Shown: positions 1-64,000 of the stretch, one piece after another
Layout of the letters: every line of letters begins with the position of its first letter
How positions within the stretch are numbered: the first letter of the stretch is position 1
Source of the DNA: Pseudomonadota bacterium
GTDB taxonomy: Bacteria; Pseudomonadota; Alphaproteobacteria; Dongiales; Dongiaceae
Reading direction: 5' to 3'
Length of the DNA: 64,000 nt
Assembly (NCBI GenBank): GCA_021792365.1
Contig: JAJYUT010000001.1
Coordinates: forward strand, 372,001 to 436,000
Notes under the pieces: model-generated
Database searches by the model: none
What the model was told of the DNA's origin: nothing
Seen by the model: the letters and a program-made list of their open reading frames with translations, nothing else
Translations under genes and position numbers: made by a program

Positions 1-163
1 CGGGCGTTCGGACGACCGCGAGCTGAAGCCCGAGAAGCTTCGCAGCATGGCACTCGGCAATCTCGCCCGTGATGCCGAGTGGCTTCCCGGTCAGTTCCTG
101 ATAGGCAATGGCAGCCCTCTTGGCGCCCTGCAGGATCTTTTCCAGCTTTTCCTGATCGCTCAT
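1..163 (-). CDS. Hypothetical protein, N-terminal part (DUF6998-like)
   Basis: The frame opens with ATG at 163 and runs off the left edge without a stop, giving 54 residues. It contains an ELTGKPLGITGEIAEC stretch followed by HAAKLLGLQLA. A 'GKPLGITGEIAE..AA.LLGL' pattern is what I recall for the DUF6998 family, a domain of unknown function often found on mobile elements. The match is from memory over a short region, so the family name is tentative. The codons look coding, but only the first part of the protein is present. Function is unknown. Confidence 0.5.
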   Translation of the reverse strand, partial: MSDQEKLEKILQGAKRAAIAYQELTGKPLGITGEIAECHAAKLLGLQLAVVRTP

Positions 164-700
164 GGGCCCCCGATCGGGCTTTATCCCCGGCCGCATAATA
201 CACAAGGCCGGCTGCCCGCGATAAGGCCTATGCGACGATCAGATTGCCACTCGTGACAAGGGCCGCTTCGTCAGTGAGGTCTGTTACCCCTACAATCGTG
301 GTAATCTGCCTAGACTGCGCTGTGCAGCGCAGGGACAAGCGCCTGTGCCGTGGCGGCATTACGGCGCGCTTCATCCAGCTCGGACCGTAGCGCCTGCGAT
401 CACTCCGGCATCACCATGAGGATGCGAAAGAAGCATCTGAAAGCCTGATAGCCCGTCAATCGCTCCAAGTCGATTGAACTATTTGATGATCCTTCATCAG
501 AATTGGTAGAGCCATATTCAATTCTTCGCTGCTTTAGCAATGAGACGTGGGCGGCCATCGAGTTCAATAGCTTGGCCGGCGCATTGAGCTATCGATCGCC
601 AAAAATCTCCCGTGAAAGGGACGTGCAGACAGTCGCTTGAATGTCTCAATGAGACATTGCTTTTATCTTGCCATCCCGCGAATTCGACTCGGCTCCCTCC
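164..700. other. Gene-poor stretch left of the IS66 element
   Basis: I see no convincing complete gene here. A perfect 7-bp dyad, CTGCGCT-GTGC-AGCGCAG, lies at 315-332 and could be a weak terminator, but no T-run follows. Just to its right on the minus strand is a short open stretch ending in LDEARRNAATAQALVPALHSAV and then a stop; it looks like the tail of a decayed gene whose upstream frame is interrupted by stops. The rest is AT-richer than the surroundings, which fits accessory or degenerated DNA. Confidence 0.4.
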
Positions 701-708
701 CCTCTCAT
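701..708. repeat. Left 8-bp target-site duplication of the IS66 element
   Basis: CCTCTCAT directly abuts the left inverted repeat and is repeated exactly at 3482-3489 outside the right inverted repeat. Eight base pairs is the duplication length typical of the IS66 family, so the two copies fix the element boundaries. Confidence 0.95.
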
Positions 709-730
709 GTAAGCGTCGTGCCGTTGCACG
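709..730 (+). repeat. IS66 left terminal inverted repeat
   Basis: It starts GTAAGCGTCGTGCCGTTGCA. The reverse complement of the right end starts GTAAGCGTCGCGTCCTTGCA, giving 18 matches in 22 positions. GTAAGCG ends are characteristic of the IS66 family. Confidence 0.92.
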
Positions 731-792
731 CTTGTTCCCCTCTGTAGAGCTGCGATTCTGATCTCCGCGTTCATGCGAACAGGAGACGAACG

Positions 793-1479
793 ATGCGTCA
801 GAATCTGCAGACCGAACGCGCCACCTGGTGGCGCGAACACATTGATGGATGGAAGAAAAGTGATTTGAGCCAGAGGGCTTATTGTCGGGCGAACGGGCTC
901 CATCCCAAGTCCTTTTCGCGCTGGCGGCGATGGTTCAAGGAGGAGGCTGACATCGCCGAGCGAAAGCTGCTTCAGCGCCACCGGCGTCGTCCTGATGGCG
1001 CCCTAAGCACTAGTCTCAACACTAGTCTCAACACTAGTCTCAACACTAGGACGATGGGGGCGGACCACCCCTTACTCGGCCTCCCGCAACGGAATCGCAG
1101 GCGCCAGTTTCCCGACCTGCTTAAGAGACAGATCGTCGAGGAAACACTGCTCCCAGGGACCACAGTTTCCTCCGTGGCGCGGCTGTACGGCGTGACCGCG
1201 CCCTGCCTGTTCCGCTGGCGGAAGGAGCTTGGATACGGCTCCGCCGATAAGCAAATCGAGTTCGCTGCTGTGCAAATTGGTGAGCCTGCTGGAGCTGCCT
1301 TCGGCGGTGAATCCACCGCTCCGGAGTTGCCAGTTCCGTTGCCCAACCTGCTGCCGGAGCGTCCTGCCGGCGGCATTGAGATCGAGCTGGCGGGTGGCAA
1401 AAAGCTGCGCTTCGACCCCGGCACCGACCCTGAATCGATCCGACGCGTGGTCGAACTTCTGGAGGGCCGGACCACATGA
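793..1479 (+). CDS. tnpA: IS66-family accessory protein TnpA
   Basis: This 228-aa protein is the first of three IS66 genes. Residues 1-55 form a helix-turn-helix typical of IS66 TnpA (WREHIDGWKKSDLSQRAYC, then LHPKSFSRWRRWF). A second helix-turn-helix follows around residues 100-145 (VARLYGVTAPCLFRWRKE). Between them is an in-frame run of three TSLN units encoded by a 12-bp tandem repeat. The stop overlaps the tnpB start as ATGA, implying translational coupling. TnpA is needed for transposition together with TnpB in studied IS66 members, but its exact biochemical role is not settled. It is unusually long because of the repeat and linker. Confidence 0.9.
   Translation: MRQNLQTERATWWREHIDGWKKSDLSQRAYCRANGLHPKSFSRWRRWFKEEADIAERKLLQRHRRRPDGALSTSLNTSLNTSLNTRTMGADHPLLGLPQRNRRRQFPDLLKRQIVEETLLPGTTVSSVARLYGVTAPCLFRWRKELGYGSADKQIEFAAVQIGEPAGAAFGGESTAPELPVPLPNLLPERPAGGIEIELAGGKKLRFDPGTDPESIRRVVELLEGRTT
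1009..1050 (+). repeat. 12-bp tandem repeat (3.5 copies) inside tnpA
   Basis: The unit ACTAGTCTCAAC occurs at 1009-1020, 1021-1032 and 1033-1044, followed by a half unit ACTAGG. Each copy adds Thr-Ser-Leu-Asn in frame between the two helix-turn-helix regions, so the gene stays open. The copies are identical, which suggests recent slippage expansion. Confidence 0.95.
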
Positions 1480-1829
1480 TTGTCGTTCCGAGTAATGTCC
1501 GCGTGCACCTGGCGCTTGGCGCCGCGGACATGCGCAAAGGCCTGTGTGGCCTCTCCATGCTGGTGCAGAACGTGCTCTGCCGTGATCCGTTCTCGGGGCA
1601 TATGTTCGTGTTCCGCGGCAAGTCCGCGAGGTACATCAAGGTGCTCTACTGGGACGGCAGCGGACTCTGCCTCTTCAGCAAAAGACTGGAGCGCGGGCGC
1701 TTCGCTTGGCCCACGGCGCCGGAAGCAGGCGCCACGGTGACGCTCAGTCCGGCGCAGCTCTCGATGCTGATTGAAGGGATCGACTGGCGCTCGCCGGAAC
1801 GCACCTGGCGACCTGCTATCGCTGGCTGA
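1476..1829 (+). CDS. tnpB: IS66-family accessory protein TnpB (Orf2)
   Basis: The 117-aa product matches the compact IS66 Orf2 family: an opening IVVPSNVRVHLALGAADMRKG, a central FVFRGKSARYIKVLYWDGSG and a late LSMLIEGIDW. Its length is normal for the family (about 115-120 aa). It is translationally coupled to tnpA (start at 1476 inside the tnpA stop) and lies 59 bp before tnpC. IS66 TnpB is required for full transposition activity in tested members. It is unrelated to the RNA-guided nuclease also called TnpB. Confidence 0.93.
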   Translation: MIVVPSNVRVHLALGAADMRKGLCGLSMLVQNVLCRDPFSGHMFVFRGKSARYIKVLYWDGSGLCLFSKRLERGRFAWPTAPEAGATVTLSPAQLSMLIEGIDWRSPERTWRPAIAG

Positions 1830-1888
1830 TCGCAAGAGAGTCGGCGAAGATTTCTTGGTGAGAGTCGGCGCGCGTAGTAGAATCCTGC

Positions 1889-3445
1889 ATGCGCGTCGAC
1901 CTCAACGATCTGCCCCGCGACATCGCTCTGCTGCAGGACCTGGTGCGCGATCTCGTAGGCGAGATCGAGAGCAAGCAGACGCTTCTTTCCGAGGCGGAAG
2001 CCGAGACCGAACGGCTCCGCCTGATCCTCAAACAGCTGCAGCGTTTGCAGTTCGGTCGGCGCTCTGAGCGCCTCGATCCGGACCAGTTCGAGCTCGGCAT
2101 CGACGATCTCGGCGCCGACATCGGCCGCGCCGAGGAGCGCAGCCCAGTGCCAGACTCCATCCCGGATGAGGCCTCGAACGACGCTAAATCGGTGCGCGCA
2201 TTGCCCGATCATCTGCCGCGTGAGGAGCTCATTCTCGAGACGGAGACGACCTGTCCATGCTGCGGCGGCGCGCTCCATCCTGTCGGCGAGAGCGTCAGCG
2301 AGATGCTGGATTGGGTGCCGCCGCAGGTCAAAGTCATTCGTATCCGCAGGCCAAAATACGGCTGCCGGACCTGCGGCATAATCCACCAGGCGCCGGCCCC
2401 GGAGCGGCCGATCGCCAAGGGCATGGCGACGTCCGGCCTGATCGCGAACGTCCTGGTCGCCAAGTATTGCGACCACCTTCCACTCTATCGGCAGGCGCAG
2501 ATGTTCGCCCGCCATGGCGTCGAGATCGACCGCTCGACCCTCGCCAACTGGGTTGGCGGCGCGTGCTGGTGGCTTGAAGCCCTGCACGAACGGCTGGCTG
2601 CGCACGTCTTTGCCGGCACCGAGATCTTCGCCGACGACACGCCGATTCCGGTGCTCGACCCGGGGCGTGGACGGACCAAGACGGGCCGGCTTTGGGTCTA
2701 TGCGCGGGAGCAAAGCAGCTGGGACGGACCCGATCCGCCGGCCGCCGTCTACTTCTACAGCCCAGACCGCAAGGGCGAGCGACCGGCCGCTCATCTCAAG
2801 GGATTCCGGGGCGTTCTGCAGGTGGACGGCTATGCCGGCTTCGAGCGGCTGACAGCAACCGGCGACGTAGTTCTGGCCGCCTGCTGGGCTCATGCGCGGC
2901 GGAAGTTCTATGAGCTCCACGAGGCCATCGGGTCGCCGATCGCTGCCGAAGCACTGCGTCGGATCGGTGATCTCTACGCGATAGAGGCACGCATCCGAGG
3001 CCAATCATCCGAAGTCCGGCAGCGCATCCGCGGAGCGCAGTCGCGGCCCCTGATCGATCAGATGAAGCGTTGGCTGGACCAGGAACTCGCCCGGATTCCC
3101 AGCCGCGGGAGGCTTGCGGAGGCGATCCGCTACGCCCTCATACGATGGGATTCACTCTGCCGTTTCCTGGACGATGGCCGCATCGAACTCGACACCAATC
3201 CGGTCGAGCGCGCGATCCGGCCGGTGGCGCTCGGCCGCAAGAATCACTTGTTCGCCGGCTCCGATGGTGGTGGCGAGCGCTGGGCCGTGGTCTGCTCCTT
3301 GATCGAGACCGCGAAGCTCAACGAGGTCGAGCCCTATGCATATCTGAAGGACATTCTGCAGCGTTTGGTCGATGGCCACCCGATGAGCCGCATCGACGAT
3401 CTGCTGCCCTGGAACTGGCAAAAGCTGCAGCCCGTCAAGCCCTGA
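1889..3445 (+). CDS. tnpC: IS66-family DDE transposase TnpC
   Basis: The 518-aa transposase catalyses strand cutting and joining at the element ends. The N-terminus has a leucine-rich coiled coil (about residues 1-65). A zinc-binding region follows (CPCC about residue 125 and CRTC about 165). Next is the catalytic core with an FADDTP aspartate near residue 249, a second aspartate in LQVDGYAGF near 313 and the glutamate in NPVERAIRP near 440. The C-terminus ends with the IS66-typical YLKDILQRL...LLPWNW. Length and domain order are normal for the family and no frameshift is seen. It ends 36 bp before the right inverted repeat. Confidence 0.95.
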   Translation: MRVDLNDLPRDIALLQDLVRDLVGEIESKQTLLSEAEAETERLRLILKQLQRLQFGRRSERLDPDQFELGIDDLGADIGRAEERSPVPDSIPDEASNDAKSVRALPDHLPREELILETETTCPCCGGALHPVGESVSEMLDWVPPQVKVIRIRRPKYGCRTCGIIHQAPAPERPIAKGMATSGLIANVLVAKYCDHLPLYRQAQMFARHGVEIDRSTLANWVGGACWWLEALHERLAAHVFAGTEIFADDTPIPVLDPGRGRTKTGRLWVYAREQSSWDGPDPPAAVYFYSPDRKGERPAAHLKGFRGVLQVDGYAGFERLTATGDVVLAACWAHARRKFYELHEAIGSPIAAEALRRIGDLYAIEARIRGQSSEVRQRIRGAQSRPLIDQMKRWLDQELARIPSRGRLAEAIRYALIRWDSLCRFLDDGRIELDTNPVERAIRPVALGRKNHLFAGSDGGGERWAVVCSLIETAKLNEVEPYAYLKDILQRLVDGHPMSRIDDLLPWNWQKLQPVKP

Positions 3446-3459
3446 TCTCCGCTCGTGCC

Positions 3460-3481
3460 GGTGCAAGGACGCGACGCTTAC
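3460..3481 (-). repeat. IS66 right terminal inverted repeat
   Basis: This ends in CGACGCTTAC on the plus strand, the inverse of the left end. It is followed immediately by the second target duplication. Confidence 0.92.
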
Positions 3482-3489
3482 CCTCTCAT
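3482..3489. repeat. Right 8-bp target-site duplication of the IS66 element
   Basis: CCTCTCAT is identical to 701-708 and directly abuts the right inverted repeat. Confidence 0.95.
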
Positions 3490-3541
3490 ACGATAACTTG
3501 CGCTGATGTCTGATCGACCGCTGAGCACACGCTGAATCAGA

Positions 3542-3580
3542 AGCTCAGGAGAACGGTGCCGAAGACCGCCCTCCTGAGCT
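3542..3580 (-). terminator. Hairpin downstream of the 118-aa gene
   Basis: The arms AGCTCAGGAG (3542-3551) and CTCCTGAGCT (3571-3580) pair perfectly over 10 bp with a 19-nt loop. It lies just past the stop of the minus-strand gene at 3591. In the direction of that gene only a short T-containing stretch follows, so this is a possible rather than a canonical terminator. Confidence 0.4.
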
Positions 3581-3590
3581 CAGTTGGCCA

Positions 3591-3947
3591 TCAGCTGCTG
3601 GCCAGAAACGCGCTTTCCGCACTTTCGAAGCTCTCGAACCGCCGCACTTTGAGCAGTGCGCGGACGTGCCTTTTCTGATCTACGACGCACGTGGCGACGT
3701 AGTACTGGGCGCGAAAATACCCCAGCACCGCGACCCGCTCGCACCCTTCATATTCGTCATCGAGGCTCTCGAATTCGCCGAGATTCATCTCCGCGAGTCG
3801 CCCTTCCCAGCAGAAATCCGCCTGCTCGGCGGCGATGAATCTGTCGACGATCGCGCCGATTCCGTCGCTGCCGAATTCCGCCGTGAGGTCCCGAACCAGC
3901 TCCGGAAACCGGTCGAACGCCGCGTGATCATGCTGTGATTGAGACAT
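3591..3947 (-). CDS. Conserved small hypothetical protein of ICE-type elements
   Basis: The 118-aa product is acidic and probably soluble, with no signal peptide or membrane segment. An excellent ribosome site (AAGGAGG, 7 nt before ATG at 3947) supports the start. The N-terminal half (about residues 10-45) looks helical, and the C-terminal half has a DDEYEGCERVAVLGYFRAQYY stretch and ends in a helical FESFESAESAFLAS tail. I do not recognise a named domain. I believe similar proteins occur on rhizobial and sphingomonad mobile elements, but I cannot confirm that. It sits between the IS66 element and a strongly structured DNA block, where the relaxase gene is often found in related ICEs. Confidence 0.7.
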   Translation of the reverse strand: MSQSQHDHAAFDRFPELVRDLTAEFGSDGIGAIVDRFIAAEQADFCWEGRLAEMNLGEFESLDDEYEGCERVAVLGYFRAQYYVATCVVDQKRHVRALLKVRRFESFESAESAFLASS

Positions 3948-4003
3948 CGTATCCTCCTTGGCTGAGATCCTCTTGATCGAGGACAGGCCCTGAGAGATCG
4001 GCC

Positions 4004-4116
4004 GGCGAAACGGCTGTCAGGGACACGGGCGCAGCCCGTGCCGCGGAGCGGGGCGTGGGGGAGCCAAAATGCGCAGCGTTTTGGGGGGACCGCGCATCCT
4101 TGACAGCCGTTTCGCC
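4004..4116. other. Highly structured intergenic block, possible oriT
   Basis: Perfect 16-bp inverted repeats (GGCGAAACGGCTGTCA at 4004-4019 and its inverse at 4101-4116) enclose 81 bp. Inside are a CACGGGC-GCA-GCCCGTG hairpin (4024-4040) and an ATGCGC...GCGCAT dyad whose loop holds GTTTTGGGGGGACC. The block lies between the transglycosylase gene and the position where a relaxase is expected in related ICEs. Transfer origins often have this kind of nested dyad symmetry. The GCGCATCCTTG step only loosely resembles the ATCCTG core of IncP-like nick sites. A structured RNA or a protein-binding site is an alternative. Confidence 0.4.
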
Positions 4117-4164
4117 CTGGCTGGTACGCTGAAAAAGACCGAGACGAGCCCCTCTCTCCGCCGC

Positions 4165-4839
4165 TCAGCGCCCCATCTTTTCGGCGGAAGGGTCAGGCGC
4201 CGGAGGGTTCAGGGGAATGAACAGCACGTTGGAGTTGGGTACTGATTGTGCTGCGGTGATTGCTGGATGCTGGCCGGAGATCGGAAAGAACAGGTTTTTG
4301 CCGGAGGGGAGAGTCACCTCTGCCGCATTGTCGGGGAGGACATTTCCCAGGATTGCCAGATAGGCTCTGGTCTCCTCCGGCAGGGGCAAATTTCCATCGA
4401 GGTATGCCTGATAGCGCTCCGGCCCCGCGTTGTAGGCGGCGAACATGCCGGCACGACCGAACCGCTCGTACAGCTCCTTCAGGTACGCCGTGCCGGCGAG
4501 GATGTTCTGCTCCGGATCGGCAGGGTCAGGGCCAAGCCCGTAGCGCAGACGAAGCTCTTCATAGGTCCGCGGCATCACCTGCATCGGCCCTATCGCACCG
4601 GCTGGCGAGGTGATCGGCTTACCGTTGATGGTCGTTCGCCCGCCGCTTTCCGCGCTGATAACGGCGCGAATCCAGGCGTCCGGGATGCCAAAACGCTCCG
4701 ACGCTTCATCGATGAAAGGCCGCAAGGCTTGCAGCTGGCTGGTGGTTTCCTGGTCGAATTGCACGATTGTCTCAGCACGGACCGCGGTGCTGGTGAGATA
4801 GATCGCCGTGGCGGACGCGGCGATGATCAAGCCCTTCAC
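4165..4839 (-). CDS. Lytic transglycosylase of the conjugation module
   Basis: The 224-aa product opens peptidoglycan for passage of a transfer apparatus. The GTG at 4839 is the likely start: it overlaps the TraF stop as GTGA and gives a clean signal peptide (KGLIIAASATAIYLTSTAVRA, cleavage about residue 22). The SLT (lysozyme-like) domain starts near residue 45 with the catalytic Glu64 in ISAESGG. The usual GAIGPMQVMPRTY and AAYNAGPERY motifs follow. The C-terminus has a proline-rich tail. In rhizobial ICEs this gene follows traF and precedes the relaxase. Here a structured block and the 118-aa gene follow instead. Confidence 0.9.
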   Translation of the reverse strand: MKGLIIAASATAIYLTSTAVRAETIVQFDQETTSQLQALRPFIDEASERFGIPDAWIRAVISAESGGRTTINGKPITSPAGAIGPMQVMPRTYEELRLRYGLGPDPADPEQNILAGTAYLKELYERFGRAGMFAAYNAGPERYQAYLDGNLPLPEETRAYLAILGNVLPDNAAEVTLPSGKNLFFPISGQHPAITAAQSVPNSNVLFIPLNPPAPDPSAEKMGR

Positions 4840-5390
4840 CGAGTCCAAAGCGGTTCCAGGCGGCCGATGATGTCGCGCCGTTCCGTGACACCGAAATACC
4901 GCCCGTCGAACGAGTCCGGCACATCGGCCATGAGGAGAAAGAACTCGCCGGCGCCCAGTGTCTTGCAGCCTTCCCACTGCGGCAATGGGCGGCCCATCCG
5001 GTCGGATGCCAACCTGTGCGCGACGACATGGCCGTCGATGGAAACTGCGTCGCCCGACGCGCAGATCACATCTCCCGCGATCGCCGCCACGCGCTTGAGA
5101 AGCGGAACGTTGAGGGGGAGATAGTGGCGCTCTGCCGCCAGCCGGCGCGCCCAGTGCGGCGCCCGCGCGAGCACCAGATCGCCGCGAGACGGCGCGCCGG
5201 CAACGCGCCAGTAAAAGCCGATCGGAGCACTGGCGCTCGCGTTCCAGACGAGCCGGGGGGTCGGGACCAAGGTCGCGGGCGTGGCCGGTATGCTGAGCAT
5301 CGTCACGCCAAAGACGAGGGAGCGCCAAGCTCGCCGGGAGTACGGGCCGCGATCGGCGCGACCTTGCGCGCTGTTCCTGGGGTCACTCAT
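4836..5390 (-). CDS. traF: TraF-like S26 signal peptidase, conjugative transfer
   Basis: The 184-aa protein belongs to the S26 family of membrane-anchored serine proteases. TraF of plasmid RP4 processes and cyclises the TrbC pilin. A membrane segment lies at about residues 22-45. The catalytic serine is expected at Ser54 in SAPIGFY and the lysine at Lys99 in PLLKRVAAIAGD. ATG at 5390 is preferred because it overlaps the end of the rdfS-like gene (ATGAGTGA); a longer reading from 5429 would run deep into that gene. No pilin gene is in the window, so its substrate is missing or outside. Confidence 0.88.
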   Translation of the reverse strand: MSDPRNSAQGRADRGPYSRRAWRSLVFGVTMLSIPATPATLVPTPRLVWNASASAPIGFYWRVAGAPSRGDLVLARAPHWARRLAAERHYLPLNVPLLKRVAAIAGDVICASGDAVSIDGHVVAHRLASDRMGRPLPQWEGCKTLGAGEFFLLMADVPDSFDGRYFGVTERRDIIGRLEPLWTR

Positions 5391-5610
5391 AAGAGGTCGA
5401 CGTCTTGCAACGCGCCTCCGACCAGGCATTCAGATCGTCGATGTGATAGCGGACATAGCGTCCGTGCTTGCGGTAGATCGGCCCGCCGCCGATGACGCGC
5501 ATCTTCTCCAAGGTCCGCTTGGAGAGACCGATGTAGAAGGCGGCCTGCGCCGTGTTCAGGAACGGACTTCTTTTCTTCGCGTTATCCGCCCGCGCATTTT
5601 CGTCGCTCAT
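5383..5610 (-). CDS. rdfS: RdfS-like excisionase, helix-turn-helix DNA-binding protein
   Basis: The 75-aa protein has a MerR-like winged helix-turn-helix of the AlpA/excisionase type: FLNTAQAAFYIGLSKRTLEK, then GGPIYRKHGRYVRYHIDDLNAW. In ICEMlSymR7A, RdfS is the recombination directionality factor that drives excision and sits directly upstream of traF, as here. ATG at 5610 has a GAGG 6 nt upstream; an earlier ATG at 5634 lacks such a site. The gene overlaps traF by 8 bp, so the two are probably cotranslated. A strong hairpin lies about 80 nt upstream. The symbol rests on synteny and fold, not on alignment. Confidence 0.8.
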   Translation of the reverse strand: MSDENARADNAKKRSPFLNTAQAAFYIGLSKRTLEKMRVIGGGPIYRKHGRYVRYHIDDLNAWSEARCKTSTSYE

Positions 5611-5687
5611 GTCGCGCCTCGTGTTTGCTGCCATGGACGGCGCAAATGGCCGCTCCGAGGGCGAGCATGGCGGCGCGAGGGATGCTC

Positions 5688-5729
5688 GGGGACGGGCGAA
5701 AACGCCCTCTCAAGTTTTCGCCCGTCCCC
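5688..5729. other. Perfect 16-bp hairpin upstream of the rdfS-like gene
   Basis: GGGGACGGGCGAAAAC (5688-5703) pairs perfectly with 5714-5729 around a 10-nt loop. It lies about 78 nt upstream of the RdfS-like start. It could be a terminator that separates DUF736 transcription from rdfS, or an attenuator; the four-base T-runs lie inside the stem, not after it. Confidence 0.6.
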
Positions 5730-5810
5730 AGCCGCCGCTCGATTTGGCGGTGATGGGCGAGCGTTGCGCGAGCACCGGAGGCGATTCTGGTGGGACCGAC
5801 TTGCGGTGCC

Positions 5811-5844
5811 GCCGACCCCGCCGGTTGGTTCCGGCGGGGTCGGC
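5811..5844 (-). terminator. Hairpin directly after the DUF736 gene
   Basis: GCCGACCCCGCCGG (5811-5824) pairs perfectly with 5831-5844 around a 6-nt loop, starting 8 bp past the DUF736 stop on the minus strand. The stem is very stable, but no T-run follows, so termination would not be of the textbook intrinsic kind. Confidence 0.55.
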
Positions 5845-5852
5845 CCGCGTCT

Positions 5853-6176
5853 TTAGTCGGCGGGGTTCCAGATCACCGCGAAGGCATCGTCGTCATCCTG
5901 ACCGGCAGCCCGGCCGAGATTGGCGTAGAGCTTGCGCGGCCCGAACTCGGGTGCCGCGAGGCTCAGGCTGACGTATTCCTTGCCCGAGGTCTCACCGGTC
6001 TTGATCCAGGCGGCGCCGATCTCGACGCCCTGGGTCAGCACCCGGAAGTCCGGCTGGTTCTCGGCGCTTTTGGATGTGTTGGGCACCAGGTCGATCTCGG
6101 CGCGGATGCTCAGAGTCTTGAGGTGGCCCTTGTAGCCGCCGTTGGCCTGCTTGGTGACGTGTCCGATGGCTGGCAT
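5853..6176 (-). CDS. DUF736 family protein
   Basis: The 107-aa protein matches DUF736: MPAIGHVTKQANGGYKGHL at the start, VEIGAAWIKTGETSGKEYVSL in the middle and a late KLYANLGRAAGQ. DUF736 proteins are abundant on ICEs and plasmids of alphaproteobacteria; their biochemical role is unknown. The start has AGGAGA upstream. A long leader with a 9-bp hairpin and a sequence shared with the ardC leader precedes it. A partial inverted duplicate of this gene lies at 6595-6750. Confidence 0.93.
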   Translation of the reverse strand: MPAIGHVTKQANGGYKGHLKTLSIRAEIDLVPNTSKSAENQPDFRVLTQGVEIGAAWIKTGETSGKEYVSLSLAAPEFGPRKLYANLGRAAGQDDDDAFAVIWNPAD

Positions 6177-6256
6177 GGTCGTTCTCCTCTTGTTGGATCG
6201 CGGGGACCATCCCCGGCGATGGGAGACCGTCCATAGGCGGAACCTGGCCCCGTGAA

Positions 6257-6316
6257 CCCCGCGACCCGCATTCGTCGCGGGGCCGGAACGGCAGTGGAGG
6301 ACCTGAGCGCAGGGGT
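6257..6316 (-). promoter_or_regulatory. Leader element shared with ardC (copy 1)
   Basis: A perfect hairpin CCCCGCGAC/GTCGCGGGG (6257-6265 and 6274-6282) is followed by GGCCGGAACG, then AGTGGAGGACC and GAGCG up to about 6316. Nearly the same string occurs at 11974-12018 upstream of ardC. In both cases it starts about 105 nt from the start codon. That suggests a common regulator site or RNA leader for backbone genes. Confidence 0.5.
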
Positions 6317-6594
6317 TTTTTGGAGCGAAAGCGGCCGTGAGGAGCCCGCGCCAGCGGGCGGGGAAAAAACCACGGCGCGACGGTTTCAGGAGGGCCGGAG
6401 CTGGCCATAGGTCTCACCCCGGAGCAGGGGCATGGCCCCCACGATCACTGCCGGGAGAGCGATCCATCCTGCTTCGGCCACACCCGGCAGAGCCATCGCG
6501 GCAGCGGCCGGCGCATGACTTTACCGAGACTGCGCACTCGACTCGCCGAAGCATGGTCCGCCGAGCTGAGGCATCTTTCGCGACGACGAATAGC

Positions 6595-6750
6595 GTCGAG
6601 ATCGGCGCCGCCTGGATCAGGACCGGCGAGACCTCGGGCAAGGAGTACGTGAGCCTGAGCCTGGCAGCCGCTGAGTTCGGAACGCGCAAGCATTACGTCA
6701 ATCTCGGCCAGGGCGCCGGCCAAGACGGCGGTACCTTCGCGCTGATCTGA
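6595..6750 (+). pseudogene. DUF736 fragment, inverted partial duplicate
   Basis: The 51 codons reading VEIGAAWIRTGETSGKEYVSL through NLGQGAGQDGGTFALI and a stop are the C-terminal half of a DUF736 protein, on the opposite strand to the intact gene at 5853. Nucleotide similarity to that gene is obvious by eye along the shared part. The N-terminal half is missing. An open frame extends upstream to 6337, but that part does not resemble DUF736. Confidence 0.85.
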
Positions 6751-6785
6751 AACATCAGCGCGAGTAACCCACCTGCAATGGCGGT

Positions 6786-7295
6786 CTAGGCCTCAGCGCC
6801 CTCGCCGAATGCTACGATGACCCTGGCCTCGCGCGATTCGGACGGAAGAACGATCCGCCACTTCGTGGTAATCGCGCCCAGTTCCTCCGGCCGACCAGGT
6901 TGCAGCGCGCCATCGGCGAGCGCAACCCAGCACGGCTCGAACCAATCCCGGATGCCGCTGCAATTGGCACGGATGTACGCCTTGTCCCCAGCGAGCAGGA
7001 TGCAGGCTTCTCTCGTATCGGGCACGTCCGCGTGCCAGTCCGCGCCATCAGTCGAGAGTTGCAGAATGCAGTTCTCCGGAAGCAGCAGGACCTTCTCGTC
7101 GTGCAACCCGCACACGAACGGAACACTAAGCGGGACCTCCGGTCCCGACAGCAACAACGCGCGCGGCTTGTCAGAGGGAGCCGGGCCGTCAATCTTCAAG
7201 CCGACGAAATGCCCTGGACTCCGCATCCAGACGAACAGGTCACCCGGCTTCAACTGGCCGAATCGCGTGACCTTTAGTGCCGGCCAGAACAGCAT
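6786..7295 (-). CDS. Unrecognised 169-aa protein, partner of the TIR gene
   Basis: I do not recognise this family. The protein has no signal peptide or membrane segment and reads as mostly beta strand, with many short hydrophobic stretches (DLFVWMRSPGHFVGLKI, ARVIVAFGEG). A GGAGAG site about 8 nt before ATG at 7295 supports the start. It begins only 15 bp after the TIR-protein stop on the same strand, so the two almost certainly form one operon. That context suggests a partner of the TIR protein, such as a sensor, regulator or immunity factor, but nothing in the sequence assigns a function. Confidence 0.75.
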   Translation of the reverse strand: MLFWPALKVTRFGQLKPGDLFVWMRSPGHFVGLKIDGPAPSDKPRALLLSGPEVPLSVPFVCGLHDEKVLLLPENCILQLSTDGADWHADVPDTREACILLAGDKAYIRANCSGIRDWFEPCWVALADGALQPGRPEELGAITTKWRIVLPSESREARVIVAFGEGAEA

Positions 7296-7310
7296 CGAAG
7301 GCTCTCCGCA

Positions 7311-8267
7311 CTACCGCTCCAAGGGCTGCACGAAGCGGCGCCACAGATATTCAGCACCGTCCTCCGGCGTCATCTTCTTGGGGTCCAGACCTTCCCCGTA
7401 GTTGCCGAACATCGCACCCATCATGGCGGAGAGGAACAGCTCGCCTTCCTCCTCGGCAAGTCCCAGACTCTCGTTGAGGGCGTTGCTGCCCCGGTCCCAA
7501 CGCCCCTCGTAATAGCCGATGTCGTTGCCGCCGGAGAGCCCGCCGAGCCAGATCCGGCACTGCGACCGGCTGTTGCCGTTGACGAAGATCTCCGCCGTTA
7601 AGGAGTTCGCGTCAACGGGCGTGAATTCGAAATCCACGCTCGGGCTATCGTTTCGCAGCTCTTCGAGCGCGGATTGAAAGTAGGCTCGGATCAGGCCGAA
7701 GGCATCCCGAACAAACCGACGCCTGTCCTGATCGGTGATCTTGCCAGCGACCCGGGGCATGTGTCGGGGGCGCGAAGTCTTCCCCGCCGCAATGTCGGCT
7801 GGAAACGACGGTTTCGCCTCGGTGCCGCTGGCCGTTCCCGGAAAAGCTGGCCGCTGCGCCGGCTTGAGGCGGGTGCCCTGGACGTGGTCCAGCAGCCTCT
7901 TGCGGGCGGTCGCTTCGTCTGCACCGACGAAGTCGACGTAAACGATCGATTTCAGAATGCCGGTGATCTCACAGGGTCGAACCCGTACGGGCACAAGCAC
8001 CCGGCGGATTGCATCGGGGTCTGTGGCAAATGCCGCCGCCCACTCTGCCGAACCGAACTTCGACTCCTTTAGATAGGCCGGCGACAAGACCGCGATAGTC
8101 CGCTTGGCGCTGGAAGCGGCCCGTTGCATCTCCAGCACAAAATTGCTGCCGGCAGGGAAGTCCCACTTCTGAAGCACGACCGAGAATCGCGCTTCCTCGA
8201 GCGTCCAGGCGATCCATTCCGCCCACCCCTCGTCGGCGCCTGTATAGCTGATAAAGAAATCCGCCAT
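7311..8267 (-). CDS. TIR-domain protein, candidate defence effector
   Basis: The 318-aa protein starts MADFFISYTGADEGWAEWIA. Residues 1-130 form a bacterial TIR_2-type TIR domain with LQKWDFPAG, TIAVLSPAYL and SAEWAAAF. Glu75 in SAEW sits where the catalytic glutamate of NAD+-cleaving TIR domains is expected. A Pro/Ala-rich linker (about 145-180) leads to a C-terminal domain of about 135 residues (FVRDAFGLIRAYFQSALEEL ... IWLGGLSGG ... FVQPLE) that I cannot name and that may sense a trigger. The first 33 codons of the open frame were dropped because homologous TIR proteins begin at FFISY. Prokaryotic TIR domains often deplete NAD+ in anti-phage systems; that role here is inferred. Confidence 0.85.
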   Translation of the reverse strand: MADFFISYTGADEGWAEWIAWTLEEARFSVVLQKWDFPAGSNFVLEMQRAASSAKRTIAVLSPAYLKESKFGSAEWAAAFATDPDAIRRVLVPVRVRPCEITGILKSIVYVDFVGADEATARKRLLDHVQGTRLKPAQRPAFPGTASGTEAKPSFPADIAAGKTSRPRHMPRVAGKITDQDRRRFVRDAFGLIRAYFQSALEELRNDSPSVDFEFTPVDANSLTAEIFVNGNSRSQCRIWLGGLSGGNDIGYYEGRWDRGSNALNESLGLAEEEGELFLSAMMGAMFGNYGEGLDPKKMTPEDGAEYLWRRFVQPLER

Positions 8268-8468
8268 TCTACGAACGCCCCAAATCATCCCCGCGACTCG
8301 CTGGCGGGACCGGAAACATTGCGCCAGTCCGACCCGAGTCGGCAATCCTTGGAGCGGCCGCCACAAACCATCCGCACCGCCAAGTGCTGGCGCCGAACCT
8401 CTTGGCGCTTGCCGGAAAGCGAAGGCGGCGCCCGCGCGGGCACCGCCTCACCGAAAACCCCATCGCAT

Positions 8469-10196
8469 TCAGCCTTGCGGCAGCAGTGTGCGAACGCGCT
8501 CCCAGTCGGCAACATTCTTCAGGGTGCCATGTGCGGTGACGGTACGGGCCGGAAACTCCATCCAACCCGGCAGCCAGTTCGCGACCTTGGTTCGGCCGTT
8601 GGCACCGCCGAGACAATCGCGAATGATCTGCCGCTGGTCCTTGGCTTTGCTGGCGACATTGCCGTCTGCGACCGCCTTTCCGGCCACGGAGTCCAGCAGC
8701 GCGTTGATCGCCGGGCGGTCACGAACCAGCTCCAGGAACGTGTCGTCCGCCTGCCATTGGCCTCGGAGATCGAGCCTGAGATGTATGCCCACCGCCTCGA
8801 TCACGGCGCTCCCTGCTTCCAGCGTCTCCGCCATCACCAGGGCAAGAATGCGTGAGACATCCTCATCGGAAAGCGCCAACAGCCGCGCGAAGATCGTGAC
8901 CGTCTGGTAGGAGTCGCCGTTGCCCCGGACGATCTGGGCGCGGTCGTCGGAGAGCCCGAGCAGCACCGCGATTTCCGTGCGCCGCGCGCGGAACGTGGTT
9001 TCGGCGGAACTCGCTTCGACGCTCTTGGCAATGGCCTCGTTCTTCGCCGTCTGCGGATCGGCCCGCACCTGCCACCGGCCGGAACCACTGATCGCATGGG
9101 CCACCATGAGCCGCAGCGCAATGCCGGGCTCGTCCAGCAGCCGCGCGCGGACGGCGGCATGGCGGTGCAGATCGAGATAGTTCTGCAGCACGCTACTGAC
9201 CTCGGGATGATCGGCGGTCGCCGGCTGCCCGTCCTTCTTCGGCTCGCGTGTGCGCTTCGCTCGCGCCGCCTCCTTGCGGCTGAGATAACCCTCGTGAATG
9301 ACGACCTCGCCGCGCTGGGTGACCTCTATATAGACCTTGCCGCCCTTCTTCTTGGCGGTCTTTTCATATTCCCAGGTGTGGAAGTGCGCGCCGGTTTCGA
9401 GCACGACCACATCGCTCCAGCCGGCCTCGACGAACGCCGCCTTGCGCGCGACGACCGCCTCGTTCTGCTTCTGCCAGAACAGATTCGCATCCGCGAAATA
9501 CCGCTCCTCGCCGAAGAGGTCGGAGACGATCTCGCCGGGATAGTCCTCCAGTGGAAAGAGCGCGACCTTGGTCGACACCGATTGCCCGCCGAACAGCCAG
9601 TGCTTCAAATCCGAGCCCGTCGGCGCGTGGGACTCCTCATCTTCGAACAGGGCCAGCCATTCCTTCTGCTGCGACTTCGAGGCCAGGGTCAGGTGCCGCA
9701 CCGTCTCGGCATCGATCTCATCCGTGCGATACGCCTCGCGGATGCGCGGCAGCAGGTTGCCAAGCGCCAGACGCTGGGTGACCTGCCGCTCGGTGATCCC
9801 GAAGGTGGCCGCGATGTCGGGCACCGTCCGGCCCTTCTTCACCAGCTGCGCGAAGGTCTCGTATTGGCTCATCTCGTCGGGATCGAGTCGCGCGATGTTC
9901 TCGATCAGCGAGGCTTCGAGCGCCGCCGCGTCGTCGCCTTCCTCCATGATGGCACAGGGCAGCGGAGGCACCTCCCCGCCCTCCTCTTTCACCGCCTTGG
10001 CGCTGAAATATCGACGCCGCCCGGCGACGACTTCATAGGTTTCCGGCGTCCCGTTAGGCCGCACCAGCAGCGGCACCAGGACGCCGCGCGCCCGGATCGA
10101 CGGCAGGATGTCCGAGACATCGGGTGCTTTCTTGCCGTGCCGCATATTGAGCGGCGAGATGCAGAGGCGTTCAAACTCAATGTGAGCGAGTTGCAT
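8469..10196 (-). CDS. parB: ParB/RepB/Spo0J-family protein of the ICE backbone
   Basis: The 575-aa protein begins with a ParB N-terminal nuclease-like domain (about residues 1-110: LVPLLVRPNG, EVVAGRRRYFSA, ALEASLIENIARL). A KorB-like helix-turn-helix follows (about 125-185: TVPDIAATFGITERQVTQRLALG). The long C-terminal part, with AFVEAGW, KKKGGKVYIEV and LQNYLDLHRHAAVRARLL, is typical of the large ParB-like proteins found on rhizobial ICEs, not of chromosomal ParB. AAGGAG precedes the ATG. No parA is adjacent, so a role in element maintenance or gene control is more likely than classical partition. Confidence 0.9.
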   Translation of the reverse strand: MQLAHIEFERLCISPLNMRHGKKAPDVSDILPSIRARGVLVPLLVRPNGTPETYEVVAGRRRYFSAKAVKEEGGEVPPLPCAIMEEGDDAAALEASLIENIARLDPDEMSQYETFAQLVKKGRTVPDIAATFGITERQVTQRLALGNLLPRIREAYRTDEIDAETVRHLTLASKSQQKEWLALFEDEESHAPTGSDLKHWLFGGQSVSTKVALFPLEDYPGEIVSDLFGEERYFADANLFWQKQNEAVVARKAAFVEAGWSDVVVLETGAHFHTWEYEKTAKKKGGKVYIEVTQRGEVVIHEGYLSRKEAARAKRTREPKKDGQPATADHPEVSSVLQNYLDLHRHAAVRARLLDEPGIALRLMVAHAISGSGRWQVRADPQTAKNEAIAKSVEASSAETTFRARRTEIAVLLGLSDDRAQIVRGNGDSYQTVTIFARLLALSDEDVSRILALVMAETLEAGSAVIEAVGIHLRLDLRGQWQADDTFLELVRDRPAINALLDSVAGKAVADGNVASKAKDQRQIIRDCLGGANGRTKVANWLPGWMEFPARTVTAHGTLKNVADWERVRTLLPQG

Positions 10197-10218
10197 GGTC
10201 TTGCTCCTTTCAGGGTTG

Positions 10219-10254
10219 AGCCCGCGCGACCCAGCGGGCGTGGGTTCGCGGGCT
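10219..10254. other. Long hairpin between DUF2958 and parB
   Basis: AGCCCGCG (10219-10226) pairs with CGCGGGCT (10247-10254). With one bulged base the stem continues as GACCCA/TGGGTT, making about 14 pairs around GCGGGCG. It lies about 20 nt upstream of the parB start on the minus strand and could act as an attenuator or RNA-processing site. No T-run follows. Confidence 0.55.
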
Positions 10255-10272
10255 TACCCGCGCTCGTTCGGT

Positions 10273-10701
10273 TCATCCATGTTCGATTGGTCGGGCACTT
10301 TCGACCGCCGCGATCCCGAGGATCGCGGCCGATTCGGCCAATGCCGCGTCGGTCTCGACGATCCGTCCGCGTCGTGCAGCGGCATGGGCGTAGACCGAGA
10401 GCGGATAGCGCGCCCGGAAATAGAGATCGCGCTCGATGCCGAGGCCCAGCCTTCCCCGCACGCTCCTGAGTTTGCTGAGGCTCACATAGCCGAGTTCCGG
10501 GCAGCCGAAGCCCAGATCGCAGAGGCCGAAGAGGATGTCCGGCTCCACGCCATCGGCCTCGGCGGGCATCAGTTCGGTGATGATCCAGGTCGCCGCCCCG
10601 CACGGATCGAAATACTTCACGACCGGCAGATGATCGGTTTCCTGCGGGACCGCGCCGTTCGCGAGAAGCCGCGCACGGATGTCATCGGGCATCAGGTCCA
10701 T
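10273..10701 (-). CDS. DUF2958 family protein
   Basis: The 142-aa protein shows the DUF2958 signature: KYFDPCGAATWIITEL, then LFGLCDLGFGCPELGYVSLS, then a GLGIERDLYF stretch. The function is unknown; the family is widespread on mobile elements next to antirestriction genes. GGAGG 6 nt before ATG at 10701 fits; an in-frame Met at codon 4 is an alternative. It starts 12 bp after the small gene upstream, in the same operon as ardC. Confidence 0.92.
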   Translation of the reverse strand: MDLMPDDIRARLLANGAVPQETDHLPVVKYFDPCGAATWIITELMPAEADGVEPDILFGLCDLGFGCPELGYVSLSKLRSVRGRLGLGIERDLYFRARYPLSVYAHAAARRGRIVETDAALAESAAILGIAAVESARPIEHG

Positions 10702-10713
10702 GGGTATCCTCCA

Positions 10714-10911
10714 TCAGAACAGGTCGAGCTGGTTCCGGGCGTCCTCGTCGAACAGTCCAATGTTCATCGGCCGTTGCGGCTTCCTGGGCGCGAGGGGTGC
10801 GGCGAATAGAACTTCAAGGCGCTGGCGCAACGTGATGGGCGCAACGCCGGGAACGAGGGTCTGCTCGCCCTGCTCGGTCGGCTCGCTAGCAAGCGGGAAC
10901 GGCGCGCTCAT
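10714..10911 (-). CDS. Small conserved protein between ardC and DUF2958
   Basis: The 65-aa product ends in the acidic stretch MNIGLFDEDARNQLDLF. I recall proteins with a similar tail in this position in related elements, but there is no named family I can assign. Its ATG overlaps the ardC stop as ATGA, implying translational coupling. The stretch resembles a short linear motif that could dock onto another protein such as the replication clamp (QLDLF is close to the QLxLF clamp-binding consensus). That reading is inference. Confidence 0.75.
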   Translation of the reverse strand: MSAPFPLASEPTEQGEQTLVPGVAPITLRQRLEVLFAAPLAPRKPQRPMNIGLFDEDARNQLDLF

Positions 10912-11867
10912 GCCGCCGCCCCCCGCAGCTCCGGTGCGTTCTCTCGCTTTCCGCCGAGCACGAAATCAGCCGCTTTCGTCGCCTGACTGGCGGCGCGGAA
11001 GATCGCGCGGCAATCCTCGCGCAGCACGTCGAGCCATGCGCCGAGATAGTCGGCATGGCGCACGGTCGGCACGATTCCGAGCGCCGCGCAGACAAAGGCG
11101 CTCGCCATCTCGGCGACGAGTTCCTCGCGCGCATAGGGGTTCGATCCCTTGCGCCCCGACTGATCACGGTTCAGGCGCGATGAATGCCCGGTCCAATGGC
11201 CAAGCTCATGGAAACAGGTTCGGTAGTAATCGATCTGATGGAAGAAGGCCGGCTGCGGCGGGACCCGGATGTAGTCCTCGGCCGGCACGTAGAACGCCTT
11301 GTCGCCGCCGATCCGAAAGTCCGCGCCCGTCGCCGCAATGACGGCCTCGGCCTGCGGTATGATCTCGCGCTGAGGCGCGACGGGTGCCGGCCGCAGCATA
11401 TGCTCGGGCAGATCTTCGCATTGCGCGGCATTGAACACAGTGAAGCGCTTCAGGAACGGAACGACGTCCGGCTCGCCGCCCTCGCGCGCGACACGTTCCA
11501 ACTCGGCGCGCGGCGTAAAGCGGTCGGCATAGAAGATGGTGGTACCGCGCTCGCCCTTGCGGACATGACCGCCGAGGGTCAGCGCCTGCCGGAAGGTCAG
11601 CCACTGCTGGGCTGCAAATCCCTGCGCGTGCACGGCCCCCCAGAGAACCAGCACGTTGATCCCCGAGTAGGCCCGACCCGTGGCAGCGTTCTTCGGCAGG
11701 CCCAGTGCGGCCTTGGCGGAACCCCAGGGCTGCACCCAGGGCACCCGCCCCTGCTCCAACTCCTGGATGATCCGCTCCGTTACCTCCTGATAGAGGCTGG
11801 GCTTGCCCGCCCCGCCCTCTTGAATGCGGCTCTCTCCGCCGCTCCGCTGGCTGCCGCTCCTGGCCAT
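10908..11867 (-). CDS. ardC: ArdC-type antirestriction protein, zincin-like metallopeptidase
   Basis: The 319-aa protein has an N-terminal ssDNA-binding ArdC domain (about residues 20-150: SLYQEVTERIIQELEQGRVPW, GRAYSGINVLVLW) and a C-terminal zincin-like metallopeptidase domain. His220-Glu-Leu-Gly-His224 in HELGHWTG forms the zinc-binding helix, and EELVAEMASAF probably provides the third ligand region. ArdC proteins protect incoming DNA from restriction in some plasmids. ATG at 11867 has a GGGAGG site upstream; the open frame further upstream is non-coding leader. It heads the ardC, small gene, DUF2958 operon. Confidence 0.92.
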   Translation of the reverse strand: MARSGSQRSGGESRIQEGGAGKPSLYQEVTERIIQELEQGRVPWVQPWGSAKAALGLPKNAATGRAYSGINVLVLWGAVHAQGFAAQQWLTFRQALTLGGHVRKGERGTTIFYADRFTPRAELERVAREGGEPDVVPFLKRFTVFNAAQCEDLPEHMLRPAPVAPQREIIPQAEAVIAATGADFRIGGDKAFYVPAEDYIRVPPQPAFFHQIDYYRTCFHELGHWTGHSSRLNRDQSGRKGSNPYAREELVAEMASAFVCAALGIVPTVRHADYLGAWLDVLREDCRAIFRAASQATKAADFVLGGKRENAPELRGAAA

Positions 11868-11942
11868 GGCCTTTCCTCCCGCGCAAAAAAACCGCGCCGC
11901 TTGCCCCGGCAAGCGGGGTGGGCGGCGCCTTGCGACCGAAAA

Positions 11943-12035
11943 GGCCCGCCGTCGGAGGCGGGCCGCACCGATAGGCCGGAACGAAGTGGAGGACCCGCAG
12001 CGAGAGCGGAGGGTTGCGGACCGCCGCGGCGGGCC
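11943..12035 (-). promoter_or_regulatory. Leader element shared with DUF736 (copy 2)
   Basis: GGCCGGAACG-AAGTGGAGGACC-GCAGCGAG starts at 11974 and matches the copy at 6281 over about 24 bases. Inverted repeats GGCCCGCCG (11943-11951) and CGGCGGGCC (12027-12035) bracket it. A further hairpin, CCGCTTG/CAAGCGG, lies at 11897-11916 nearer the gene. The spacing to the ardC start is about 107 nt, as in the DUF736 copy. Confidence 0.5.
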
Positions 12036-12484
12036 TAGAAGGGAGCGCCGCCCACACCGCGCCGCAGGGAAAGCCAATGAAGGAACGACATCGCGCGGAG
12101 CGCGATGACCGGATGAGCCCGCGGTAGCGGGCGCAGCGCCAGGGGGCGACGCCGGAGGGCCGAGACGCCAGGCGAGCGCAGCGAGACGCGGCTCGGTTCA
12201 CGAGCACCCGGCGCGCGCGTGAGCGCGCGGGCGCTAAAAGCGTCGGGAAGGCAAAGGGATTGCTAAACAGTGCTCACAATATCGGTGACCAGCGGCTCGC
12301 GCATACATCTGGCATGCGGAACGACGGGAAATCGAATCTGCCTCAGACAATTTCCGCAGAAGGGCGTGACTGTCTCCACTGCCCTAGCAATTCGATCAAA
12401 CTCGAAGGCTCAGGCCGCCGCCCGCCGCTTGACATTGCGAGCGAACGACTGCGGATGATTCCGCCAGCGGCTCTTGCTGCGATG
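12036..12484. other. Non-coding stretch between the ardC leader and the XRE gene
   Basis: I find no convincing gene. The first half is very GC-rich with short local dyads (CGCGCGGAGCGCG, GCGCGCGTGAGCGCGC). The second half (about 12240-12480) is less GC-rich and has stops in all frames at short intervals. It probably holds the promoter of the ardC operon, but I see no clear hexamers. Confidence 0.4.
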
Positions 12485-12706
12485 TTACGATTTGCTTCGC
12501 TTGAACAGGATCGCCGGATCGACCTGCAAAGCCTTTGACAAGCGCTCGATCATATCCACCGTCGGAGAATTCTCGCAGCGCTCGATCATACCCACATAGT
12601 TGCGATGGATCCCGACGCGATGTGCCAGTTCCTCCTGCGACAACTGTCGTTCTTGCCGGATCTGCCGGAGGTTCTTAGCCACAATTTCGCCAAGCGTAAG
12701 CGCCAT
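12485..12706 (-). CDS. XRE-family repressor
   Basis: The 73-aa protein is almost entirely one Cro/C1-type helix-turn-helix domain: LRQIRQERQLSQEELAHRVG, HRNYVGMIERCENSPTVDMIERLSKAL. ATG at 12706 is preferred over a GTG at 12742. A -10-like TATACT (12745-12750, minus strand) and a near-perfect palindrome overlap the GTG, so a transcript from that promoter would start inside the longer frame. The gene is divergent from the small gene at 12892. Repressors of this kind keep ICE transfer genes silent and often regulate themselves. Confidence 0.85.
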   Translation of the reverse strand: MALTLGEIVAKNLRQIRQERQLSQEELAHRVGIHRNYVGMIERCENSPTVDMIERLSKALQVDPAILFKRSKS

Positions 12707-12740
12707 GGCGGTAGCGAAACTCGTTGAGAGATTCGCTTCC

Positions 12741-12756
12741 ACCTAGTATACTGGGT
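12741..12756. promoter_or_regulatory. Candidate operator/promoter of the XRE gene
   Basis: ACCTAGTATACTGGGT is a 16-bp palindrome with a single mismatched pair. It contains TATACT on the minus strand, a good -10 hexamer for the XRE gene; no clear -35 is seen. The position suggests autorepression. Confidence 0.5.
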
Positions 12757-12891
12757 ATTCTGTCTTCCTCTTGTGAGGAGACCAATAGACGCGCGTGCGG
12801 CCGAGAGAAAACGCTGGGTCAGAATAAGGGGGGCCGACGTTTCTTCCGCAAATGTTTTGCCAGGCTTGTGCCAGTCTAAGGAGATCCTTGT

Positions 12892-13128
12892 ATGTCGGCA
12901 GAACTGAACACCTGGAACAGCTTCTGGGACCTGGCTACCCCCACGGAAGCCGCGGCGATGCTCCGGGAGAGCTATGGCCCGAAGGCGGCTGCGGCCGCGG
13001 AGGAGTGCGCCAGCGCGGCCAAAAACGACGACCGCGAAACCGACCACTTCTTCTGGCTCGCGGTGGCCGCTGAACTGAAAAAAGATCCTGGTGTCGCTGC
13101 ACCGGTGGCACAGCCGATCCCGCATTGA
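12892..13128 (+). CDS. Small conserved hypothetical protein
   Basis: The 78-aa protein starts MSAELNTWNSFWDLATPTEAAAML and continues with RESYGPKAAAAAEECASAA and DRETDHFFWLAVAAEL. It is helical and acidic, without signal or membrane segment. AAGGAGA about 8 nt before the ATG supports it. I recall similar short proteins on rhizobial accessory elements, but no domain name applies. It is divergent from the XRE gene and could be under its control. Confidence 0.7.
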   Translation: MSAELNTWNSFWDLATPTEAAAMLRESYGPKAAAAAEECASAAKNDDRETDHFFWLAVAAELKKDPGVAAPVAQPIPH

Positions 13129-13381
13129 AGATCGGCATCCGTTCAGTGCCATCCACAGGCCTGGCACGCTCGCGCCGCATAAGGCGCTAAGACGCAATGA
13201 ATCACGACGTGCACCCAGCAGCGGCGCAGGCGCATTGCCGAGCGGACGTCCCAACGGGCAGAAGTGCTTGCACAGCGCGCCCTGGCTGTTCGCAAGCACG
13301 ACGGGCCAAGACGCAGCCGTCGGTGATGACGCGAAATTTGGCGTTGGATAACGGCCGCGCGGTCGAGCAAAGGGGTAATCC

Positions 13382-15316
13382 ATGGCGCGGAACAGGCCCA
13401 GCATGGATGGTCCCATACGGGCGGCGCAATATCTGCGCATGTCCTCGGACAACCAGCGCTATTCCACGGAGAACCAGCAGAACGCCATCGCCGAGTATGC
13501 CCAGGCGCACGGCTATGACGTCGTCGCGAGCTACATCGATGCGGGGAAGAGCGGCCTCTCCCTGAAAGGCAGGGACGCGCTCAAGCAGCTGCTCAGCGAT
13601 GCGCTTGCCGTCAACCGCCCCTTCGACGCCATCCTGGTGCTGGATGTCAGCCGCTGGGGCCGGTTTCAAAACCCCGACCAGGCGGCGCATTACGAGTTCC
13701 TGTGCCGACAGGCCGGGGTGCATGTCGTGTATTGCGGCGAACCGTTCGGTGAGGACGTCGCCCCCATCACGACCATCGTCAAGCACCTGAAGCGCGTGAT
13801 GGCCGGCGAATACAGCCGCGAGCTGTCGGTGAAGCTCGCGCGCGCCCATCTTCAACAGGCACAACTGGGGTTTCGCCAGGGTGGGAGCCTGATCTACGGC
13901 TTCCGGCGGCTCCTGGTTGACCCCGAGCGCCGTCCCCGCCAGGTATTGAACCGAGGAGAGTCTAAGGCCCTGAGTTCGGACAAGGTCGTCGTGATCCCTG
14001 GGCCGCCGGAAGAGCTTGCCGTCATTCGGCGCATTTTCAGGCTCTATGTGCGCGATGGATTGTCCGTTCCTGCGATCGCCGAGCGCCTCGCGCGGTCCGG
14101 CGTGACGGGGTATCGTGGCAATCCTCTGAGGAAATGGACCATCCGGCACATCCTGCAGAATGAACTCTGCATCGGGCAGCTCACCTACAATCTGACCTCG
14201 AAGAGATTGCAAGGCCCCACGCTGAGGAATCCCGCGCCGGCCTGGACCAGGTTTTCAGTGTTCGAGCCGATCGTGCCGATCCGGCAGTTTCGCAGAGCCC
14301 AGGCGCTCCTTGCGCAAGAGCGACATCCGCGCTGGGACAAGGAAACCATCATCAGCGCCTTGCAGCGGCTGCTCGCGCAGAAGGGGCGTCTTTCGCAAAC
14401 ACTGATCAATGCAGCGGAGGATACACCATGCTCGGAGACCGTCACGAACTGGTTCGGGTCGCTGGACGCCGCCTACGCCGCCGCGGGTTATACCCCGCCG
14501 CCGCAGCCGCAATTTGGCATCAACGGAAAATATTGGAGCGAGAAGGCGGTTCTGGCCGGTCTGCGAAAGCTCCACGCCGCGCGGGGGCGCATCACGAACC
14601 GGCTGATCAGCGGCTCTGCCGATCTGCCGTCCCCGACCCACATCCGGCGCCACTTCGGCTCGCTGCCGGAAGCGATGCGGCAGGCAGGCTTGCTTGTTCC
14701 ATCCCATAGTGAGAAGCAGCTCGATGCCTGGCGGCGCCGACGGGCCGCCGGGGTCGACCAATACTATCTAGGCGTACGATGGACAGACGTGGAGCTGCTA
14801 CGCGCCCTGAAGCGGCTTCATAAACGATATGGGTACATCTCGAACATTCTGCTTAACCGCAATCACGACACACCGACCGCGTACTATTACGCCAAGCGGT
14901 TCGGCTCCGTCACCATGGCACGGCTCCTGGCGAGGGTACCCGTCGAGACGCTTTCGCAGTCGACCACCGCGGCGTGGAAGCGCAGGAGGGCAGGCAAGCT
15001 GATCGAGCAGGGGCCGCGCTATCCATTTCAGCATCCGGGCCTGCGCTATCGTTCCGACGAGATCCTGATCGGACTGAAGCGGTTGGCAGAACGGGTGGGG
15101 ATAATCTCAATGCACCGCATCGATGATGACCCAACGCTGCCTTCGGCCGCCACCGTGATCGGCCACTTTGGCTCCATGAAGGAGGCATATCGGTTGGCCG
15201 GATTGGTCCCGTTGGATGGAAGACGATTTGGAATACCACATGCCTGCAGTAGCGACCTTGCCCCCACAGGCCGGCGCCGGAGGACACGCGCTTTTCGTAG
15301 CGGGATTACGATATAG
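13382..15316 (+). CDS. Large serine recombinase with four C-terminal repeats
   Basis: The 644-aa protein has an N-terminal resolvase domain (about residues 12-155) with YLRMS, where Ser21 is the expected nucleophile, and LDVSRWGRF. A Recombinase domain follows (about 195-300: SVPAIAERLARSGV, LRKWTIRHILQNELCIGQ). The zinc ribbon and coiled coil usual in large serine integrases are absent. Instead there are four repeats starting near residues 320, 385, 467 and 558, each of the form L..L....G.is..li.....ps..t....FGS...a...aG. They resemble the homing-endonuclease-associated repeat found near HNH nucleases. An AGGGG site precedes the ATG. It could move this island or an embedded smaller element; no partner att site is evident. 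Confidence 0.88.
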   Translation: MARNRPSMDGPIRAAQYLRMSSDNQRYSTENQQNAIAEYAQAHGYDVVASYIDAGKSGLSLKGRDALKQLLSDALAVNRPFDAILVLDVSRWGRFQNPDQAAHYEFLCRQAGVHVVYCGEPFGEDVAPITTIVKHLKRVMAGEYSRELSVKLARAHLQQAQLGFRQGGSLIYGFRRLLVDPERRPRQVLNRGESKALSSDKVVVIPGPPEELAVIRRIFRLYVRDGLSVPAIAERLARSGVTGYRGNPLRKWTIRHILQNELCIGQLTYNLTSKRLQGPTLRNPAPAWTRFSVFEPIVPIRQFRRAQALLAQERHPRWDKETIISALQRLLAQKGRLSQTLINAAEDTPCSETVTNWFGSLDAAYAAAGYTPPPQPQFGINGKYWSEKAVLAGLRKLHAARGRITNRLISGSADLPSPTHIRRHFGSLPEAMRQAGLLVPSHSEKQLDAWRRRRAAGVDQYYLGVRWTDVELLRALKRLHKRYGYISNILLNRNHDTPTAYYYAKRFGSVTMARLLARVPVETLSQSTTAAWKRRRAGKLIEQGPRYPFQHPGLRYRSDEILIGLKRLAERVGIISMHRIDDDPTLPSAATVIGHFGSMKEAYRLAGLVPLDGRRFGIPHACSSDLAPTGRRRRTRAFRSGITI

Positions 15317-15759
15317 CAGTCTTGTGTTGAACAGGCATGCACGACCCTGCCATCCCTCACCTGGATGGCTGCGTCTATTCCTTCACTGCCTCAAGCAAGC
15401 CCCGCTGCCGTATACTCGGTGCAGCTGTCACGCCGCCGGAACTCAGGCGCTGAGCCTGAGCGTAGCGTTACCTGCAAGCAGCCTTATCGGAGCGAGGTGT
15501 TGACACACTTCCCTCCGGGCAGCTGGGCGTACCCGCGGGTATGGTGGTGGTTCACTCAACCACTGAGGCCGGTAGCCACTAAGATATCGTGGGGCGGGCA
15601 TCTGTTGTTGGGATGATCCGAAGCTGCCCGCGTCGGCACATGTTCCGGCTGTGCATGAAGGCGCTCAAGTCGAGATATACATTGAATCGCCGTCTTCGGG
15701 GCCGCGGAGGCTCGCTAAGCCCAAAAATTGGTAAGTTTCTGCAACGCTCTGGCCGATAC
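15317..15759. other. Non-coding stretch between recombinase and GntR genes
   Basis: I see no supported gene in these 443 bases. A local dyad, GCGCTGAGC...GCTCAGCGC-like, lies around 15447-15465 (CTCAGGCGCTGAGCCTGAG). The base composition drops towards the right, marking entry into the lower-GC catabolic cluster. An attachment site for the serine recombinase could lie here, but I cannot identify one. Confidence 0.35.
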
Positions 15760-16476
15760 TTAATCCCTGTACATGGTCATCACATACTCGAACTTGTTGG
15801 TGTCGAAATAGCTGATGGCGACTTCCACGGGTTGCCCGCCATGGACTAGGTATGTTCGGGTGGTCTTGAGCATCGGTGCGCGAGCGCGTACCCGAAGCTC
15901 TCTGGCCGCGATTGTGGGCGCTGTCACGGCGGTTATTTCTTGACGAACCTCTGCAATCGAAAACCCGTGCTCCTCTTCGAGCAGCGGATAGAATATACCT
16001 CGGTCCAGTCTGGACGAATGAAGATCCCGCGCCAACACCTTCGGAACGAATACTTCTTCGTAGGCGAAATCGCCCACCTCACTTTTGCTTCGTATGCCGC
16101 AGAAGCGATAGACTGCTTCGATATCTGTATCCCCGAGTCTTTCGGCAATCTCTCGTGGTGGTGAGATCAGCTTCGATCCGATGCTTCGATACTGAGTTTC
16201 CTCCGCATAGTAATTCAGATCGGAGAGCGATCCGGTCATGCGCACAGACGCGCCATGGTGAACGCCTTGCCGCACGAGCGTGCCCAAGCCTGATCGAGAA
16301 TAGAGGATGCCTCGACGCTTCAAGAGAGCAAGCGCTTGGCGAATGGTGATCCTGCTTGCTTGAAACTCCTGCTCGAGCAGCTTCTCCGTCGGCAGGGCTG
16401 CGCCAGGCTCATAGCGGCCTGATCGGATCTGTCGTTCAATCTTGTCGGCTATGTCGCGATAGAGGGTAGATATCAT
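15760..16476 (-). CDS. GntR-family regulator, HutC subfamily
   Basis: The 238-aa regulator has an N-terminal winged helix-turn-helix (LYRDIADKIERQIRSGRYEPG, LPTEKLLEQEFQASRITIRQAL, GLGTLV) and a C-terminal UTRA ligand-binding domain (about residues 85-235, with YEEVFVPKVLARDL and VEVAISYFDTNKFEYV). HutC-type regulators usually repress catabolic genes until a small effector binds. ATG at 16476 starts right at the domain. It lies downstream of atuA-DUF4387 on the same strand and probably controls that operon and the divergent ABC operon. A similar ATAACANNATAT motif precedes both this gene and the divergent promoter region. Confidence 0.92.
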   Translation of the reverse strand: MISTLYRDIADKIERQIRSGRYEPGAALPTEKLLEQEFQASRITIRQALALLKRRGILYSRSGLGTLVRQGVHHGASVRMTGSLSDLNYYAEETQYRSIGSKLISPPREIAERLGDTDIEAVYRFCGIRSKSEVGDFAYEEVFVPKVLARDLHSSRLDRGIFYPLLEEEHGFSIAEVRQEITAVTAPTIAARELRVRARAPMLKTTRTYLVHGGQPVEVAISYFDTNKFEYVMTMYRD

Positions 16477-16485
16477 ATAAAGAGC

Positions 16486-16497
16486 ATAACAACATAT
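16486..16497. promoter_or_regulatory. Candidate GntR operator, copy upstream of gntR
   Basis: ATAACAACATAT lies 10 bp upstream of the regulator's start. ATAACATTATAT at 18285-18296, between the two divergent operons, matches 10 of 12 positions. The shared AT-rich motif is a candidate site for the GntR protein. Confidence 0.4.
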
Positions 16498-16576
16498 TCT
16501 TTGCGATGACAAGGTTGTCCCTTGAAGAGCTGTATGGGCATTGCAAAAGAGCGCATAGGCACGCCGTCTCCATTCG

Positions 16577-16903
16577 TCACGGCCATGGCACCTGAATGTC
16601 CAACAATGGTGCGTGCTGCTGACAACCATATATATCCGTGTCGCCGAGCGATCCTTGTGTGGTGCGCCGCCGGAGTGTGAATTTGATGGCGAGGCCGGCA
16701 TCGAACTCGTGCAAGGAAAGCAACTCTCCCGGCTGGAGACCATAGAGTTGTGTTACGCTCGCGGGGGTTATCACTTTCGCTGCCTTGACCCGTTCGTAGG
16801 TCGAAGAATCACGGAAGATGACGTCGAACGTTAGTCGGAACGGCTTGGCGTTCTTGCTCCGCACGACGTGAGCGAGTTCTCCCAATGATTTCGTAGTCAT
16901 CAC
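16577..16903 (-). CDS. DUF4387 family protein
   Basis: The 108-aa protein matches DUF4387: LGELAHVVRSKNAKPFRLTFDVIF, then ITPASVTQLYGL and AIKFTLRR, and a late GDTDIYGCQQHAPLL. DUF4387 genes commonly sit beside AtuA-family genes, as here, and the pair probably acts together. The reaction is unknown. Its ATG overlaps the atuA stop (ATGA), so the two are translationally coupled. Confidence 0.92.
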   Translation of the reverse strand: MMTTKSLGELAHVVRSKNAKPFRLTFDVIFRDSSTYERVKAAKVITPASVTQLYGLQPGELLSLHEFDAGLAIKFTLRRRTTQGSLGDTDIYGCQQHAPLLDIQVPWP

Positions 16904-18255
16904 AAGTCCTCCAGGCGAATGGGGAATGGCGATAGAGGGTCAGGGATTTCCATAAGGTGATAGATCGAGAACTCATAGCACCGTCCGGCATCGATCTCCG
17001 AAGGAGAGTGGAGAAAGGCGAGATTACCGGCATTGTTTTTTTGTCCATCGTAGCTGTAGTGCAGGAGCGTTCCAGTGGTGACATGACAAATCGCGTGCGC
17101 TAGGTCCTGCGTCGGGGCGATAACCTCGGTCACGAGTCCGATCTCGTGCGCAGCCGAATTGAATGATCGTTCGAACGGCCCCATGACCGCATCCTTTCCA
17201 TACCTATGGAAAAGCAGCGTGAACGGCATCTCGTCCTGGAAATACCGCATCATCTTGGCGCGGACTTCATCGAGGATCGCGTCAATCCTCTCGATCATGG
17301 TGGGGCATCGAATGCCGGCAATCGAGATGGTTCGATAACCGACCGGCCGGACGCCTTCCAGCTTTACCTTGTACACGGCGTCCGGACGAAACCGCGATCC
17401 ACTGACACGAACCCGCCGTTCGTCTAATTGCGTGAACCGCGTCTGGGTCATGTCCACGCTGCCGCCCGGTCCGGCCTGAACGAGCGGGTCTTCGCGCTCA
17501 TAGAGGGAGTGGCCCGCCACGGAAGCGACCGTACACCGACGCTTCAGGCTGCCGGGTTCGACCACGAACCCATTCTTGTCCAAGGTTCCAAGAATGACAT
17601 CCATACCGAAGGGCTCGGCACAGAGAGCACCGCATTCGAGGATTTTCCCCATGTGAATGGCGGACCCCGGGTCGAACCCCTTCAGGATCGGGTAGGCTGC
17701 AATCACCGCGTCATCGCACGCCCGGCCCGCAAGAATGATTTTTGCGCCGGCTTCGAGGGCGGCGGCGATGGGCTCGGGCCCCATTTGGCCGACGATCGTC
17801 GTGCTGCTTTCGATTGTTTCCCTGGACGGAAGAGACCCGGCTTCGAAGTCGGACAGCTTTCCGTTGTTCAGCGCCTCGACGACGCTGCTCGCCGGGATTT
17901 CCGCAGAGATGGTTGCGAGCCGAAAGTGCCAGCCGTGCTTGCGTGCCAGGTCGCGGACAATGTCCGCCATCCAGTCGACCTGATCGTTCCGCCCACTGCC
18001 CCCGCAACTTCCCACGATCAACGGAACATTATTCTCAAGCGCTGCGGCGACCAACATCTCCATCTCTCGGGATATTGCTATCCTCGGAGCAAGCGGCTCG
18101 CCATCGCCAAGATAGAATGGGCCGGGATCGGTAGAACCGGCATCGACCGCGATCGCGGAAGGCCGCAGCGCCATTCCACGTGAAAGCGCTTCCGGGTCGA
18201 ACCCATAACCGAGAATTCCCGTTGGCGCCAGGATTCGAACGGTTTCCAATGTCAT
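16900..18255 (-). CDS. AtuA-family protein (DUF1446), acyclic terpene utilisation-like
   Basis: The 451-aa protein matches the AtuA/DUF1446 core: VRILAPTGILGYGF, AIAVDAGSTDPGPFYLG, LIVGSCGGSGRNDQVDWM, ILAGRACDDAVIAAYPI. Pseudomonas AtuA belongs to the citronellol/geraniol pathway but its reaction has not been established to my knowledge. Relatives occur in many other catabolic clusters with a DUF4387 partner. The transporter and N-methyl oxidoreductase next door suggest it acts on a polar compound here and not on a terpene. It heads the atuA-DUF4387-gntR strand and shares a divergent promoter region with the ABC operon. Confidence 0.88.
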   Translation of the reverse strand: MTLETVRILAPTGILGYGFDPEALSRGMALRPSAIAVDAGSTDPGPFYLGDGEPLAPRIAISREMEMLVAAALENNVPLIVGSCGGSGRNDQVDWMADIVRDLARKHGWHFRLATISAEIPASSVVEALNNGKLSDFEAGSLPSRETIESSTTIVGQMGPEPIAAALEAGAKIILAGRACDDAVIAAYPILKGFDPGSAIHMGKILECGALCAEPFGMDVILGTLDKNGFVVEPGSLKRRCTVASVAGHSLYEREDPLVQAGPGGSVDMTQTRFTQLDERRVRVSGSRFRPDAVYKVKLEGVRPVGYRTISIAGIRCPTMIERIDAILDEVRAKMMRYFQDEMPFTLLFHRYGKDAVMGPFERSFNSAAHEIGLVTEVIAPTQDLAHAICHVTTGTLLHYSYDGQKNNAGNLAFLHSPSEIDAGRCYEFSIYHLMEIPDPLSPFPIRLEDL

Positions 18256-18281
18256 CTCCCTGCATCGTCGTCACGCCAAAG

Positions 18282-18311
18282 ATTATAACATTATATTTTT
18301 TAAGTTGACAA
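18282..18311 (-). promoter_or_regulatory. atuA promoter with overlapping GntR-operator candidate
   Basis: On the minus strand TTGTCA (18306-18311) and TATAAT (18282-18287) are 18 bp apart and would start transcription about 20 nt upstream of the atuA ATG. TATAACATTATA (18284-18295) is an inverted repeat with 5-bp arms that overlaps the -10. On the plus strand TTGACA (18305-18310) could be the -35 of the divergent ABC operon, but its -10 is weak. Confidence 0.55.
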
Positions 18312-18468
18312 GCTATCGAACTAGCACCTAGTGTTTTTCAGCGTGAGCACGGCTGATGAAGACCGGATCGGCCTTGACTCTCAAGAACACGGCAGGTGTT
18401 TGGCCTTCCTCGTAGGACGAGCGAAGGTGCCGCCGAACTGCAGGCGTTTCGGATCTGGGAGGATGGTT

Positions 18469-19296
18469 ATGCTCAAGAGTGTCGCGCGGTTGGCGTCGCT
18501 GGTTGCGTGCGCAGCAACTTGTTTTGCGCCAGGGGCAATTGCACAGGACACATTCGCGAAGGTCAAGGAACGCGGAACAATCGTCGTCGGAGTGAAGAAC
18601 GACTACAAGCCGTGGGGATTCCTGGAGCCGTCCGGCAAGATCGTCGGAATGGAGATCGATCTGGTCGACGATATCGCAGGTCGGCTCGGCGTGAAGGCCG
18701 AGCTGGTGCCGGTAACCAGCGCCAACCGCATGGAATTCCTGAATCAAGGACGGATCGATTTGATCGTCGCGACGATGGGCGACAATCCTGCCCGACGGGA
18801 AGTCATCGGCATGATTGAGCCTCCGTATTACGCGGGTGGCAGCAACGTCCTGGCGCACCGGTCGGCCGGATTGACCGAATGGGCAGACCTCAAGGATCGC
18901 CGGGTCTGCGCGGTCGAAGGTGCGTACTTTAATCGCCGAGTGACGAAGTTGTATGCACCTGAGCTCATAACTTTCCCGGCCGTGCCCGAGGCGATGAATG
19001 CACTCCGCGGGGGCAATTGCATCGCCTTTCTGTTCGATGCCACCCTCATAGAATCGACGCTGGCTGAGGGAAGCCCGGAATGGCAGGATTTTGAGATGCC
19101 GCTCGTAACCGAGGATCCCCAGGCCTGGGCTATCGGTATTCGCAAGGATGATCTCTCCAGCCCGTTTGGCGAGTTTCTGCGCAAGCTGAGCGAAGACTGG
19201 CATGCCAGCGGGACGCTGTTGGCTCTCGAAGAGAAGTGGGGGATTAAGAGCAGCCCGTTCCTTCAGGAGTTGCACGACAAGTACAAGACGCAGTGA
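18469..19296 (+). CDS. ABC transporter substrate-binding protein, polar amino acid type
   Basis: The 275-aa periplasmic protein has a signal peptide (LKSVARLASLVACAATCFAPGAIAQ, cleavage about residue 25). It then shows the family 3 solute-binding fold: GTIVVGVKNDYKPWGFLEPSGK, GMEIDLVDDIAGRLGV, VPVTSANRMEFLNQGRIDLI. This family binds polar amino acids, opines, betaines and similar solutes. GGGAGG 6 nt before ATG at 18469 decides the start over an ATG 6 nt upstream. It leads an operon with two permeases, the oxidoreductase and the ATPase, so its ligand is probably the oxidoreductase substrate or a precursor. Confidence 0.93.
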   Translation: MLKSVARLASLVACAATCFAPGAIAQDTFAKVKERGTIVVGVKNDYKPWGFLEPSGKIVGMEIDLVDDIAGRLGVKAELVPVTSANRMEFLNQGRIDLIVATMGDNPARREVIGMIEPPYYAGGSNVLAHRSAGLTEWADLKDRRVCAVEGAYFNRRVTKLYAPELITFPAVPEAMNALRGGNCIAFLFDATLIESTLAEGSPEWQDFEMPLVTEDPQAWAIGIRKDDLSSPFGEFLRKLSEDWHASGTLLALEEKWGIKSSPFLQELHDKYKTQ

Positions 19297-19350
19297 GTCC
19301 GGCGTCTTGGCTCGGCTTCGAACCGTCACCTAAATCAGGGACCCGGCGCA

Positions 19351-20097
19351 ATGGGCGAGATCGAAAGCTTCTTCGTCTGGCTTAACGAGGCGCACGGCAT
19401 CAATCTGTCGATATTCTACGATGCTTTCGACAGAAGCCGCCTGCTTCGCGGCGCATTAACCACGATAAGCCTATCCTGCATCTGCTTGGTGCTGAGCATC
19501 GCGATCGGGATTGCCGGCGCCTGGCTGCAGGGATCGCGCGTTCGCCTCGTTCGGAACGTCGTTCAAGTCTATATCCAGTTCTTTCGTAACACTCCTCCGC
19601 TGGTACAGCTGTTCTTCTTTTACTTCGCGCTTGGAAGCATCCTGCCGATGGTTCAGGACACCCATGGCGCCGATGTCCCCCTGATCAGCAATTTCGGGTG
19701 GGCCGTCATATCCTTCTCGTTCTTCGCCGGCGCGTTCAATGTAGAGATCTTCCGCGCCGGTATAGAGGCCGTGCCGAGAACGACGGTTGAGGCAGCGGAA
19801 GCTCTAGGTTACAGCCGTCTCAAAGCGTACATATGGATCATCCTGCCGCTGGCATTCCGGGTGTGTCTGCCGGCGCTCAACAACAACCTCGTCAATCTCG
19901 TCAAAACGACGACCCTCGCATACGCCATAGGCGTGCCGGAACTCTTCTACGCGGCGGCCCAGATCTGGTCTGAGGTCCTCAATGTCCAAGAGATGATGAA
20001 TGTGCTGCTCGTCGCGTTTGTCGCCATCGTGGGCGCGGTCGTTTGGCTCGTAGCCCGCGTAGAGCGACTTCTGCGAATTCCGGGGTACCACGCATGA
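19351..20097 (+). CDS. Amino acid ABC transporter permease (HisM/HisQ type)
   Basis: The 248-aa inner-membrane protein has about five or six membrane helices. The typical FFRNTPPLVQLFFFYFAL stretch and the EAA loop (EAAEALGYSRLKAYIWIILPLAFR) that contacts the ATPase are present. Its stop overlaps the next permease start by ATGA. It forms a heterodimer with that second permease in the usual polar-amino-acid importer layout. Confidence 0.93.
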   Translation: MGEIESFFVWLNEAHGINLSIFYDAFDRSRLLRGALTTISLSCICLVLSIAIGIAGAWLQGSRVRLVRNVVQVYIQFFRNTPPLVQLFFFYFALGSILPMVQDTHGADVPLISNFGWAVISFSFFAGAFNVEIFRAGIEAVPRTTVEAAEALGYSRLKAYIWIILPLAFRVCLPALNNNLVNLVKTTTLAYAIGVPELFYAAAQIWSEVLNVQEMMNVLLVAFVAIVGAVVWLVARVERLLRIPGYHA

Positions 20098-20945
20098 CCA
20101 CGCAAACCGATTTGCCAGTCCTCCTCCCATTCACCTTGGGATCGTCCGCCACCCCTCGCCGAAAGGCATGCCTCCTCAGGCCGGCGACCTGGTGTTCGAT
20201 CCTGGTTGTGGCAGCCCTCGCCGGGGCGGCGACGGCTAATGCGAGCGCGAGCGCGGCCATTGTCTCCGGGGTCATCCCGACTATGTGGAAGTGGGCGCCC
20301 CTCGTCCTGCAGGGGTTCGCATTCAATCTTCTGGTGAGCGTTCTCTCCATGGCGATCGGAACGTTGGCCGGTCTATTTTTGGGCCTCGCCCAGGTATCGC
20401 TCTATGGACCGGTTCGGCGTACATCCTGGCTCGCCACTCAGTTCTTTCGGAATGCGCCATGGCTGGTTCTCCTATTCTACTGCATGTACTTGCTGCCGTT
20501 CGAGATCGAGATCTTCGGCCTAACAATTCTACTGCCGGCCTGGTGCAAAGCCGTCATCGGACTTTCACTGCCGGTCATGGCTAATGTCGCGGAAATTGTG
20601 CGTGGTGGTATTCAGTCGATCCCGCTTACGCAGTGGGAGTCTGCCGAGGCGCTGGCATTCTCAAGACGGCAAACGATCTGGATGATCATCTTGCCTCAAT
20701 GCCTGAAGCGAATGGCGCCACCATGGATGAACCTCTACGCGATCCTCACCATGGCGACGACACTTGTGTCCCTGGTGGGAGTCCAGGAATCTATGACCAT
20801 GACACGGGCCGCGCTGGTCGCAGAAGCGCGGACTGATCTCTTCATACCGATGTACATGATGCTACTCGCACTGTTCGCCCTCTATTGCTACCCGATCGCG
20901 CGCTGGACGCAGAGGCTCGAGCGGAAGTTCGCAGTTCGAGACTAA
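20094..20945 (+). CDS. Amino acid ABC transporter permease, second subunit
   Basis: The 283-aa permease has a longer N-terminal region than its partner, with a membrane helix at about residues 33-60. The core shows QFFRNAPWLVLLFYCMY and the EAA loop SAEALAFSRRQTIWMIILPQ. ATG at 20094 overlaps the upstream stop, so translation is coupled. Together with the first permease and the ATPase encoded at 23504 it completes the importer. Confidence 0.92.
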   Translation: MTTQTDLPVLLPFTLGSSATPRRKACLLRPATWCSILVVAALAGAATANASASAAIVSGVIPTMWKWAPLVLQGFAFNLLVSVLSMAIGTLAGLFLGLAQVSLYGPVRRTSWLATQFFRNAPWLVLLFYCMYLLPFEIEIFGLTILLPAWCKAVIGLSLPVMANVAEIVRGGIQSIPLTQWESAEALAFSRRQTIWMIILPQCLKRMAPPWMNLYAILTMATTLVSLVGVQESMTMTRAALVAEARTDLFIPMYMMLLALFALYCYPIARWTQRLERKFAVRD

Positions 20946-21058
20946 ACGACAACGCTGGATGAAAGATGCGCCCCGCGAGGGCGGGGAGCGATGCTGCGCG
21001 GGCATCGCACAGGACCAACCACCTTATGAAGGTATCAGAGACAACAGGAGATCGATCG

Positions 21059-23473
21059 GTGAAGTCGCACGTTCAAGTGGCAGTCATTGGTGGTGGCGTT
21101 ATAGGGTGCAGCATTCTCTATCATCTCGCAAAGTCCGGATGGCGAGATGTGGCGTTGTTCGAGCGGGACGAGCTCACGTCAGGCTCGAGCTGGCACGCAG
21201 CGGGCGACATCCATGCCGTCAACACAGACCCTACGCTCGCGAGTCTGCAGGAATACACGATCAATCTCTACAGCCAGCTCGAAAAGGAATCGGAGCAGGC
21301 GTGCAGCATTCATATCACCGGCGGGATCATGCTGGCGAGTACGCAAGATCGATTGGACTTCCTCAAGCTGACCTGCGCTCGCAGTCGCTATCTCGGGATC
21401 GAGATGGAGATGATAACGGTTGACGAGATTGTGCGGCGCTTTCCGCTTGCGGAGCCCAAATATTTCGTGGGCGGGCTCTACAATCCGCTTGAAGGACACA
21501 TCGATCCATCGGGGGTCACGAATGCCTACGCCAAGGCGGCGAAGAAGTTGGGTGCGGAAGTTCACCGGTTCACGCCCGTCTCCGATCTGCAACAGCGCCA
21601 GGACGGCGGCTGGGATGTTATCACGGAGAAAGGCACAGTTCGGGCCGAACATGTCGTCAATGCCGCTGGCCTCTGGGCGCGCGAGGTGGGGCGCCTGGTG
21701 GGGCTGGAACTGCCGATCCTTCCGATGCAGCATCATTACCTCATCACCGAGGAAATAGAGGAGGTCGCGCGGGCGGATCGTGAGCTTCCGCATATTATGG
21801 ATACCGAAGCCGGCATCTATATGCGTCAAGAAGCAAAAGGCATCCTCATGGGCCACTATGAGAAGAACGGTGTTCCCTGGGCCGAGCGCGAGACGCCTTC
21901 GAACTTCATCCATGAACTCCTGCCGCCGGACTTGGAGCGGATTGCCCCGAGCCTGGCGGCCGGTTTTGAAAGATATCCGGCAATCGAGCGGGCCGGGATC
22001 CGGCGCGTCATCAACGGCCCCTTCACATTTGCGCCGGACGGAAATCCGGTAGTCGGGCCGGTGCGCGGCCTCAGGAACTATTGGGTGGCGTGCGGTGTGA
22101 TGGCCGGATTTTGTCAAGGCGGCGGCGTAGGGTTGACTTTGTCGAACTGGATCACCCAAGGAGATCCGGGATTCGATATATGGGCGATGGACGTGGCGCG
22201 ATTCGGCGATTGGGCGACCATGCCCTATACGAACGTCAAGGTGCGCGAGAACTACGGCCGGCGCTTCAGCATCCGATTCCCGAACGAGGAACTCGCCGCT
22301 GGCCGTCCGCTGCGCACCACGCCGGTATATGACAGACTGTTGAGCAAAGGCGCGGTGTTCGGGGCCGCATTTGGTCTGGAGCACGCGCTTTGGTTCGCAC
22401 CGGCGGGAACAACCGCGCTCGAAGAAAGCGCCTTTCGCAGGTCAAATGCCTTCGGGCCGGTCAGAGAGGAGTGCGAGGCGGTCCGAACCTCCGTCGGCCT
22501 CTTCGAAACGTCCGGATTTGCCAAGTTCAAGGTGACCGGCAGAAAGGCTGAGGACTGGCTCGGCAAGCTCCTTGCGTGCCGGTTGCCTAAGCCTGGCCGG
22601 GTTGCTCTGGCTCCTATGCTCAATCACAATGGAAAACTCATCGGGGACCTCACCATGGCCGCGCAGGGCCCGCAGGAATTCTACGTTATGGGATCCGGCG
22701 TCGCGGAGGAATATTATCTGCGCTGGTTTGAAGAGCACTTGCCCGATGCTGGCGTTGCGTTACGTTCCTTGAGCTCTGAGTTGCTGGGATTTGCAATTTC
22801 CGGTCCTCGATCGAGAAAGCTCCTCGAGCGGATAACGGATATCGACGTCAGTAACGAAGCGTTCCCCTTCATGTCCTTCCGAACGGCTCATGTCGGGATG
22901 ATCTCGGCAAAGATCGGACGGCTCAGTTTTACTGGCGAGCTTGGCTATGAGATATGGGTGCGAGCGGACTATCATCGTGCGCTATACGATCTCATCGTGA
23001 CGGCCGGCGAGGATCTTGGATTGCGGCATTTCGGTCTGCGAGCGCTGAACTCCCTTAGGCTTGAGAAGGGTTTTGGAAACTGGTCACGCGAGTTTCGCCC
23101 TGACTACAGCCCATTCGAGGCGGGTCTCAGTCGATTCGTATCCCTGGAAAAGGGAGACTTCATAGGCCGCGACGCCCTGATCCGCGAGAAACAGGAGGGC
23201 AGTCGGTACAAGCTCGTGACGCTCACGATCGATGCGAATGACGCTGACGCGATCGGAGACGAACCGATCTGGTACGACGGCGCTGTGGTTGGTTGGGTCA
23301 CATCTGGTGGTTACGGACATACAATCGGCAAATCCCTTGCGCTCGGCTATGTACCTCTGGAGTTGGCGCAGTATTCCGATGGCTTCGAAGTGGAGATCCT
23401 TGGGGCTCGCCGGCTCGCAACCTTGTCAACGCGCCCGCCTTATGACCCCGATGGTGCGCGTATGCGCGCTTGA
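21059..23473 (+). CDS. Dimethylglycine/sarcosine dehydrogenase-like FAD and folate enzyme
   Basis: The 804-aa protein has an N-terminal FAD-binding DAO domain (about residues 5-370) with VIGGGVIGCSILYHLAKSG. SGSSWHAAG carries His46, the position of covalent FAD in dimethylglycine dehydrogenase. A DMGDH-type linker domain follows, then a GcvT folate-binding domain (about 425-690: LEESAFRRSNAFGPVREECEA, LSFTGELGYEIWV, RALNSLRLEKGF) and a C-terminal barrel. Relatives oxidise N-methyl groups and pass the carbon to tetrahydrofolate. GTG at 21059 with AGGAG 9 nt upstream is chosen; an ATG at 21026 is possible. It lies between importer genes, so it probably demethylates the imported solute. The exact substrate is unknown. 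Confidence 0.9.
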   Translation: MKSHVQVAVIGGGVIGCSILYHLAKSGWRDVALFERDELTSGSSWHAAGDIHAVNTDPTLASLQEYTINLYSQLEKESEQACSIHITGGIMLASTQDRLDFLKLTCARSRYLGIEMEMITVDEIVRRFPLAEPKYFVGGLYNPLEGHIDPSGVTNAYAKAAKKLGAEVHRFTPVSDLQQRQDGGWDVITEKGTVRAEHVVNAAGLWAREVGRLVGLELPILPMQHHYLITEEIEEVARADRELPHIMDTEAGIYMRQEAKGILMGHYEKNGVPWAERETPSNFIHELLPPDLERIAPSLAAGFERYPAIERAGIRRVINGPFTFAPDGNPVVGPVRGLRNYWVACGVMAGFCQGGGVGLTLSNWITQGDPGFDIWAMDVARFGDWATMPYTNVKVRENYGRRFSIRFPNEELAAGRPLRTTPVYDRLLSKGAVFGAAFGLEHALWFAPAGTTALEESAFRRSNAFGPVREECEAVRTSVGLFETSGFAKFKVTGRKAEDWLGKLLACRLPKPGRVALAPMLNHNGKLIGDLTMAAQGPQEFYVMGSGVAEEYYLRWFEEHLPDAGVALRSLSSELLGFAISGPRSRKLLERITDIDVSNEAFPFMSFRTAHVGMISAKIGRLSFTGELGYEIWVRADYHRALYDLIVTAGEDLGLRHFGLRALNSLRLEKGFGNWSREFRPDYSPFEAGLSRFVSLEKGDFIGRDALIREKQEGSRYKLVTLTIDANDADAIGDEPIWYDGAVVGWVTSGGYGHTIGKSLALGYVPLELAQYSDGFEVEILGARRLATLSTRPPYDPDGARMRA

Positions 23474-23503
23474 CGGCCCAGAAGATAGGGGTAGCCACTG
23501 CAG

Positions 23504-24286
23504 ATGATGGAGCGTGACATAGTGAAGGGTCAGGTAGTTTCGTCATGGACTGCGGATCAGCCAATGGTTGCTCTCAAGGACGTGCGAAAGTCCTTCGGAC
23601 CACTGGAGGTCCTCAAGGGTGTTTCGCTCTCGGTAATGAAAGGAGAAGTGGCCTGCATCATCGGCCCATCGGGATCTGGCAAGTCAACCCTTATACGGTG
23701 TATCAACGCGCTGACGCCAATCGATTCAGGCTCGATCAAGGTTGAAGGACAGGAAGTCAACACACCAGATTTGGACAAGCTAACGCTTCGGCGAAAGGTC
23801 GGGATTATCTTTCAGCAGTATAATCTGTTCCCGCACAAGACGGCGCTCCAGAATATCATGATGGCGCCAATACAGGTGCTTAAGCAGGATCGGCAAGAAG
23901 TGGAATCGCGCGCCCGCAATCTGCTGAAGAGGGTCGGGCTCGAAGGAAAGGAATCGGGTTACCCTGGCGAGCTGTCTGGCGGCCAGCAGCAGAGAGTCGC
24001 GATCGCGCGTTCGCTTGCCATGAACCCGGACGTCATGCTGTTCGATGAAGTCACCGCGGCCCTTGATCCTGAAACTGTCAAGGAGGTGTTAGTCACGATC
24101 AAAGAGTTGGCGCGTGATGGCATGACTTGCATAATCGTTACGCACGAGATGGCGTTTGCTCGTGAGCTCGCAGATCAAGTGTACTTTACAGACAAGGGTG
24201 TCATCGTGGAGCATGGACGCCCGGATGCATTCTTTAGTAACCCACAAGATCCACGTAGCCGACAGTTCTTGAACCGCATTCTGTGA
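23504..24286 (+). CDS. Amino acid ABC transporter ATP-binding protein
   Basis: The 260-aa ATPase has Walker A GPSGSGKST, the Q-loop, signature LSGGQQQRVAIARSL, and Walker B with MLFDEVTAALDPE. A valine stands where many ABC ATPases have proline (DEPT), a known variant in this subfamily. An N-terminal extension of about 20 residues is slightly longer than usual; a later start is possible. It powers the importer encoded upstream and ends the operon. Confidence 0.93.
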   Translation: MMERDIVKGQVVSSWTADQPMVALKDVRKSFGPLEVLKGVSLSVMKGEVACIIGPSGSGKSTLIRCINALTPIDSGSIKVEGQEVNTPDLDKLTLRRKVGIIFQQYNLFPHKTALQNIMMAPIQVLKQDRQEVESRARNLLKRVGLEGKESGYPGELSGGQQQRVAIARSLAMNPDVMLFDEVTAALDPETVKEVLVTIKELARDGMTCIIVTHEMAFARELADQVYFTDKGVIVEHGRPDAFFSNPQDPRSRQFLNRIL

Positions 24287-24491
24287 TCTGTAGATACGGT
24301 TGAGCATCGGTGCGCCATGGGCCGGTGGGCACGAGGCTAACCTTACGTTAGCGCCGGCAGAAGAGACCATCCGCACGTCCAAGTCTGGCACTGTCCAGGA
24401 AAGGTCTGTTTAGGGCGGGACCCATCATCGCAAGGCTTTGTCTTCGGTTCTTGGTCAGACTTCCTCCAGCTAGGTCAAATTGGGTGCATCT

Positions 24492-25721
24492 TCAGACTGG
24501 GGCGGAACTTGTTAGCGCCGCAACGAGCGCCGCAATTGTCTCGGTAGCATCGCGCTTTGCATCGTCGCTCACGCGAGCGTAGATCTCGGTCGCCTTCGTG
24601 GTCTTGTGGCCCATCGCTTTGCCAATCAGCAAGAGTGACATCCCACCTCTGGCACCGATGCTGCCCCAGCTTCGACGAAGATCATGCAAAGTCACATCGT
24701 CGAGACCAGCAAGCTTGCGTACCCTGTGCCACGCCTTTTCGATGGCGATGAAATGCCCACCCTCGACGTCTCCGGGGAAAACGTATGGATTTCCGTCTTT
24801 TCGAGGAAGCTCTATAAGCAGTGAGATCGATTGATCACCAAGGTAGGTGACTTTTCGTCCCGTCTTTGTATCAGGCAGGCGGAGGCAGCGATCCTCAAAG
24901 TCCACAAAGGACCATTGGAGAGTAACAAGCTCCGAGCGCCGCAGCCCTGTGTAGAGGAGCAACCGCAATATCGCTGTCACGCGGTAGTCTTCGGTGTCAT
25001 TGCGCTCCAGCGCGTCCAAGGTCTGAGCAAGCCTTTGATATTCACGGTTCGAGAGGAATCGCTCGCGCGAGATTTCTGGATTCCGCTGGACATGTCGGGC
25101 CGGGTTAGTTCCACGGGCGCGTAGATCTCGGCTTTCTGCGAAGTTGAACATCTTGCTGAGCAGAGACACAGTGCGATTTGCGACGCCCTTTCCGCCGCGG
25201 ACCTTGCTCCACCGTTGTTTTCCCAAGCGCACCACGCGGGATGTGTGGCCGTCTTCGACCGATCGCATGATGCGTTCAACGTCAGCCTGAGTGACGCGGT
25301 CGATCTTCAGCTTGCCTCCCAAAGGAATGATATGATTGTCGATGATCCCTTGATAGGTGACGGCGGTGAGCGCTTTTAGGCGGCGTTGCCCATGTTCCGT
25401 CATGAACTGGGTGCACAATTCCTGCAGCGTGGTGGACTTGCGCTGCTTCTGCTTTTCTTCACTTGGATCCCGACCAGCGGCGACTTCGCCCAACCATCGT
25501 TGAGCCTTGAGGCGCGCCTGCTCGCAAGTGATCGCTCCATGAGCGCCTATCGCGGGCCGCCTCTCGTAATTGTCGGAAGTTCGGTAATACAGGAAGTAGA
25601 CGCGCTTCCCCTTCGGCGTGATCTTGCAACCGAAGCCTTTAATCTCTGTGTCCCAGATGATCTGGTTCTTTGCGCAAGGTTCGATTGCCTCAACAGTGCG
25701 CTTGGTCAGCTTCGCCCTCAC
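24492..25721 (-). CDS. int: Tyrosine-type site-specific integrase
   Basis: The 409-aa integrase has an N-terminal arm-binding DUF4102 domain (RAKLTKRTVEAIEP, DTEIKGFGCKITPKG), a SAM-like core-binding domain and a C-terminal catalytic domain. The catalytic set is visible: Arg in LLLYTGLRRSEL, HDLRR for His and the second Arg, GHKTTKATEIYARV for the last His and the Tyr nucleophile. GTG at 25721 has GGAG 7 nt upstream and is preferred over a TTG at 25763. It lies next to a broken tRNA-Arg gene on the same strand, the usual layout for an island integrase, and probably inserted the island. Confidence 0.93.
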   Translation of the reverse strand: MRAKLTKRTVEAIEPCAKNQIIWDTEIKGFGCKITPKGKRVYFLYYRTSDNYERRPAIGAHGAITCEQARLKAQRWLGEVAAGRDPSEEKQKQRKSTTLQELCTQFMTEHGQRRLKALTAVTYQGIIDNHIIPLGGKLKIDRVTQADVERIMRSVEDGHTSRVVRLGKQRWSKVRGGKGVANRTVSLLSKMFNFAESRDLRARGTNPARHVQRNPEISRERFLSNREYQRLAQTLDALERNDTEDYRVTAILRLLLYTGLRRSELVTLQWSFVDFEDRCLRLPDTKTGRKVTYLGDQSISLLIELPRKDGNPYVFPGDVEGGHFIAIEKAWHRVRKLAGLDDVTLHDLRRSWGSIGARGGMSLLLIGKAMGHKTTKATEIYARVSDDAKRDATETIAALVAALTSSAPV

Positions 25722-25739
25722 CGCTCGCTCCGAATTTCC

Positions 25740-25760
25740 TAGGTCGCAAATAGGTCGCAA
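25740..25760. repeat. Tandem 10-bp repeat upstream of int
   Basis: TAGGTCGCAA occurs at 25740-25749 and again at 25751-25760. Its place between the integrase start and the tRNA fragment makes it a candidate arm-type integrase site, but the copies may be part of a longer upstream reading of the integrase. Confidence 0.5.
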
Positions 25761-25877
25761 CAAAGGGCGAATCGGGGAGTATCCCGATGTCCGTCGGAGT
25801 AAATCTATTTGAGCTAAGTACCTGAGAAAACTTAGGTCAGCGTAGCAGGGAGAGCTCCGGCGTACAGCCCAAGCTAA

Positions 25878-25917
25878 TTTAGGAAACCGACGCTCTATCC
25901 TGCTGAGCTACGGGGTC
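25878..25917 (-). pseudogene. tRNA-Arg(CCU), 5' half only
   Basis: On the minus strand the sequence starts GACCCCGTAGCTCAGCAGGA and continues through the D arm (GCTC/GAGC) and anticodon arm stem TCGGT. It reaches the loop TTCCTAA (anticodon CCU). At tRNA position 40 the match stops: instead of ACCGA for the second stem strand the DNA reads ATTAGC, and no variable loop, T arm (GTTCGA) or acceptor 3' strand follows. The break falls at the anticodon arm, a common crossover site for tyrosine integrases. The gene cannot make a working tRNA as it stands; the 3' half may lie at the far end of the island. Confidence 0.8.
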
Positions 25918-25944
25918 GCGGTGCGAGCGCAGGATGCGGCAGCC

Positions 25945-25974
25945 CTTATAGCAGAGCCGCCCCCGCTCTGTCAG
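25945..25974 (-). promoter_or_regulatory. Promoter of the broken tRNA-Arg gene
   Basis: CTGACA (25969-25974) and TATAAG (25945-25950) on the minus strand are 18 bp apart and lie about 28 nt upstream of the tRNA 5' end. The promoter is on the chromosomal side of the junction and so survived the insertion; it now reads towards the integrase gene. Confidence 0.6.
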
Positions 25975-26002
25975 GCCCTGCCGGACGTGGACCCGGACTC
26001 CA

Positions 26003-27064
26003 TCAATCCAGCGTTCCCAAGGTCTTGAGTACGGCGTCGCTGACCGCGCCGCGGGGCGCGGTCTTGAGCAGCGGCTCCGGCGCGGCGGTCAGCAGGATGG
26101 TGACCGTGCGGTCGTAGGCCGCGGGGTCGAGGCGCCCGAACGGGATGCGGTCCACCTGCACCAGATCGTTGGCGGACCAGATTGCGCGCAGCAGGGTGGC
26201 GAGGTCCGGGACCGGGGGCGCGGCGATCTCCGCCAGGAATTCCGCGGCCTTGCGCGCCTCGCGCGCGGCGCTGCCCCAGCCCGCGCGTGAAGCGGTGAGG
26301 AAGCGCGCGATGCGTCGGATGCGGTCGGTGTATTTTAGGTCGAGCGCGCGCGCATAGAGCCCGTCCTCCAGCGTGGCGGTGCCGATCTCCTCATAGAAAA
26401 AGATGCGGTAGTCGAAGATCGTCCTGTCCTGCAGCGCAAGCTGCGCCGAGAGCGCGTAGCTATGGCTCGTGAAGCAATCGCTGCTGCGCTGGCGATAGAC
26501 GTCGGGGTCGAGCCCTTCGCGCAGGATGGTGACGCCGTCCGCCTCGCCATAGATCCCGAGGCCGATCCTCGCCATCCAGGCATAGAACGGGCCTTCCTGC
26601 CCGCCGGACCAGAGCGAAACGTTCATGCCCTTGAGGTCTCTGGGCTCCTTGATCGGGTGGCGGCAGGCCAGCACCAGGCCCGATTGCTGGAATATCTGCG
26701 CGACATGGACGACATCGGCCCCCTCCGCGCGCGCCCGCAACGCGTGGGGCATGATGTCGATCGCGAGATCCGCGTCGCCCTCCGCCACCATGCGGGCAGG
26801 CCCGCGTGCATCGGCGACGATGAATTCCGGATCCAGCCCTTCGCGCGCGAACCAGCCGCCGGCCTCCGCCAGGTAATAGCCGATGGTGCGCGGCGACGGG
26901 CCTTCCGGCAGCGCCACCACGATGGAGGTGAGCTTCGCATCCTGTGCAGTGGCGGATGGCAGGGGCACGGCGGCGAGGATGAGGAGCAGCACGGCGGAAG
27001 CTGCGCGCTTCAATCGGGTTCGCCGGATCGGCGCTTCCACAAGCCATCTCGCCTTGCGTCTCAT
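26003..27064 (-). CDS. NMT1/THI5-like ABC transporter substrate-binding protein
   Basis: The 353-aa protein has a positively charged N-terminus and a signal peptide (RLKRAASAVLLLILAAVPLPSATAQ, cleavage about residue 41). It then has the NMT1-like fold: PSPRTIGYYLAEAGGWFAREGLDPEFI, ARMVAEGDADLAIDIMPHALR, ACRHPIKEPRDLKGMNVSLW. This family serves taurine, sulfonate, nitrate and pyrimidine-precursor importers. No permease or ATPase is adjacent, so it is an orphan here. The start is not fixed by a clear ribosome site; ATG at 27064 gives the most usual signal peptide. It is divergent from gpsA and is the first chromosomal gene after the island. Confidence 0.82.
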   Translation of the reverse strand: MRRKARWLVEAPIRRTRLKRAASAVLLLILAAVPLPSATAQDAKLTSIVVALPEGPSPRTIGYYLAEAGGWFAREGLDPEFIVADARGPARMVAEGDADLAIDIMPHALRARAEGADVVHVAQIFQQSGLVLACRHPIKEPRDLKGMNVSLWSGGQEGPFYAWMARIGLGIYGEADGVTILREGLDPDVYRQRSSDCFTSHSYALSAQLALQDRTIFDYRIFFYEEIGTATLEDGLYARALDLKYTDRIRRIARFLTASRAGWGSAAREARKAAEFLAEIAAPPVPDLATLLRAIWSANDLVQVDRIPFGRLDPAAYDRTVTILLTAAPEPLLKTAPRGAVSDAVLKTLGTLD

Positions 27065-27132
27065 CGCGAGGCAGATTACAGGCGCGGCTCGGCGGCGCGC
27101 AATCCGCCGCAACAGGTGAAGGTGGGCACCCT

Positions 27133-28128
27133 ATGCAGATCCAGTCTCTCGGCATCGCGGGCGCGGGCGCGTGGGGAACCGCCCTGGCCATGCAGGCGGC
27201 GCGCGCCGGGCTGGCAACCACCCTGTGGGCGCGCCGGCCGGAAGCGGCGGCGGCGATCGCGGCGAGCCGGGAGAATGCCGATTACCTGCCTGGCGCCACG
27301 CTGCCGCCGGAGGTCGCCGTCACCGGGCGTCTGGCGGATGCGCTGGCGGCGGATGCGGTGCTCTATGTCCAGCCGGCGCAGTATCTGCGCGCCTTCTGTG
27401 CCGCCGCGCGCGACGTCTGGCGCACCGGGGCGCCGCTGGTGCTGTGCGCCAAGGGCATCGAGCTCGACAGCGGGCTCCTGCTCACTGACCTCGCGGCGGA
27501 GGCGCTGCCGCAGGCGGCGGTCGCGGTGCTCTCCGGCCCCAGCTTCGCGGGCGAGGTCGCCGCCGGCCTGCCGACCGCGGTCGTCGTCGCCAGCCCCGAT
27601 TCCGCGCTCAACGAGACGCTGATGCAGGCGCTGTCGCACGGCGCTTTCCGGCCCTATGGCAGCCTCGATCCCGTCGGCGTCGAGCTGGCGGGCGCCGCCA
27701 AGAACGTGCTCGCCATCGCCTGCGGCATCATCATGGGGCGCGGCTTGGGCGAGAATGCGCGCGCCGCCCTGGTGACGCGCGGCCTGGCAGAGCTGGCGCG
27801 CCTTGCCCACGCGCTGGGCGGGCGGGCGGAGACCATGCTCGGCCTCGCCGGCGTGGGCGACGTGGTGCTGACCTGCAACTCCATGAAGTCGCGCAACGCA
27901 TCGCTCGGCTTCGAACTGGGGCGCGGCCGGACGCTTTCCGAAATCCTTTCCGAGCGGCGCAGCGTCGCTGAAGGCGTGCCGACGGCGGCGGCGCTGGAGC
28001 GGCTTGCGGCGCGGCTCAAGGTAGACATGCCGATCGCCGGCACCGTCGCCGCGATCCTTGCCGGCCGCGCCGAGATCGACCAGGCGATCCGTGACTTGCT
28101 CGCGCGCCCGCTGAAGCACGAAGGGTAG
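27133..28128 (+). CDS. gpsA: NAD(P)-dependent glycerol-3-phosphate dehydrogenase
   Basis: The 331-aa cytosolic enzyme reduces dihydroxyacetone phosphate to sn-glycerol 3-phosphate for phospholipid synthesis. The Rossmann motif GAGAWGTALAMQAARAG is at residues 8-24. The family motifs follow: VLSGPSFAGEVAAGLPTAVV, the catalytic lysine in GAAKNVLAIACGI and LAGVGDVVLTC. Length is normal. Confidence 0.96.
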   Translation: MQIQSLGIAGAGAWGTALAMQAARAGLATTLWARRPEAAAAIAASRENADYLPGATLPPEVAVTGRLADALAADAVLYVQPAQYLRAFCAAARDVWRTGAPLVLCAKGIELDSGLLLTDLAAEALPQAAVAVLSGPSFAGEVAAGLPTAVVVASPDSALNETLMQALSHGAFRPYGSLDPVGVELAGAAKNVLAIACGIIMGRGLGENARAALVTRGLAELARLAHALGGRAETMLGLAGVGDVVLTCNSMKSRNASLGFELGRGRTLSEILSERRSVAEGVPTAAALERLAARLKVDMPIAGTVAAILAGRAEIDQAIRDLLARPLKHEG

Positions 28129-28281
28129 GCGTCCCGACGCGCCGTGCCGCCGCGGCCGCATCATGCTTAACGAAGCGCTAACCGCAGGGCGCGCTCCTAA
28201 CCAAGCTGCAGCAGTTGCGCGCTTCGCCAGGGCGCGCCGCCGGGGTATCATGCGCTTTGCCCGCGGGAGCAGGAGGACGAC

Positions 28282-28710
28282 GTGAACACGGACCGTCTGC
28301 TGTGCGCCACCGACGGATCGCCGCCTTCCGAGAAGGCCGTGGCCTATGCGGTCGGCCTGGCTGAGGAGATGCGGCGTTCCATCACCTTCCTGCTGGTGGT
28401 CGATGGCGCGCTCGAGCGGGCACCCGACGTCTGGGACGAGGCGCGGGTGAAAGCGGAGGATCTGCCGCCGGACAAGGAGCTGCTGGGAGCCCTGAAGACG
28501 GCCTTGCAGCACCGGTTGCTGAACCTCAAGCTGGTGCGCGCCTATGGCTCCGACCCGGCGGAGGCAATCGTCGGCTATGCCGAGCGCAACGGCTATCACC
28601 ACATCATCGTCGGCTCGGCGGGGCGCACCGGCGCCAGGCGCATGCTGATGGGCTCAGTCGCGGAGGACGTGGTGACGCGCGCCCATTGCCCCGTCACCGT
28701 GGTGCGCTGA
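28282..28710 (+). CDS. Universal stress protein, UspA family
   Basis: The 142-aa protein has the single-domain Usp fold: DRLLCATDGSPPSEKAVAYAVGLA at the start and the nucleotide-binding GSAGRTGARRMLMGSVAEDVV near the end, matching the ATP-binding subgroup G-2x-G-9x-G-S pattern. GGAGGACG precedes the GTG start. The gene stands alone between gpsA and a long non-coding stretch. Its exact role in stress survival is not predictable. Confidence 0.93.
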   Translation: MNTDRLLCATDGSPPSEKAVAYAVGLAEEMRRSITFLLVVDGALERAPDVWDEARVKAEDLPPDKELLGALKTALQHRLLNLKLVRAYGSDPAEAIVGYAERNGYHHIIVGSAGRTGARRMLMGSVAEDVVTRAHCPVTVVR

Positions 28711-29024
28711 GGCGGCTTACGCCTTCATCCGCCGTCTCGCCCGCCGCACACGATTTCGCGAGCAGCCCCTTGCAGCGGCGCTGAAATTTCCTATTTCCTC
28801 CCCCGGCGCTTTGATGTATTTTCCGCGCCCAGCTGAAACTGCGTAAGAGTGCTTTGATGTACGCCTTGCGTCACCGACGACGAATCCCAGAGAGCCTGCC
28901 GGGCGGGATGGTCGTTCGTACGCAAGGACCGGAGCACCTCCATTAGCGAGGTGATCCTCCAGGCGACGGACGATCCGGGCAACCGGCGAGACGTTCGAAG
29001 ACCTGTTGAGAAGGATCACCACCG
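28711..29024. other. Long non-coding stretch before the acetyltransferase gene
   Basis: No gene is supported here. An 11-bp direct repeat, GCTTTGATGTA, occurs at 28808-28818 and 28851-28861, 43 bp apart start to start. The region could carry the promoter and regulator sites for the downstream acetyltransferase; no clear -35/-10 pair is seen. Confidence 0.4.
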
Positions 29025-29615
29025 ATGAAACTCATCAAACCCGAGTACCTGATCAAACCTGAGCCGGCCGTGCTGGGTGGCGCCGTCGAGCGTCTGTACG
29101 ACGACGTGTTTGGCCCCGCACGGTTCCACAAGGCCTCCTATCAGTTCCGAGACGGCGTCGAGCCGGTGCGCGCACTGAGCTGGATCGCGGTGGAAGGCGA
29201 CCGCTCAGGTAAAGAGCGATTGGTGGGCGCCATCCGCTACTGGCCGGTCCTGGTCGGCGAAAGCGGCCATCCCGCTCTGCTGCTCGGCCCGCTCGCGATC
29301 GCGCAGGACCGCGCCGGCAGAGGCATCGGCCGCGCCCTCATGTTCAAGACGCTCGATCTCGCCGCGCAGCTCGGCCACGACCTCGTGCTGCTGGTCGGCG
29401 ACCTTGAGTACTACAAGAGATTCGGCTTCGTTCCGGCGACGCCGCACGGTTTCGTCATGCCAGGCGAGTCGCGGCCCGACCGCCTGCAAGTGGCCCCGCT
29501 GAAGGACGATGTCCTGGGCCGGATTGCGGGGGAGGTTCGCCACCTGCACAGCGGCCTTTCGGCCGTCGCCGCCAGGGCCGCCCGGCGCACGCCCCGCAGG
29601 GCCCGCGCCCGCTGA
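29025..29615 (+). CDS. GNAT-family N-acetyltransferase
   Basis: The 196-aa protein has a GNAT fold of the YhbS type: GAIRYWPVLVG, LLLGPLAIAQDRAGRGIGRALM (acetyl-CoA binding motif A with RAGRGIG) and YYKRFGFVPATPHGF. The arginine-rich tail (RAARRTPRRARAR) is unusual and may bind nucleic acid or be unstructured. AAGGA precedes the ATG and a strong hairpin terminator follows. The acceptor substrate is unknown. Confidence 0.9.
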   Translation: MKLIKPEYLIKPEPAVLGGAVERLYDDVFGPARFHKASYQFRDGVEPVRALSWIAVEGDRSGKERLVGAIRYWPVLVGESGHPALLLGPLAIAQDRAGRGIGRALMFKTLDLAAQLGHDLVLLVGDLEYYKRFGFVPATPHGFVMPGESRPDRLQVAPLKDDVLGRIAGEVRHLHSGLSAVAARAARRTPRRARAR

Positions 29616-29629
29616 TCCGATCGCGGAGT

Positions 29630-29667
29630 GAGCACGGCCCGCCCGAGCAATCCGGCGGGCCGTGCTC
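29630..29667 (+). terminator. Terminator hairpin after the acetyltransferase
   Basis: GAGCACGGCCCGCC (29630-29643) pairs perfectly with 29654-29667 around a 10-nt loop and is followed by TTG. The stem is very strong; the T-run is short. Confidence 0.75.
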
Positions 29668-29688
29668 TTGTCGCAGACGAGGAGCGCA

Positions 29689-30135
29689 ATGCCACGCATC
29701 TTCCGGTTGGACCTGACCGTAACGGGCGAGGCCATGGATGCGTTCGGCCACGTCAACAACCAGCGCTACGTCGCCTGGATGCAGGAGGTCGCGACCGCTC
29801 ACTCCGCCGCCAATGGCTGGCCAATGGAGCGCTACCTCGCGACCGGCGCCGCCTGGGTCGTGCGCTCGCACTTCATCGAGTATCTGCGTCCGGCCCTTGC
29901 GGGCGACCGGCTCGCGATCTTCACCTGGGCCGCCAGCCTCGCCCTGCGTGAAGTCTCGCGCAAATACCTGTTCCGCCGGGCGGGCGATCGGGGCGTTCTG
30001 GCGCGCGCCGAAACCAGATGGGTCTATGTCGACATCAAGAGCGGCCGCCCACGCCGCTTGCCCGAGGAACTGCTGGCCTCCTTCGAAGCGGTCCCGGACG
30101 ATGATCCGGAACTGACAAAACTCGCGCGCCCCTGA
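29689..30135 (+). CDS. Acyl-CoA thioesterase, hotdog fold (4HBT type)
   Basis: The 148-aa protein shows the 4-hydroxybenzoyl-CoA thioesterase/YbgC pattern: LTVTGEAMDAFGHVNNQRYVAWMQEVATAH, then VVRSHFIEYLRPALAGDRLAI and RAETRWVYVDIKSGRPRRLP. The aspartate typical of the catalytic site is Asp17 in AMDAFGHVNN. GAGGAG 5 nt before ATG at 29689 sets the start. It is convergent with the aldehyde dehydrogenase. The acyl-CoA substrate is unknown. Confidence 0.9.
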   Translation: MPRIFRLDLTVTGEAMDAFGHVNNQRYVAWMQEVATAHSAANGWPMERYLATGAAWVVRSHFIEYLRPALAGDRLAIFTWAASLALREVSRKYLFRRAGDRGVLARAETRWVYVDIKSGRPRRLPEELLASFEAVPDDDPELTKLARP

Positions 30136-30196
30136 CGCGCGCTTCCTGACCCGCCGCTCGCCAGTGGCGCAGCCGCCGATACCGGCGGCGCTCGAC

Positions 30197-30225
30197 GAAA
30201 AGGGCGGGAGTTTCCTCCCGCCCTT
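30197..30225 (-). terminator. Terminator of the aldehyde dehydrogenase gene
   Basis: AAGGGCGGGAG and CTCCCGCCCTT form an 11-bp stem with a TTTC tetraloop (30200-30225). On the minus strand it is followed by a T-run, a textbook intrinsic terminator for the gene ending at 30250. It may also stop the convergent thioesterase. Confidence 0.85.
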
Positions 30226-30249
30226 CTCGAACTGCGGTGCAGCCGGGCC

Positions 30250-31764
30250 TCAGCCCAGGTGCATCCAGACCGACTTGGTCTGGGTGACGGTGGTGAGGGT
30301 CTCCAGGCACTTGTCGCGGCCCATGCCGGATTGCTTGAAGCCGCCCCAGATCGAGGTCATGTCGCCGTGGTCGAAGCAATTGACCCAGACGATGCCCGCC
30401 TCGATGTCGCGCGCCGCCTTGTGGGCGGTCGACACGTCCGAGGTCCAGATCGATGCGGCAAGCCCGTAGATCGAATCGTTCGCCATCGCGATCGCGTCAT
30501 CGAGCTTCTTGTAGGTGAGGACGCCCGTCACCGGGCCGAAGATCTCCTCCTTGGCGATGCGCATGTCGTTCTTGACGCCGGTGAACAATGTCGGGGCGAC
30601 GTAGCAGCCCTTGTCCAGCCCCTTCGGCACGCCGCCGCCCATCGCGAGCTTCGCGCCTTCCTTCTTGCCGATGTCGATATAGGACAGCACGCGCTTCTGC
30701 TGCTCCTTGGTGACCAGCGGGCCCATGGTGGTCGCCGGGTCCAGCGGGTCGCCGGGGTTGAAGCTCGCCTTCGCCTTCTCCTGGAACTTGGCGACGAACT
30801 CGTCATGGATCTTGGCGTCGACGATCAGGCGCGAGCCGGCGTTGCACACCTCGCCCTGATTGCCGTAGATGCCGTTGACCGCGTATTGCACCGCCATGTC
30901 GAGGTCCGGCACGTCGCCGGTGATGATCTGGGGCGTCTTGCCGCCGCATTCCGTCGTTACCCGCTTCATGTTGGACTGGCCGGCATAGACCATCATCAGC
31001 TTGCCGACTTCGGTCGAGCCGGTGAAGCCGATCTTGTCGACCTCCATGTGGAGCGCGAGCGCCTTGCCGGCCTCCTCGCCCAAACCGTGCACGATATTGA
31101 GCACGCCAGCCGGGCCGCCCGCCTCCATGAACAGCTTGGCCAGCAGGTTGGCGGACAGCGGCGATTGCTCGGCGGGCTTCAGGATGACCGAGTTGCCGGC
31201 CGCAAGTGCCGGCGCGGTCTTCCACGCCGCCATCATGAGCGGATAGTTCCAGGGAACGATGCAACCGACGACGCCGAGCGGCTGGCGCAGGATGTAGTGG
31301 AACTCGGTCGCGGCGGTGGCCGTCACCTGGCCTTCCATCTTGTCGATGGTCTCGCCGAAATACTGGAAGGTCATCACCGCGCCGGGGATATCGATGTTCA
31401 GCATCTCGCTGATCGGCTTGCCCATGTCGGTGGTGTCGAGCAGCGCGAACTCCAGCGCGTTCTCCTCGATCAGCTTGGCGAACTTGTAGATGACCGCCAT
31501 TCGGTCGCGCGGGGCCATGCGGGACCAGGCGCCCGACTTGAACGCCTTGCGCGCCGCCTTCACCGCCGCGTCGACATCCGACGCGTCGCCGCGTGCCACC
31601 TCCGCGACCACTTCGCCGGTCGCGGGGTTGATGGTCTGGAAGGTCTTGCCCTTCTTCGACGGCACGAACTTGCCGTCGATGAAATGACGCGTCTCCGGCT
31701 TCAATTTCGCCGCCGCCTTGTGCAGGGCCTTCGTATCGAGTGACCTTGCCTGTTCGAGATTCAT
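30250..31764 (-). CDS. Aldehyde dehydrogenase family protein
   Basis: The 504-aa enzyme oxidises an aldehyde to the acid with NAD(P)+. It shows PWNYPLMMAAWKTAPALAAGN, GFTGSTEVG for cofactor binding, the general-base glutamate in TTECGGKTP and the nucleophile Cys in GNQGEVCNAGSRL. WGGFKQSGMGRDKCLE near the end is typical of the betaine/phenylacetaldehyde-type group. GGGAGG 6 nt before ATG at 31764 decides the start over an ATG 6 nt upstream. It is monocistronic and has its own terminator. The substrate cannot be read from the sequence. Confidence 0.93.
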   Translation of the reverse strand: MNLEQARSLDTKALHKAAAKLKPETRHFIDGKFVPSKKGKTFQTINPATGEVVAEVARGDASDVDAAVKAARKAFKSGAWSRMAPRDRMAVIYKFAKLIEENALEFALLDTTDMGKPISEMLNIDIPGAVMTFQYFGETIDKMEGQVTATAATEFHYILRQPLGVVGCIVPWNYPLMMAAWKTAPALAAGNSVILKPAEQSPLSANLLAKLFMEAGGPAGVLNIVHGLGEEAGKALALHMEVDKIGFTGSTEVGKLMMVYAGQSNMKRVTTECGGKTPQIITGDVPDLDMAVQYAVNGIYGNQGEVCNAGSRLIVDAKIHDEFVAKFQEKAKASFNPGDPLDPATTMGPLVTKEQQKRVLSYIDIGKKEGAKLAMGGGVPKGLDKGCYVAPTLFTGVKNDMRIAKEEIFGPVTGVLTYKKLDDAIAMANDSIYGLAASIWTSDVSTAHKAARDIEAGIVWVNCFDHGDMTSIWGGFKQSGMGRDKCLETLTTVTQTKSVWMHLG

Positions 31765-31951
31765 GATCATCCTCCCTTGCGGAGCATTCTCCGCCGGAAT
31801 GGGTCCGGTCCGGTGCGGAGAATGCGGCCAAATTGCCGGGCGGCGCGGCATCAGGCGCGCCGAGCCCGCCCTGCTTATAGCCCTCCCAAAGGGGGCGCGC
31901 CAGAGTGCCGGCCTGACCCGAACGGGTCATCCCACCACGGTCCATAAGGGC

Positions 31952-32869
31952 TTAGGAGCGAGCGGAAATCCGGGCGCGCTCGCGGGCGCGGATGCGCTCC
32001 CGGTGGAGGGCATAGAGGCCCGATCCGACGATGAGGGTGATGCCGATCCAGGTCGTGATTGCCGGCCAATCGCCGAACCAGGCGAAGCCTACCACTACGA
32101 TCCACAGCATCTGCACATAGATGAAGGGGGCGAGCGTGCCGCCGGGCGCCGCCTCGAAGGCCTTGATCATCAGATAGTGGCCGAGCCCGCCTGAAATCCC
32201 GAGCGCGAAGAACAGAGTCCACACATAAGTGTCGGCTGGCTGCCAGACCAAGGGCATGACCAGCGAGAGGCCGACGAAGCCCGCCACGCCGGACCAGGCG
32301 AGCGAGGTGCCGGCGGAATCCGCGCGCGAGACGATGCGCGTCAGTGTCACGTAGATGGACCCGAAGGCGGCCGAGCCGAGCGAGAGCAGCATGCCCCAAT
32401 GCATCATGCCGAAGCCCGGCCGGATCACCACCAGCACGCCGATGAAGCCGACTGCGATCGCCAGCCAGCGGCGTGCTCCCACCCGCTCGGCCAGAAAGAA
32501 ATGCGCAATCGCCGTGATCAGCAGCGGCTCGATGAAGGCGACCGCCTGCGCCTCGGCCAGCGGCACATAGCTGACCGCGCCGAAGAAGAACAAGGTGGCC
32601 CCGAGCAGCAGCAGCGAACGTGCAGGCTGCAGCCACGGGTGCCTGGTCGCAAACATGCGCCCCCAGCGCCGCGTCGACCAGATCGGCTCGCCCATCGGCC
32701 GCTCCGCATAGAACGGCAGGAACACGATGTGGAAGACATAGCGACCCCAGGCGACCTGCAGCACCGGGATGTAGTTCGAGGTCTCCTTGGCCAGGGCATC
32801 GAGAATCGTGAACACGATTCCCGAGCCGAGCAGGAACAGGATACCGCGCAGATGATTGTCTTTGGTCAC
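31952..32869 (-). CDS. EamA-family (DMT superfamily) exporter
   Basis: The 305-aa inner-membrane protein has about ten membrane helices in two EamA repeats (ILFLLGSGIVFTILDALAKE at the start, GGLGHYLMIKAFEAAP in the second repeat). GTG at 32869 is chosen because it begins 23 bp after the antiporter stop and just before the first helix. A longer start would overlap the antiporter's coding region and add a non-membrane tail. Members export amino acids, metabolites or drugs; substrate unknown. It is probably cotranscribed with the antiporter. Confidence 0.88.
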   Translation of the reverse strand: MTKDNHLRGILFLLGSGIVFTILDALAKETSNYIPVLQVAWGRYVFHIVFLPFYAERPMGEPIWSTRRWGRMFATRHPWLQPARSLLLLGATLFFFGAVSYVPLAEAQAVAFIEPLLITAIAHFFLAERVGARRWLAIAVGFIGVLVVIRPGFGMMHWGMLLSLGSAAFGSIYVTLTRIVSRADSAGTSLAWSGVAGFVGLSLVMPLVWQPADTYVWTLFFALGISGGLGHYLMIKAFEAAPGGTLAPFIYVQMLWIVVVGFAWFGDWPAITTWIGITLIVGSGLYALHRERIRARERARISARS

Positions 32870-32891
32870 TTTGGGTGCTTTGTCGGTTGGG

Positions 32892-35417
32892 CTAGCGGCC
32901 GGCCTGCCGGTCGCGCTGTTGGGTGCGGTTGTCGATGCGCCGCGGATGCAGACGCTCCTCCGCCACGGCCTCGATGGCGCGCTTGAGGTCGGCATCGCCG
33001 GCGAGGAGTGCCTGGAAATCGCCGAAGCTCAGCTCCAGCAGGCGGCAATAGCCGAGGGAAACCACGTCCGCGTTGCGCGGCTGTCCGGTGAGCAAGGCGA
33101 TCTCGCCGAAGAACTCGCCGCTGCCCAGCTCCACCGGCATGCCGGGAATGAGGACGCTGGCCGCGCCGGACGCGATGAAATACATCGCATCGCCGCGCTG
33201 GCCGCGCCGCACGATCGGATCGCCCGGCAGGGTGAGGCGCGGTTTCAGCAGCCGCGCGATCGAGGCGCGTTTGTCCGGCGGCAGATTGGCGAACAGCGGC
33301 ACGCGCTCCAGCAGCTCGGTCGCCGACAGCGCCATGTCGAGCCGCAGCGTCCTGTCGAGATCGGCCCAGCGCTGGTCGCGATCGCGCGCCAGGGCGTCCG
33401 CCACCTCGCCGCCGACGATGGCGCGATCCTTCCATTCCTCGTAGCGGTCGCTTTCCATCTGGCGCGCGATGCGGCCGAGATAGCGGCCCTGCAGCTCGCG
33501 CGTGAAATCCGGATATTGCAGGCGCAGGGCCGTCAGCGCCTCGTCGATCGCCCGGGTGCGCTCGAGGATCAGGCCGCGGATCTCGATCGCGGTCTCCTCG
33601 CCCAGCAGCGCGGCCAGGCGGTCGCGGCAGAAGGCGAGCAGCTCACCGAGCACGAGCCGGCGGTTGAGCATGGTCTCGCACCGCTCTGCCAGTGCGTCCG
33701 CCAGCAGCCACTCGATCCCGAGACGATGGCTGAGCCGGATACCGACATTCATGCGCCAGTCGTGTCGCAGGGTCTGGCGCGCCGCATTGGCATAGCCTTC
33801 GCGGCCCTGGAAGCGCGCCGCCTCGCGCAGTCGCCCGGCATCCGTCAGCAGCGCGGCCGCGATCCGGCGCGGCATGATGCCGTCGCGGAAATTCTTGAAA
33901 TAGCGCGCCTCCTCCTGCGCGCTCAGCATGGCGAGTCCGATCGACAGCAGCTCGTCCAGCATCAGGTCGCCCTGGCCGGCGCGGATGCGGCGGAAATGCG
34001 CGAGTTGCGCCGCGTAGCGCGTGGTGATCGTGTCGATGGCGGCCGCCGACAGCCCCTCGCGCCGGCCGATGGCGCGCACTTCCTGATCGATCTCCTCGAT
34101 CGCGAGGGAGAGGGCGCGGTCCCGCAGGCCGCGATCCAGTGCGGACAGCCGATCCAGCTTCAGCCAATGGATCATCAGGCGAAGCGTCGAGCCGTTGACG
34201 AACAACGTCAGCAGCACGAAGCCGGTGACGCTGGTGGCGACGAAATCGCGGATGGAGGGCGAGGCGCTGGCATGCTCGACGACCGCGAGCGCCAGCGCCA
34301 GGGAGATGGCGCCGCGCATGCCGCCCCAGAGCACGACGGTTTTCATGCGGCTGTCGACGCGGGCGGCAATCCCCGCCGCGGTCAGCAGCGGCAGCAGGCC
34401 GAACACCACCAGCACGCGCGCGACCAGGGCCGCGAGATAGAGCACGATGATCGCGCCGACCTCCGCCCAGCTCGTATGCTCCATGATCGCGGGCACGAGC
34501 ATGGCGGCGAACAGGAAGATCAGTGAATTGGCCCAGAAGCCGAGCTGACCCCAGGCGCCTTCAAGCCGCTCGTGGGTGCGCGGCGACATGCGCGTGCGGC
34601 CGAGCGAGCCCACGACCAATCCGGCAACGACGCAGGCGACGACGCCGGAGACGTGGAAGTAGTGCTCGCCCACGACGAAGCTGAGATAGGCCAGCGCAAC
34701 GGTCAGGGTGATTTCCGCCGTCGTGAATCCCCTGAGCAGCGGGAAGATGTGACAGACGCCAAGCCCCATCACCCCACCCAGCGCGGCACCGCCGATGAAC
34801 TTGGCGAGGAAGTTGCCGGCGGCGGCACCCCAGGCCGCCTCCTGCCCGCCGAGCAGCATGCCGACCAGCATCGCGAACAGGGCGATGGCCGCGGCGTCGT
34901 TCAGCAGGCTCTCGCCCTCGACCAGCATGGTCAGCCTCTTGGGCGCGCCGATCTCCTTGAAGATGCCGATCACCGCCGCCGGGTCGGTGGTGGCGATGAT
35001 CGAGCCGACCAGCAGGCAGGCGACCAGGCCATACTCGGTCACGCTCGCCAAGGCGAAGCCCACCACGAGCATGCACACGATCACCGCGACCACGGCCATC
35101 AGCAGGATGGGCGCGAGATCGCTCAGCATCCGCCGCACATCGATCGCCAGCGCGCTCTCGAACAGCAACGGGGGCAGGAAGATGACGAGGAAGGCTTCCG
35201 ACGAGATATGGAAGCTCGACAGGACGGTCAGGAAATCCGTCACGATCGCGCCTTCGGGCATCTGGTCGCGCACGGCGATCAGCAGCCCGAGGGCGCTGCC
35301 GGCCAGCGCCAGCAGCACCGAGTAGGGCAGCTTCACCCGCTGCGCCAAGGCGGGCAGCAGGCTGGTCAGAGCAAGCAGCCCGGTGATCCCGAAGACGATG
35401 AGCGCGATATTCGCCAT
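32892..35417 (-). CDS. Na+/H+ antiporter (CPA1) with C-terminal cyclic-nucleotide-binding domain
   Basis: The 841-aa protein exchanges sodium or potassium for protons. Residues 1 to about 415 form the exchanger domain with some twelve helices (FLPPLLFESALAIDVRRM, IIATTDPAAVIGIFKEIGAPKRL, LVEGESLLNDAAAIALF). The paired aspartates of the ion site are expected in the TTDPA and LLNDA stretches. A long cytoplasmic helical region follows. A cNMP-binding domain lies at about 705-820 (LFANLPPDKRASIARLL, GDPIVRRGQRGDAMYFIASG, GEFFGEIALLTGQPRNADV). It resembles plant SOS1-like and bacterial NhaP-type exchangers with regulatory tails. Confidence 0.92.
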   Translation of the reverse strand: MANIALIVFGITGLLALTSLLPALAQRVKLPYSVLLALAGSALGLLIAVRDQMPEGAIVTDFLTVLSSFHISSEAFLVIFLPPLLFESALAIDVRRMLSDLAPILLMAVVAVIVCMLVVGFALASVTEYGLVACLLVGSIIATTDPAAVIGIFKEIGAPKRLTMLVEGESLLNDAAAIALFAMLVGMLLGGQEAAWGAAAGNFLAKFIGGAALGGVMGLGVCHIFPLLRGFTTAEITLTVALAYLSFVVGEHYFHVSGVVACVVAGLVVGSLGRTRMSPRTHERLEGAWGQLGFWANSLIFLFAAMLVPAIMEHTSWAEVGAIIVLYLAALVARVLVVFGLLPLLTAAGIAARVDSRMKTVVLWGGMRGAISLALALAVVEHASASPSIRDFVATSVTGFVLLTLFVNGSTLRLMIHWLKLDRLSALDRGLRDRALSLAIEEIDQEVRAIGRREGLSAAAIDTITTRYAAQLAHFRRIRAGQGDLMLDELLSIGLAMLSAQEEARYFKNFRDGIMPRRIAAALLTDAGRLREAARFQGREGYANAARQTLRHDWRMNVGIRLSHRLGIEWLLADALAERCETMLNRRLVLGELLAFCRDRLAALLGEETAIEIRGLILERTRAIDEALTALRLQYPDFTRELQGRYLGRIARQMESDRYEEWKDRAIVGGEVADALARDRDQRWADLDRTLRLDMALSATELLERVPLFANLPPDKRASIARLLKPRLTLPGDPIVRRGQRGDAMYFIASGAASVLIPGMPVELGSGEFFGEIALLTGQPRNADVVSLGYCRLLELSFGDFQALLAGDADLKRAIEAVAEERLHPRRIDNRTQQRDRQAGR

Positions 35418-35665
35418 GGGTCAGACTATTGGACCGGCACGGTCCGCTCCTCCCCCCGGATAGGGGAACGGTCGGCTCAGGTCGGACACGGAATGGTCAT
35501 GGACGGGCGGCATGCGAGCCCTGTTCTACCCCGCCTCGACCCCCGCTTCATAGCCACCATTCCGGCCGAGAGGCCGGTCGATCGACCAACCGATTTTCAT
35601 CCGCTTCCCCTCGGGAGCGCGGCCGTCTAGCATCGCGAGTCTCGGCAAGAGGGGCAGCGATCAGT

Positions 35666-37288
35666 ATGAGTGACAGTTTGATGCCACCCAGTGTGCTCTA
35701 CGCCAAGCCGGCGGTGCGCAGCCGCGACGGTTTGGCCGCCGCGCAGTCGCGCGATGCGGCGGCGGCGGGCGCGCGGATCCTGGCGCAAGGCGGGCATGCA
35801 GTGGACGCCGCCGTGGCGGTGAGCCTGGCGCTGGGCACCGTCGAGCCGTGGATGAGCGGCCTGGGCGGCGGCGGGTTCGCAACCCTGTGGGATGCCGCGA
35901 AGCGCGAAGTGCGCTGCCTCGACTACGGCATGATTGCCCCGCAGGGAATCAACCCTGCCGACTACCCGCTCACCGGCAGCCCCACCGCCGAAGGCTTCTT
36001 CGGCTGGCCGGGCGTGCTGGAGGACCGCAACATCCTCGGCCCCTATTCCATCGCGGTGCCGGGCCTCGTCTCCGGCCTCGCGCTCGCGCATCGCACCTAT
36101 GGCCGCCTGCCCTGGGCCGATCTGGTGCAGCCGGCGATCAGGCTGGCGGCGCGCGGATTGAGCCTCGACTGGTACGGCGCGCTGTCGCTGCTGGTCGAAG
36201 CCAAGGGACTCGACCGCTTCGAGGCGACCCGCGATCTCTACCTGCCCGGCGGGCGCGTGCCGCAGCCGTTCGAGGAAGGCGCGGCCGTGTTCCTGAAGCT
36301 GGGGCGCCTGATCGATACGCTGAAGAAGCTTGCTGCGCCGGACGGCCCGGAGCGCTTCTATCGCGGCGACATCGCCGAGGATCTGATCCGCGACCTGCAG
36401 GCGGCGGGCAGCAGGATCACGCGAGCCGATCTCGAGCGCTACCAGGCGCGCTTCATCGATCCGGTGGAGATCGCCTACCGCGACGCCACGATCTACGCGC
36501 CCTCCGGCCTGACGGCAGGCCCGACGCTCAAGCGCGTGCTTGGCGCGTGGGCGGAGCGGCTGCCCGCCATTGGCCACGCTCGTGGAATGGGGGGCGCCAA
36601 GCCGGATGCCGGGCACTACGCCGTCTATGCCGAAGCGCTCGACCATGCCTATCGCGACCGGCTGCAGAATATGGGCGCCACGAACAAGGAAGCGGCCGAC
36701 AGCGAAACCCGGCCAAGCTGCACCAGCCACTTCTGCGTCGCGGACAAGGACGGCAATGTCGTCGCCTGGACGCAGACTCTGCTGTCGCGCTTCGGCTCCT
36801 TCGTGCTGTCGCCCTCGACCGGCATCCTGATGAATAACGGCATCATGTGGTTCGACCCGGCGCCGGGCAAGCCGAACTCCATCCGCCCCGGCGCGCGGCC
36901 CTTGAGCAACATGTGCCCGACGGTGGCTCTCTCGCCGCGCCTCGGCGCCCTGGCGATCGGCGCGTCCGGCGGACGCAAGATCATGCCTTCGGTCGCGCAG
37001 ATACTGTCCTTCATGGTGGACTTTGGCATGGATCTCGACGGCGCGTTCCACTGTCCACGCATCGATGTCAGCGGCGGCGAGGTCGCGCTGGTGGATCGAC
37101 GGCTTGGCCAGACGGTCGTGGATACCATTGGCAGGCGCATGAAGGCGGAGCTCACCGACCTTGCGCCCTACCCCGCCCAATTCGCCAATCCCAGCGCGAC
37201 GCAGGCGGCGCCGGATGGCATGAAGCTCGGCGCCGCCGACCTCGCCTCGCCCTGGTCGGGCGCGGTCGCGCCATCCGATCTCGCCTGA
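35666..37288 (+). CDS. ggt: Gamma-glutamyltransferase family protein
   Basis: The 540-aa protein belongs to the Ntn-hydrolase family that cleaves itself into two subunits at a threonine. The expected site is Thr353 in SCTSHFCVADKDGNVVAWTQTL. The N-terminal part shows GGHAVDAAVAVSLALGTVEPWMSGLGGGGFATL, and GASGGRKIMPSVAQIL lies near the end. No signal peptide is seen, unlike E. coli Ggt, so a cytosolic form is likely. The enzyme may hydrolyse glutathione or related gamma-glutamyl compounds. ATG at 35666 is preferred over an earlier in-frame start because homology begins soon after it. A hypothetical exported protein follows after 16 bp. Confidence 0.9.
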   Translation: MSDSLMPPSVLYAKPAVRSRDGLAAAQSRDAAAAGARILAQGGHAVDAAVAVSLALGTVEPWMSGLGGGGFATLWDAAKREVRCLDYGMIAPQGINPADYPLTGSPTAEGFFGWPGVLEDRNILGPYSIAVPGLVSGLALAHRTYGRLPWADLVQPAIRLAARGLSLDWYGALSLLVEAKGLDRFEATRDLYLPGGRVPQPFEEGAAVFLKLGRLIDTLKKLAAPDGPERFYRGDIAEDLIRDLQAAGSRITRADLERYQARFIDPVEIAYRDATIYAPSGLTAGPTLKRVLGAWAERLPAIGHARGMGGAKPDAGHYAVYAEALDHAYRDRLQNMGATNKEAADSETRPSCTSHFCVADKDGNVVAWTQTLLSRFGSFVLSPSTGILMNNGIMWFDPAPGKPNSIRPGARPLSNMCPTVALSPRLGALAIGASGGRKIMPSVAQILSFMVDFGMDLDGAFHCPRIDVSGGEVALVDRRLGQTVVDTIGRRMKAELTDLAPYPAQFANPSATQAAPDGMKLGAADLASPWSGAVAPSDLA

Positions 37289-37304
37289 CTACGGAGCCTC
37301 TCCC

Positions 37305-38216
37305 ATGAGATACGTCGCCCCGCTCGCGGCCCTGCTGCACCTCATCGCCCTGCCCGCTTTGGCCGAGCCCATCGTGGACGAGAAAGCCACCACCGAGACC
37401 AGCATCACGATGGATGGCGAGGCCTATCTCATCCGCACCGTCAACCGGCGGCACGACGTCGCGTCCTTCTATGACGACCGCACCGGGCCGGGTGCGATGA
37501 AGCGGTTCCTGGTAGAGACGGAGATCGACCGCCTGGCGCGCGAGGCGGACGAGGAGGAGATCGACGTTCAAAGCTCCATCCTGCGCGTCAAGGCGCGGCC
37601 ATTGACCGCCAGCGGACTGGGCGAGGTGGCGATGGCCATGGAGACCAAGGCCGATGAGGTTGCCGTCTCCGGCCCGTACGTGGTCGCGACCCTGTGGGGC
37701 TGCTGCGCCGAGCAGAGCAGCCACGAGGTCTTCAGCCTCTATACCGGCAAGCGCCTGTTCAGCGCGACCGGTGACGGCGATTTCGGCGACTGGCTCACCA
37801 TGGGCAAGAAGGGTCCCAACTATGAGCAGCGCATCGTGGCCGCGCACCTCGCTTTCACGGCGCGCGATGCCGACGAGCTGAGCGCGGACCGCGACGTGGT
37901 GGGCGTTTTCACCTATGCGACGGAGGGCGAGCCGCTTCAACGCCTTGCCCTGCGCGCGCCCGGCGGACGCGACAGCGACCTGCCGCTCGACTGGTCGCCC
38001 AAGCTGCTCTGGCTGACCAGGCACGCGCCGGAGGGCATCGACCATGCGTTCTTCGAGCAGGATGGTGACGCGAAGGACATCTATACCGGCATCGCGCTGC
38101 GCCTGCGGCTGGACCGCGAGACACATATCGACGTGCCGCTGGTCGCCGACCGTCTGGTGCCCGGCGAGGCGACGCTGCCTGAGGGCTACTCGCTGACGGA
38201 AGTGGCGCTGGAGTAG
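37305..38216 (+). CDS. Exported protein of unknown function
   Basis: The 303-aa product has a signal peptide (RYVAPLAALLHLIALPALA, cleavage about residue 20) and no other membrane segment, so it is probably periplasmic. The mature part is mixed alpha/beta with a Cys pair in LWGCCAEQSSHEVF. I do not recognise a family. It starts 16 bp after the gamma-glutamyltransferase stop and is probably cotranscribed, but the two need not act together. Confidence 0.75.
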   Translation: MRYVAPLAALLHLIALPALAEPIVDEKATTETSITMDGEAYLIRTVNRRHDVASFYDDRTGPGAMKRFLVETEIDRLAREADEEEIDVQSSILRVKARPLTASGLGEVAMAMETKADEVAVSGPYVVATLWGCCAEQSSHEVFSLYTGKRLFSATGDGDFGDWLTMGKKGPNYEQRIVAAHLAFTARDADELSADRDVVGVFTYATEGEPLQRLALRAPGGRDSDLPLDWSPKLLWLTRHAPEGIDHAFFEQDGDAKDIYTGIALRLRLDRETHIDVPLVADRLVPGEATLPEGYSLTEVALE

Positions 38217-38226
38217 CGGCCTTCAG

Positions 38227-38679
38227 CTATTTTGGCGGCGCTCCGGCCTTCAGCTCCATGCTGAGGCCGAAATCCTGGAATCCGAGCGCGCGCCAGAAGG
38301 CGATGCCGGCCGCGTTGCCGATCGCGGCCTCGATCTGGATCGGGCGGTCCTGCGGGAAGAAATCCCGGCGAAGCAGGCGCATCGCGGCGCGGCCCCAGCC
38401 TTGGCAGCGCTGATCGCGGCAGATGAAGAAGTGCCGGATATAGGTGCCGCGATCCTCTGGCCGCCACGCGGCATAACCCGCGACGCGCGCGCCGCGGCGG
38501 AGCAGCAGCACCTCGTATTCGCCGGTTGCGACCCAGCGCGCCATGCGCTCCGTGAGCGCGGACAAGGTCAGCGGATCGGGGTGCGGCTCATCTTCGTCGA
38601 GTTGCCGGTTGAACTCCGCCAGCAGCGGCACGTCATCGCTGGTGGCCCTGTCGATGCGCAGCTCTCCGGGATTTGCCAT
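38227..38679 (-). CDS. GNAT-family N-acetyltransferase
   Basis: The 150-aa protein has the GNAT fold: LRIDRATSDDVPLLAEFNRQL, VAGYAAWRPED, IRHFFICRDQRCQGWGRAAMRLL (acetyl-CoA motif with QRCQGWG) and AGIAFWRALGFQDFGLSMEL. The acceptor is unknown. It is convergent with the exported protein and ends only 10 bp from it. Confidence 0.9.
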   Translation of the reverse strand: MANPGELRIDRATSDDVPLLAEFNRQLDEDEPHPDPLTLSALTERMARWVATGEYEVLLLRRGARVAGYAAWRPEDRGTYIRHFFICRDQRCQGWGRAAMRLLRRDFFPQDRPIQIEAAIGNAAGIAFWRALGFQDFGLSMELKAGAPPK

Positions 38680-38731
38680 CCCGGCAGGTTACGCAATCAC
38701 CAGATCAGAAAAAAGGGGACCGCGCGCGCCG

Positions 38732-38908
38732 TCAGGCGTCGTTCGCGAACACCCGCGCCAGGCGTAAGGCCTGGATTCCGCCGACCACGCGGCGCAAGGA
38801 ACGGCGCGACCACAGGCCCGCCCACAGCGCCAAGGGGAGAACGGTGAAGGTACCGGCCGGCACCGGCGGCAGGTCGCGGATTCTACGCGTGTTCGAGGAA
38901 GTGTGCAT
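38732..38908 (-). CDS. Candidate small protein, 58 aa
   Basis: ATG at 38908 opens 58 codons to a TGA at 38732. The product begins MHTSSNTRRIRDLPPVPAGT and has a hydrophobic stretch FTVLPLALWAGLW, followed by several arginines, so it could be a small membrane or membrane-attached protein. Codon third positions are mostly G or C, as in neighbouring genes. An in-frame stop two codons upstream fixes the start. The ribosome site is weak (GGA about 11 nt upstream). A TTTTTT run follows the stop closely. I cannot name a family; it may be a false small gene. Confidence 0.45.
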   Translation of the reverse strand: MHTSSNTRRIRDLPPVPAGTFTVLPLALWAGLWSRRSLRRVVGGIQALRLARVFANDA

Positions 38909-39219
38909 TTCTCATCCAGTGCGCCCCGGACTTTGGCAAAAGCACGCCGGCGGACCTTTGGGGACGGGGATGGGGTCCGCCGGCGCGGCGTCTTAGCGCT
39001 CCATTCGGGACTGCCCCCGAATGGCTTTCGGACGCCAAAGGCAATCGCAAACTCAGGGTTTGGGAACCCACAGCGAAACGTTGGGGTACGTCCTCGCTGC
39101 AATGGACATGTAGGCACTGCGCGGCGAAATGTTTGTGACGTGGCGCACAGCTCTGCGCGACAAAGCCGTGACCATCGCTATCTGCCGACAACGATTGAAG
39201 AAAAAAACGATGAAGCCGC
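38909..39219. other. Structured non-coding stretch with two hairpins
   Basis: No gene is supported. CGCCGGCGGACC (38945-38956) pairs perfectly with 38974-38985 around a 17-nt loop rich in G. CCATTCGGG (39001-39009) pairs with CCCGAATGG (39016-39024). The rest is lower in GC than its neighbours. The hairpins could be terminators for the beta-oxidation operon, which ends at 39220 on the minus strand, or a decayed repeat element. Confidence 0.5.
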
Positions 39220-41004
39220 CTAGAACGCCTCCGCCGGCAGGGCCATCACGGTCTGGCTGCCGGACGTTAACGTGGCGAACAAGGTATTGGACTCCGGCAG
39301 CAGGCGGGTCATGAAGAAGCGCGCGCAGGCCAGCTTCGCCTCGTAGAACTGCGCCTGATCGCCGCCCGTCTTCTGCAACGCGATCTCGGCCATCCGGCAC
39401 CACATATAGGCGAGCGCCACCAGCGCGAACAAACGCAGATAGTCGGTGGCCGCGGCCCCTGCTTCCTCCGGATTCTTGAGGCCGGCCTGCGCCAGCCAGG
39501 CGGTCGCCTGCTGCAGCTTGGCGAAGGCCTTCATGCTGGGCAGAGCGAACTCGGCCATGTCCGGTTTCTCCGCAGCCGATTCGAGATAGGCGCCCGCCGG
39601 GTGGAAGAAGCGCCGCAGCAGCCGCCCCATGCCGACCGACAGCTTGCGCCCGACCAGGTCGAGGCCCTGGATGCCGTTGGTGCCCTCGTAGATCTGGGTG
39701 ATGCGCGCGTCGCGGACGAGCTGCTCCATGCCCCATTCGCGGATATATCCGTGGCCGCCGAACACCTGGACGCCGAGATTGGCGGCATGGAATCCGTGAT
39801 CGGTGAGGAACGCCTTGACGATCGGCGTCAGCAGCGCGACGAGGTCGTCCGCCTCCTGCCGGCGCGTCTCGTCCGGATGCCGGTGCGAGATGTCGAGCTC
39901 CATGCCGACCCAGTAGCTGAGCGCGCGGCAGCCTTCGGTCAGCGCGCGCATGGTGAGCAGCATGCGCCGCACGTCGGGATGGACGATGATGGGATCGGCC
40001 GGCTTGTCCGGGAACCTGGCGCCGCCCAGGGCGCGCATCTGCAGGCGGTCCTTGGCGTAGGCGGCGGCGCCCTGATAGGCCGCCTCCGAAATGCCGAGGC
40101 CTTGCATGCCGACCGCCAGCCGCGCCGCGTTCATCATCGTGAACATGGCGGACATGCCCTTGTTGGGCTGCCCCACCAGCCAGCCGATCGCGCCGTCGAA
40201 ATTCATGACGCAGGTGGCGGAAGCCTTGATCCCCATCTTGTGCTCGATGGAGCCGCAGCGCACGGCGTTGCGCGGCCCCGGCGCGCCCGCTGTGTTGGGG
40301 ATGAACTTTGGGCACACGAACAGCGAGATGCCGCGCGTTCCGGCCGGCGCGTCGGGCAGGCGCGCCAGGACCAGGTGCAGGATGTTCTCCGTCAGGTCGT
40401 GCTCGCCGGCGGAGATGAAGATCTTGGTGCCGGTGATCTTGTAGCCGCCGTCCTGGTCGGGCTCGGCCTTGGTCTTGATGAGGCCGAGATCGGTGCCGCA
40501 ATGCGGCTCCGTCAGGCACATGGTGCCGGACCAGGTGCCGTCCGCCAGCTTCGGCAGGTAGAGCTGCTTCTGCTCCGGCGTGCCGTGCAGCACGAGCGCG
40601 TTGTACGCGCCGTTGGAGAGGCCCGGATACATGCCGAAAGAGAGATTGGCCGAGCAGATCATCTCCTCGACCGCGAAGTTCACCACCTTGGGGAGCCCCT
40701 GCCCGCCATAGTCCGGGTCGCAGGCCAGGCCGGGCCAGCCGCCTTCGACGAACTTGGCGTAGGCTTCCTTGAATCCCTTCGGCGTGGTCACCGTCCCGTT
40801 CTCGTAGTGACAGCCTTCCTCGTCACCCGGGCGGTTGATCGGCTGCAGCTCGTTGGCCGCGAGCTTGCCGGCCTCCTCCAGGACCGCCGCGATCACGTCG
40901 GGCGTGGCATCGCCATAGCCCGGCAGTTCCGCGAGCTTGTCAGCCTGCAGCAGGTCGAACAGGACGAAGCGGATGTCGTCCAGGGGTGGCGTGTAGCTCG
41001 GCAT
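39220..41004 (-). CDS. Acyl-CoA dehydrogenase with C-terminal extension
   Basis: The 594-aa flavoprotein does the first step of beta-oxidation. It shows MCLTEPHCGTDLGLIKTKA for FAD contact, the catalytic Glu near residue 440 in QIYEGTNGIQGLDLVGRK, and the extra C-terminal domain of the roughly 590-aa class that includes DmdC. DmdC acts on 3-methylmercaptopropionyl-CoA, but relatives act on ordinary acyl-CoAs; this operon supports fatty acid use. It starts 16 bp after the FadB-like stop and is the last gene of a four-gene operon. Confidence 0.93.
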   Translation of the reverse strand: MPSYTPPLDDIRFVLFDLLQADKLAELPGYGDATPDVIAAVLEEAGKLAANELQPINRPGDEEGCHYENGTVTTPKGFKEAYAKFVEGGWPGLACDPDYGGQGLPKVVNFAVEEMICSANLSFGMYPGLSNGAYNALVLHGTPEQKQLYLPKLADGTWSGTMCLTEPHCGTDLGLIKTKAEPDQDGGYKITGTKIFISAGEHDLTENILHLVLARLPDAPAGTRGISLFVCPKFIPNTAGAPGPRNAVRCGSIEHKMGIKASATCVMNFDGAIGWLVGQPNKGMSAMFTMMNAARLAVGMQGLGISEAAYQGAAAYAKDRLQMRALGGARFPDKPADPIIVHPDVRRMLLTMRALTEGCRALSYWVGMELDISHRHPDETRRQEADDLVALLTPIVKAFLTDHGFHAANLGVQVFGGHGYIREWGMEQLVRDARITQIYEGTNGIQGLDLVGRKLSVGMGRLLRRFFHPAGAYLESAAEKPDMAEFALPSMKAFAKLQQATAWLAQAGLKNPEEAGAAATDYLRLFALVALAYMWCRMAEIALQKTGGDQAQFYEAKLACARFFMTRLLPESNTLFATLTSGSQTVMALPAEAF

Positions 41005-41020
41005 GTGCCCTCTTCTGCCG

Positions 41021-43345
41021 TCAGTTCCTCAGCGGCTTGCCCGTCGTCAGCATGTGCTCCATGCGCGCCAAGGTCGCGTCGGTCTTCACCAGCTTCATGA
41101 AGGCGGCGCGCTCCAGCTTGGTCACGTGGTCTTCGGTCACGGTCTCGGTGTGGTCGGTCCTGCCGCCGCTCAGCACCTCAGCCAGCGCGTCCGACACCAC
41201 CACGTCGTGCGGCTTGGCCTTGCCTTGCAGCGCGAAGCCGTGGACCGCGAGGTTCAATCCGGTCCTGCCGGCCGGGCCGGGCAGGCGGAGTTCCGGCGGA
41301 AACGGCGGACGATAGCCCTCCGCCACCAGCTTCAAGGCGCGTGCCTTGGCGTCCGCCAGCAGGCGGTCGCGGTTCATGGTGATGCCGTCGCCGGGGCGCA
41401 GGAACTTCAACTCTTTTGCTTCCGCCGCGGATTTGGCGACCTTCGCGAGCGAGATGGTCTCGAAGGCCTGCATCACCGGCGGCATCGGCCCCTTCGCATC
41501 CCTTGGCCCCGGCTGGTTGCGCACCAGCATCTCCTTGCAGCCGCCCCAGCCCGGCACCACGCCGACGCCGACCTCGACCAGGCCGATATAGGTTTCGGCG
41601 TGGGCCTGCACCGCGCCGGCATGCAGCACGGTCTCGCACCCGCCGCCGAGCGCCATGCCGCTGGGCGCGGCGACCACCGGGAATGGCGCGTATTTCACCG
41701 CCTTCATCACCGCCTGGCCCTGGCCGATCAGGTCGTCGATCATCGGCCACAGCCCCACATTGGCGGCGAACAGAGCCAGCCCGACATTGGCGCCGACGGA
41801 GAAGTTCTCCGCTTCATTGTGGATGACCAGCGCCTTCATATTCTTGCCGACGTGATCCAGCGCCTGCTTCATCAAGGCGAGGGAGTCCGCATCGAGCGCG
41901 TTCATCTTGCTATGAAATTCGAGACATGCGACCCCGTCGCCGATATCCCAGAGCGAGGCCGAGCCGTTCCTGAGGATCGGCTTCGCGCCCAGCTTGATGT
42001 CGGAGAGCAGCAGCACGCCCTCCGGCCGCCGAACCGGATGATAGGCGCCATCCGTGCCGAGGTAGTTCAGCCTGCCGTCATCGACCCTGTAGAAGCCGCC
42101 CGCCTCCGCCGCGCCGTCCAGCAGCGGCGGGATCGCCATTTTTTCCGCGCGCAGGCGCTCGACGAACCACGTGGCGCCCATCTGGTCGATCATCTCGAAG
42201 GGACCGCGCTTGAAGTTGAACCCGGTCTTCATCGCCTGATCGACGGCAAGGATGTCATCGGCGATCTCCGGCACCAGCGAAGCCGCATAGCACAGCAGCC
42301 GGGACAACACGGACCAGGCGTATCGCCCACCCTTGTCCTGGTGCGAAACCAGCGTCTTGAGCCCGCTCTTCGCGGCATCGGCGGAATCGAGCCGCGCGTC
42401 CCGCGAGGGCGCATAGGCGCCGGTCTTGAGGTCGATGGATTCCTTGACCCGCTGCCCACCCTCGGTGTTGAGACGGTAGAAGCCGCCTTTGCCCTTCCGT
42501 CCGGTATAGCCTTCCGCGATCATCCTGGTGAGCAGCGGCCACTCGCGCCGCAGTTTCACATACGGATCGTCCGGCTTCAGAGAGGCCGCCATGCTCTGAT
42601 CCACATGGGGCATGAGGTCGAGCCCGACCAGGTCGAGCAGGCCGAAAATGCCGGTCTTGGGCGCGCCGATCGGCCGGCCCATGATGGAATCCGCCTCTTC
42701 AACGGTGAGGCCGAGATCGAGCGCGGCAGTGACGGCAGCCTGCATCCAATAGACGCCGATGCGGTTGGCGACGAAGCCGGGCGTGTCCTTGGCGCGGACG
42801 ATGGTCTTGCCCAGCATCACGTCGCCGAACGCGGCGATCGTCTCGATGGCATCGGCCCGCGTCTTGGGCCCGCCGACCACCTCCAGCAGGCGCATGTAGC
42901 GCGGGGGGTTGAAGAAATGCGTGATGCAGAAATCCCGCGCAAAGCTGTCCGGCAGGCCGGCGGTGAGCTGCGCCAGCGGGATGGTCGAGGTGTTGGAGGA
43001 GACGATCGAGCCCGTCTTCCGCCTGCCCTCGAGCTTGCGATAGAGATCCTGCTTCAAATCCGCGCGCTCGATGATCGCCTCTACGATCCAGTCCACATCC
43101 GCAAGCTGCCCGAGATCATCCTCGGTGTTGCCGGGTGTAATCAGCTTGGCCGCCGACCTGGACATCAAGGGTGCCGGATCGGCTTTCAGCAGCTTGTCGA
43201 TCGCGCCCTTGGCGATGGCGCTGCGGTCCGCGGCATCTTTGGGCACAATGTCCAGCAGCAGCACGGGTACCCCGGCATTGGCGATCTGGGCAGCGATGCC
43301 GCTGCCCATCACGCCGGCGCCGACGACGCAAGCCCTAGCGATCAT
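41021..43345 (-). CDS. FadB-like 3-hydroxyacyl-CoA dehydrogenase / enoyl-CoA hydratase
   Basis: The 774-aa bifunctional enzyme hydrates enoyl-CoA and oxidises the hydroxyacyl-CoA. The NAD-binding site is at the very start (ARACVVGAGVMGSGIAAQIANAG). The 3HCDH domains follow, with SSNTSTIPLAQL, FFNPPRYMRLLEVVGG and DTPGFVANRIG. The hydratase (crotonase) domain is at the C-terminus from about residue 480 (VACLEFHSKMNALD, APSGMALGGGCE). The domain order is the reverse of E. coli FadB but normal for this alphaproteobacterial group. ATG at 43345 overlaps the thiolase stop as ATGA. It supplies the thiolase substrate. Confidence 0.94.
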   Translation of the reverse strand: MIARACVVGAGVMGSGIAAQIANAGVPVLLLDIVPKDAADRSAIAKGAIDKLLKADPAPLMSRSAAKLITPGNTEDDLGQLADVDWIVEAIIERADLKQDLYRKLEGRRKTGSIVSSNTSTIPLAQLTAGLPDSFARDFCITHFFNPPRYMRLLEVVGGPKTRADAIETIAAFGDVMLGKTIVRAKDTPGFVANRIGVYWMQAAVTAALDLGLTVEEADSIMGRPIGAPKTGIFGLLDLVGLDLMPHVDQSMAASLKPDDPYVKLRREWPLLTRMIAEGYTGRKGKGGFYRLNTEGGQRVKESIDLKTGAYAPSRDARLDSADAAKSGLKTLVSHQDKGGRYAWSVLSRLLCYAASLVPEIADDILAVDQAMKTGFNFKRGPFEMIDQMGATWFVERLRAEKMAIPPLLDGAAEAGGFYRVDDGRLNYLGTDGAYHPVRRPEGVLLLSDIKLGAKPILRNGSASLWDIGDGVACLEFHSKMNALDADSLALMKQALDHVGKNMKALVIHNEAENFSVGANVGLALFAANVGLWPMIDDLIGQGQAVMKAVKYAPFPVVAAPSGMALGGGCETVLHAGAVQAHAETYIGLVEVGVGVVPGWGGCKEMLVRNQPGPRDAKGPMPPVMQAFETISLAKVAKSAAEAKELKFLRPGDGITMNRDRLLADAKARALKLVAEGYRPPFPPELRLPGPAGRTGLNLAVHGFALQGKAKPHDVVVSDALAEVLSGGRTDHTETVTEDHVTKLERAAFMKLVKTDATLARMEHMLTTGKPLRN

Positions 43346-44478
43346 GCCGCCTCCAGGATGGTGGCGATGCCCTGGCCGCCGCCGATGCATTGGGTCGCGA
43401 GGGCGAATTGCTTGCTCTCGCGCTGCAGGAGCGCGGCGGCCTTGCCGGTGATGCGCGCGCCGGTCGCGCCGAGTGGGTGGCCGAGCGCGATCGCGCCGCC
43501 ATCGATATTGGTCTTGTCGAGATCGATCTTGAGGTCGCGCATGCAGGCGATGGCCTGCGAGGAGAACGCCTCGTTCAGCTCGATGATGTCGATGTCCTTG
43601 ATGGTAAGGCCGGCGCGTTTCAACGCCCGTTCGGTCGCCGCGACCGGCCCGATTCCCATGATCTCCGGCGCGCAGCCGACCACTGCGCTGGACTTGATCC
43701 GCGCCAGCACCTTCAGCCCGTTGGCCTTGGCATAGTCCTCGGAGGTCACCAGACAGGCCGAAGCGCCGTCGGTCAGGGGGGAAGAGGTGCCGGCCGTCAC
43801 CGTGCCCGTCTCGTCGAAGGCGGGCTTCAATCCGGCGAGGGCCTCCAGCGACGTTTCCTCGCGGATGCACCCGTCGCTCACCACCTTTTCCTTGCCGGCC
43901 TCGATCGGGATGATCTCGTTGGTGAACTTGCCCGCCTGGCGCGCGGCGGTGGCCAGACGATGGGAGCGGACGGCGAATTCCTCCTGCTCCTTGCGGCCGA
44001 TCTGGTATTTGCGGGCGACGTTCTCCGCCGTCTCGCCCATCGACATGTATGCGCCCTTCATCTTCTCCGCGAGCGCCGGGTTGGGCATTGGGTTGAAGCC
44101 CATCATCGGCACCCGGGTCATGGATTCGAGGCCGGCGCAGATGAAGGCCTGCCCCGCGCCCATCGCGATCGCGCCGGCCGCCATGTGGATTCCCTGCATG
44201 GAAGAGCCGCAGAAGCGGTTGAGCGTCGCGCCGGCGACCGACTGCGGCAGGCCGGCAATCAAGCCGATGAGGCGCGCCACATTGAGCCCCTGCTCGCCCT
44301 CCGGGAAGGCGCAGCCGAGGATCAGATCCTCGATGTCATCGGGCTTCACACCGGTTTTCTGGATGAGGCCCTTCACCACCGTCGCCGCGAGATCATCCGG
44401 GCGCACCTTGGTGAGCGCGCCTTTTCCCGCGAAATGAAACGGGGAGCGGACATAGCCGGCGATCACCGCCTTGCTCAT
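43342..44478 (-). CDS. Acetyl-CoA acyltransferase (thiolase)
   Basis: The 378-aa thiolase cleaves 3-ketoacyl-CoA in the last beta-oxidation step. The nucleophile is Cys90 in LNRFCGSSMQG. The ELNEAF, GGAIALGHPLGATGARI and ATQCIGGGQG motifs complete the active site. The start at 44478 overlaps the ligase stop (ATGA) and its own stop overlaps the FadB-like start, so ligase, thiolase and FadB-like are translationally coupled in a row. Confidence 0.95.
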   Translation of the reverse strand: MSKAVIAGYVRSPFHFAGKGALTKVRPDDLAATVVKGLIQKTGVKPDDIEDLILGCAFPEGEQGLNVARLIGLIAGLPQSVAGATLNRFCGSSMQGIHMAAGAIAMGAGQAFICAGLESMTRVPMMGFNPMPNPALAEKMKGAYMSMGETAENVARKYQIGRKEQEEFAVRSHRLATAARQAGKFTNEIIPIEAGKEKVVSDGCIREETSLEALAGLKPAFDETGTVTAGTSSPLTDGASACLVTSEDYAKANGLKVLARIKSSAVVGCAPEIMGIGPVAATERALKRAGLTIKDIDIIELNEAFSSQAIACMRDLKIDLDKTNIDGGAIALGHPLGATGARITGKAAALLQRESKQFALATQCIGGGQGIATILEAA

Positions 44479-46190
44479 GGATTTTTCTCCGTCTGCAGGG
44501 CCGCCTTGGCCCGTTCTTCTTCGATCAGCACTTTCTTCTGGATCTTGCCGATCGCTGTCTTCGGCAGCTCCGCGCGAAACTCGACGATCTTCGGCATCTC
44601 GATCGGCGAGAGCTTGTCCTTCAAAAATTCGCACAGCGCTTCAGTGGTGAGCGCCGCGCCGGTCTTCAAGGCGATTACCGCCTTCACGGTCTGGCCGCGA
44701 TAGGGGTCGCCGACTCCGATCACCGCGCAATCCTTCACCGCCGGATGTGTGTAGATCGCCTCTTCCACGTTGCGCGGATAGATCTTGAAGCCGGAGGCGA
44801 TGATCATCTCCTTCAGCCGGTCGGTGATGAAGACATAGCCGTCCTGGTCGATCCGCCCGACATCGCCGGTGTGCAGCCGCCCGTCCATGATGGTGTCGGC
44901 CGTCGCGTCCGGCCGGTTCCAATAGCCCCTCATCACCTGCGGGCCAGTGAAGGTGAGTTCGCCGGTCTCGCCTGGCGGCAGCACCGTCTTGCGGTCGTCC
45001 AGCGAGACGATTTCGCAGATCGTGCCGGGGATGGGCAGGCCGATGGAGCCCATCCTGGCGCCTGCCGGCGGGTTGACGCAGGTGACGGGCGAGCACTCCG
45101 ACAATCCGTATCCTTCGACAATGTGCGCGCCGGTGCGCCGTTCGAAATCCTGGCGCACCTCCATCGGCAGCGGCGCGCCTCCGGAAACGATCATCTCGAT
45201 CGAGCTCAAGTCATATCGGTCGATGCCGGGCGTGTTCATGAGCGCAGTGAACAAAGTGGGGACAGCGCAGAATGCAGTCGGCCTCTTCTTCTCGATCAGC
45301 TTCAGCAGCGCTTCGGGCTGGAAGCGGGGCACCAGCACCATCTCCGCGCCGGTCGACAGCGACCAGTTCATGACGCAGGTCATGGCGAAGGCGTGGAACA
45401 GCGGCAGGATGCCGAGCGAGCGCAAAGCCGCCTGCGGATGGCCGCTGAACCACAACGTCACCTGCTGGGCATTGATGTCGACATTGGCGTGGCTGAGGGC
45501 CGCGCCCTTCGCGACGCCGGTGGTGCCGCCGGTATATTGCAGCAGCGCCAAGGTGGTGCCGGGATCGATGTCGGGCAACGTCACCTTGCCGTCATTGTCG
45601 GTCACGTCCTCGAAGCGGATGAAGTGGACGTCGTTGCCGGTCCTGGCCAACTGCCGAGCCATGGCAATAGGCGCCAGCAGCCGCTTGGCGAAAGGCAGCG
45701 CCTTGGGCAGCGAGCAGACGATGATGCGCCGGAGCGGCGAGCGCTCGAATTGCGGGCGCAGCTTGGCGACCAGGCCCTCGAGCCCCATGGTCACCATGAC
45801 CGTGGTTCCGGAATCCTGAAGCTGATGCTCGATCTCGCGTTCGGCATAGAGCGGGTTGAAGTTCACCACCACGCCGCCGGCCTTGAGGATCCCAAAATAG
45901 GCGATCACGAAGTAGGGGCAATTGGGCAGAAACAGCCCGACGCGGTCGCCCGGCTTGAGTCCAAGATCGAGCAGGCCGCGCGCGAACCGGTCCGACAGCT
46001 CCTTGATTTCGGCAAAGCTCCAGCGCCGGTCGAGGAAATCGATGCAGGATTTCGGTCCGTAACGCGCCGCTGCCTCGTCGAGCAGGCCATAGAGCGGCCG
46101 CGGCCGCAACTCGGCCCGCCAATCGACGCCCGGCGGATAGGATCTCAGCCAGGGCCACGGCGCTGCCGGTTTGGACGCAACGAGAGTCAT
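44475..46190 (-). CDS. Long-chain fatty acid-CoA ligase
   Basis: The 571-aa AMP-forming ligase activates fatty acids to acyl-CoA. It shows LLQYTGGTTGVAKGAALSH (AMP loop), EGYGLSECSPVTCVNP, GELTFTGPQVMRGYWN, LHTGDVGRIDQDGYVFITDR and the catalytic lysine in LPKTAIGKIQKK. AGGAGG 5 nt before ATG at 46190 sets the start. It heads the operon ligase, thiolase, FadB-like, acyl-CoA dehydrogenase. Confidence 0.95.
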   Translation of the reverse strand: MTLVASKPAAPWPWLRSYPPGVDWRAELRPRPLYGLLDEAAARYGPKSCIDFLDRRWSFAEIKELSDRFARGLLDLGLKPGDRVGLFLPNCPYFVIAYFGILKAGGVVVNFNPLYAEREIEHQLQDSGTTVMVTMGLEGLVAKLRPQFERSPLRRIIVCSLPKALPFAKRLLAPIAMARQLARTGNDVHFIRFEDVTDNDGKVTLPDIDPGTTLALLQYTGGTTGVAKGAALSHANVDINAQQVTLWFSGHPQAALRSLGILPLFHAFAMTCVMNWSLSTGAEMVLVPRFQPEALLKLIEKKRPTAFCAVPTLFTALMNTPGIDRYDLSSIEMIVSGGAPLPMEVRQDFERRTGAHIVEGYGLSECSPVTCVNPPAGARMGSIGLPIPGTICEIVSLDDRKTVLPPGETGELTFTGPQVMRGYWNRPDATADTIMDGRLHTGDVGRIDQDGYVFITDRLKEMIIASGFKIYPRNVEEAIYTHPAVKDCAVIGVGDPYRGQTVKAVIALKTGAALTTEALCEFLKDKLSPIEMPKIVEFRAELPKTAIGKIQKKVLIEEERAKAALQTEKNP

Positions 46191-46278
46191 CTCTGCCTCC
46201 TGGCCCACAATGGGCCGGCACGGCGTGGCTATGCTCGCATCCTGTTAGGAAATAGACAAATGTTTGATTAACAGACGG

Positions 46279-47055
46279 CTATTGCCAGCGCCGCATTGCG
46301 CGCTCGGCCGCGGCGGCGACCAGGCGGCGCGGCAGGAAACGCGCCGCCGCCGTCGCCAGATAATTGCCTGACCCGACGACATGCACCACGCGGTTGCCGA
46401 GGGCACGCAACCCCTCGCGCACCACCCGGTCGGGCTCGTGCATCGGGAGCAGGTTGTCCGACCGTGCGATACGTGCGCGTTCGAAGAAGCGGCTGCGCGT
46501 GGCGCCGGGGCAGAGCGCCAGGACATCGACCGGTGTGTCGGACAGCTCCTCCGCCAGGGCCTCGGCATAGTGCAGCAGGAACGCCTTGCTCGCGGCATAG
46601 GTCGCGAACAACGGGATCGGCATGAAGGCGGCCGCGCTGGCGACAAAGATGATGCCGCCCCGCTGCCCGCCCTCGGCGCGCTTCAACATGCCGGGGAGCA
46701 GGGCGCGGGTCAGTTCCACCGGCGCCGCGACGTTGATCTGGGCCATCTCGCTTTCCCGCTCTGGCGGGTTCTCTGCGACCGGCCCCAGATAGCCGAGACC
46801 GGCATTATTGATCAGCAGATCGATGGGCTGGCCTTCCGCAAAGCCGATCACCGCCTGCCGCCCCTCTGCCGTCGCCAGGTCGGCGGCGATGCTGCGCACC
46901 GTCCGCTCGGCGTTCGCGAGCTCGCCCGCCAGTTGGCCAAGGCGGGTCCGGTCGCGCCCGGTGAGCAGCAGGGAGGTCGATTTCGGGAGGGCACGCGCGA
47001 AGGCCTCGCCGATGCCGCTGGACGCGCCGGTGATCAGAGCACAGCGATATGTCAT
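46279..47055 (-). CDS. Short-chain dehydrogenase/reductase (SDR)
   Basis: The 258-aa protein has a classical SDR fold: cofactor motif TGASSGIG at residues 9-16, NNAGLGYLG, and the catalytic YAASK after a serine in VASAAA. The group containing [14 protein letters not shown] is close to DltE/YqjQ-like SDRs. The substrate is unknown. It is upstream of the beta-oxidation operon on the same strand and divergent from pgk; whether it is cotranscribed is unclear. Confidence 0.92.
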
Positions 47056-47173
47056 TCGACCCCTCTCGAATCAGCCCTCAAGATACGGCATGGCATGGTT
47101 CCGCGCCATCGGCCGCATTGCAATTCGGCCGGTCGTCAAGGAACATCGCCCGCGTCGAATTGGAGGAATCGAA

Positions 47174-48370
47174 ATGCCCAAGTTCAGCACCCTCGATGAC
47201 CTTTCCGTGGCCGGCAAGCGCGTGCTGGTGCGCTGCGACCTCAACGTCCCGATGAAGGACGGCAGGGTCACCGACGCAACCCGCATCGAACGCTCGGCGG
47301 AGACGCTGAAGGAGCTGAGCGGCAAGGGCGCGCGGGTCATCGTGCTGTCGCATTTCGGTCGGCCCAAGGGCAAGCGCTCCGCAGAATTTTCGCAGAAGCC
47401 TTTGGTGGAGCCATTGGCGCAGGCCCTCGGGCGCAGGGTCGCCTTCGCCGAGGATTGCATCGGCCCCGAAGCGGAGCAGGCGGCCAAGGCTCTGAAGGAC
47501 GGCGACGTTCTGCTGCTGGAGAACCTGCGCTTCCACAATGAAGAGGAAGCGAATGAATCCGGCTTTACCAGGCAGCTTGCCGCGCTGGCCGATCTCTACG
47601 TGAACGACGCCTTCTCCGCCGCGCATCGCGCCCATGCCTCGACCGAGGGCGTGGCGCATCTGCTGCCGGCCGCCGCAGGCCGCCTGATGCAGGCAGAGCT
47701 CGATCACCTGCAGGCGGCGTTGGAGAATCCCAAGCGCCCGGTGATGGCGATCGTCGGCGGCGCCAAGGTCTCCACCAAGCTTGACCTGCTCGGCAATTTG
47801 GTGGGCAAGGTCGATCGGCTGGTGATCGGCGGCGGCATGGCCAACACCTTCCTGTTCGCGCAAGGCGCCGAGATCGGCAAGTCGCTGGCCGAGCGCGAGA
47901 TGGCCGATACCGCGCGTGACATCCTCGGCAAGGCGCGGGAGCGGAACTGCAAGATCCTGCTGCCCGTGGACGCGGTGGTCGCGGCCGAATTCAAGGCCAA
48001 CCCGCTGGTCGAGACGGTGGCCGCCAATGCGGTGCCGAACAACAAGATGATCCTGGATGTTGGAGCGAAGACGATCGCGGCGATCGTCGCGGAGATGAAG
48101 AAATGCAAGACGCTGGTGTGGAACGGCCCGCTCGGCGCCTTCGAGACTCCGCCCTTCGAGCGCGCCACCATTGCGGTGGCGCAGGAGGCCGCGTCTCTCA
48201 CCAGGGCCAAGGCGCTGCTCTCGGTCGCAGGCGGCGGCGACACTGTCGCGGCGTTGGCCGCGGCGGCCGTGGAGGACCAATTCTCTTATGTCTCCACCGC
48301 CGGCGGTGCGTTCCTGGAATGGCTGGAGGGCAAGGAGTTGCCGGGCGTCGCGGCTTTGATACCGAAATGA
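47174..48370 (+). CDS. pgk: Phosphoglycerate kinase
   Basis: The 398-aa cytosolic enzyme moves phosphate between 1,3-bisphosphoglycerate and ADP. It shows [15 protein letters not shown] at the start, [48 protein letters not shown] and the late [14 protein letters not shown] 8 nt before ATG at 47174 sets the start. It stands without gap or fba next to it. Confidence 0.97.
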
Positions 48371-48421
48371 CGAGAGGGTGGCGGGCTTGCCAGCCCAGCC
48401 CCGCTTCGCCAGACTGATCCG

Positions 48422-48982
48422 ATGAGCGAGAAGAGCAGCGCCAGCCCCGCTCCGGCGCGCGGCATCAACTTCATCGACGCCGTTCCGGACGGTGACAACC
48501 GCACGCGCCAGGTCTGCGCCGAATGCGGCTTCGTCAATTACGAGAATCCGAAGATCGTGGTCGGCTCGGTCTGCCATTGGGGCGAGCGCATCCTGATGTG
48601 CCGGCGTGCCATCAACCCGCGCAAGGGATACTGGACCTTGCCGGCCGGATATCTGGAGCTGCACGAGACGACCACCGCGGGCGCCGCGCGCGAGGCCTGG
48701 GAGGAAGCGTGCGCCCGGATCGAGATCGAGACCCTGCTTGCGGTCTATGCGGTGCCGCGCATCAGCCAGGTGCAGCTCATGTATCGCGCGCGACTCCTCA
48801 CCGACGAGGTCAGCGCGGGGCCGGAAAGCCAGGAAGTCCGCCTGTTCGCGTTCGACGCGATTCCCTGGGACGAGATCGCCTTCCCCTCCGTGCGCTGGGC
48901 GTTGCACCAGTTCCAGGAAAGCCGCCACCTCGACAGCTTCGCGGCCTACAGCAACCCGCCGGGCGAGACCGGGGATTTCTGA
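48422..48982 (+). CDS. Nudix hydrolase with N-terminal zinc ribbon
   Basis: The 186-aa protein has a short zinc-binding region near residue 32 (CAECGFVNYENPKIVVGSVC) and a full Nudix box GYLELHETTTAGAAREAWEEA at about residues 78-98. A zinc ribbon plus Nudix box recalls NudC/NADH pyrophosphatase relatives, but the enzyme is shorter than NudC. It cleaves a nucleoside diphosphate linked to another group; the substrate is unknown. It follows pgk after 51 bp. Confidence 0.93.
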   Translation: MSEKSSASPAPARGINFIDAVPDGDNRTRQVCAECGFVNYENPKIVVGSVCHWGERILMCRRAINPRKGYWTLPAGYLELHETTTAGAAREAWEEACARIEIETLLAVYAVPRISQVQLMYRARLLTDEVSAGPESQEVRLFAFDAIPWDEIAFPSVRWALHQFQESRHLDSFAAYSNPPGETGDF

Positions 48983-49061
48983 AGCCACGATCGCGACGCC
49001 TTCTCCTGGAATTGCTCGGCTGATCGCTTGTTGACCCAGAGAACTGTCCTGGGACGAAGCC

Positions 49062-49703
49062 TTGCCGCTGGACCAGCCGTCACCCGCCGCTTCCCAGCCG
49101 CCTCCGCGTGAGACTGCGTCCCAGGTCCTGCATCGGCTCACCATCGGCGCGCCGGAAGACAAGGTCACGTTCGGCGCGATGCTGGACGCGCTGGGCGAGC
49201 GCGGCTTCGGCCTGCTGCTGATCGTGATGGCCGTGCCGAACCTGCTGCCCTTTCCCGGCGTGCCGGGGGTCAGCTTCGTCACCGGCATGGCGATCCTCTA
49301 TCTCGCGGTGCAGCTCATGCTCGCGAAGGATGACCCAAAGCTGCCGGCCTGGATCGAGCGGAGGAGCTTCACGCGCGGCCAGCTCTCGCGCTTCATCGTG
49401 AAGACCAATCCGTTCCTGCGCTGGCTGGAGAAGCCGATCCGGCCGCGCTGGCATTCGGTGGTCGCCGGATCCGGCGAGCGGCTTATCGGTTTTGCCGCAC
49501 TGCTCCACGCAATCACCCTTGCCCTTCCCATCCCCATGGGCAACCTGCCGCAAGCGGTCGCGCTCATCCTGCTCGCGCTCGCGCTGATCGAGCTCGACGG
49601 ATTGATGGCGATCCTCGGCTATCTGGCCTCGATCGCGGCGTTCGCCTGGCTTGTCGCCGTCGTGCTTGGCCTTGGCAAGATCGCCTCGGTGATTTTTGCC
49701 TAG
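49062..49703 (+). CDS. exoD: ExoD-family exopolysaccharide synthesis protein
   Basis: The 213-aa membrane protein matches ExoD: FGAMLDALGERGFGLLLIVMAVPNLLPFPGVPG, then RPRWHSVVAGSGERLIGFAALLHAITLALPIP and several C-terminal helices. In Sinorhizobium, exoD affects exopolysaccharide synthesis and invasion; its reaction is unknown. TTG at 49062 is the likely start; the first ATG lies too deep in the conserved part. Its stop overlaps the convergent hrpB stop: both TAGs share the bases CTAG at 49700-49703. Confidence 0.9.
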   Translation: MPLDQPSPAASQPPPRETASQVLHRLTIGAPEDKVTFGAMLDALGERGFGLLLIVMAVPNLLPFPGVPGVSFVTGMAILYLAVQLMLAKDDPKLPAWIERRSFTRGQLSRFIVKTNPFLRWLEKPIRPRWHSVVAGSGERLIGFAALLHAITLALPIPMGNLPQAVALILLALALIELDGLMAILGYLASIAAFAWLVAVVLGLGKIASVIFA

Positions 49704-52201
49704 CGCGGCCGCGGCTTTGCGCGCGCGGTCGGCTCGGCCTGGAGCGGGTCGTCGGGCCAGTAGTGCTTGGGATATTGACCTCTGAGGTCCGCCTTCACCG
49801 CGCGATAGGAACTGGCCCAGAAGCTCTTGAGGTCGCGGGTCACCTGCACGGGACGGCGCGCGGGCGAAAGCAGGTGCAGCAGCACCTGCACCTTGCCGCC
49901 GGCGATAACCGGCGTATCGGTCGCGCCGAACATCTCCTGCAGTCGGACGGCCAGCACCGGCACGTCGCCGGACCGGTAATCCAGCGGCACGCGCGAGCCG
50001 CTGGGCACGGTGAGATGGGTCGGCGCGAGCGCGTCCAGCGCCTGGCGCTGCTTCCAGTCGAGCTGTGACAGCAGCGCGTCCATCAGATCAAGGCTGGCGA
50101 GATGGGCGCGGCGCGTCATGCCGGCAAGGTACGGCGCCAGCCACTCTTCCAGGCTCGCGAGCAGCGCGTCGTCGCTCAGGTCGGGCCAGCTATCATCGAG
50201 TTTGCGCAGGAAGGCGATGCGCGCCTGCAGATTGCGAGCGTTATCGGTCCAGGGCAGAGCCGTCAGCCCCATTGCGCGGACGCCTTCGATCATGGCGGCG
50301 GAAACCTGAGCGGGCGGCGGGTTCTTCAGAGGCTTCTCCTCGAGCACCAGGGACCAGAGCCGGCGCTCCCGCTTGGCTTCCACCATCTCGGCTCGCGGAT
50401 TCCAGGCCAGCACGTCCCTGTCCTCGATCGCGCCGGCGAAATCCTCTTCGATCTCGGCCAAGGCGATGGGTGCGGCGAGGAAGATGCGCGCCTCCCGCGC
50501 CTCGCCATCCAGCGAACCCACCGCCAGGAAATCCTCCGCCGCCAGCGGATCATGCGCCGGCAGCATGGCGCCGCGGCCGTTGCTGAGCCGGAACTGGCCT
50601 AATCCTTGTGCTTGGCCGCCGCGGCGCTGCGCCAGGCGGTCGGGATAGGCGAGCGCCAGAACCTGCCCGCATTGCGCGATGGAGGATGCCGCACCCTTCT
50701 TGACGCCAAGCTGCCGCCGCCAATCGACGGCCGATTGCCTGATGCGGGCGCGCTGGTTGCGGTCGAGCGCGGAATCGCCCGATTCGCCGCGCAGCAACTG
50801 CACGCGATGGCGCAGATCGGCGTCGCTCGCGCGCCCCTTCAAAATATCGCGTTCGCTCAGGGTCGCCGCGATGTCGCAGGCGAGATCGCCGAGGCTGCGC
50901 TCCTCCGCGCGCACCATCATGTGGGCGAGGCGCGGATGCACGCCGAGTTCCGCCATGCGCCGGCCATGCGGCGTCGCCAGGTTGCCGGCGTCGATCGCCT
51001 CCAGCTGGCGCAGCAGCGTGCGCGCCTGGGCAAGCGCAGCGACTGGCGGCGGCGTCATCAGCACCAGCGCGGCGGGATCGGTGATGCCCCAAACCGCGAG
51101 CTCCAAGGCGAGCGGCGCGAGATCCGCCGCCTCGATCTCCGGCGCGTCGAAGGCCGGCAGCGCACGTTCGCTGGCCGCGCTCCACAGGCGATAGCACACG
51201 CCCGGCGCGGTGCGCCCGGCGCGGCCGCGGCGCTGTGCCGTCGCCGCGAGTGACGCTTTCACCGTGATGAGGCGCGACATGCCGCTGGCCGGATCGAAGC
51301 GTGGGCTGCGCCGCAAGCCGCTATCCACCACCACGCGCACGCCCTCTATGGTGAGCGAGGTTTCGGCGATCGACGTGGCCAGGATGACCTTCCGCCTACC
51401 CTGCGGATCGCGGCGGATCGCCTTGTCCTGCTCCGGCAATGGCAGATCGCCGTAGAGCGGCAGCACGACGGCGCGGCTCTCGTCCGCCAGCCGATCCTGC
51501 GTGCGGCGGATCTCGGCGGTGCCGGGCAGGAAGGCGAGGATATCGCCGCTCTCCTCGGCCAGCGCCCGCCGGATTGCCGATGCCATGCGGTCTTCCAGCC
51601 GCGCCTGGGGATCATCGCCGAGGTGACGCGTCTCCACCGGAAACGCGCGCCCTTCGCTGCGCAGGCGCCGCGCGCCGGGAATACGCTGCGCGACACTCTC
51701 GCCATCAAGGGTCGCCGACATCACGACGAGCCGCAGGTCCGGGCGCAGGCCGGCCTGCGCCTCCAGCGCGAAAGCGAGCGCCATGTCGCCTTCGATGGTG
51801 CGCTCGTGGAACTCGTCGAACATGATCGCGGCCACGCCCGGGAGCTCCGGATCGCCCTGAAGCTGGCGCAGGAACAGGCCGGTGGTCACCACTTCGATCC
51901 GGGTCTTCGGCCCCACCTTGCGGTCGAGGCGCACGCGGTAGCCGACCCGCTCCCCCACCTCCTCGCCCAGCATCGCGGCCATGCGCGCCGCGGCGCCGCG
52001 CGCCGCCAGCCGGCGCGGCTCCAGCACGATGATCTTGCCGCGCTTGACCCAATCCGCGTCAAGCAATGCCAATGGCACGCGCGTCGTCTTGCCCGCGCCG
52101 GGCGGCGCCTCCAGCACCAGGTTCGGCGCAGCCGCGAGCGCGCCCAGGATCTCCGGGATCAGCGGCTCGATCGGAAGGTCGGTGGCGATGCGCGCGCTCA
52201 T
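49700..52201 (-). CDS. hrpB: ATP-dependent helicase HrpB
   Basis: The 833-aa DEAH-box helicase shows EAPPGAGKTTRVPLALL (Walker A), MFDEFHERTIEGDMAL (DEFH variant of DEAH usual for HrpB), VMSATLDG and QRRGRAGRTAPGVCYRLW (motif VI). The HrpB C-terminal domain follows (SWPDLSDDALLASLEEWLAPYLAG ... HLTVPSGSRVPLDY). ATG at 52201 begins just before the conserved region. The cellular role of HrpB is poorly known, probably RNA metabolism. Confidence 0.95.
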   Translation of the reverse strand: MSARIATDLPIEPLIPEILGALAAAPNLVLEAPPGAGKTTRVPLALLDADWVKRGKIIVLEPRRLAARGAAARMAAMLGEEVGERVGYRVRLDRKVGPKTRIEVVTTGLFLRQLQGDPELPGVAAIMFDEFHERTIEGDMALAFALEAQAGLRPDLRLVVMSATLDGESVAQRIPGARRLRSEGRAFPVETRHLGDDPQARLEDRMASAIRRALAEESGDILAFLPGTAEIRRTQDRLADESRAVVLPLYGDLPLPEQDKAIRRDPQGRRKVILATSIAETSLTIEGVRVVVDSGLRRSPRFDPASGMSRLITVKASLAATAQRRGRAGRTAPGVCYRLWSAASERALPAFDAPEIEAADLAPLALELAVWGITDPAALVLMTPPPVAALAQARTLLRQLEAIDAGNLATPHGRRMAELGVHPRLAHMMVRAEERSLGDLACDIAATLSERDILKGRASDADLRHRVQLLRGESGDSALDRNQRARIRQSAVDWRRQLGVKKGAASSIAQCGQVLALAYPDRLAQRRGGQAQGLGQFRLSNGRGAMLPAHDPLAAEDFLAVGSLDGEAREARIFLAAPIALAEIEEDFAGAIEDRDVLAWNPRAEMVEAKRERRLWSLVLEEKPLKNPPPAQVSAAMIEGVRAMGLTALPWTDNARNLQARIAFLRKLDDSWPDLSDDALLASLEEWLAPYLAGMTRRAHLASLDLMDALLSQLDWKQRQALDALAPTHLTVPSGSRVPLDYRSGDVPVLAVRLQEMFGATDTPVIAGGKVQVLLHLLSPARRPVQVTRDLKSFWASSYRAVKADLRGQYPKHYWPDDPLQAEPTARAKPRPR

Positions 52202-52245
52202 GACGCGAAGGTATGGGGACTGGCCGCGTCGGCGCCAGAGCGAAT

Positions 52246-52656
52246 CTATCTGGCCAAGTCGTCGAGGATCGGGCATTCCGGCCGCTCGTCGCCGTGGCAA
52301 TGCTGCGCGAGGTGCCTCAGCGTGCGCGCCATCGCCTGCATCTCCGCGATCTTGCGCTCCAGATCCTCCACATGATGCAGCGCAAGCTCCTTCACCTGCG
52401 CGGAGGAGCGCCGGCGGTTGCGCCACAGCGCAAGCAGGGCGCGGATCGTCTCCAGCGGGAAGCCGAGAGAGCGCGCGCGCTGGATGAAGCGCAAGGTGTG
52501 CACGTCGTTCTCGTCATAGAGCCGGTATCCGGATCGGGTGCGCTGCGCCTTCGGCAGCAGGCCGATGGATTCGTAGTGCCGGATCATCTTGGCGGACACG
52601 GCGGAGGATTTCGCCGCCTGGCCGATGGTCATCTCGCGGGTCACCGACATCACCAT
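52246..52656 (-). CDS. cueR: Copper-responsive MerR-family regulator CueR
   Basis: The 136-aa regulator has the MerR helix-turn-helix (MTIGQAAKSSAVSAKMIRHYESIGLL) and dimerisation helix. A metal loop carries Cys120 and Cys128 in HCHGDERPECPIL, the eight-residue spacing that gives copper(I) selectivity in CueR. Its start follows the copA stop directly (TGAATG), with GGGAG 8 nt upstream, so it is the second gene of the copA operon. It should activate the two CueR-type promoters at 54874-54904 and 54931-54961. Confidence 0.94.
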   Translation of the reverse strand: MVMSVTREMTIGQAAKSSAVSAKMIRHYESIGLLPKAQRTRSGYRLYDENDVHTLRFIQRARSLGFPLETIRALLALWRNRRRSSAQVKELALHHVEDLERKIAEMQAMARTLRHLAQHCHGDERPECPILDDLAR

Positions 52657-54867
52657 TCACGCATCTCCCGGGCGATGGAACCGCCAACGATTGAGGCTCA
52701 AGGCGTTGGTCACGACCGTCACGCTGCTGAGCGCCATGGCCGCGCCCGCCACGATCGGCGTCAGCCCGCCCATCGCGGCCAGCGGGATGCCGAGCACGTT
52801 GAACAGGAAGGCCCAGACCAGGTTCTGCACGATCTTGCGCTTGGTGGCGCGGGCGAGGTCGATGGCGGCCGGCGCCAGCAGCGGATCGCCGCGCATCAGC
52901 GCAATCCCGGCGGTCTCGATCGCGACATCCGTGCCGGTCGCCATCGCGATGCCGAGATCGGCCGAGGCCAGGGCGGGCGCGTCATTGATGCCGTCGCCCA
53001 CCATGGCGACGGTCTCGCCCTTGCCTTTGAGCGCCGCGATGGCCGCGACCTTGTCGGCCGGCAGCAGTTCCGCCCGCACATCGTCGAGGCCGATCTGCTT
53101 GGCCAGGTGGCGCGCCGCCGCCTCGTTGTCGCCGGTCAGCATCAGGCTGCGCACCCTGAGTGTGCGCAGGGCGGCGAGCGCCGCCTGTACGTTCGGCTTG
53201 GGCATATCGCCGAAGGCCAGCACCGCGAGCGCGCGCTTCGCATCGGAATCGGCGAGATAGGAGACCGAATTGCCCTTCGCCTGCAGCGCCTGCGCGGCCT
53301 CGCGCAGGTCCGCAAGGCTGATGCCCTCCTCCTGCATCAATCGGCCGTTGCCGAGCAGCAGGTTGCGCCCATCCGCCCGTCCGGCAACGCCGCGCCCGGG
53401 CAGAGTGCGCAGGTCGGAGGCGTGCGGCGGCGTCAGATGGGCGGCGGCCTCCATCACAGCATGGCCGAGCGGGTGGTTGGCGCCTTGCTGCAAGCCGGCG
53501 GCCAGCGCCAAGGCACGGTCGCGCGGCAGATCCGCCGCCGTCGCGATCTCCGTCAGGCGCGGCTTGCCCAGGGTCAGCGTGCCGGTCTTGTCGAACGCCA
53601 TGATGGTGGTGCCGCCAGCCGTCTCCAGCGCGACTGCATCGCGGATCAGGATGCCATGCTTCGCGCCCACGCCGGTGCCGACCATGATGGCCGTCGGCGT
53701 CGCTAGGCCAAGCGCGCAGGGGCAGGCGATCACCAGAACCGCGACCGCGTGCAGGATCGCCGGCTCCCAGCCCTGCCCTGCGATCACCCAGCCCGCAAGC
53801 GTCGCAGCGGCTATGACAAGCACCACCGGCACGAACACAGCGCTGATGCGGTCCACCAGGCGCTGGATCGGGGCCTTGGCGCCCTGCGCCGCCGCCACCA
53901 TGCGGACGATGCGGCTGAGCATGGATTCGGCGCCGGTTGCCGTCACCTCCACCAGCAGCAGACCTTCGCCATTGACGGCGCCGCCGATCACGTGATCGTC
54001 GCGCTCGACCTCGACCGGCTTGCTTTCGCCGGTCAGCAGCGACTGGTCGACGGAGGAGCGGCCCTCCACCACCACCCCATCCGCCGCGATGCGGTCCCCC
54101 GGCTTCACCACCAGCAGGTCGCCGTGACGCAACGCCGTGACCGGCACGACCTCGTCCCCGCCGTCGCGGCGCACCAGCGCCTCGCTCGGGCGCAGGGATT
54201 CCAGTGCCTCCAAGGCCTTCAAGGTGCGGCGCTTGGCGCGCGCCTCCAGCCACTTGCCGAGGCGCACCAGCACGACGATGACGGCCGCCGATTCGAAATA
54301 GAGATCGCTGCCGCCGCGCAGCATCAGATGGACGCTGAGCCCATAGGCGGCGCTGGTGCCGAGCGCCACCAGCATGTCCATGTTGGCGGTGCCGCCGCGC
54401 AGCGCCTTCCACGCGCCGCGATAGAACGGCGCGCCGAGCCAGAACTGGATGGGCGTCGCCAAGGCGAACTGCCACCAGGCCGGCAGCATGACGTGCCGGT
54501 CGAACAGCATGGCCAACATGGGCACGACCAGCGGCAGCGTCAGCACTGCGCCGGCGAGGATCGAGACGAACTCGTGCCGCAGCCTGCTTTGATCTTCCGG
54601 CACACCGTGATCGACAGGCCGCGTGCCATAGCCGGCCTTGGCGACCGCCGCCTCGATGGCGGCGGGTGTCACCCGCGCATCTCCGTCAACCTGCGCGATC
54701 TCGGTCGCCAGATTGACGTTGGCGGCGGCGACGCCGGGCACGCGTCTCAGCACGCGCTCGATCCGGCCGGCGCAGGCGGCGCAGGTCATACCGGTGACTC
54801 CGATCGTGAAATGGCGGTCGGCGTCGTGGGGTTCCGGGGCGGGGGCGGCTGCTTCCAATGATGTCAT
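52657..54867 (-). CDS. copA: Copper-exporting P1B-type ATPase CopA
   Basis: The 736-aa pump moves Cu(I) out of the cytosol. An N-terminal metal-binding HMA domain carries Cys29 and Cys32 in GMTCAAC. The membrane CPC site is in VIACPCALGLATPTAIMVGTG. The phosphorylated aspartate is in AFDKTGTLTLGKP, ANHPLGHA is the P1B histidine-proline motif and GDGINDAPAL follows. Length is normal for a one-HMA CopA. A CueR-type promoter places the transcription start only a few bases upstream of the ATG, so the message would be leaderless or nearly so. Confidence 0.96.
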   Translation of the reverse strand: MTSLEAAAPAPEPHDADRHFTIGVTGMTCAACAGRIERVLRRVPGVAAANVNLATEIAQVDGDARVTPAAIEAAVAKAGYGTRPVDHGVPEDQSRLRHEFVSILAGAVLTLPLVVPMLAMLFDRHVMLPAWWQFALATPIQFWLGAPFYRGAWKALRGGTANMDMLVALGTSAAYGLSVHLMLRGGSDLYFESAAVIVVLVRLGKWLEARAKRRTLKALEALESLRPSEALVRRDGGDEVVPVTALRHGDLLVVKPGDRIAADGVVVEGRSSVDQSLLTGESKPVEVERDDHVIGGAVNGEGLLLVEVTATGAESMLSRIVRMVAAAQGAKAPIQRLVDRISAVFVPVVLVIAAATLAGWVIAGQGWEPAILHAVAVLVIACPCALGLATPTAIMVGTGVGAKHGILIRDAVALETAGGTTIMAFDKTGTLTLGKPRLTEIATAADLPRDRALALAAGLQQGANHPLGHAVMEAAAHLTPPHASDLRTLPGRGVAGRADGRNLLLGNGRLMQEEGISLADLREAAQALQAKGNSVSYLADSDAKRALAVLAFGDMPKPNVQAALAALRTLRVRSLMLTGDNEAAARHLAKQIGLDDVRAELLPADKVAAIAALKGKGETVAMVGDGINDAPALASADLGIAMATGTDVAIETAGIALMRGDPLLAPAAIDLARATKRKIVQNLVWAFLFNVLGIPLAAMGGLTPIVAGAAMALSSVTVVTNALSLNRWRFHRPGDA

Positions 54868-54873
54868 GGCTTC

Positions 54874-54904
54874 TAAATGGGCCTTCCCATCATGGGAAGG
54901 TCAA
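54874..54904 (-). promoter_or_regulatory. CueR-type promoter of copA
   Basis: On the minus strand TTGACC (54899-54904) and CATTTA (54874-54879) are separated by 19 bp, the overlong spacer that marks MerR/CueR promoters. The spacer holds the dyad CTTCCCAT-CATGGGAAG centred between the hexamers. The -10 ends 6 nt before the copA ATG. Confidence 0.85.
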
Positions 54905-54930
54905 GGAAGATTTCGCCGTCCGCAGCCGCC

Positions 54931-54961
54931 TTGACCTTGCCATGATGGGAAGGTCCATATT
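54931..54961 (+). promoter_or_regulatory. CueR-type promoter of copZ
   Basis: TTGACC (54931-54936) and CATATT (54956-54961) are 19 bp apart on the plus strand. The spacer TTGCCATGATGGGAAGGTC repeats the copA operator with one changed arm base. Transcription would start about 22 nt before the copZ ATG. Confidence 0.85.
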
Positions 54962-54989
54962 GTCCTTATCCAGGCTATGGAGCGAACAG

Positions 54990-55193
54990 ATGATGAAGCT
55001 CAAAGTCGCCGGCATGACCTGCGGCGGATGCGTCAAATCGGTGGAGCGCGCAGTAACGGCGGCCGCCCCGGGCGCCAGGGTCACCGTCGATCTCGAATCC
55101 GGCGAGGTCGCCATCGACGGCGCCGCCGCCAAGCAGGCGGTGGTCAGCGCGATTGAGGACGCCGGCTATGACGTGGTCGGCGAGGCGGCTTAG
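54990..55193 (+). CDS. copZ: Copper chaperone CopZ
   Basis: The 67-aa protein is a single HMA domain with the Cu(I)-binding Cys11 and Cys14 in GMTCGGC. It carries copper to CopA. GGAG 7 nt before ATG at 54990 sets the start; a second ATG follows at once. It is divergent from copA with its own CueR-type promoter. Confidence 0.94.
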   Translation: MMKLKVAGMTCGGCVKSVERAVTAAAPGARVTVDLESGEVAIDGAAAKQAVVSAIEDAGYDVVGEAA

Positions 55194-55205
55194 CGCCTCG
55201 CCGAT

Positions 55206-55538
55206 CTATTTCGCCGCCTGAGCGGCCGCGTCCTTTGCGGCAAACAGGTGCGCGGCATGGGTGATCGCCCCGCCCGCGCGGATGGCCGCCGCCAGCAGCG
55301 CGGTTTCCGCCAATTCCGCATCGCTCGCGCCGAGGGCGCGTGCTTCCCTGGCGTGGATTTCGATGCAATAGGGGCATTGGGTGGTGAGCGCCACGGCGAC
55401 CGCGACCAGCTCCTTCACCTTGGGCGGCAGGGCGCCATCGGCGAAGGCGGCATCGCTGAACGCGTCGAAAGCGAGCATCGCCGCGGGGGCCGCCCGCTTG
55501 ACGGCGAACAAGCGGGCCAGGTTCTTCATGTCGTACAT
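55206..55538 (-). CDS. Carboxymuconolactone decarboxylase/AhpD-like protein
   Basis: The 110-aa protein belongs to the CMD family with the AhpD-like redox motif CPYC (Cys55, Cys58) and His62 in TTQCPYCIEIH, followed by GASDAELAE. AhpD-like members reduce peroxides or peroxidase partners by thiol chemistry. AAGGA about 7 nt before ATG at 55538 sets the start. It is convergent with copZ, ending 12 bp from it; a role in copper stress is possible but not shown. Confidence 0.9.
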   Translation of the reverse strand: MYDMKNLARLFAVKRAAPAAMLAFDAFSDAAFADGALPPKVKELVAVAVALTTQCPYCIEIHAREARALGASDAELAETALLAAAIRAGGAITHAAHLFAAKDAAAQAAK

Positions 55539-55630
55539 CGGGCATCCTTGCGTGCATGGGCGCAGCCTCGCGCCGAAAGATGCCGCGCCGGCGCTTCGCG
55601 CCGCCAATGCCGAATGGGTATGGAGCGGAC

Positions 55631-56584
55631 CTAGGGGGACTGGCGCCGCTGCATCGCCAGCCGCGCCGCCGCGAAATCCTCGATCGCGGTGCCGACAGAC
55701 TTGAACAAAGTCACCTCGTCCGCGCTCACGCGGCCTTTGTGCCTGCCGCGCGCCAGGTCGGCGAGCTCGGCCTTGATCGCCTGCTCCGTGATCAGCCCGG
55801 CCTTGAGCGGGATCACCAGGTCACCGCCTTCCTTCAGCGCGCCGGCGCGGGTGTCACAGAACAGAGAGGCCCGGCTGACCGCCGCATCGTCGCTTTCACG
55901 CATCTCCGGCGTGAAGGCGCCGACGAGGTCGAGATGCGCGCCCGGCTTCAGCCAGGCGCCGCGGATCAACGGCCCCGTGCTCAAAGTCGCGCAGGAGATG
56001 AGATCGGCATCCCGCGCGCTTTGCTCCAGGTCCGCGACCGGCTCGACCGGCAGGCCTAGTGCCGCCAGCTCCTTGGCCTTGGCATCGCGCTTCGCGGCAT
56101 CGCGCGCCCAGAGCTGCACGCGCTCGATGGGGCGCTGCGAGCGATGGGCCTCGATCAGCGGCTGTGAGAGCGCGCCCGCTCCCACCATCAGCATGCGCGT
56201 GGCATCGCCGCGCGCGAGATAGCGCGCGGCGAGGGCCGAAGCGGCGGCGGTGCGGCGCACGGTCAAGGTCGCGCCTTCGATCAAGGCGCGCGGCTGGCCG
56301 GTCGGCCCATCGACCAGCAGATAGACCGCGTTCACCGCGGGCAACCCGCGCGGGCCGTTGCCCGGTGTGATGGTGGCGAGCTTCATGCCGATCGCCTGGC
56401 CCGCTTCCCAGGCCGGCATCAGCAGCAGGGTCTGGTCGGGCTCGCCCCGGATCGGGATCGAGTAGTGGTGGCGGACCGGCACGGTCCAGTCGGCGGCGAA
56501 ACCCGCGGCCAGCGCATCGACCAGCGACGGATAATCGAGCAGCCGCTCGAGCTCCGCCGCGCTTATGTAGGGCACCTCGGTCAT
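55631..56584 (-). CDS. Ornithine cyclodeaminase/mu-crystallin family protein
   Basis: The 317-aa protein shows the OCD fold: MKLATITPGNGPRGLPAVNAVYLLVDGPTG, the Rossmann motif MLMVGAGALSQPLIEAH and late DLVGAFTPEMRESDD. Members include ornithine cyclodeaminase, alanine dehydrogenase of archaea and ketimine reductases, so the reaction is open. An NAD(P) cofactor is expected. Confidence 0.9.
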   Translation of the reverse strand: MTEVPYISAAELERLLDYPSLVDALAAGFAADWTVPVRHHYSIPIRGEPDQTLLLMPAWEAGQAIGMKLATITPGNGPRGLPAVNAVYLLVDGPTGQPRALIEGATLTVRRTAAASALAARYLARGDATRMLMVGAGALSQPLIEAHRSQRPIERVQLWARDAAKRDAKAKELAALGLPVEPVADLEQSARDADLISCATLSTGPLIRGAWLKPGAHLDLVGAFTPEMRESDDAAVSRASLFCDTRAGALKEGGDLVIPLKAGLITEQAIKAELADLARGRHKGRVSADEVTLFKSVGTAIEDFAAARLAMQRRQSP

Positions 56585-56683
56585 GATGCGCCGGACCTTA
56601 CGATTTCGCCGCCGGCCCTGGGAAGGGGGTGTCCTGGGAAGGGGCTTGTCGATGGCGCAGCCGGCCGACCGCCGGGCCGGCGG

Positions 56684-57592
56684 TCACCACGCGCTGGCGT
56701 AGTTGAAGGCGGCCGCGGCGATGATCGGGCCGTGCTCGGCCTGGTTGGCGATGATGGCGCAAGCGTCGGGGTCACCCGCCTTCGAGGGGTCCAGCTTCAG
56801 CTCGATTTCGGTCGAGGGGCCGTACCACATGCCGACCTTCTTCAGCGAGCGCACCACATTGTAGGTGACGAGGTGGCGCCCGGCATTCTCGCCGGCCTTC
56901 ACCTGGCTGTCGGCCTTCTTCTGGTAGGTCAGCAGCCAGATGGTCGCCGGCACGCCGATCGGCGCTTCCGGGAACCGCGCCACCACGCGGCCGTCGTTCC
57001 CGCGCGCCACCTGGACGCGATACATGGTGTTGCGCGTATAGGCGGTCTTCAGCGCCTTCTGCACCGCCTTGCGGTCGGACCCGACCACGTCGATGGCGCC
57101 CGCCACGATCATCTGCGGCGTGTAGACCATCGAGGATCCCTGAACCTCCACATAGGCGCGTTGCCGTTCCGTGAAGAGCGGGTCCGCGAACCGGTCCTTC
57201 CAGCCGATATAGTCCCAGTAATCGACATGGAAGGTGAGCGGCAGCACGTATTGTCGTTGCGTCAGCTCGCCCAGCAGCCCATCGGCCGGCGGACAGGAGG
57301 AGCAGCCCTCCGACGTGAACAGTTCCACCACCATCGGGGCCGGCACGGTGGTCAGGACGACCGGTGTGTATTCCTGTGCCGTCGTGGAGTCCGGGGCAGC
57401 GGGAGCGGCGGGATCGAACCCGGGATCGACTGAGCCGGGCGGTCCTGGTTCAACCAGGGACTGGCCATAGCTTGGGCCGCCGCTGCCACCGCCGCCCAGA
57501 TCGATATCGAGGGTTTGCGCGCGTGCGGCGCCCGAACCCGCCGCCAAGGCCAACGTCAATAAAATTGCTGAAAAAATCGCGCGCATTGTCAT
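56684..57592 (-). CDS. DUF1223 family exported thioredoxin-like protein
   Basis: The 302-aa product has a signal peptide (RAIFSAILLTLALAAGSGAARA, cleavage about residue 25). A Gly/Pro-rich linker follows, then a DUF1223 domain opening PMVVELFTSEGCSSCPPADGLLGEL. CSSC looks like a thioredoxin-type redox site. The rest, with PLTFHVDYWDYIGWKDRFADP and YTPQMIVAGAIDVVGSD, is typical of the family. The function is unknown. ATG at 57586, two codons in, is an equal start candidate. Confidence 0.9.
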   Translation of the reverse strand: MTMRAIFSAILLTLALAAGSGAARAQTLDIDLGGGGSGGPSYGQSLVEPGPPGSVDPGFDPAAPAAPDSTTAQEYTPVVLTTVPAPMVVELFTSEGCSSCPPADGLLGELTQRQYVLPLTFHVDYWDYIGWKDRFADPLFTERQRAYVEVQGSSMVYTPQMIVAGAIDVVGSDRKAVQKALKTAYTRNTMYRVQVARGNDGRVVARFPEAPIGVPATIWLLTYQKKADSQVKAGENAGRHLVTYNVVRSLKKVGMWYGPSTEIELKLDPSKAGDPDACAIIANQAEHGPIIAAAAFNYASAW

Positions 57593-57721
57593 GCCGCCAA
57601 AATGGAACGGGCGGCATGGAGGCGCGAATCACGAACGGGTGAGATATCGCGTTGTGCCGGCGGCCTGTCACGCCTGGCATCGCGCGCCGCCTGGGCCGCC
57701 GGCGTCATTGCGTGTGCCTCA

Positions 57722-57916
57722 TCAGAAATCGCTCACGCGGCCGTTACGCTCCCAGTCGCCGTAGCGCGTCGGCTCGGGGCCGCTGGGCCCGCCGATCTCG
57801 CGCGGACGCTTCGCCGTCGACGCGTCTTGCGCGGCGCTTGGCGCAGGGCCGCCTCCGGAGGGTGAGGGTGCGGCCGGTACACCGGCCTTCGCAGGGGTGG
57901 GATCGGGCTGTGTCAT
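57722..57916 (-). CDS. SdhAF4-like protein (DUF1674)
   Basis: The 64-aa protein ends with the diagnostic REIGGPSGPEPTRYGDWERN and GRVSDF of DUF1674, the family of succinate dehydrogenase assembly factor 4, which guides flavinylated SdhA into the complex. The N-terminal half is a Pro/Ala-rich disordered tail. ATG at 57916 is set by a promoter whose -10 lies only 9 nt upstream. No sdh genes are in the window. Confidence 0.92.
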   Translation of the reverse strand: MTQPDPTPAKAGVPAAPSPSGGGPAPSAAQDASTAKRPREIGGPSGPEPTRYGDWERNGRVSDF

Positions 57917-57925
57917 GGATCTGAT

Positions 57926-57953
57926 AGTATACGCTCGCGACTTGTCCGGCCAA
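57926..57953 (-). promoter_or_regulatory. Promoter of the SdhAF4-like gene
   Basis: TTGGCC (57948-57953) and TATACT (57926-57931) on the minus strand are 16 bp apart. The start codon lies 9 nt past the -10, so the message would be leaderless or nearly so. Confidence 0.6.
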
Positions 57954-58031
57954 GCCGCTCGCCTTGATTCCGGGGCGGCAAGGACCATCTGATAACCGGA
58001 CGGAAAGTGAGGCCTAGGAGGGGCCAGAGAA

Positions 58032-58967
58032 ATGGGTGGCTATATGCGGACGGCCTTGCTGCTGGCGGCCCTGACGGGCCTGTTCCTGGCAGCCGGCTTC
58101 CTGATCGGCGGGCAGCAGGGCATGGTGATCGCATTCCTGATCGCCTGCGCCATGAACCTGTTCGCTTATTGGAATGCGGACAAGCTGGTGCTGCGCATGT
58201 ATCGCGCCGAGCCGGTCGACGAAACCACCGCGCCGGAGTTCCACCGCCTGGTGAGCGACCTGGCGGCGCGCGCCGGCCTGCCTAAGCCCAAGATCTACAT
58301 CATCGAGAATTCGCAGCCGAACGCCTTCGCGACCGGCCGCAACCCGGAGAACGCCGCCGTCGCCGCGACCACCGGCCTGCTCAAGATGCTGAGCCGCGAC
58401 GAGATCGAAGCCGTGATGGCCCACGAGCTTGCGCACGTGCGGAACCGCGACTCCCTCATCATGACCATGACGGCGGTGCTGGCCGGCGCGATCGGCATGC
58501 TGGCGAACTTCGCACTCTTCTTCGGCGGCAGCCGCGATCGCGAAGCGCCGCTGGGCGGCCTTGGCGCGCTGCTGGTCATGTTGCTGGCGCCCATGGCGGC
58601 GATGCTGGTGCAGTTCGCCATCTCGCGCTCGCGCGAATACGAGGCGGACCGGATCGGCGCCGCGATCTGCGGCCGGCCGCGCTCATTGGCGTCCGCCCTG
58701 GCCAAGATCTCCAACGGCGCGGCGCGCATCCCGAACAACGCGGCGGAATCGAACCCGGCGACGGCGCACCTCTTCATCGTCAACCCGCTGTCCGGGCGCG
58801 GCGCCGACAGCCTGTTCTCGACCCATCCCAACACGCAGGAGCGGATCGACCGCCTGGTCGCGATGGAAGACGGCGCACCGGTGGCGGCGAGCGCCGTGCC
58901 GGCAGCGCCCGTGCGGCGTTCCACCATTCCGAACTCCACGCCGCGCGGGCCGTGGAGCCTGGACTAG
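58032..58967 (+). CDS. htpX: Protease HtpX
   Basis: The 311-aa membrane zinc metalloprotease takes part in quality control of membrane proteins. Two helices lie at about residues 6-50. The zinc site HELAH is at 131-135 in [15 protein letters not shown]. Two more helices follow, then the third ligand region in [11 protein letters not shown]. The tail is Pro/Ala-rich. AGGAGG upstream supports ATG at 58032; ATG at codon 5 is also possible. Confidence 0.95.
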
Positions 58968-59002
58968 GCCAGGACCAGACCAGGGCTTAGGACAGCCAGG
59001 GC

Positions 59003-59863
59003 TTAGGACAGAGCCGGCGCCGCGACGCGCGATCCCTGCAGGTTTGAGAGGGCCGCCACCGTCTGCAGCAGCACGGGGGCCAGCTCCGCGCGCATGCGTT
59101 CCGGCGTCCAGTCACGGGTCGTCATTGACATGTTGACCCCGCCGATAGACCGGCCGTCCGCATTCACAATCGGCGCGGCGATCGTCAGCTCGCCCGGCAG
59201 GCACTCTTCCTCGGCGATCGTGTAGCCGACCTGGCGGGCCGCCGCGATCCGCGCCAGGATGCTCCGGCGATCGCAGATCGTGCGAGGAGTGAACGGTGCG
59301 AGATGAGAGCGGTCGAGGATCGTCGCGACTTCCTCGTCGCTGCGCCGCGAAAGGATGGCGCGCCCGCTGGCGGTGCAGAAGGCAGGCACCCGCTCGCCGA
59401 CGATCGGGCTCAACAGGCGTGCGCGGCGGGCCGGTATCCGGATCACGTAGATGACGTCGGTGTCGACCAGCCGGCTCAGATTGACCGCCTGCCGGGTCTC
59501 CTCGTGCAGGTTGACCAGATGCGGACCCGCGACCTGGATCAGGTGGTCGGACTGCATGTAGGCGACGGACCAGTCCAGCATCTTCGCCGAGAGCGTGTAG
59601 CGCCGCGTATTCGGATCCTTGTGCAAGTAGCCGAGCGCATGCAACGTATAGGCGAAGCGCTGGGCCGCGCTCTTGTCGAGCTTGGTGATCTCGCGAATGT
59701 CGCTGAGGCTGAGATGCGCTTCGCCTGTGAGAAACGCGCTCAGCACCCGCAGGCCCTTTTCCAGAGAGCCGACGAAAAGTTGACCACGACCGTCGGCATC
59801 CGCCTCGCCGCGGAGCGGCATCGCGCGCGCGAGCGGGAGAGGTCTTCGCCTTGCCGTTCCCAT
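59003..59863 (-). CDS. IclR-family transcriptional regulator
   Basis: The 286-aa regulator has the N-terminal winged helix (SLEKGLRVLSAFLTGEAHLSLSDIREITKLDKSAAQRFAYTLHALGYL) and the C-terminal IclR effector domain (VPAFCTASGRAILSRRSDEEV, GYTIAEEECLPGELTIAAPI). Earlier in-frame starts up to 59950 would read through two dyad operators, so ATG at 59863 is preferred, though its ribosome site is poor. It is divergent from the hydrolase and peptide-transporter operon and probably controls it. Confidence 0.9.
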   Translation of the reverse strand: MGTARRRPLPLARAMPLRGEADADGRGQLFVGSLEKGLRVLSAFLTGEAHLSLSDIREITKLDKSAAQRFAYTLHALGYLHKDPNTRRYTLSAKMLDWSVAYMQSDHLIQVAGPHLVNLHEETRQAVNLSRLVDTDVIYVIRIPARRARLLSPIVGERVPAFCTASGRAILSRRSDEEVATILDRSHLAPFTPRTICDRRSILARIAAARQVGYTIAEEECLPGELTIAAPIVNADGRSIGGVNMSMTTRDWTPERMRAELAPVLLQTVAALSNLQGSRVAAPALS

Positions 59864-59922
59864 CGATCCCCACATTCCGCATAGGACTGCGGACTCGAAT
59901 TGTCTTCCCCACATCGATGATA

Positions 59923-59959
59923 TATCGTTTTCCGATAGAACGTATCGCATAATGATACG
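59923..59959. promoter_or_regulatory. Two dyads, candidate IclR operator
   Basis: TATCG-TTTTC-CGATA (59923-59937) and CGTATC-GCATAAT-GATACG (59941-59959) lie side by side in the divergent intergenic region. Paired dyads of this size are typical for IclR-family sites. No hexamers with ideal spacing were found for either promoter. Confidence 0.6.
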
Positions 59960-60003
59960 AACGAAACTCGCTTGCCGCGCGGCGCGGGGGAAATGGGGGA
60001 GGC

Positions 60004-60891
60004 ATGTGGGGTGAACGTGCGCCCGATCGGACCCAGGAGGTCGCGGTCGGCAAGCATCGTGTGGTGACGTACAGCTTCGGCAGCGGCAAGGACGTGGTCC
60101 TGCTGCTGAATGGCGGTCCCGGGCTCCCGTGCGACTACCTGCGGGAGGCGCATTCCTTCCTCGCCGATCACGGCTTTCGCGTCGTGACCTTCGACCAGCT
60201 CGGCACCGGCAAGTCCGACCGGCCGACCGACGAAGCGCTATGGAGTATCACGCGCTATGTCGAGGAAGTGGAGACGATCCGCACCGCGCTCGATCTGGGC
60301 AAGGTCCATCTGCTCGGCCATTCGTGGGGCGGCTGGCTGGCGATCGAATACGCCATTCATCATGGCGACAAGCTGAAGACGCTGCTGCTTGAGGACACGG
60401 TCGCCGACATGCCGCATCTGGTGAGCGAGCTCGAGCGGCTGCGATCGGCGCTCGGTTCCGAAACCGTCGCCATGATGCAGCGCCACGAGGCGCAGGGCAC
60501 CATCAATCATCCGGAATACATGGCGGCGATCACGCTGCTGAACTATCGCCACGTTTGCCGCCTGGAGGAATGGCCGGCGCCGGTCAAGCGCTCGCTCGAC
60601 GACTGGAACATGGGGCCCTATATGACCATGCAGGGGCCAAACGAGTTCCTCTATACCGGCAACCTCAAGGAATGGAACCGCGTGCCGGAGCTGCATCGCA
60701 TCAAGGTGCCGGCGCTCATCACCTGCGGCCAGCATGACGAGCTGACGCCCGCCTGCGCGATGCGCATGAAGCAGCATCTGCCCAATGCCGAGTTGAAGGT
60801 CTTCCCCAACTCATCCCACATGCCGTTCTACGAGGAGCCGCAGGCATACTATCCGGCGCTGCTCGATTTTTTGAGCCGCCATCGAGGCTAG
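60004..60891 (+). CDS. Proline iminopeptidase-like alpha/beta hydrolase
   Basis: The 295-aa cytosolic hydrolase matches the S33 peptidase group: oxyanion LLNGGPGLPCDYLRE, nucleophile Ser107 in GHSWGGWLA, acid in TCGQHDELTP and His in NSSHMPFYEEP. Members cleave N-terminal proline or related residues from peptides, or amides. GGGGGAGGC lies just upstream of ATG at 60004. It leads the operon with the Dpp/Opp-type transporter, so it probably acts on the imported peptide or peptide-like compound. Confidence 0.92.
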   Translation: MWGERAPDRTQEVAVGKHRVVTYSFGSGKDVVLLLNGGPGLPCDYLREAHSFLADHGFRVVTFDQLGTGKSDRPTDEALWSITRYVEEVETIRTALDLGKVHLLGHSWGGWLAIEYAIHHGDKLKTLLLEDTVADMPHLVSELERLRSALGSETVAMMQRHEAQGTINHPEYMAAITLLNYRHVCRLEEWPAPVKRSLDDWNMGPYMTMQGPNEFLYTGNLKEWNRVPELHRIKVPALITCGQHDELTPACAMRMKQHLPNAELKVFPNSSHMPFYEEPQAYYPALLDFLSRHRG

Positions 60892-60915
60892 CCGCGTAGC
60901 GGCGGGGGCGCGACG

Positions 60916-61854
60916 ATGCATCGCTATTCCTTCGTACTCTACCGCCCGCTGCAGCTCATCCCGGTGCTGTTCGGGATCAGCGTGCTCTCCTTCGTGCTGG
61001 TGAAGTCGATCCCGGGCGACCCCGTGCGAATGCTGCTCGGCACCAAGGCGACGCCCGAGGCGGTGGCACGGATCCGCGCCCTCTACGGTCTCGATGAGCC
61101 GCTCTTCATGCAATACTTCTATTTCCTCAAGAATCTCGGCATCGGCGAAATGGGGCAGTCGATCCTCTACAAGACGCCCGTGCTGCCGCTGATTGCCGAT
61201 CGGGTGGCGCCGACCCTGTTCCTCGTCATCGGCAGCGTGCTGCTCACCCTGCTCATCGCCGTCCCGCTGGCGAGCGTCGCGGCGACCTGGCGGGGCCGCG
61301 CGGTCGATCATGCGATCCGTGCCTTCACCACCGCCGGGCTCGGCTTCCCCGCTTTCTGGCTCGGAATCATGCTCATCATCCTGTTCAGCGTGAAGCTTGG
61401 CCTTTTCCCGGTGGCGGGTTATGGCGAGACGGTGATCGACAAGCTGCATCACATGATCCTGCCGTGCCTGACCGTGGCGCTCGCCCTCTCCGCCGTGGTG
61501 ACGCGCAACCTGCGCGCCAGCATGATCGCGGAGCTGGCCTCCGATCATGCGACCGCGGCACGCGCCAAGGGCCTGTCCGAGAGCTGGATCTTCCGCCGGC
61601 ACATCCTGCCGAACTCGCTCATCCCCGCGATCAACCTGCTGGCCATCAATGTCGGCTGGCTGATCGGCGGCAGCGTGGTGGTGGAAACGGTGTTCTCGCT
61701 GCCCGGCATGGGGCAGCTCCTTGTGCGCGCCATCTTCACCCGCGACTACATGGTGGTGCAGGGCGTGACGCTCGTCTTCGCCTGCGCCACCGTGCTCCTG
61801 AACTTCATCGCGGACGTCCTGACGGTCGCGGCCGACCCGAGGGTGAAGCTGTGA
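60916..61854 (+). CDS. Dpp/Opp-type ABC transporter permease (DppB-like)
   Basis: The 312-aa permease has six membrane helices. It shows PLQLIPVLFGISVLSFVLVKSIPGDP at the N-terminus and the permease loop ASDHATAARAKGLSESWIFRRHILPNSL. It pairs with the next permease; their coding regions overlap by GTGA. Substrates of this family are di- and oligopeptides, nickel or other small molecules. Confidence 0.94.
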   Translation: MHRYSFVLYRPLQLIPVLFGISVLSFVLVKSIPGDPVRMLLGTKATPEAVARIRALYGLDEPLFMQYFYFLKNLGIGEMGQSILYKTPVLPLIADRVAPTLFLVIGSVLLTLLIAVPLASVAATWRGRAVDHAIRAFTTAGLGFPAFWLGIMLIILFSVKLGLFPVAGYGETVIDKLHHMILPCLTVALALSAVVTRNLRASMIAELASDHATAARAKGLSESWIFRRHILPNSLIPAINLLAINVGWLIGGSVVVETVFSLPGMGQLLVRAIFTRDYMVVQGVTLVFACATVLLNFIADVLTVAADPRVKL

Positions 61855-62720
61855 GCGACTTCGCTCTGTCGCGCGGCAACTGGCTGGAGCGCGGCATCGG
61901 CGCGCTGCGCCTGGGGCGCGCCAATCTCAATCTCCGCCTCGGCGCGGGCATCGTGCTGGCCTGGGCGCTGGTCGCGCTCCTGGCGCCCTGGATCGCACCC
62001 TTCGACCCGATCGCGCACAACCTGCCGGACAAACTGCAGGGTCCGAGCCTGGCGTATCCCTTCGGAACCGACAATTTCGGGCGTGACATCCTCTCCCGCG
62101 TCATTTACGGCGCGCGCATAGACCTGCAGATGGGCGTCATCGGCGTGCTGTTCCCGTTCCTGATCGGCACCACCATCGGCTCGATCGCGGGCTATGCCGG
62201 CGGCTGGGTCGATTCCGTGCTGATGCGCTTGGTGGACGTGGTGCTGGCCTTCCCGTTCCTGGTGCTGATGCTGGCGATCATCGCCATTCTCGGCCCGGGC
62301 CTGTACAGCTTCTATATCGCGATGGCGCTGGTCGGCTGGGTCTCCTATGCGCGGCTCGTGCGCGCGCAGGTGCTGGTGCTCAAGACCAGCGATTTCGTGA
62401 CCGCGGCGCGCTCCCTCGGCTTCGGGCGCCTGCGCATCCTGTTCCGGCACATCCTGCCCAATTGCATCGCCGGCTCGATCGTCTTTTCCATGTCGGACGT
62501 GGTGCTGGTCGTGCTGTCCGGCTCGGCGATTTCCTATCTCGGCCTCGGTGTCCAGCCGCCGACGGCGGAATGGGGCGTGATGATCGCGGAAGGGCAGAAC
62601 TTCATCACCACGGCATGGTGGATCACGACCTTTCCGGGTCTTGCCATCGTGTTCATGGCGCTTGGCTTCTCCCTCCTGGCGGACGGCCTCGCCGAGCGCC
62701 TCGGTCTGAGGCAGCGATGA
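61851..62720 (+). CDS. Dpp/Opp-type ABC transporter permease (DppC-like)
   Basis: The 289-aa permease opens with GTG at 61851 inside the upstream stop. It shows PFGTDNFGRDILSRVIYGARIDLQMGV, the typical DppC hallmark, and the loop TAARSLGFGRLRILFRHILPNCIAG. About six membrane helices. The stop overlaps the ATPase start by ATGA. Confidence 0.94.
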   Translation: MSDFALSRGNWLERGIGALRLGRANLNLRLGAGIVLAWALVALLAPWIAPFDPIAHNLPDKLQGPSLAYPFGTDNFGRDILSRVIYGARIDLQMGVIGVLFPFLIGTTIGSIAGYAGGWVDSVLMRLVDVVLAFPFLVLMLAIIAILGPGLYSFYIAMALVGWVSYARLVRAQVLVLKTSDFVTAARSLGFGRLRILFRHILPNCIAGSIVFSMSDVVLVVLSGSAISYLGLGVQPPTAEWGVMIAEGQNFITTAWWITTFPGLAIVFMALGFSLLADGLAERLGLRQR

Positions 62721-63673
62721 GCCTGCTGGAAGTCCGCAACCTCTCGATCGCCGCCGGCGCGTCGACGCTGGTCGAGCAGGTCGATCTCGATCTGGCCGAG
62801 GGCGAGGTTCTCGGTCTGGTCGGCGAGAGCGGGTCCGGCAAGACGATCACCTGCCGCGCGCTGATGCGCCTGTTGCCGGCGGGAGAGCTGCGCATAAGCG
62901 CGGGCTCCATCCACCTCAACGGGCGAGACCTTGCGCGCGCCAGCGAGGCCGAGATGCGCAAGGTGCGCGGGGTGGAGATCGGCATGATCTTCCAGAACCC
63001 CAACTCGCATCTCGACCCGGTCATGCGCATCGGCGACCAGATCGCCGAGAGCGTGCGCTATCACGAGGGCGCCAGCGCCGGCGAGGCACGGTCGCGCGCA
63101 ATCGAGTTGCTTCGACAAGTCGGCATTCCCGACCCTGCCCGCCGCATGGCCGCCTATCCACACGAATTCTCCGGCGGCATGCGCCAGCGGGCGATGATCG
63201 CGGTAGCGCTCGCCTGCCGGCCGAAAATCCTGATCGCGGATGAGCCGACCACCGCCCTCGACGTCACCGTGCAGGCGCAAGTTCTGCGTCTGCTGTTGGA
63301 CCTGCGCGACCGCCTGGGCTTGGCCATCGTGCTGGTCACGCACAATCTGGGCGTGGTGGCGCAGACCTGCGATTCGCTGGCCGTGATGTATGCCGGCCGC
63401 GTGATGGAGCGCGGCCCCAAGCGCGAATTGCTGCGCATGCCGGCGCATCCCTATACCGCCGCTTTGCTGGGCTGCCAGCCCGGCTCGGCCAATCCGGCGG
63501 AGCCGCTGCCCGCCATTCCGGGCCAGCCCCCCGCAGCGGGGGCCTTCCCCGCCGGCTGCCGGTTCCATCCGCGATGCCCGCGCGCCGCCGCCATCTGCGA
63601 AAGCGAGCGGCCGGCCTTGCGTGCTCTCCGCGACCGGCGCGTCGCGGCCTGTCACTTCGCGGTGGCGCCATGA
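62717..63673 (+). CDS. Dpp/Opp-type ABC transporter ATP-binding protein (DppD-like)
   Basis: The 318-aa ATPase has Walker A GESGSGKT, signature FSGGMRQRAMIA, Walker B ILIADEPTTALD and the C-terminal oligopeptide-type tail with cysteines (GCRFHPRCPRAAAICESERP) that may bind an iron-sulfur cluster in this family. Its stop overlaps the next ATPase start (ATGA). Confidence 0.94.
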   Translation: MSLLEVRNLSIAAGASTLVEQVDLDLAEGEVLGLVGESGSGKTITCRALMRLLPAGELRISAGSIHLNGRDLARASEAEMRKVRGVEIGMIFQNPNSHLDPVMRIGDQIAESVRYHEGASAGEARSRAIELLRQVGIPDPARRMAAYPHEFSGGMRQRAMIAVALACRPKILIADEPTTALDVTVQAQVLRLLLDLRDRLGLAIVLVTHNLGVVAQTCDSLAVMYAGRVMERGPKRELLRMPAHPYTAALLGCQPGSANPAEPLPAIPGQPPAAGAFPAGCRFHPRCPRAAAICESERPALRALRDRRVAACHFAVAP

Positions 63674-64000
63674 ACGCGTCGCTCCCGCTGCTGGACGTGA
63701 AGGACCTGATGGTGCGGTTCCGCGCCGCCGGCGCCGGGATCCCCTTCACGCGGCCGCGCTACATCAACGCAGTCAACGGTGTGAGCCTGACGGTCGCGCC
63801 GGGCGAGACGCTCGGCATCGTGGGCGAGTCCGGCTGCGGCAAGAGCACCTTGGGCCGCGCGATCCTTAACTTGGTGGAGTTTGAGAGCGGCGCGGTCCGA
63901 TTCGAAGGCGGCGAGGTGTCGGCCCGCGACAAGGCCGCGATCGCGCGGCTGCGCGGCGAGACCGCCATGATCTTCCAGGACCCGTACGGATCGCTCAATC
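63670..64000 (+). CDS. Dpp/Opp-type ABC transporter second ATPase (DppF-like), N-terminal part
   Basis: 110 codons are visible before the window ends: NASLPLLDVKDLMVRFRA, a loop with FTRPRYINAVNGVSLTV, Walker A GESGCGKST and a Q-loop ending MIFQDPYGSLN. It forms the heterodimeric ATPase with the upstream subunit. The binding protein of this transporter is not in the window and may follow. Confidence 0.93.
   Translation, partial: MNASLPLLDVKDLMVRFRAAGAGIPFTRPRYINAVNGVSLTVAPGETLGIVGESGCGKSTLGRAILNLVEFESGAVRFEGGEVSARDKAAIARLRGETAMIFQDPYGSLN

Follow-up and report, generated by a model that had tools for sequence, protein, structure and literature searches.

How does a serine recombinase that carries four repeats instead of a zinc ribbon recognize its target DNA? 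The question is raised by a gene in the window, which is the whole 64-kb (64,000-nucleotide) stretch of DNA analyzed here (Table 1). We give a probability of about 70% to the reading that the encoded protein is a recombinase of the large serine recombinase (LSR) type, most likely a mobile or defense-island integrase, in which an array of four TetR-like helix-turn-helix (HTH) units of the family PF18780 reads a longer site.

Domains of the recombinase

The Pfam scan of the window protein revealed a Resolvase match (74.3 bits, residues 15 to 154) and the Recombinase domain PF07508 (56.2 bits against a cutoff of 21.1, residues 209 to 312). Residues R19, S21, R91, R94, R138, and R146 were among the invariant columns of an alignment of 10 proteins, and we take S21 to be the nucleophile and R19, R91, and R94 to be its usual partners. 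Residues 10 to 315 of the model fit the serine integrase-DNA complex 9dxh (VIA-align against the PDB; Z = 19.5, 4.8 Å over 276). The two domains and this fold are shared with LSRs such as SPbeta, Bxb1, PhiC31, and LI integrase. Relatives of the protein include those of loci L074 (65% identical) and L047/L072 (70% over residues 6 to 541).

The C terminus sets the protein apart from these LSRs, which have a zinc ribbon and a coiled-coil arm where it has four HTH-like units. The initial annotation had claimed that no zinc ribbon follows the Recombinase domain, and this was confirmed by a Pfam list free of zinc-ribbon families at E ≤ 1 and by the lack of a CxxC. From unit 1 onward, a CxxC is absent in all 17 array proteins compared (L156 left out) and in all 122 single-unit proteins, so that the zinc ribbon is missing from the whole family. 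A long coiled-coil arm is absent as well, the longest helix predicted after residue 320 having 15 residues in the full model and 19 in the model of the array. An ordinary coiled-coil integrase C terminus in the homologs had been named as the observation that would speak against the claim, and the homologs do not have it. No nuclease family scored above its Pfam cutoff in the window protein (LAGLIDADG_3, 15.9 bits against 22.5).

Table 1. Features at and around the recombinase gene, in window coordinates
Feature	Position	Strand	Remarks
TIR protein, ThsB-like in PADLOC	7311..8366	-	neighbor
ParB-like protein	8469..10196	-	neighbor
ArdC-like antirestriction protein	10908..12077	-	neighbor
XRE-type HTH regulator	12485..12742	-	upstream neighbor
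Serine recombinase gene	13382..15316	+	644 codons, frame open throughout
Resolvase catalytic domain	13424..13843	+	residues 15-154; R19, S21, R91, R94 conserved
Recombinase (RD) domain	14006..14317	+	residues 209-312
Array unit 1	14333..14494	+	residues 318-371; predicted recognition helix 351-358
Array unit 2	14534..14695	+	residues 385-438; predicted recognition helix 418-425
Array unit 3	14780..14941	+	residues 467-520; predicted recognition helix 500-507; preceding linker helix 442-455
Array unit 4	15047..15208	+	residues 556-609; predicted recognition helix 589-596; preceding linker helix 524-536
Short similarity to PhnB/VOC-like gene	15505..15572		85% over 53 bases (G003), 78% over 68 bases (G002)

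The repeat units

Four repeats of about 50 residues had been placed near residues 320, 385, 467, and 558; a profile iterated out of the window's four units set their starts at 318, 385, 467, and 556, with about 54 residues each and gaps of 13 to 35 residues between them. Their resemblance to the HNH-associated repeat was borne out by PF18780 (HNH_repeat), which matched the window protein with 60.5 bits (E = 2e−16; cutoff of 26) in four stretches at E ≤ 1. Since the unit profile was trained on these very units, the Pfam match constitutes the independent evidence. The common ending that had been described, FGS plus a hydrophobic AG pattern, does not extend to every repeat, as unit 3 keeps the FGS and lacks the final AG (FGSVTMARLLARV). 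No unit besides these four was found by the unit profile in the six frames of the window.

PF18780 also matched all 16 array proteins scanned at E ≤ 0.001 (the window protein plus 15 others whose contigs are named or viral; L047 and L048 were left out), and the only other families found in them were Resolvase and Recombinase. At E ≤ 0.01 it matched 5 of the 10 proteins in alignment A1 (two with arrays), which shows that single units are often below the reach of the profile. A search of the window's own genome with the profile gave no match, we think because single units score low individually, and the scan of whole proteins is the right test.

The full-length AlphaFold2 model (40-row alignment) had a mean pLDDT of 81.3 and a pTM of 0.52. 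Every unit is predicted to form the same four helices (residues 320 to 334, 339 to 344, 351 to 358, and 361 to 367 in unit 1), and the pLDDT falls under 50 at residues 1 to 8, 378 to 382, 458 to 465, 540 to 555, and 622 to 644. The array modeled on its own reached a pLDDT of 81.9 but a pTM of 0.41, i.e., the single units are predicted with confidence and their placement relative to each other and on DNA is not. The two checks suggested in the initial annotation, a PF18780 search of the C terminus and a structure prediction, thus gave a family match and confidently predicted separate units.

The array group and its single-unit relatives

Relatives were drawn from 61 relatives, 385 class genomes, 398 phylum genomes, plasmids, phages, named genomes, and IMG/VR. 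The matches in plasmids (110 records) and phages (46 records) never covered 80% of the query, and those in named genomes are the best 80 of 543, so that the sample leans towards the window protein (P0001). Of the 141 different recombinase open reading frames (ORFs) sampled, each with 350 residues or more, 122 carry a single unit; two units occur in 6, three in 9, four in 3, and none in 1, the 380-residue ORF of L086. L047, counted among those with three, has a fourth unit in another frame, as seen on L072. L072 also has a second, shortened recombinase gene that overlaps the array recombinase gene at its start (L072:7979-10400).

Recombinases with one unit were found in Pseudomonadota, Acidobacteriota, and Planctomycetota. 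Behind the unit they carry another type of C-terminal domain. A RepB-like gene lies on the same strand at most 2.5 kb downstream in 97 of 115 such proteins (queries, the two RepB proteins of L023; at least 800 bases downstream required, which 7 further proteins did not have). Of the 18 loci without such a gene, 12 hold less than 1.2 kb downstream. None of the 18 array proteins, including that of the window gene (L001), has a RepB-like gene downstream. Single-unit "recombinase family proteins" beside RepB genes, such as that of the Agrobacterium plasmid At (NC_003064), show 37 to 46% identity through unit 1, and L022 and L023 have two annotated RepB-like genes. The one-unit recombinase and the RepB/ParB-like genes form a conserved module in several phyla and plasmids (e.g., L022 and L023). 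The window's genome itself encodes a second relative on another contig, a single-unit protein of 590 amino acids (L014, G000:C21) with an SRAP gene about 1 kb away.

Judging from these sequences, the unit is not private to the window gene, one copy being standard in a large family. The array in place of a zinc ribbon is thus real, as had been claimed, and is not a lone exchange: it is an expansion of the single-unit family, and what is new is the array group rather than the presence of one unit.

A tree was built from the residues before unit 1, with 60 rows comprising all 18 array proteins and a random draw of 42 of the 122 single-unit proteins. It placed 17 of the 18 array proteins (two to four units) to the same side of a branch supported at 100/94, in a topology whose bootstrap is not fully settled, whose root is a midpoint only, and which has several long end branches. 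The array label changed twice on this tree, compared with 15.7 times in shuffles (0 of 500 shuffles were as low). The exception, L156, has two units that are far from each other. Unit number changes inside the array group, the named members of which belong to Caulobacteraceae, Sphingomonadales, Phyllobacteriaceae, Rhodospirillaceae, and Xanthobacteraceae; viral contigs contributed 3 of the 17 proteins.

Neighborhood and search for att sites

Besides the neighbors listed in Table 1, SLT and IS66 genes lie left of the window gene, and GntR, DUF4387, and AtuA genes lie to its right. PADLOC matched 8 of 20 neighbor proteins, in 7 of 8 array loci, in a set picked by eye from these loci, i.e., chosen neither blindly nor against a background rate. 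The matches were QatC (L074), ThsB (window), DarT and DarG (L079), an AriAB-like ATPase (L077), PDC-S35 (L021), a weak PDC-M03A on a HipA protein (L081), and a type IIG/PglX-like protein (L078), with none at L091. The ArdC, ParB-like, and TIR neighbors speak for the main reading, in which the window recombinase would serve a mobile or defense island. The stretch at 24492 to 25914 of the window also contains a tyrosine integrase gene, next to which positions 25879 to 25914 match L083:18819-18854 (92% over 36 bases), perhaps as a shared att core.

A comparison of element borders had been proposed as a way to the att sites. It was run, and the borders and att sites of the window's own element were not found in the flank comparisons that follow. 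One sharp-ended similarity, to a PhnB/VOC-like gene from the same-genus genomes G002 and G003 (Table 1), is possibly an att site or a gene remnant. The window's genome has other VOC genes (the best 45% identical) and lacks an orthologue of the G002/G003 gene, and 15 of 300 shuffles equaled the segment in dyad symmetry. When the flank at 15350 to 18300 was compared with 17 family genomes, the only matches besides its own genome were the 53 VOC-like bases (G003) and parts of AtuA (G005). Of 289 class genomes (two candidates scored per genome), the window's own was the only one to match positions 15470 to 15610, and positions 12750 to 13400 and 15317 to 16600 gave nothing in plasmids. A tRNA was not found in the window, and no Rfam family reached its gathering score there.

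An all-against-all comparison of the 700-base flanks at 17 array loci yielded a single strong case. L073 and L077 share a truncated SRAP (YedK-type) gene just upstream of the array recombinase (L073:8730-8960, L077:9770-9823), and in L073 the homology to intact same-genus SRAP genes stops at base 8960, where the homology to L077 begins, exactly to the base. SRAP as a target gene is nevertheless unproven: G501 did not yield the other half, the genome of L077 has an intact copy elsewhere, and the SRAP homology begins at the start codon in most contexts.

Direct repeats around relatives

Some relatives of the window protein lie among long direct repeats. They suggest an alternative that is compatible with the main reading and that we consider possible, though on the unlikely side: array proteins would recombine long near-identical direct repeats and move defense or toxin-antitoxin blocks by tandem accretion, not through distinct attP and attB sites. 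The case for it starts from L074, the closest named four-unit relative among those sampled, with four direct copies of one sequence nearby (9539 to 9628, 11925 to 12014, 14074 to 14163, and about 20553 to 20626) that are the only matches in its 6.3-Mb genome. Copies 1 to 3 match over 75 to 90 bases at 94 to 95%, and copy 4 matches over 67 to 90 columns at 82 to 88%. The recombinase is enclosed by copies 1 and 2, one main ORF without a Pfam match by copies 2 and 3, and four main ORFs, including a QatC-like one, by copies 3 and 4. When L074 and its surroundings were compared with 80 family genomes, the MFS gene on the left was matched in six and nothing was matched to the right of the recombinase; the left synteny with these six ends about 30 to 165 bases before copy 1 (the L260 contig ends earlier). 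The next 1.5 kb in the six relatives (less in L260) had no match on the L074 contig, so that no empty site was found.

Repeats in L081 (three copies of 46 to 60 bases, 73 to 80%, at ORF borders) and L079 (two intergenic pairs) point the same way. In L079:6915-9711, DarT and DarG (213 and 457 bits) lie between two intergenic repeat copies, beside a four-unit recombinase. A fixed filter retained repeats in 3 of 17 array loci and in 1 of 63 single-unit loci (gene-flanking pairs in 2 of 17 and 0 of 63); these examples were already known when the filter was chosen, with L156 left out and L154 just below the identity cut.

By the same count, 14 of the 17 array loci have no such repeat, and none was found at the window gene under the fixed filter or otherwise, which argues against tandem accretion. 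So does a looser test, which scored a direct repeat at 8 of the 18 array loci, where those of L072 and L073 stem from paralogous parts of genes, and at 9 of the 36 controls. Dyad symmetry was not above that of shuffles in the repeats of L074, L081, L079, L154, and L156. A relative of the L074 repeat (79% over 70 bases) is present in G871, where 9 kb of sequence contained no member of this recombinase family, and the block in L074 could not be delimited on its far side. The L074 repeat had no significant match in the window, L072, or plasmids. We regard the repeats as candidate recombination sites only.

Predicted fold and divergence of the putative DNA-facing helices

The VIA comparison of the array model gave 50 rows, led by the start of the SauUSI coupler domain (7clg, residues 616 to 669; Z = 6.9, 2.0 Å over 53). 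Another 48 were TetR-type or so-labeled transcription regulators (Z = 4.5 to 5.6, 2.4 to 4.3 Å over 50 to 61 residues; e.g., 6a4l, Z = 5.6, 2.4 Å over 52), and the remaining one was UFL1 (8b9x), at 23 Å; Z values of 5 to 7 are modest, and the tool warns that this level may reflect a common arrangement. The regulators among them that are not named TetR are presumably of the TetR type as well. The third helix of TetR proteins reads DNA, so that helix 3 of the model (residues 351 to 358 in unit 1) is likely the reading helix. The predicted fold suggests that the unit is better described as a TetR-like HTH, albeit with modest fit scores. TetR_N was not among the Pfam matches of the window protein at E ≤ 1, and the likeness to TetR is structural only.

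Other searches returned little. Foldseek with the array model gave no row at E ≤ 0.001 against the PDB, and the rows from a profile search against PDB sequences looked like chance matches, e.g., OspA (E = 1e−5), in which no stretch passed individually. For the array model in a viral fold library, three rows at E ≤ 0.001 corresponded to two uncharacterized phage proteins and one without a name, and the phage HNH endonuclease K4FB69 (E = 1.0, 2.6 Å over 48 columns) was suggestive only.

The units could instead be protein-protein or architectural modules that do the work of the coiled-coil arm in synapsis or directionality, or that bind a partner protein, while the Recombinase domain chooses the site. 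We judge this improbable. The best VIA row belongs to a coupler (residues 618 to 805) that links an ATPase and a TRD (PMC7913695). This coupler is not the DNA-reading domain, and the lack of dyads in the repeats of the five relatives fits such a role. Yet 48 of the other 49 rows are DNA-binding regulators of the TetR type or so labeled, Pfam names the unit after homing endonucleases, and the arrays diverge on helices 2 to 4, not on helix 1.

This divergence was measured on columns chosen by helix and polarity only, with L156 left out. At an N-terminal identity of 0.6 to 0.9, identity at the polar positions of helices 1 to 4 was 0.46, 0.31, 0.34, and 0.36 in arrays (29 unit pairs) compared with 0.29, 0.79, 0.49, and 0.55 in single-unit proteins (3,702 pairs), where pairs are not independent and helices 2 and 4 contribute three and two columns. 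At 0.5 to 0.6, the values were 0.27, 0.18, 0.20, and 0.20 in arrays (90 pairs) and 0.24, 0.48, 0.38, and 0.30 in single-unit proteins (2,228 pairs). Helices 2 to 4 of the arrays, which are predicted to face DNA, diverge faster than helix 1, whereas the reverse holds for single-unit proteins. Contact columns from unit 1 only, picked after their entropies had been seen, gave identities of 0.17 in arrays (4 pairs) and 0.54 in single-unit proteins at an N-terminal identity of 0.6 to 0.7, and of 0.31 (7 pairs) and 0.56 at 0.7 to 0.85, with no contrast below 0.5; the choice by helix and polarity gives a weaker contrast than these columns.

Four Mesorhizobium-group proteins account for most of the contrast, which is clearest in L081, L048, L076, and L077, where the unit scaffolds are alike and helix 3 differs. 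In the trio of the window protein (L001, L047, and L074), helix 3 is not more divergent than helix 1 (mean identities of about 0.40 and 0.43), which would be consistent with a common target or similar ones.

A functionless array, expanded neutrally or in decay, is very improbable: unit 4 of the L072 relative lies in another frame and unit number varies, but the frame is open in both the window gene and its L074 relative, whose proteins are 65% identical, the unit cores are conserved, and one supported group keeps two to four units.

Proposed mechanism and relation to known systems

Under the main reading, a modular DNA-reading array on an LSR core, the catalytic and Recombinase domains would cut and exchange strands as in other LSRs, and four TetR-like HTH units on flexible linkers would replace the zinc ribbon and the coiled-coil arm. 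The third helix of each unit would be laid in the major groove, progressively further out along the half-site, and the third helices together would read a longer site than that of a canonical integrase. Specificity would evolve by changes in the recognition helices and by gain or loss of units. The initial proposal that the array reads a long modular target is only indirectly supported, by the changed helix faces and by the long repeats near some relatives, the att site of the window not having been found.

A zinc ribbon with an embedded coiled-coil arm is a feature of the LI integrase structure (PMC3783163). The window protein misses it and is an LSR-like variant, not a canonical member. It also belongs to PF18780: it shares the profile match with the HNH_repeat of homing endonucleases and differs from them in being fused to a recombinase without an HNH nuclease domain, whose absence is no bar to membership since the family is defined by the unit. 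The zinc-finger and TALE recombinases described in PMC3510496 likewise combine a serine catalytic domain with a modular DNA-binding array, but they are engineered, while the window protein is natural, keeps its Recombinase domain, and has HTH-like units. Multi-targeting LSRs with DUF4368 (PMC10083194) also carry an extra C-terminal domain; DUF4368 is not among the Pfam matches of the window protein, and "HNH" does not appear in the main text of that paper. Integron- and SCC-like cassette systems have repeated sites around gene blocks, which were seen at L074, L081, and, more weakly, L079, and not at the window.

A literature search, with most subscription journals outside its scope, found no work on recombinases with homing endonuclease-associated repeats or HTH repeats. 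In the accessible portions of the same literature, PF18780/HNH_repeat was mentioned in a table row only. The accessible texts on zinc-finger, TALE, and natural recombinases dealt with engineered fusions or other topics, and those on defense islands held no description of such an array recombinase.

A bolder version of the main reading, which we offer as doubtful, is that of a natural, zinc-finger-like modular recombinase family in which the HTH recognition helices change while the scaffold stays. Sites of about 60 to 90 bp would be re-targeted by exchange of units, and near-identical long repeats would be recombined, shuttling blocks of defense genes in Alphaproteobacteria and phages.

Serine integrases are prized as tools, and their targets are hard to change. 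The array group poses the question of how direction is controlled in a serine integrase without a coiled-coil arm. A natural group that varies both unit number and helix faces offers a code to decipher and a scaffold for re-targeting, and if every unit recognizes a few letters of its own, it would be the natural counterpart of the modular recombinases that engineers build by hand.
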